DNA of 9,153 bases from Bacteroidaceae bacterium (lineage in GTDB: Bacteria; Bacteroidota; Bacteroidia; Bacteroidales; Bacteroidaceae). The position numbers and the translations under genes are program-made. Shown here piece after piece: positions 1-9,153 of the stretch (position 1 is its first letter; the number at the start of each line of letters is the position of its first letter). The stretch is taken from positions 1 through 9,153 of the forward strand of contig JAFZUB010000047.1 of NCBI GenBank assembly GCA_017618515.1. The letters are read 5' to 3'. Under the pieces are notes generated by a model that was not told the origin of the DNA, made no database searches, and saw only the letters and a program-made list of their open reading frames with translations.

Positions 1-35
1 AAAAACTGCGAGCACAGCCATTTGCTGCACTCGCA
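1..35 (-). terminator. Intrinsic terminator of the gcv operon
   Basis: Read on the minus strand, positions 35 to 1 give a 12-pair stem (TGCGAGTGCAGC against GCTGTGCTCGCA) with a five-base loop, followed by GTTTTT. Two of the pairs are G-U wobbles on the minus strand but become A-C mismatches on the plus strand, so the structure is stable only in minus-strand RNA. It lies about 50 bases past the lpdA stop codon, where the gcvH-gcvPA-gcvPB-lpdA transcript should end. The U tract runs off the window edge, so its full length is not visible. Confidence 0.8.
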
Positions 36-49
36 ATCTGTCATATCTT

Positions 50-83
50 CCCCCTTCATGGGGGATAAGAGGGGGTCTTCCCC
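50..83. repeat. Two adjacent C/G-rich hairpins after lpdA
   Basis: CCCCC-TTCAT-GGGGG (50-64) is followed by GGGG-TCTT-CCCC (72-83), the second touching the lpdA stop codon. Similar C-run/G-run palindromes occur at 5117-5135 and 6404-6424, so this seems to be a recurring spacer motif. No T tract follows on either strand. It could slow 3' exonuclease decay of the operon mRNA, but that is inference. Confidence 0.45.
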
Positions 84-1429
84 TACGCATGCGCTGCATT
101 CAGTATTACCTCACCGAGAGTGGGGTGGGCATGCACTATCTCTGCCAGCTCGGAGAGGGTGGCGTTCTTGTTCATCAGCGCAGCTATCTCCTGAATGAGG
201 TCGGCGGAGTGGGGGCCATACATGTGGCAACCGATGATGACGTCGTTCTCGTCGGTGAGAATCTTCGCCATGCCGTCGCTCTCGTTCATGGCTAGCGCCT
301 TACCGTTAGCGCGGAAGAAAGACTTATGCGCCTTGGCATTGATGCCGTTCTCCTTGCAGTACTCGGCGGTGAGCCCTACGGTAGCTGCCTCGGGATTGGT
401 GAACACTGCGGCAGGCATGATGTCGAGCCGTATGTTGTCCTTCTTGCCGAGGATTACATTGAGCACATGCTGTCCCTGGAAGCTGGCGGCATGGGCCAGC
501 TGGCACTTGCCGTTGACATCGCCGATAGCATAGACACCCTCCACATTGGTGCGGAAGTCATCATCGGTAACGATGCCGCGGCGGTCAATCTCGATGCCCA
601 CATCCTCAAGGTTGAGCGAAGCGGTGTTGGCACCGCGGCCCACGGCCATGAGCACTATGTCGGTGTCCACGCTTTCCTCCTTGTCCTTGAGCATATAGGT
701 GACAGCGTAGTGGTCGCCCTCATCCTTGATGCCGTTGACGGCAGCATTGTTGATGATGTTGATGCCCTTGCCCTTAAGCGATGCCTTGAGGCGCTTGGCT
801 ATGTCGGCGTCGAAGTTGGGGAGTATCTCCTTGCAGTACTCCAGCACCGTCACCTCCGAGCCGAAGGCGTTGAAGATGGAGGCAAACTCCATGCCTATCA
901 CGCCGCCACCGATTACTGCCAGTCGCTTGGGCACCTCAGTGATGTCGAGCATCTCCGTGGAGGTGAGCACCTTGGGCAGGTCCTTGCCCGGGATGGGCAG
1001 AAACTTGGTCACACTGCCGGTGGCAATGATGATGTTGGGCGCTGTGTATGTCTCGCCCTCCACCTCGATGGTCTTGGCATCCACAAACTTTGCCTTGCCG
1101 TTGGCACGGATGATGTTGGGGTGCTTGAGCAGTGCCTCTATGCCGCTGACGAGAGTGTTGACCACCTCGTTCTTGCGGGCCACTACCTGCTGCATATTCA
1201 CAGCAGAATATTTGGCAGTGACGCCCAGCAGCTCGGCCTCCTTCAGTTCGCTGATAAGCTCTGCGTTCTTGCAGAAGCACTTGGTGGGAATGCAGCCGAC
1301 ATTGAGACAGGTGCCGCCGAGATTGTCTTTCTCGGCAATCACCGTCTTCAGTCCTGCATGCGCAGCCTTCACCGCGGTCTCGTAGCCGCCGGGGCCTGCA
1401 CCGATGATAATCAAATCTGCTTGTTGCAT
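83..1429 (-). CDS. lpdA: Dihydrolipoyl dehydrogenase (L-protein)
   Basis: This flavoprotein reoxidises the dihydrolipoyl arm of GcvH with NAD+, the last step of glycine cleavage. The 448-residue product has the N-terminal FAD-binding motif GAGPGG (10-15), the redox disulfide motif CLNVGC (C41 and C46), the NAD-binding motif GGGVIG (174-179), the second FAD motif YAIGDV (300-305), and the C-terminal dimerisation domain ending in HAHPTLGE, with the catalytic pair H435 and E440. It is slightly shorter than the usual 460-475 residues but no domain is missing. The start is supported by AAGGTG (1437-1442) seven bases upstream. It lies 24 bases after gcvPB and is the last gene before the terminator, which suggests a copy dedicated to the glycine cleavage complex; it may also serve 2-oxoacid dehydrogenases, which are not visible here. 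Function is near certain, partner choice is inferred. Confidence 0.97.
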   Translation of the reverse strand: MQQADLIIIGAGPGGYETAVKAAHAGLKTVIAEKDNLGGTCLNVGCIPTKCFCKNAELISELKEAELLGVTAKYSAVNMQQVVARKNEVVNTLVSGIEALLKHPNIIRANGKAKFVDAKTIEVEGETYTAPNIIIATGSVTKFLPIPGKDLPKVLTSTEMLDITEVPKRLAVIGGGVIGMEFASIFNAFGSEVTVLEYCKEILPNFDADIAKRLKASLKGKGINIINNAAVNGIKDEGDHYAVTYMLKDKEESVDTDIVLMAVGRGANTASLNLEDVGIEIDRRGIVTDDDFRTNVEGVYAIGDVNGKCQLAHAASFQGQHVLNVILGKKDNIRLDIMPAAVFTNPEAATVGLTAEYCKENGINAKAHKSFFRANGKALAMNESDGMAKILTDENDVIIGCHMYGPHSADLIQEIAALMNKNATLSELAEIVHAHPTLGEVILNAAHA

Positions 1430-1453
1430 GTTGCTACACCTTATTTATATATA

Positions 1454-2908
1454 TTATAGGTAAGCCTTGTAAGTCAGCTTGGGCTCCTTCACGGCCTTCA
1501 CATCGTCAACACGAGTGATGGGTGCCTTGTGGGGAGCGGTCTTCACCATCTCGGGATCTTCAGCTGCCTCCTTGGCTATCTGCTTCATCACCTTGATAAA
1601 CTCGTCAATGGTGTCCTTGCTCTCCGTCTCGGTGGGCTCTATCATCAGTGCCTCGTGGAAGAGGAGCGGGAAGTAGATGGTCGGGGCATGGAAGCCGTAG
1701 TCGAGCAGACGCTTGGCCACGTCGAGAGTGGTCACATGCTGGCTCTTGTCGATCAGACCGTTAAACACAAACTCGTGCTTGCACAGTCCCTGGATAGGCA
1801 GCTCGTAGCAGTCCTTCAGGCTTTCCGTGATATAGTTGGCGTTGAGCACAGCCAGCGAGCCCATCTTGGCAAACTGCTCCTTGCCTGCGCTGAGCAGGAA
1901 GGTGTAGGCCCTGAGCACCACGGCGTAGTTGCCGAAGAAGCCGCTGATGCAGCCCAGGCTGTCTTCGTCGTAGTTGACATAGAAGGTGCCGTCGGCTGCC
2001 TTCTTCACCTGCGGGTTGGGCAGGTAGGCCTCCAGTCCGGCTCTCACACCGATAGGACCAGCGCCGGGACCGCCACCGCCGTGAGGAGTGGAGAAGGTCT
2101 TGTGCAGGTTGATGTGCATCACGTCGAAGCCCATGTCACCGGGACGGCATACGCCGAGCAGCGGGTTGAGGTTGGCTCCGTCGTAGTACATCAGACCGCC
2201 GCACTCATGCACCAGCTTGGCAATCTCAGGAATCTTGGTCTCGAAGATACCCAGCGTGTTGGGGTTGGTCATCATCATGCCAGCCACATCGTCGCCCAGC
2301 AACGGCTTGAGGTCGTCCACGTCAACGGTGCCGTCAGCGGTGGACTTCACCTCCACCACCTCCAGTCCGCACACTGCGGCCGAAGCGGGGTTGGTGCCAT
2401 GGGCAGAGTCGGGGATGATAATCTTGGTGCGCTTATCATCGCCGCGCTTCATGTGGTAGTTGCGTATAACCATCAGTCCCGTCAGCTCACCGTGGGCGCC
2501 GGCAAACGGATTGAGTGTAAACTCGCTCATGCCGCCCAGCTCGGAGAGAATCTTCTGGGTGTTGTAGTAAACCTCGAGCGCACCCTGCACGGTGCTGGTG
2601 GGAGCCAGCGGATGCAGTCCTGCAAAAGCGGGGTGGGTGGCGTTCTCTTCATTTATCTTGGGGTTGTACTTCATGGTGCAGGAGCCGAGGGGATAGAAAC
2701 CCGTGTCCACACCGAAGTTATTGTTGCTCATGTTGGTGTAGTGGCGCACCACTGTCTGCTCGTCAGCCTCGGGCAGCATCGTCTCGCTCTGGCGGCTGAT
2801 GCTGGCGGGGATGGAGTAGCCCTTAAACTCGTTGGCAGGGAGTGAGTAGCCCTTGCGTCCCTTCTTAGAGAGCTCAAAAATAAGAGTTCCGTAATATGTG
2901 CTGTTCAT
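1454..2908 (-). CDS. gcvPB: Glycine dehydrogenase (decarboxylating) subunit 2
   Basis: This is the C-terminal half of the P-protein. With GcvPA it forms the PLP enzyme that decarboxylates glycine and passes the aminomethyl group to the lipoyl arm of GcvH. The 484-residue product has the usual length for a GcvPB. Visible family motifs are FYPLGSCTMKYNP (71-83), DSAHGTNPASA (167-177) and NLHKTFSTPHGGGGPG (267-282), in which K270 is the expected PLP Schiff-base lysine. The start codon lies four bases after the gcvPA stop, which suggests translational coupling, and an AAGAAG stretch lies just upstream. All catalytic motifs are intact. In E. coli the two halves are one polypeptide of about 950 residues; here they are separate and both complete, so this is the two-subunit type and not a broken gene. 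Confidence 0.97.
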   Translation of the reverse strand: MNSTYYGTLIFELSKKGRKGYSLPANEFKGYSIPASISRQSETMLPEADEQTVVRHYTNMSNNNFGVDTGFYPLGSCTMKYNPKINEENATHPAFAGLHPLAPTSTVQGALEVYYNTQKILSELGGMSEFTLNPFAGAHGELTGLMVIRNYHMKRGDDKRTKIIIPDSAHGTNPASAAVCGLEVVEVKSTADGTVDVDDLKPLLGDDVAGMMMTNPNTLGIFETKIPEIAKLVHECGGLMYYDGANLNPLLGVCRPGDMGFDVMHINLHKTFSTPHGGGGPGAGPIGVRAGLEAYLPNPQVKKAADGTFYVNYDEDSLGCISGFFGNYAVVLRAYTFLLSAGKEQFAKMGSLAVLNANYITESLKDCYELPIQGLCKHEFVFNGLIDKSQHVTTLDVAKRLLDYGFHAPTIYFPLLFHEALMIEPTETESKDTIDEFIKVMKQIAKEAAEDPEMVKTAPHKAPITRVDDVKAVKEPKLTYKAYL

Positions 2909-2912
2909 AGTC

Positions 2913-4244
2913 TTAAGCTTCTTTAATCAGTTCAACAAGTTTATCAATCTCAGCCTTGGAGCGCTGCTCCGTCACGGCAAACATGATAGCGTTGTCCACA
3001 CCCTCCGGCTTGAGTCCGCCGAGGATGCCGTTGTCCAGCAGCTTCTGCTGCAGCTTGTCCACGTCGAGCGAGGTCTTCACCACAAACTCGTTGAAGAACG
3101 TCTGTCCCTCAAAGGCGGGTGTGAACTTGCCGGTCTTCAGCAACTCGTCGTAAAGGTAGTGCGCACCGGCATAGCTCTGCTCGTTCACCTCCTTCAGTCC
3201 CTGCGGGCCCATCAGCGACATGTAGATGGTCACCATCAGAGTCATGATGCCCTGGTTGGAGCAGATGTTCGAGGTAGCCTTCTGGCGGCGGATATGCTGC
3301 TCGCGAGCCTGCATCGTCAGCACAAAGGTGCGCTTGCCGTTGTGGTCGGTGGTGCCGCCCACGATGCGGCCCGGCATCTTGCGTACCAGCGCCTCCTTGG
3401 CGCAGAAGTAGCCGAGATACGGACCGCCGAAGCTCATCGGCAGACCCAGCGACTGGGCATCGCCCACAGCGATGTCGGCACCCCATTCGCCCGGAGTCTT
3501 CAGGGCGGCCAGAGTGCTGGCGGGAGCGTTGATGACCAGCAGCGCCTTCTGCTCGTGACACATGTCGGCCACGCCAGTCAGGTCTTCCACACTGCCGTAG
3601 TAGTTGGGCTGGCCGATAATCACACCGGCACTCTCGCCCTTTGCCAACTCAGCTGCGAGGGCAGCCTTGTCGGTAGCGCCGTTGAGGGTGGGGATGAGCT
3701 TGATGGTCACGCCGTGGTATTTGGCATAAGTCTCCACCACGCGTATCACGGCGGGGTTGAGGGCTGCGCTCACCAGCACCTGGTCCTTCTTCTTGGCGTT
3801 GGCCACGGCCATCATCATTGCCTCGGCGGTAGCGGTGGCACCGTCATACATGCTGGCGTTGCTGATGTCCATGCCTGTGAGGTCAGCCATCAATGTCTGG
3901 TACTCGAAGATATACTGCAGTGTGCCCTGCGATATCTCAGCCTGGTAGGGAGTGTAGCTTGTCAGGAACTCGCTGCGCTGGGTGATGTAGCCAATCACCG
4001 AGGGCGTGTAGTGGTCATACACACCGCCGCCGGCGAAGCATACCAGCTGCTTGTTCTTGTCGCCCAGAGCCTGGAAGTGCTTGCGTATGTCAACCTCCGA
4101 CATCTCCGACGGGATGTTGTAGTCACGCTTCAGCTTCAGCTCCTCGGGCACCTCAGCATAAAGGTCGGCCAGCGTGTTTACGCCGGCCACCTTAAGCATT
4201 TGTTGGATATCCTCTTCGGTGTGAGGAAAATACTTGTAAGCCAT
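2913..4244 (-). CDS. gcvPA: Glycine dehydrogenase (decarboxylating) subunit 1
   Basis: This is the N-terminal half of the split P-protein, partner of the adjacent GcvPB. The 443-residue product opens with the typical MAYKYFPHTEEDIQQML segment. It carries SYTPYQAEISQGTLQ (96-110), the DGATATAEA cofactor-fold segment (134-142), SFGGPYLGYF (271-280), and GRIVGGTTD with the QHIRRQKATSNICSNQ region (292-331), all characteristic of GcvPA. The PLP lysine is not in this subunit but in GcvPB. It lies 15 bases after gcvH and four bases before gcvPB. The start is the first methionine of the conserved N-terminus; upstream sequence is A-rich with no clear Shine-Dalgarno, as is common in Bacteroidetes. Confidence 0.97.
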   Translation of the reverse strand: MAYKYFPHTEEDIQQMLKVAGVNTLADLYAEVPEELKLKRDYNIPSEMSEVDIRKHFQALGDKNKQLVCFAGGGVYDHYTPSVIGYITQRSEFLTSYTPYQAEISQGTLQYIFEYQTLMADLTGMDISNASMYDGATATAEAMMMAVANAKKKDQVLVSAALNPAVIRVVETYAKYHGVTIKLIPTLNGATDKAALAAELAKGESAGVIIGQPNYYGSVEDLTGVADMCHEQKALLVINAPASTLAALKTPGEWGADIAVGDAQSLGLPMSFGGPYLGYFCAKEALVRKMPGRIVGGTTDHNGKRTFVLTMQAREQHIRRQKATSNICSNQGIMTLMVTIYMSLMGPQGLKEVNEQSYAGAHYLYDELLKTGKFTPAFEGQTFFNEFVVKTSLDVDKLQQKLLDNGILGGLKPEGVDNAIMFAVTEQRSKAEIDKLVELIKEA

Positions 4245-4259
4245 CTCGTCAGTCTTTTT

Positions 4260-4637
4260 TTAGCCGCACAGCTCCTTGTAGGCAGCAGCGTCCATCAGAT
4301 TGTCAAGCTCGCTCTTGTCGCTCAGCTGCACCTTGATGATCCAGTTGCCGAAAGCATCCTCGTTGATCTTCTCGGGGCTGTCGGCCAGCTCCTCGTTTAC
4401 CTCAACCACGGTGCCCGACACGGGAGAGATCAGGTCGCTGGCAGCCTTCACGCTCTCTACAGCGCCAAACTCCTCGCCCTGAGTTACCTCGTCGTCCACC
4501 TCGGGAGCGTCAACGTAAACCACGTTACCCAGCTGCTCCTGAGCATAATCAGTGATACCAACATAGCCGAAGTCGCCTTCAACCTTTACATACTCGTGGC
4601 TCTCTGCGTAGTAGAGCCCTTCAATTACTTTTGCCAT
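4260..4637 (-). CDS. gcvH: Glycine cleavage system H-protein
   Basis: This is the small lipoyl-carrier protein that shuttles the aminomethyl group from GcvP to GcvT and electrons to LpdA. The 125-residue product is the usual family length. The lipoyl site is K64 in the segment GAVESVKAASDL, followed by the conserved SPVSGTVVEVNE turn. The N-terminus (KVIEGLYYAESHEYVKVEGD) and GITDYAQEQLGNVVYVD are classic GcvH. It is the first gene of the tightly packed gcvH-gcvPA-gcvPB-lpdA group. A 519-base repeat-rich spacer separates it from gcvT, so it may have its own promoter or lie behind a long structured leader; I could not identify a convincing promoter. The region just upstream of the ATG is nearly all A and T. 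K64 is a likely substrate for the ligase encoded at 6739-7437. Confidence 0.97.
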   Translation of the reverse strand: MAKVIEGLYYAESHEYVKVEGDFGYVGITDYAQEQLGNVVYVDAPEVDDEVTQGEEFGAVESVKAASDLISPVSGTVVEVNEELADSPEKINEDAFGNWIIKVQLSDKSELDNLMDAAAYKELCG

Positions 4638-4673
4638 AATAAATTTGTTTTATTGTTTATAAGTTAATTTAAG

Positions 4674-4745
4674 TAGTTATCGCTTCGCTCGAAGTTATCG
4701 AAGTTATCGGAGCTTTCAGCTCCTTGAAGTTAACGCGCTTCGCGC
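4674..4745. repeat. Short GAAGTTATC repeats alternating with small palindromes
   Basis: Near-copies of a 9-base word occur at 4674-4681 (partial), 4691-4699, 4700-4708 and 4726-4734 (GAAGTTAAC). Between them lie small palindromes: CTTCG-CT-CGAAG (4683-4694), GGAGCT-TTC-AGCTCC (4709-4723) and GCGC-TTC-GCGC (4735-4745). The stretch begins about 36 bases upstream of the gcvH start, so it would lie in the gcvH leader if transcription starts further upstream. Function unknown. Confidence 0.6.
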
Positions 4746-4776
4746 TCGACATTAGTCAAATTGTGAAATCAGAGAT

Positions 4777-4872
4777 GTTTTTCTATGTTTTTTCTTTTCA
4801 AGAGCTTTTAATCCGTTAGGATGTGGCGTGGCTACTATTCTTTCTTCTCTATGAAATGTTTTTTATGTTTTT
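4777..4872 (+). repeat. Internally deleted spacer element (copy A')
   Basis: The flanks are T-rich direct repeats: 4777-4793 (core CTATGTTTTT) and 4858-4872 (core TTATGTTTTT). The left interior, 4794-4835, is a perfect 42-base copy of 4950-4991 in element A, including the ATCC-GTTA-GGAT hairpin. After 4835 the similarity stops, and only a degraded right end (ATGAAAT before the right flank) is recognisable. About 60 bases of interior seem to be missing relative to A. Strand is given as the orientation shared by all copies. Confidence 0.6.
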
Positions 4873-4900
4873 CCCAATGAGATGATGGCAACCTTCGTCA

Positions 4901-4930
4901 GATGTAAGATGTATGATGTCTGATGTAAGA
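4901..4930. repeat. Degenerate 7-base tandem repeat (GATGTNN)
   Basis: Four 7-base units, GATGTAA, GATGTAT, GATGTCT and GATGTAA, run from 4901 to 4928 between elements A' and A. The same word type recurs at 6311-6357 upstream of gcvT. No coding or promoter role is apparent. Confidence 0.65.
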
Positions 4931-4933
4931 ATT

Positions 4934-5092
4934 GTTTTTCTTGTTTTTGCTTTTCAAGAGCTTTTAATCCGTTAGGATGTGGCGTGGCTACGGCAGGAGG
5001 ATGACGGAAGTTTACTTACGGACAGACTCGTGGCGATAGCCTCGACTTCAGCACAAAGTGCTAAGCTCTTGAAAAGGGTTTTTTAGGTTTTT
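4934..5092 (+). repeat. Spacer element copy A with inverted-repeat stem and three hairpins
   Basis: The outer direct repeats are GTTTTTCTTGTTTTT (4934-4948) and GTTTTTTAGGTTTTT (5078-5092). Inside them is a perfect 14-base inverted repeat, CTTTTCAAGAGCTT (4950-4963) against AAGCTCTTGAAAAG (5063-5076). Within the arms lie three small hairpins: ATCC-GTTA-GGAT (4967-4978), AAGT-TT-ACTT (5008-5017) and AGCAC-AAA-GTGCT (5050-5062), the last abutting the right arm. The layout matches copies B and C although the arm and hairpin sequences differ. It sits between gcvT and gcvH. No open frame is shared with the other copies. It could be a small non-autonomous mobile element or a structured RNA; the sequence alone does not decide. 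Confidence 0.6.
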
Positions 5093-5135
5093 GTTATCGT
5101 TTTCGTTATCGTGGCTCCCCTCCTTTTGGGAGGGG
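5093..5135. repeat. GTTATCG doublet and C/G-rich hairpin after gcvT
   Basis: GTTATCGTTTTCGTTATCGT (5093-5112) is identical to 6710-6729 next to lplA. Directly beyond it, CCCCTCC-TTTTG-GGAGGGG (5117-5135) forms a seven-pair hairpin about 20 bases past the gcvT stop on the minus strand. No U tract follows on that strand, so it is not a standard intrinsic terminator and read-through toward gcvH is possible. Confidence 0.55.
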
Positions 5136-5156
5136 CTGGGGGTAGGCCTTTTCGTT

Positions 5157-6257
5157 TTACTTCTTGTAGCTCTTATCATAAAACCTCTTCTTCACCACAA
5201 CGCCCGGATGCACCTTGCGATGTATGCGCACGGCCAGCTCAGTGCCCAACTTCATATAGGCAGCGTCAACGAGTGCGAAGCACACCGACTTGTCGGTCAT
5301 GATGGTGCGGTAGCCCGTGGTCACCTCGCCGATCACCTCGTCGTTGGCGTTCACCACTTCGTAGCCGTGGCGTGGGATGGCCTTGTCGTCGTCAGCCAGG
5401 GCGATGCCCACCAGCTTCTTGGCCACGCCGTTAGCCTTCTGCTCCACCAGCACATCCTTGCCGATGAACTCCTCCTTGTCCAGCTTGGCAAACATGCCCA
5501 GACCGGCCATGATGGGAGAGATGTCGGCGCTCAGCTCGTCGCCGTAGAGCGGCAGACCCACCTCAAAGCGCAGTGTGTCGCGGCAGCCCAGACCGCACGG
5601 AGTCACGCCTGCAGCGATGAGCTTGTCCCATGCGCCCTGAATATACTTGTGCGAGCCGTAAATCTCGAAGCCGTCCTCGCCCGTGTAGCCGGTGCGGCTG
5701 GCGATAATCGTCTCGCCGTCCACGTCAATCTTCTTGAAAGTGTAGAACACCAGGTCGGCCACGTCCAGACCCAGCACCTCAACCACCTTAGCCTCGGCCT
5801 CGGGGCCCTGCACGGCAATCTGGCCGTAGTAGTCGCTCTGGTGGTCCACCTTCACGTTGAAGTCCTTAGCCTGCTCCTCAATCCATGCCACATCCTTGTC
5901 GATGTTAGCGGCATTGATCACCAGGAAGAACTTGCCGTCGCCCTCACAGTACACCAGCAGGTCGTCCACGCAGCCGCCGGTGGGGTAGAGCATCATACCG
6001 TAGAATATCTTGCCGGGCTCAGCGCCAGCCACGTCATTCGTGAAGATATGCTGCACAAACTTCTCAGCCTCGGGGCCGGTGATCTCCACCTCGCCCATGT
6101 GGCTCACTTCGAAGATACCCACCTTCTGCCTTACGGCGAGGTGCTCATCCTTGATATTACTGTACTGTATCGGCATGTCGAAGCCGCCGAACGGGCTAAT
6201 CATGGCTCCCAGAGCCACGTGCTTGTCATACAAACAAGTCTTTTTGTTTTCTGCCAT
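5157..6257 (-). CDS. gcvT: Aminomethyltransferase (T-protein)
   Basis: This tetrahydrofolate-dependent enzyme takes the aminomethyl group from GcvH, releases ammonia and forms 5,10-methylene-tetrahydrofolate. The 366-residue product has the full family length. Visible features are the N-terminal ALGAMISPFGGFDMPIQY segment (15-32), GGCVDDLLVY (94-103) where the conserved aspartates D98/D99 align with the catalytic aspartate of E. coli GcvT, SRTGYTGEDGFEIY (187-200), CGLGCRDTLRFEVGLPLYG (221-239), and a C-terminal barrel domain with the VGEVTTG-like turn (309-315). The start is chosen at MAENKKTCLYDKH, where family similarity begins; upstream sequence is A-rich without a Shine-Dalgarno. It is separated from lplA by 481 bases and from gcvH by 519 bases, unlike the close packing of the other gcv genes, so separate promoters are plausible. 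Confidence 0.97.
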   Translation of the reverse strand: MAENKKTCLYDKHVALGAMISPFGGFDMPIQYSNIKDEHLAVRQKVGIFEVSHMGEVEITGPEAEKFVQHIFTNDVAGAEPGKIFYGMMLYPTGGCVDDLLVYCEGDGKFFLVINAANIDKDVAWIEEQAKDFNVKVDHQSDYYGQIAVQGPEAEAKVVEVLGLDVADLVFYTFKKIDVDGETIIASRTGYTGEDGFEIYGSHKYIQGAWDKLIAAGVTPCGLGCRDTLRFEVGLPLYGDELSADISPIMAGLGMFAKLDKEEFIGKDVLVEQKANGVAKKLVGIALADDDKAIPRHGYEVVNANDEVIGEVTTGYRTIMTDKSVCFALVDAAYMKLGTELAVRIHRKVHPGVVVKKRFYDKSYKK

Positions 6258-6294
6258 TGTGTTATTTTTTTTAAGTTTAAAAGTCTAGTGTCGA

Positions 6295-6396
6295 GAGTCA
6301 AGGGTCAAGAGATGTCAGATGGCTGATGTCAGATGGCTGATGTCAGATGGCTGATGTAAGTAATCGTCTAGAGTCAAGGGTCAAGAGTCAAGAGTC
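6295..6396. repeat. Degenerate 7-base and 14-base tandem repeats upstream of gcvT
   Basis: A 17-base word, GAGTCAAGGGTCAAGAG, occurs at 6295-6311 and again at 6371-6387, and is itself built of 7-base GAGTCAA/GGGTCAA units; the second array runs on to 6396. Between the copies lie three perfect 14-base units, GATGTCAGATGGCT (6311-6324, 6325-6338, 6339-6352), plus a partial fourth, also divisible into 7-base halves. The array starts 38 bases upstream of the gcvT start codon and would lie in its leader or promoter region. Confidence 0.8.
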
Positions 6397-6403
6397 TTTC
6401 TTT

Positions 6404-6437
6404 CTCCCCCTAAGCTAGGGGGAGTCCCACTTGTGGG
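6404..6437. repeat. C/G-rich double hairpin
   Basis: CTCCCCCTA-AGC-TAGGGGGAG (6404-6424) is a perfect nine-pair hairpin with a three-base loop. CCCAC-TT-GTGGG (6426-6437) follows immediately. It belongs to the same class as the hairpins at 50-64 and 5117-5135. No T tract follows within a few bases on either strand, so I do not call it a terminator. Confidence 0.55.
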
Positions 6438-6455
6438 GAAGGGGTGTGTGATAAG

Positions 6456-6483
6456 TCTCAAATCTCAATTTTCAAATTTCAAT
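6456..6483. repeat. Degenerate 7-base tandem repeat (TYTCAAW)
   Basis: Four 7-base units, TCTCAAA, TCTCAAT, TTTCAAA and TTTCAAT, run without interruption just left of element B. The unit shares its TCAA core with the array at 6371-6396 and with the coding array at 8695-8736. Confidence 0.65.
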
Positions 6484-6490
6484 TGTATTT

Positions 6491-6647
6491 GTTTTCTCGG
6501 TTTTTCTTTCGATTAGGTAGTAACCTCGCAGAGGTGGATGAGGTGGATGCAAGCTTCGCCTGTGAACTCGTTCATGAGGAGAAGCATACAGACACTTCAT
6601 CCGTTAGACGTAGTCTCTACCTAAACGAAAGGGTTTTTACGGTTTTT
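6491..6647 (+). repeat. Spacer element copy B with inverted-repeat stem and three hairpins
   Basis: The outer direct repeats are GTTTTCTCGGTTTTT (6491-6505) and GTTTTTACGGTTTTT (6633-6647), 13 of 15 identical. The inner inverted repeat is CTTTCGATTAGGTAG (6506-6520) against CTACCTAAACGAAAG (6617-6631), 14 of 15 paired. Interior hairpins are CCTC-GCA-GAGG (6524-6534), TGAAC-TC-GTTCA (6563-6574) and AGAC-GTA-GTCT (6606-6616), the last abutting the right arm. It is highly similar along its whole length to copy C on the other side of lplA and in the same orientation. One-base length differences between B and C would shift any reading frame, so it is unlikely to encode a protein. On the plus strand the stem is followed by T-rich sequence, so a small terminated RNA is possible. 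Confidence 0.7.
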
Positions 6648-6651
6648 TTGA

Positions 6652-6729
6652 TAATTAATGGTAAAATTATATGGTAATTAATGTTGAATTTCAAATGTAT
6701 TTGGTTTTCGTTATCGTTTTCGTTATCGT
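6652..6729. repeat. AT-rich spacer with TAATTAATG and GTTATCG repeats
   Basis: This is the remainder of the gcvT-lplA spacer. It holds a direct repeat TAATTAATG (6652-6660 and 6675-6683), a small palindrome CAAAT-GT-ATTTG (6692-6703), and GTTATCGTTTTCGTTATCGT (6710-6729), identical to 5093-5112. The last repeat lies about ten bases beyond the lplA stop. No terminator with a U tract for lplA is visible. Confidence 0.5.
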
Positions 6730-6738
6730 TTAAGCAAC

Positions 6739-7437
6739 CTAAGCAATTTTTGCGACCTCCTCTACGCTCAGCGTAAACACCTTCTCGCCGCAGAAGAAGT
6801 CGCGGGCATACGCCTTGAACTGCTCAATCGTGACGCGGTCGCCGATAAAGTCCTTCAGCAGGCAGATGCGCTGTCGCACACTCTCCACGCCCTTGCGGGC
6901 CAGCTTCTCAGTGCCCGGCGTGATAGACGCCACCATGTGCTCCATGTTAGTGTCGTAGAGCATCGTGCCGTGCACAATGATGCGCTCCTGCATCTGATAT
7001 ACAGCCCATCCGCTCACCTTGCGGTCGCCAATCAGTATGTCGTTATGGTCGGAGGTGCATGCCTCCACACCCATCGAGCGCAGCAAGTCCACCACGCGTT
7101 GCAGGTAGTGGCTGAACACCTCGGGCGTCGTCATGTCGTGGTGGCGCGAGCACACGAAGCTGAACATCACATTGTCCTTGTCGGCATACACGCCGCCGCC
7201 TCCGCTCTTGCGCCTCACTATGTCGATGCCGTGCTCACGGCAGTAGGGTAGGTTCACCTCGTTCTCCAGCACCTGGTTGCGCCCTATGATGACGGTGGGA
7301 GCCACCTGCCAGAGGAAGAAGGCCTCCTCCACCTGCGTGAGGTGCTGCGCCACATACTCCTCCATTGCGAGGTAGAACGACAGGCTATGCGTCTCCTGCT
7401 GTGGTAGAGCTATGTAGGTGATATTGCCGTTTTGCAT
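6739..7437 (-). CDS. lplA: Lipoate-protein ligase family protein
   Basis: It probably activates free lipoate with ATP and attaches it to the lipoyl lysine of GcvH (K64) and other lipoyl domains. The 232-residue product has the catalytic-domain motifs of the LplA/LipB/BPL fold: RRKSGGGGVYADKDNVMFSF (75-94), NDILIGDRKVSGWA (132-145) with K140 as the expected active-site lysine, and HGTML (157-161). It is about 100 residues shorter than E. coli LplA and lacks the C-terminal accessory domain, so it may need a separate partner, use a preformed lipoyl adenylate, or act as an amidotransferase between lipoyl proteins; the sequence does not settle which. Its place beside gcvT supports a role in H-protein lipoylation. 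A TACCTTTG box lies four bases before the chosen ATG. Its last codons run into a GCAACCTAAGCAA repeat also seen at 7689-7708. Confidence 0.88.
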   Translation of the reverse strand: MQNGNITYIALPQQETHSLSFYLAMEEYVAQHLTQVEEAFFLWQVAPTVIIGRNQVLENEVNLPYCREHGIDIVRRKSGGGGVYADKDNVMFSFVCSRHHDMTTPEVFSHYLQRVVDLLRSMGVEACTSDHNDILIGDRKVSGWAVYQMQERIIVHGTMLYDTNMEHMVASITPGTEKLARKGVESVRQRICLLKDFIGDRVTIEQFKAYARDFFCGEKVFTLSVEEVAKIA

Positions 7438-7441
7438 ATTA

Positions 7442-7449
7442 CAAAGGTA
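7442..7449 (-). promoter_or_regulatory. Bacteroidetes -7 box of lplA
   Basis: On the minus strand the sequence reads TACCTTTG TAAT ATG. TACCTTTG matches the Bacteroidetes primary-sigma -7 consensus TAnnTTTG exactly. No clear TTTG -33 box is present about 20 bases further upstream. With only four bases before the ATG, transcription would start at or within a few bases of the start codon, giving an almost leaderless mRNA. The alternative is that the true start codon lies further inside the gene, although the N-terminus as called looks normal for the family. Confidence 0.55.
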
Positions 7450-7481
7450 GATAGAGGTAGGAGCAGTTAAGGGGTAGTTAA

Positions 7482-7639
7482 CTTTTCTAGGTTTTTCTTT
7501 CGCTCAGGTAGTAACCTCACAGAGGTGGATGGTGTGGCTGTAGGCTTTGCCTGTGAACTCGTTCATAAGGAGAAGCATACAGACACATTCATCCTTTAGA
7601 CGCAGTCTCTACCTGAAAGAAAGGGTTTTCTCGGTTTTT
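7482..7639 (+). repeat. Spacer element copy C with inverted-repeat stem and three hairpins
   Basis: The outer direct repeats are CTTTTCTAGGTTTTT (7482-7496) and GTTTTCTCGGTTTTT (7625-7639). The inner arms are CTTTCGCTCAGGTAG (7497-7511) and CTACCTGAAAGAAAG (7609-7623), 13 of 15 paired. Interior hairpins are CCTC-ACA-GAGG (7515-7525), TGAAC-TC-GTTCA (7554-7565) and AGAC-GCA-GTCT (7598-7608). Compared with copy B, the hairpin stems are conserved while two of the loops change by one base. One stem pair has changed on both sides (TTAGGTAG/CTACCTAA in B, TCAGGTAG/CTACCTGA here). It lies 32 bases upstream of the lplA -7 box, between the divergent lplA and sigma genes. Confidence 0.7.
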
Positions 7640-7654
7640 GTTTTATATCCGTTA

Positions 7655-7708
7655 GATTCGTGTGATTCGTGTTCTTTTAAGCAATTAAGCAACCTCAGCA
7701 ACCTAAGC
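7655..7708. repeat. 9-base tandem repeats
   Basis: GATTCGTGT occurs twice in tandem (7655-7672) and GCAACCTMA twice in tandem (7689-7706). The second word also appears at 6734-6746, across the 3' end of lplA. These are short spacer repeats with no visible function. Confidence 0.5.
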
Positions 7709-7846
7709 CAATATCGCTGCGAAGTTACAATTATTTTTCCGAAAAAACCATCTATCGCAAGCAAATAATTTTTTTCGCTCACAAAAATACAAGTTTTTTA
7801 AGTCTTTTTCGCCACTTTTGCGTCATATAAATAAAAAGGGCTGCAA
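7709..7846 (+). promoter_or_regulatory. AT-rich leader of the sigma factor operon
   Basis: This is the rest of the lplA-sigma spacer. It is strongly AT-rich and must include or follow the promoter of the plus-strand operon, but I see no exact TAnnTTTG box. A purine-rich AAAAGGG (7834-7840) six bases before the ATG at 7847 is a good ribosome binding site and supports that start codon. Confidence 0.35.
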
Positions 7847-8197
7847 ATGAACTTACATATCACACATCATAGAGCCAATGAAACGGAGCGCCTGATGGTG
7901 GCTGAGCGGGACAAAATGCTGCAATACGCCTGCTACCGGCTAGGGAGTCTCGACGAAGCGGAAGATGCCGTACAGGATGCGTTTGTAAATGTTCACAAGA
8001 GGTTGGGCGAGGACGATGCAGATATCAGGAATCTGTCGGCATATCTCTATTGCGCACTGGCAAATATCTGCGTCAGTCGTCTGCGTGAAGCCGAACGCAC
8101 ACCCATCGTTCCCCTTGACAGCGTCCCCGAACCGATCGCCTCCGAGGATGATGACTTCGAACAGGAGTTCCACCGCATCAACCACTTGCTTACATAA
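7847..8197 (+). CDS. ECF sigma factor, truncated after region 2 by an in-frame TAA
   Basis: This open frame encodes 116 residues that match the N-terminal half of a Bacteroidetes extracytoplasmic-function sigma factor. The region 2 core is at about residues 22-85: DKMLQYACYRLGSLDEAED AVQDAFVNVHKRL followed by LSAYLYCALANICVSRLRE, the part that binds core RNA polymerase and the -10 element. The frame stops at TAA (8195-8197), right where the linker meets region 4. The codons directly after the stop, in the same frame, encode the missing region 4 (8198-8359), so a single base change, such as CAA to TAA, explains the truncation. Without region 4 the product should not recognise a -35 element normally. 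It is followed by an anti-sigma gene and a TonB-receptor-like gene, the usual setting for nutrient-responsive ECF factors. Either a recent pseudogene, a sequencing error, or a two-piece sigma factor. Confidence 0.8.
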   Translation: MNLHITHHRANETERLMVAERDKMLQYACYRLGSLDEAEDAVQDAFVNVHKRLGEDDADIRNLSAYLYCALANICVSRLREAERTPIVPLDSVPEPIASEDDDFEQEFHRINHLLT

Positions 8198-8359
8198 ATT
8201 CCAGACATGCAGGCAGAGGTCATCCGACTGCGGTTCTACGGGGACAGGAGCTTCCAGGAGATAGCCGACATCCTCGGCATACCGCTCAACACTGCCAAAT
8301 CGCGCTTCACCTACGGCATGGAGAAAATTAAACGAGGGATGCTTGCCCTCTATTCCTAA
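8198..8359 (+). pseudogene. Sigma factor region 4, cut off from region 2 by a stop codon
   Basis: In frame with the preceding gene, this stretch encodes 53 residues starting IPDMQAEVIRLRFYGDRSFQ and continuing EIADILGIPLNTAKSRFTYG, a typical sigma-70 region 4 helix-turn-helix with the usual end of an ECF protein, closing at TAA (8357-8359). The combined product of 7847-8359 would be 170 residues, normal for an ECF sigma. An ATG at 8207, nine bases after the TAA, could in principle restart translation to give a 50-residue region 4 peptide, but no Shine-Dalgarno is seen before it. No frameshift is present; the reading frame is intact on both sides of the stop, which suggests the lesion is recent or not under decay. 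Confidence 0.8.
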
Positions 8360-8383
8360 TAAACCCATAAAAAATAGAAGACT

Positions 8384-8986
8384 ATGGATTGCAAAGAGTT
8401 CAGAAACAACGTGGCCGACCTCTTTGATAGAGAAGTTGACCCGCAAATAAAGGCCGAATGCGAGAATCACATGAGCCACTGTGCCGAGTGTAAAGAATAC
8501 TATGACGACCTGCAGACGGCAGCACAGCTGCTTAGGCCCCTACATTCACCCGTCGGCAAAGCCAGCCATGCCAGCAGGTCATCGCGCCGCTTACTGAAGA
8601 TCGCCGCGATGTTTGCAGGCGTGATACTCCTTTCCGGCATCGCCTATGCCGCCATCCATCTGATCATGCGGCCAACAGCCGACGACCAGCAATCCTCAAC
8701 TCTCAATGCTCAATCGTCAATGCTCAATGGTCAATCGCCTGACCCTGTCCGCTTTGAATACGTGCGCCTCGACAGCATCCTCTCCGTTGTCTCAGCCCAT
8801 TATACCAAGGCAGTCAGCTTCAACAGCGACGAGGCTAAGGCCATGAAATTCATCCTCACGTGGAAGCCCGATGCACCGCTTTCCGACTTCATCGACGGAA
8901 TGAATATGTTCGACGGGTTGCAACTGACACTCCAGAGAGATACCATCTTTGTTGAAGCACAGGAAGTTACGGAGGACGCAGAATGA
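8384..8986 (+). CDS. Membrane anti-sigma factor, zinc-finger head and FecR-like tail
   Basis: This 200-residue protein probably holds the upstream ECF sigma factor at the membrane. Residues 1-45 resemble a zinc-binding anti-sigma domain: HMSHCAEC gives H29-x3-C33-x2-C36, and C3 and C26 are further candidate ligands. Residues about 70-94 form one membrane helix (LLKIAAMFAGVILLSGIAYA) after a basic stretch, placing the N-terminus in the cytoplasm. A low-complexity linker (SSTLNAQSSMLNGQS) follows, encoded by a 7-base repeat. Residues about 122-194 (VRLDSILSVVSAHY through LTLQRDTIFVEAQ) resemble the DUF4974 / STN-like domain at the C-terminus of FecR-type anti-sigma factors, which would face the periplasm and could contact the receptor encoded next. 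The gene starts 24 bases after the sigma frame, with AGAAG before the ATG, and its stop overlaps the next start (ATGA). Domain assignments come from pattern recognition. Confidence 0.8.
   Translation: MDCKEFRNNVADLFDREVDPQIKAECENHMSHCAECKEYYDDLQTAAQLLRPLHSPVGKASHASRSSRRLLKIAAMFAGVILLSGIAYAAIHLIMRPTADDQQSSTLNAQSSMLNGQSPDPVRFEYVRLDSILSVVSAHYTKAVSFNSDEAKAMKFILTWKPDAPLSDFIDGMNMFDGLQLTLQRDTIFVEAQEVTEDAE
8695..8736 (+). repeat. 7-base tandem repeat inside the anti-sigma gene
   Basis: Six consecutive 7-base units (CTCAACT, CTCAATG, CTCAATC, GTCAATG, CTCAATG, GTCAATC) encode the linker between the membrane helix and the periplasmic domain. Because three units make seven codons, the peptide also repeats every seven residues (SSTLNAQ, SSMLNGQ). 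The unit shares its TCAA core with the spacer arrays at 6371-6396 and 6456-6483. Gain or loss of one unit would shift the frame. Confidence 0.8.
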
Positions 8987-9153
8987 GACGCTTTGCATTG
9001 CTTATTCTATCCGCGCTGCTGTATGGTAGCGCGATAGCGCAGATTACTCGCGAGTTCCGTAACACCCCTCTGACCGAAGCCCTCCTTACGATAGAGCAGA
9101 GTCAGAAGGAGTACACTATTTCCGTGCTATATGACGGCCTCTCCACCCTGCGC
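8983..9153 (+). CDS. Start of an outer-membrane TonB-dependent receptor (partial)
   Basis: Only the first 57 codons are present; the gene runs off the window. It starts at ATG 8983, which overlaps the TGA of the anti-sigma gene (ATGA), so the two are translationally coupled. Residues 1-20 (MRRFALLILSALLYGSAIAQ) are a signal peptide with a likely cleavage after AIA. The next residues (ITREFRNTPLTEALLTIEQS, then YTISVLYDGLSTLR) fit a secretin/TonB short N-terminal (STN) domain, the signalling domain found at the N-terminus of Bacteroidetes receptors controlled by ECF sigma/anti-sigma pairs. A TonB-dependent receptor, possibly followed by a SusD-like lipoprotein gene, is the best guess. Another STN-bearing protein cannot be excluded. 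Confidence 0.75.
   Translation, partial: MRRFALLILSALLYGSAIAQITREFRNTPLTEALLTIEQSQKEYTISVLYDGLSTLR

Follow-up and report, generated by a model that had tools for sequence, protein, structure and literature searches.

The stretch of DNA that we analysed, hereafter the window, is 9,153 nucleotides long and derives from a Bacteroidaceae bacterium; in it, two closely similar structured elements, B and C, lie in the same orientation on either side of lplA (this and the other gene names in the window are our presumed readings). The resemblance of the two copies, noticed in a sequence-only reading of the window, is real: they are 89% identical over 104 nt and 88% identical over a further 52 nt. Both contain an outer stem and three internal arms, and the loop changes (GCA to ACA, GTA to GCA) and the compensatory T-A to C-G change between B and C that this reading had described are confirmed. 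It had also counted three internal hairpins and a T-rich right flank. The number of arms holds, but the middle one is long, interrupted by internal loops and capped by a tetraloop; the flank is indeed T-rich, but it is part of the element and is found on both sides, as direct repeats. The features are listed below, with bit scores obtained with R2, a broad model that was built without window sequence and includes copies from sister genomes.

6488-6651, + strand: element B with both T motifs (core 6506-6631); 113.0 bits, fold z -7.2
6492-6505, + strand: left T motif of B, TTTTCTCGGTTTTT (alignment and profile of 84 single copies)
6506-6520, + strand: 5' half of the outer stem of B, pairing with 6617-6631 (folding and alignment)
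6523-6535, + strand: hairpin 1 of B, triloop GCA (folding and alignment)
6536-6602, + strand: central arm of B, with internal loops and apical tetraloop CTCG (folding and alignment)
6606-6616, + strand: hairpin 3 of B, triloop GTA (folding and alignment)
6617-6631, + strand: 3' half of the outer stem of B (folding and alignment)
6632-6651, + strand: right T motif of B, GGTTTTTACGGTTTTT..., in the orientation of the left one (alignment and profile)
7479-7643, + strand: element C with both T motifs, core 7497-7623; 107.4 bits, z -6.1
4931-5096, + strand: element A, of a different sequence family with the same architecture, core 4950-5076; 121.0 bits, z -6.4
4775-4876, + strand: truncated A copy retaining the 5' part, 93% identical to the start of A over 57 nt
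4869-4935, + strand: probable truncated copy of a third family, beginning CCCAATGAGATGATGG (judged by eye)

The RNA folding energies of B and C are -57.8 and -56.7 kcal/mol (z -7.2 and -6.1), and none of 200 shuffled sequences folded as well as either. None of 4227 Rfam covariance models matched the window at E<=1, in agreement with the earlier statement that no named family was known for the element. B and one element of genome G235 had no match in plasmid and phage records, and the exact B/C core pattern is absent from the viral and species-representative contigs searched.

Element A, located between genes that we read as gcvH and gcvT, is recovered at 63.5 bits by R1, a model made of B-family copies only. 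The truncated A copy at 4775-4876 is a weak match to R2 (18.8 bits, E 0.004), and the CCCAATGAGATGATGG copy was compared by eye with complete copies starting CCAATGAG at loci L085, L133 and L135. The spacers at 5083-5147, 6290-6400 and 6700-6730 contain short repeat modules (GTTATCGTTTTCG, GTCAGATGGCTGAT and the palindrome CCCCTCCTTTTGGGAGGGG) that also flank elements of sister genomes. At 7847-8360, an ECF-sigma-like gene is split: one frame stops at 8197, and 3' of it a further frame in a different phase has region-4-like sequence, which may reflect a real lesion or an assembly error.

One dispersed superfamily, with several sequence families but a single four-armed fold, includes A, B and C. 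The element measures about 165 bases, with a core of about 125 nt between T-rich motifs in direct orientation, and is ordered T motif, outer stem, small-loop hairpin, long tetraloop arm, small-loop hairpin, T motif. A stem scan (T run, 12-base stem, second T run) gave a single match in 1.3 Mb of 80 gcvT loci and 107 distinct matches, a few of them apparently spurious, in 0.5 Mb around elements, and none in either shuffled sequence. Requiring a second right T block and a core of 105-150 nt left 96 copies, whose cores are mostly near 125 nt within the range admitted and 84 of which have exactly three hairpins. The arm sizes are kept, the central arm measuring 59-70 nt in 46 representatives. Its tips are gCNNGc in 25 of these, TTNA in 7 and GNRA or UNCG in none, and GNA accounts for 45 of 65 triloops. 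Triloops of this type, like gCNNGc tetraloops, have exceptional stability in DNA; CUUG forms a stable tip in RNA as well. A profile of 84 single copies shows one and the same T motif at both ends of the element; on the left it adjoins the stem directly, with no GTAG foot between them, the scan itself having required an inner T run. Mini copies at L177, L225, L228 and L243 consist of a T motif, a short palindrome and a T motif, with no inner arms, and look like deletion derivatives. At L161, L164, L168, L172, L175 and L177, an extra small hairpin (for example GGCTTGAAAAGCC) lies between the T blocks of the left motif.

The fold covaries in three alignments. In the B family, 48 pairs are paired in 90.8% of cells and 16 of them have changed on both sides, with a covariation of 0.228 against at most 0.097 for slid pairings; in the A family, 36 pairs are paired in 95.7% of cells, and 15 of them have changed on both sides (0.209, against a slid maximum of 0.067); and in 44 diverse copies, 52 pairs are paired in 70.1% of cells and all 52 have changed on both sides (0.474, against a slid maximum of 0.212), the tested structures being favoured over the slid ones in that they derive from the aligned sequences themselves, and the shuffle control ignoring the relatedness of the copies. 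The structure of R2 consists of the commonest pairs of single folds, because RNAalifold on the pooled families gave almost no structure. The proposal that the element is kept as a folded unit is thus supported by further copies that exist and covary. In addition, the strand bearing the T motifs folds more stably in 89 of 96 copies with RNA energies (mean -54.8 versus -46.8 kcal/mol); with DNA energies, this holds for 45 of the 46 representatives. No such preference is expected of a double-stranded cruciform, and what selection maintains is apparently a folded single strand. We lean slightly towards single-stranded DNA rather than RNA as the working strand, on account of the loop types and of the missing promoter (see below), the loop types giving only a lean since the copies share ancestry.

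We then consider the distribution of the elements. Relatives of GcvT come from six close MAGs (95-98% identity), mostly labelled rumen. In eight genomes reached through gcvT loci, the B query matches four and the A query three, and many weaker A-query matches cover only about 26 bases at the 3' end. At a cut-off of E<=0.001, R1 has matches in 35 of 301 family genomes, and R2 has matches in 51 of the 301 Bacteroidaceae genomes, some of them marginal (G064, E 9.6e-4). At the order level, R2 matches 5 of 247 genomes, among them G001; G544 has at least eight matches, G510 at least nine, and G499 and G309 one partial match each, copy numbers being lower bounds since scoring covered the best 9 or 11 candidates of each genome. 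Of the 301 family genomes, 33 contain the right T motif, with a maximum of 26 occurrences in G001, and its backward reading occurs at most twice in any of the 301. Among 77 distinct motif sites in the loci, 59 have a matching stem by a crude test. Seven of the 18 stemless sites are in genomes without an R2 match, and the other 11 include at least two real-looking elements that score below the cut-off (L081, L224) and the four mini copies (L177, L225, L228, L243). A complete element (101.7 bits) is carried by the predicted viral contig IMGVR_UViG_3300032038_004024 (L207 1365-1528), 3 bases behind the stop codon of a frame that we take to encode a phage lysis peptidase. Copies within G001 are mostly 84-93% identical, and such identities would give no sign of recent activity there. 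Searches of the open PMC literature brought up nothing that we recognised as these elements; judged from those searches and from Rfam, the superfamily apparently has no name.

None of the 96 copies overlaps a predicted gene. Gene orientation was called by codon-usage scoring, in copies that are not independent. Of 76 cases in which the 3'-side gene could be called, 50 have this gene facing the element; for copies with a call on both sides, its stop is at a median distance of 60 nt (27 cases) or 76 nt (9), and divergent genes flank 4 of 58 copies. Among 104 units, we count 20 inverted pairs, whose members are 56-151 bp apart, and 84 single elements, some of which may belong to pairs whose partner escaped the scan. 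In G005, four inverted pairs are near-identical between their outer T motifs and unlike outside them, and their surroundings are ordinary genes, for instance those encoding L21 and L27. One frame of 122-138 aa spans the four pairs (L141 4374-4742, 7489-7857, 14493-14870 and 17639-18055); it is seen four times because the element pair is repeated, and is probably a spurious protein in annotations. In G129:C13, pairs separate toxin-antitoxin-like modules (DUF3990, ParE, HTH and GNAT), the HTH module having a HigB-like match just below the Pfam cut-off. This region, at about 6.9-20.2 kb, contains four pairs and one single element in L238 and two more pairs in L247. Elements of both G131 and G235 have a similar gene, presumably UDP-GlcNAc-epimerase-like, in their vicinity (L177 242-1399 and 3810-4814; L318 4116-5276), and in G131 there is also one 22 bp from what we take to be a tyrosine-recombinase-like gene.

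We compared the window with locus L001 of the sister species G001, in which the aligned blocks are 90-94% identical. A block of about 250 bp that includes A and the truncated third-family copy separates gcvH from gcvT in the window, whereas in G001 it separates gcvT from lplA and so has gcvT on its other side. Recombination between B and C had been predicted to delete lplA; G001 retains this gene and has a counterpart of neither copy, and the position 3' of lplA is occupied by B in the window and by A, in the same orientation, in G001. These differences represent movement, exchange or differential loss; no clean empty site was found among the compared loci, and because the flanks differ as well, exchange or differential loss may explain them. 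A target duplication was not detected at single copies (common substring 3.54 versus 3.72 by chance); the flanks of the 20 inverted pairs share 4.20 against 3.75 by chance (sd 0.23), about 1.9 sd above.

Candidate partner enzymes were sought by co-occurrence. Y1_Tnp is present in 9 of 35 R1-positive versus 71 of 266 other genomes and in 17 of 51 R2-positive versus 63 of 250 other genomes, and RVT_1 in 8 of 30 element-positive versus 13 of 30 negative genomes (a negative set that included G022 and G029, later R2-positive); neither shows an association. Among 125 neighbour genes, six clusters are common to two genomes and none to three. A Y1 transposase, a reverse transcriptase and a recurrent neighbour each fail as partner by these counts, in a search whose power is limited because most of the genomes are MAGs.

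The sequence-only reading had left the choice between a structured RNA and a non-autonomous mobile element. We prefer the latter, given the dispersed copies and the presence of another family at the same site of the sister species, and estimate at about 0.58 the probability that these are dispersed, non-autonomous, intergenic mobile elements that work as a folded single strand, although we found neither a mobilising enzyme nor a clean empty site or target duplication. An enzyme acting in trans would recognise the folded strand together with the T motifs, and would copy or insert single elements, or inverted pairs of two families, in many cases after stop codons; its recognition would preserve the fold while the letters drift. 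A tentative extension, which we put forward as a possibility, is that they form an undescribed class of mobile element, a folded single-stranded DNA four-way junction with direct T-rich ends, served by an enzyme that would belong neither to the known HUH Y1 transposases nor to the reverse transcriptases, and whose inverted two-family pairs may move as one unit.

It is unlikely, in our estimation, that the elements are instead multi-copy structured sRNAs with a function for the host, their transcription starting on the strand that bears the T motifs and stopping at the U-rich right motif, the inverted pairs then being divergently transcribed. Such RNAs would account for the folding of the plus strand and for the U tract behind the stem, and gCUUGc tips are stable in RNA too. 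Paralogous sRNA families exist in Bacteroides: the FopS sRNAs, in the part of their description available to us, are likewise multi-copy and from the same bacterial family, but they have a single-stranded 5' part followed by a terminator hairpin, have promoters, and lack a four-arm fold (PMC11697453). Against this account, the identical T motif stands on both sides of the element, positions differ between the sister species, and GNRA or UNCG tips occur in 0 of 46 representatives. The upstream sequence likewise gives no support to the dedicated transcript of about 130 nt that had been proposed: no conserved block precedes the left T motif, and TAnnTTTG occurs upstream of it in 5 of 84 copies versus 5.5 in shuffles, so that no promoter would be predicted.

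A cis-acting terminator or insulator, in which the fold and U tract halt transcription and an inverted pair does so in both directions, fits the location behind stop codons, the U tracts, and the one sense-oriented copy that a pair offers per direction. We nevertheless judge it improbable, since the 3'-side gene mostly faces the element (50 of 76), single copies being antisense to that gene, and the long conserved arm would exceed what a terminator needs.

Still less probable is a miniature derivative of a DDE transposon, in which the inverted pair would be the full unit and the outer T motifs its terminal inverted repeats. The outer motifs of the 20 pairs are indeed inverted repeats, the pairs of G005 act as units, and the flanks of the pairs resemble each other about 1.9 sd beyond chance; but 84 of 104 units are single with direct ends (some partners possibly missed), the fold is strand-specific, and no parent transposase was found, DDE families not having been searched by name.

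We give as little credence to REP or BIME sequences moved by a RAYT (HUH Y1) enzyme. REP/BIME/REPIN sequences with their RAYTs are similarly dispersed, intergenic and palindromic, are recognised as single strands and form inverted pairs; the elements described here are about 165 bases long with four arms and direct T motifs, and have neither the GTAG/GGAG foot of REP hairpins nor a linked RAYT, their cores of 105-150 nt exceeding the 20-65 nt of REP sequences. RAYT subclass 2.6 of Bacteroidetes could be a candidate, 'atypical secondary structures' with genomic copies being reported for it in the accessible part of PMC6006769. One element of G235 does precede a Y1-type gene of 269 aa by about 80 bp, but this is the only case in 20 Y1 regions, and among 16 loci of relatives of that protein an element is found only at the same G235 site, a 36-nt weak match in L321 aside; such relatives were found in 6 of 35 positive genomes and in 3 of 29 negative ones. 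Palindromes of other kinds flank several further Y1 genes: in L323, L324, L330 and L333, they stand on either side of relatives of the G235 gene, each of about 270 aa (e.g. GGGACAGTCCCCTTTGTG), and are probably the REP-like repeats of those genes.

Least probable of all are integron-like recombination sites between gene cassettes: attC sites of integrons likewise function as a folded single strand, and the array-like pairs of G129:C13 separate toxin-antitoxin-like modules, but the elements are mostly outside cassette arrays, the pairs of G005 being among ordinary genes and the window copies flanking gcvT and lplA; we therefore claim no cassette system.

Two further repeat types are set apart by description from the mobile elements that we favour here. 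The ERIC repeats of enterobacteria are imperfect palindromes of roughly 130 bases located between genes, while ours comprise several sequence families with one architecture and T motifs, in another phylum. The minisatellite-bearing MITE of Porphyromonas gingivalis is, like them, a repeat-derived mobile element of Bacteroidales, but in the portion of its description available it is built around the minisatellite (PMC4596501).

Matches to these elements, whose copies in the window have no Rfam match, are found in about one in six of the sampled species of the family (51 of 301). They can be mistaken for genes, as the 122-138 aa frame of G005 illustrates. The covariance model eases both their census and an unbiased search for the partner enzyme, and strong selection on the fold, in elements whose sequence is nearly free to vary, suggests that a dedicated protein binds them.
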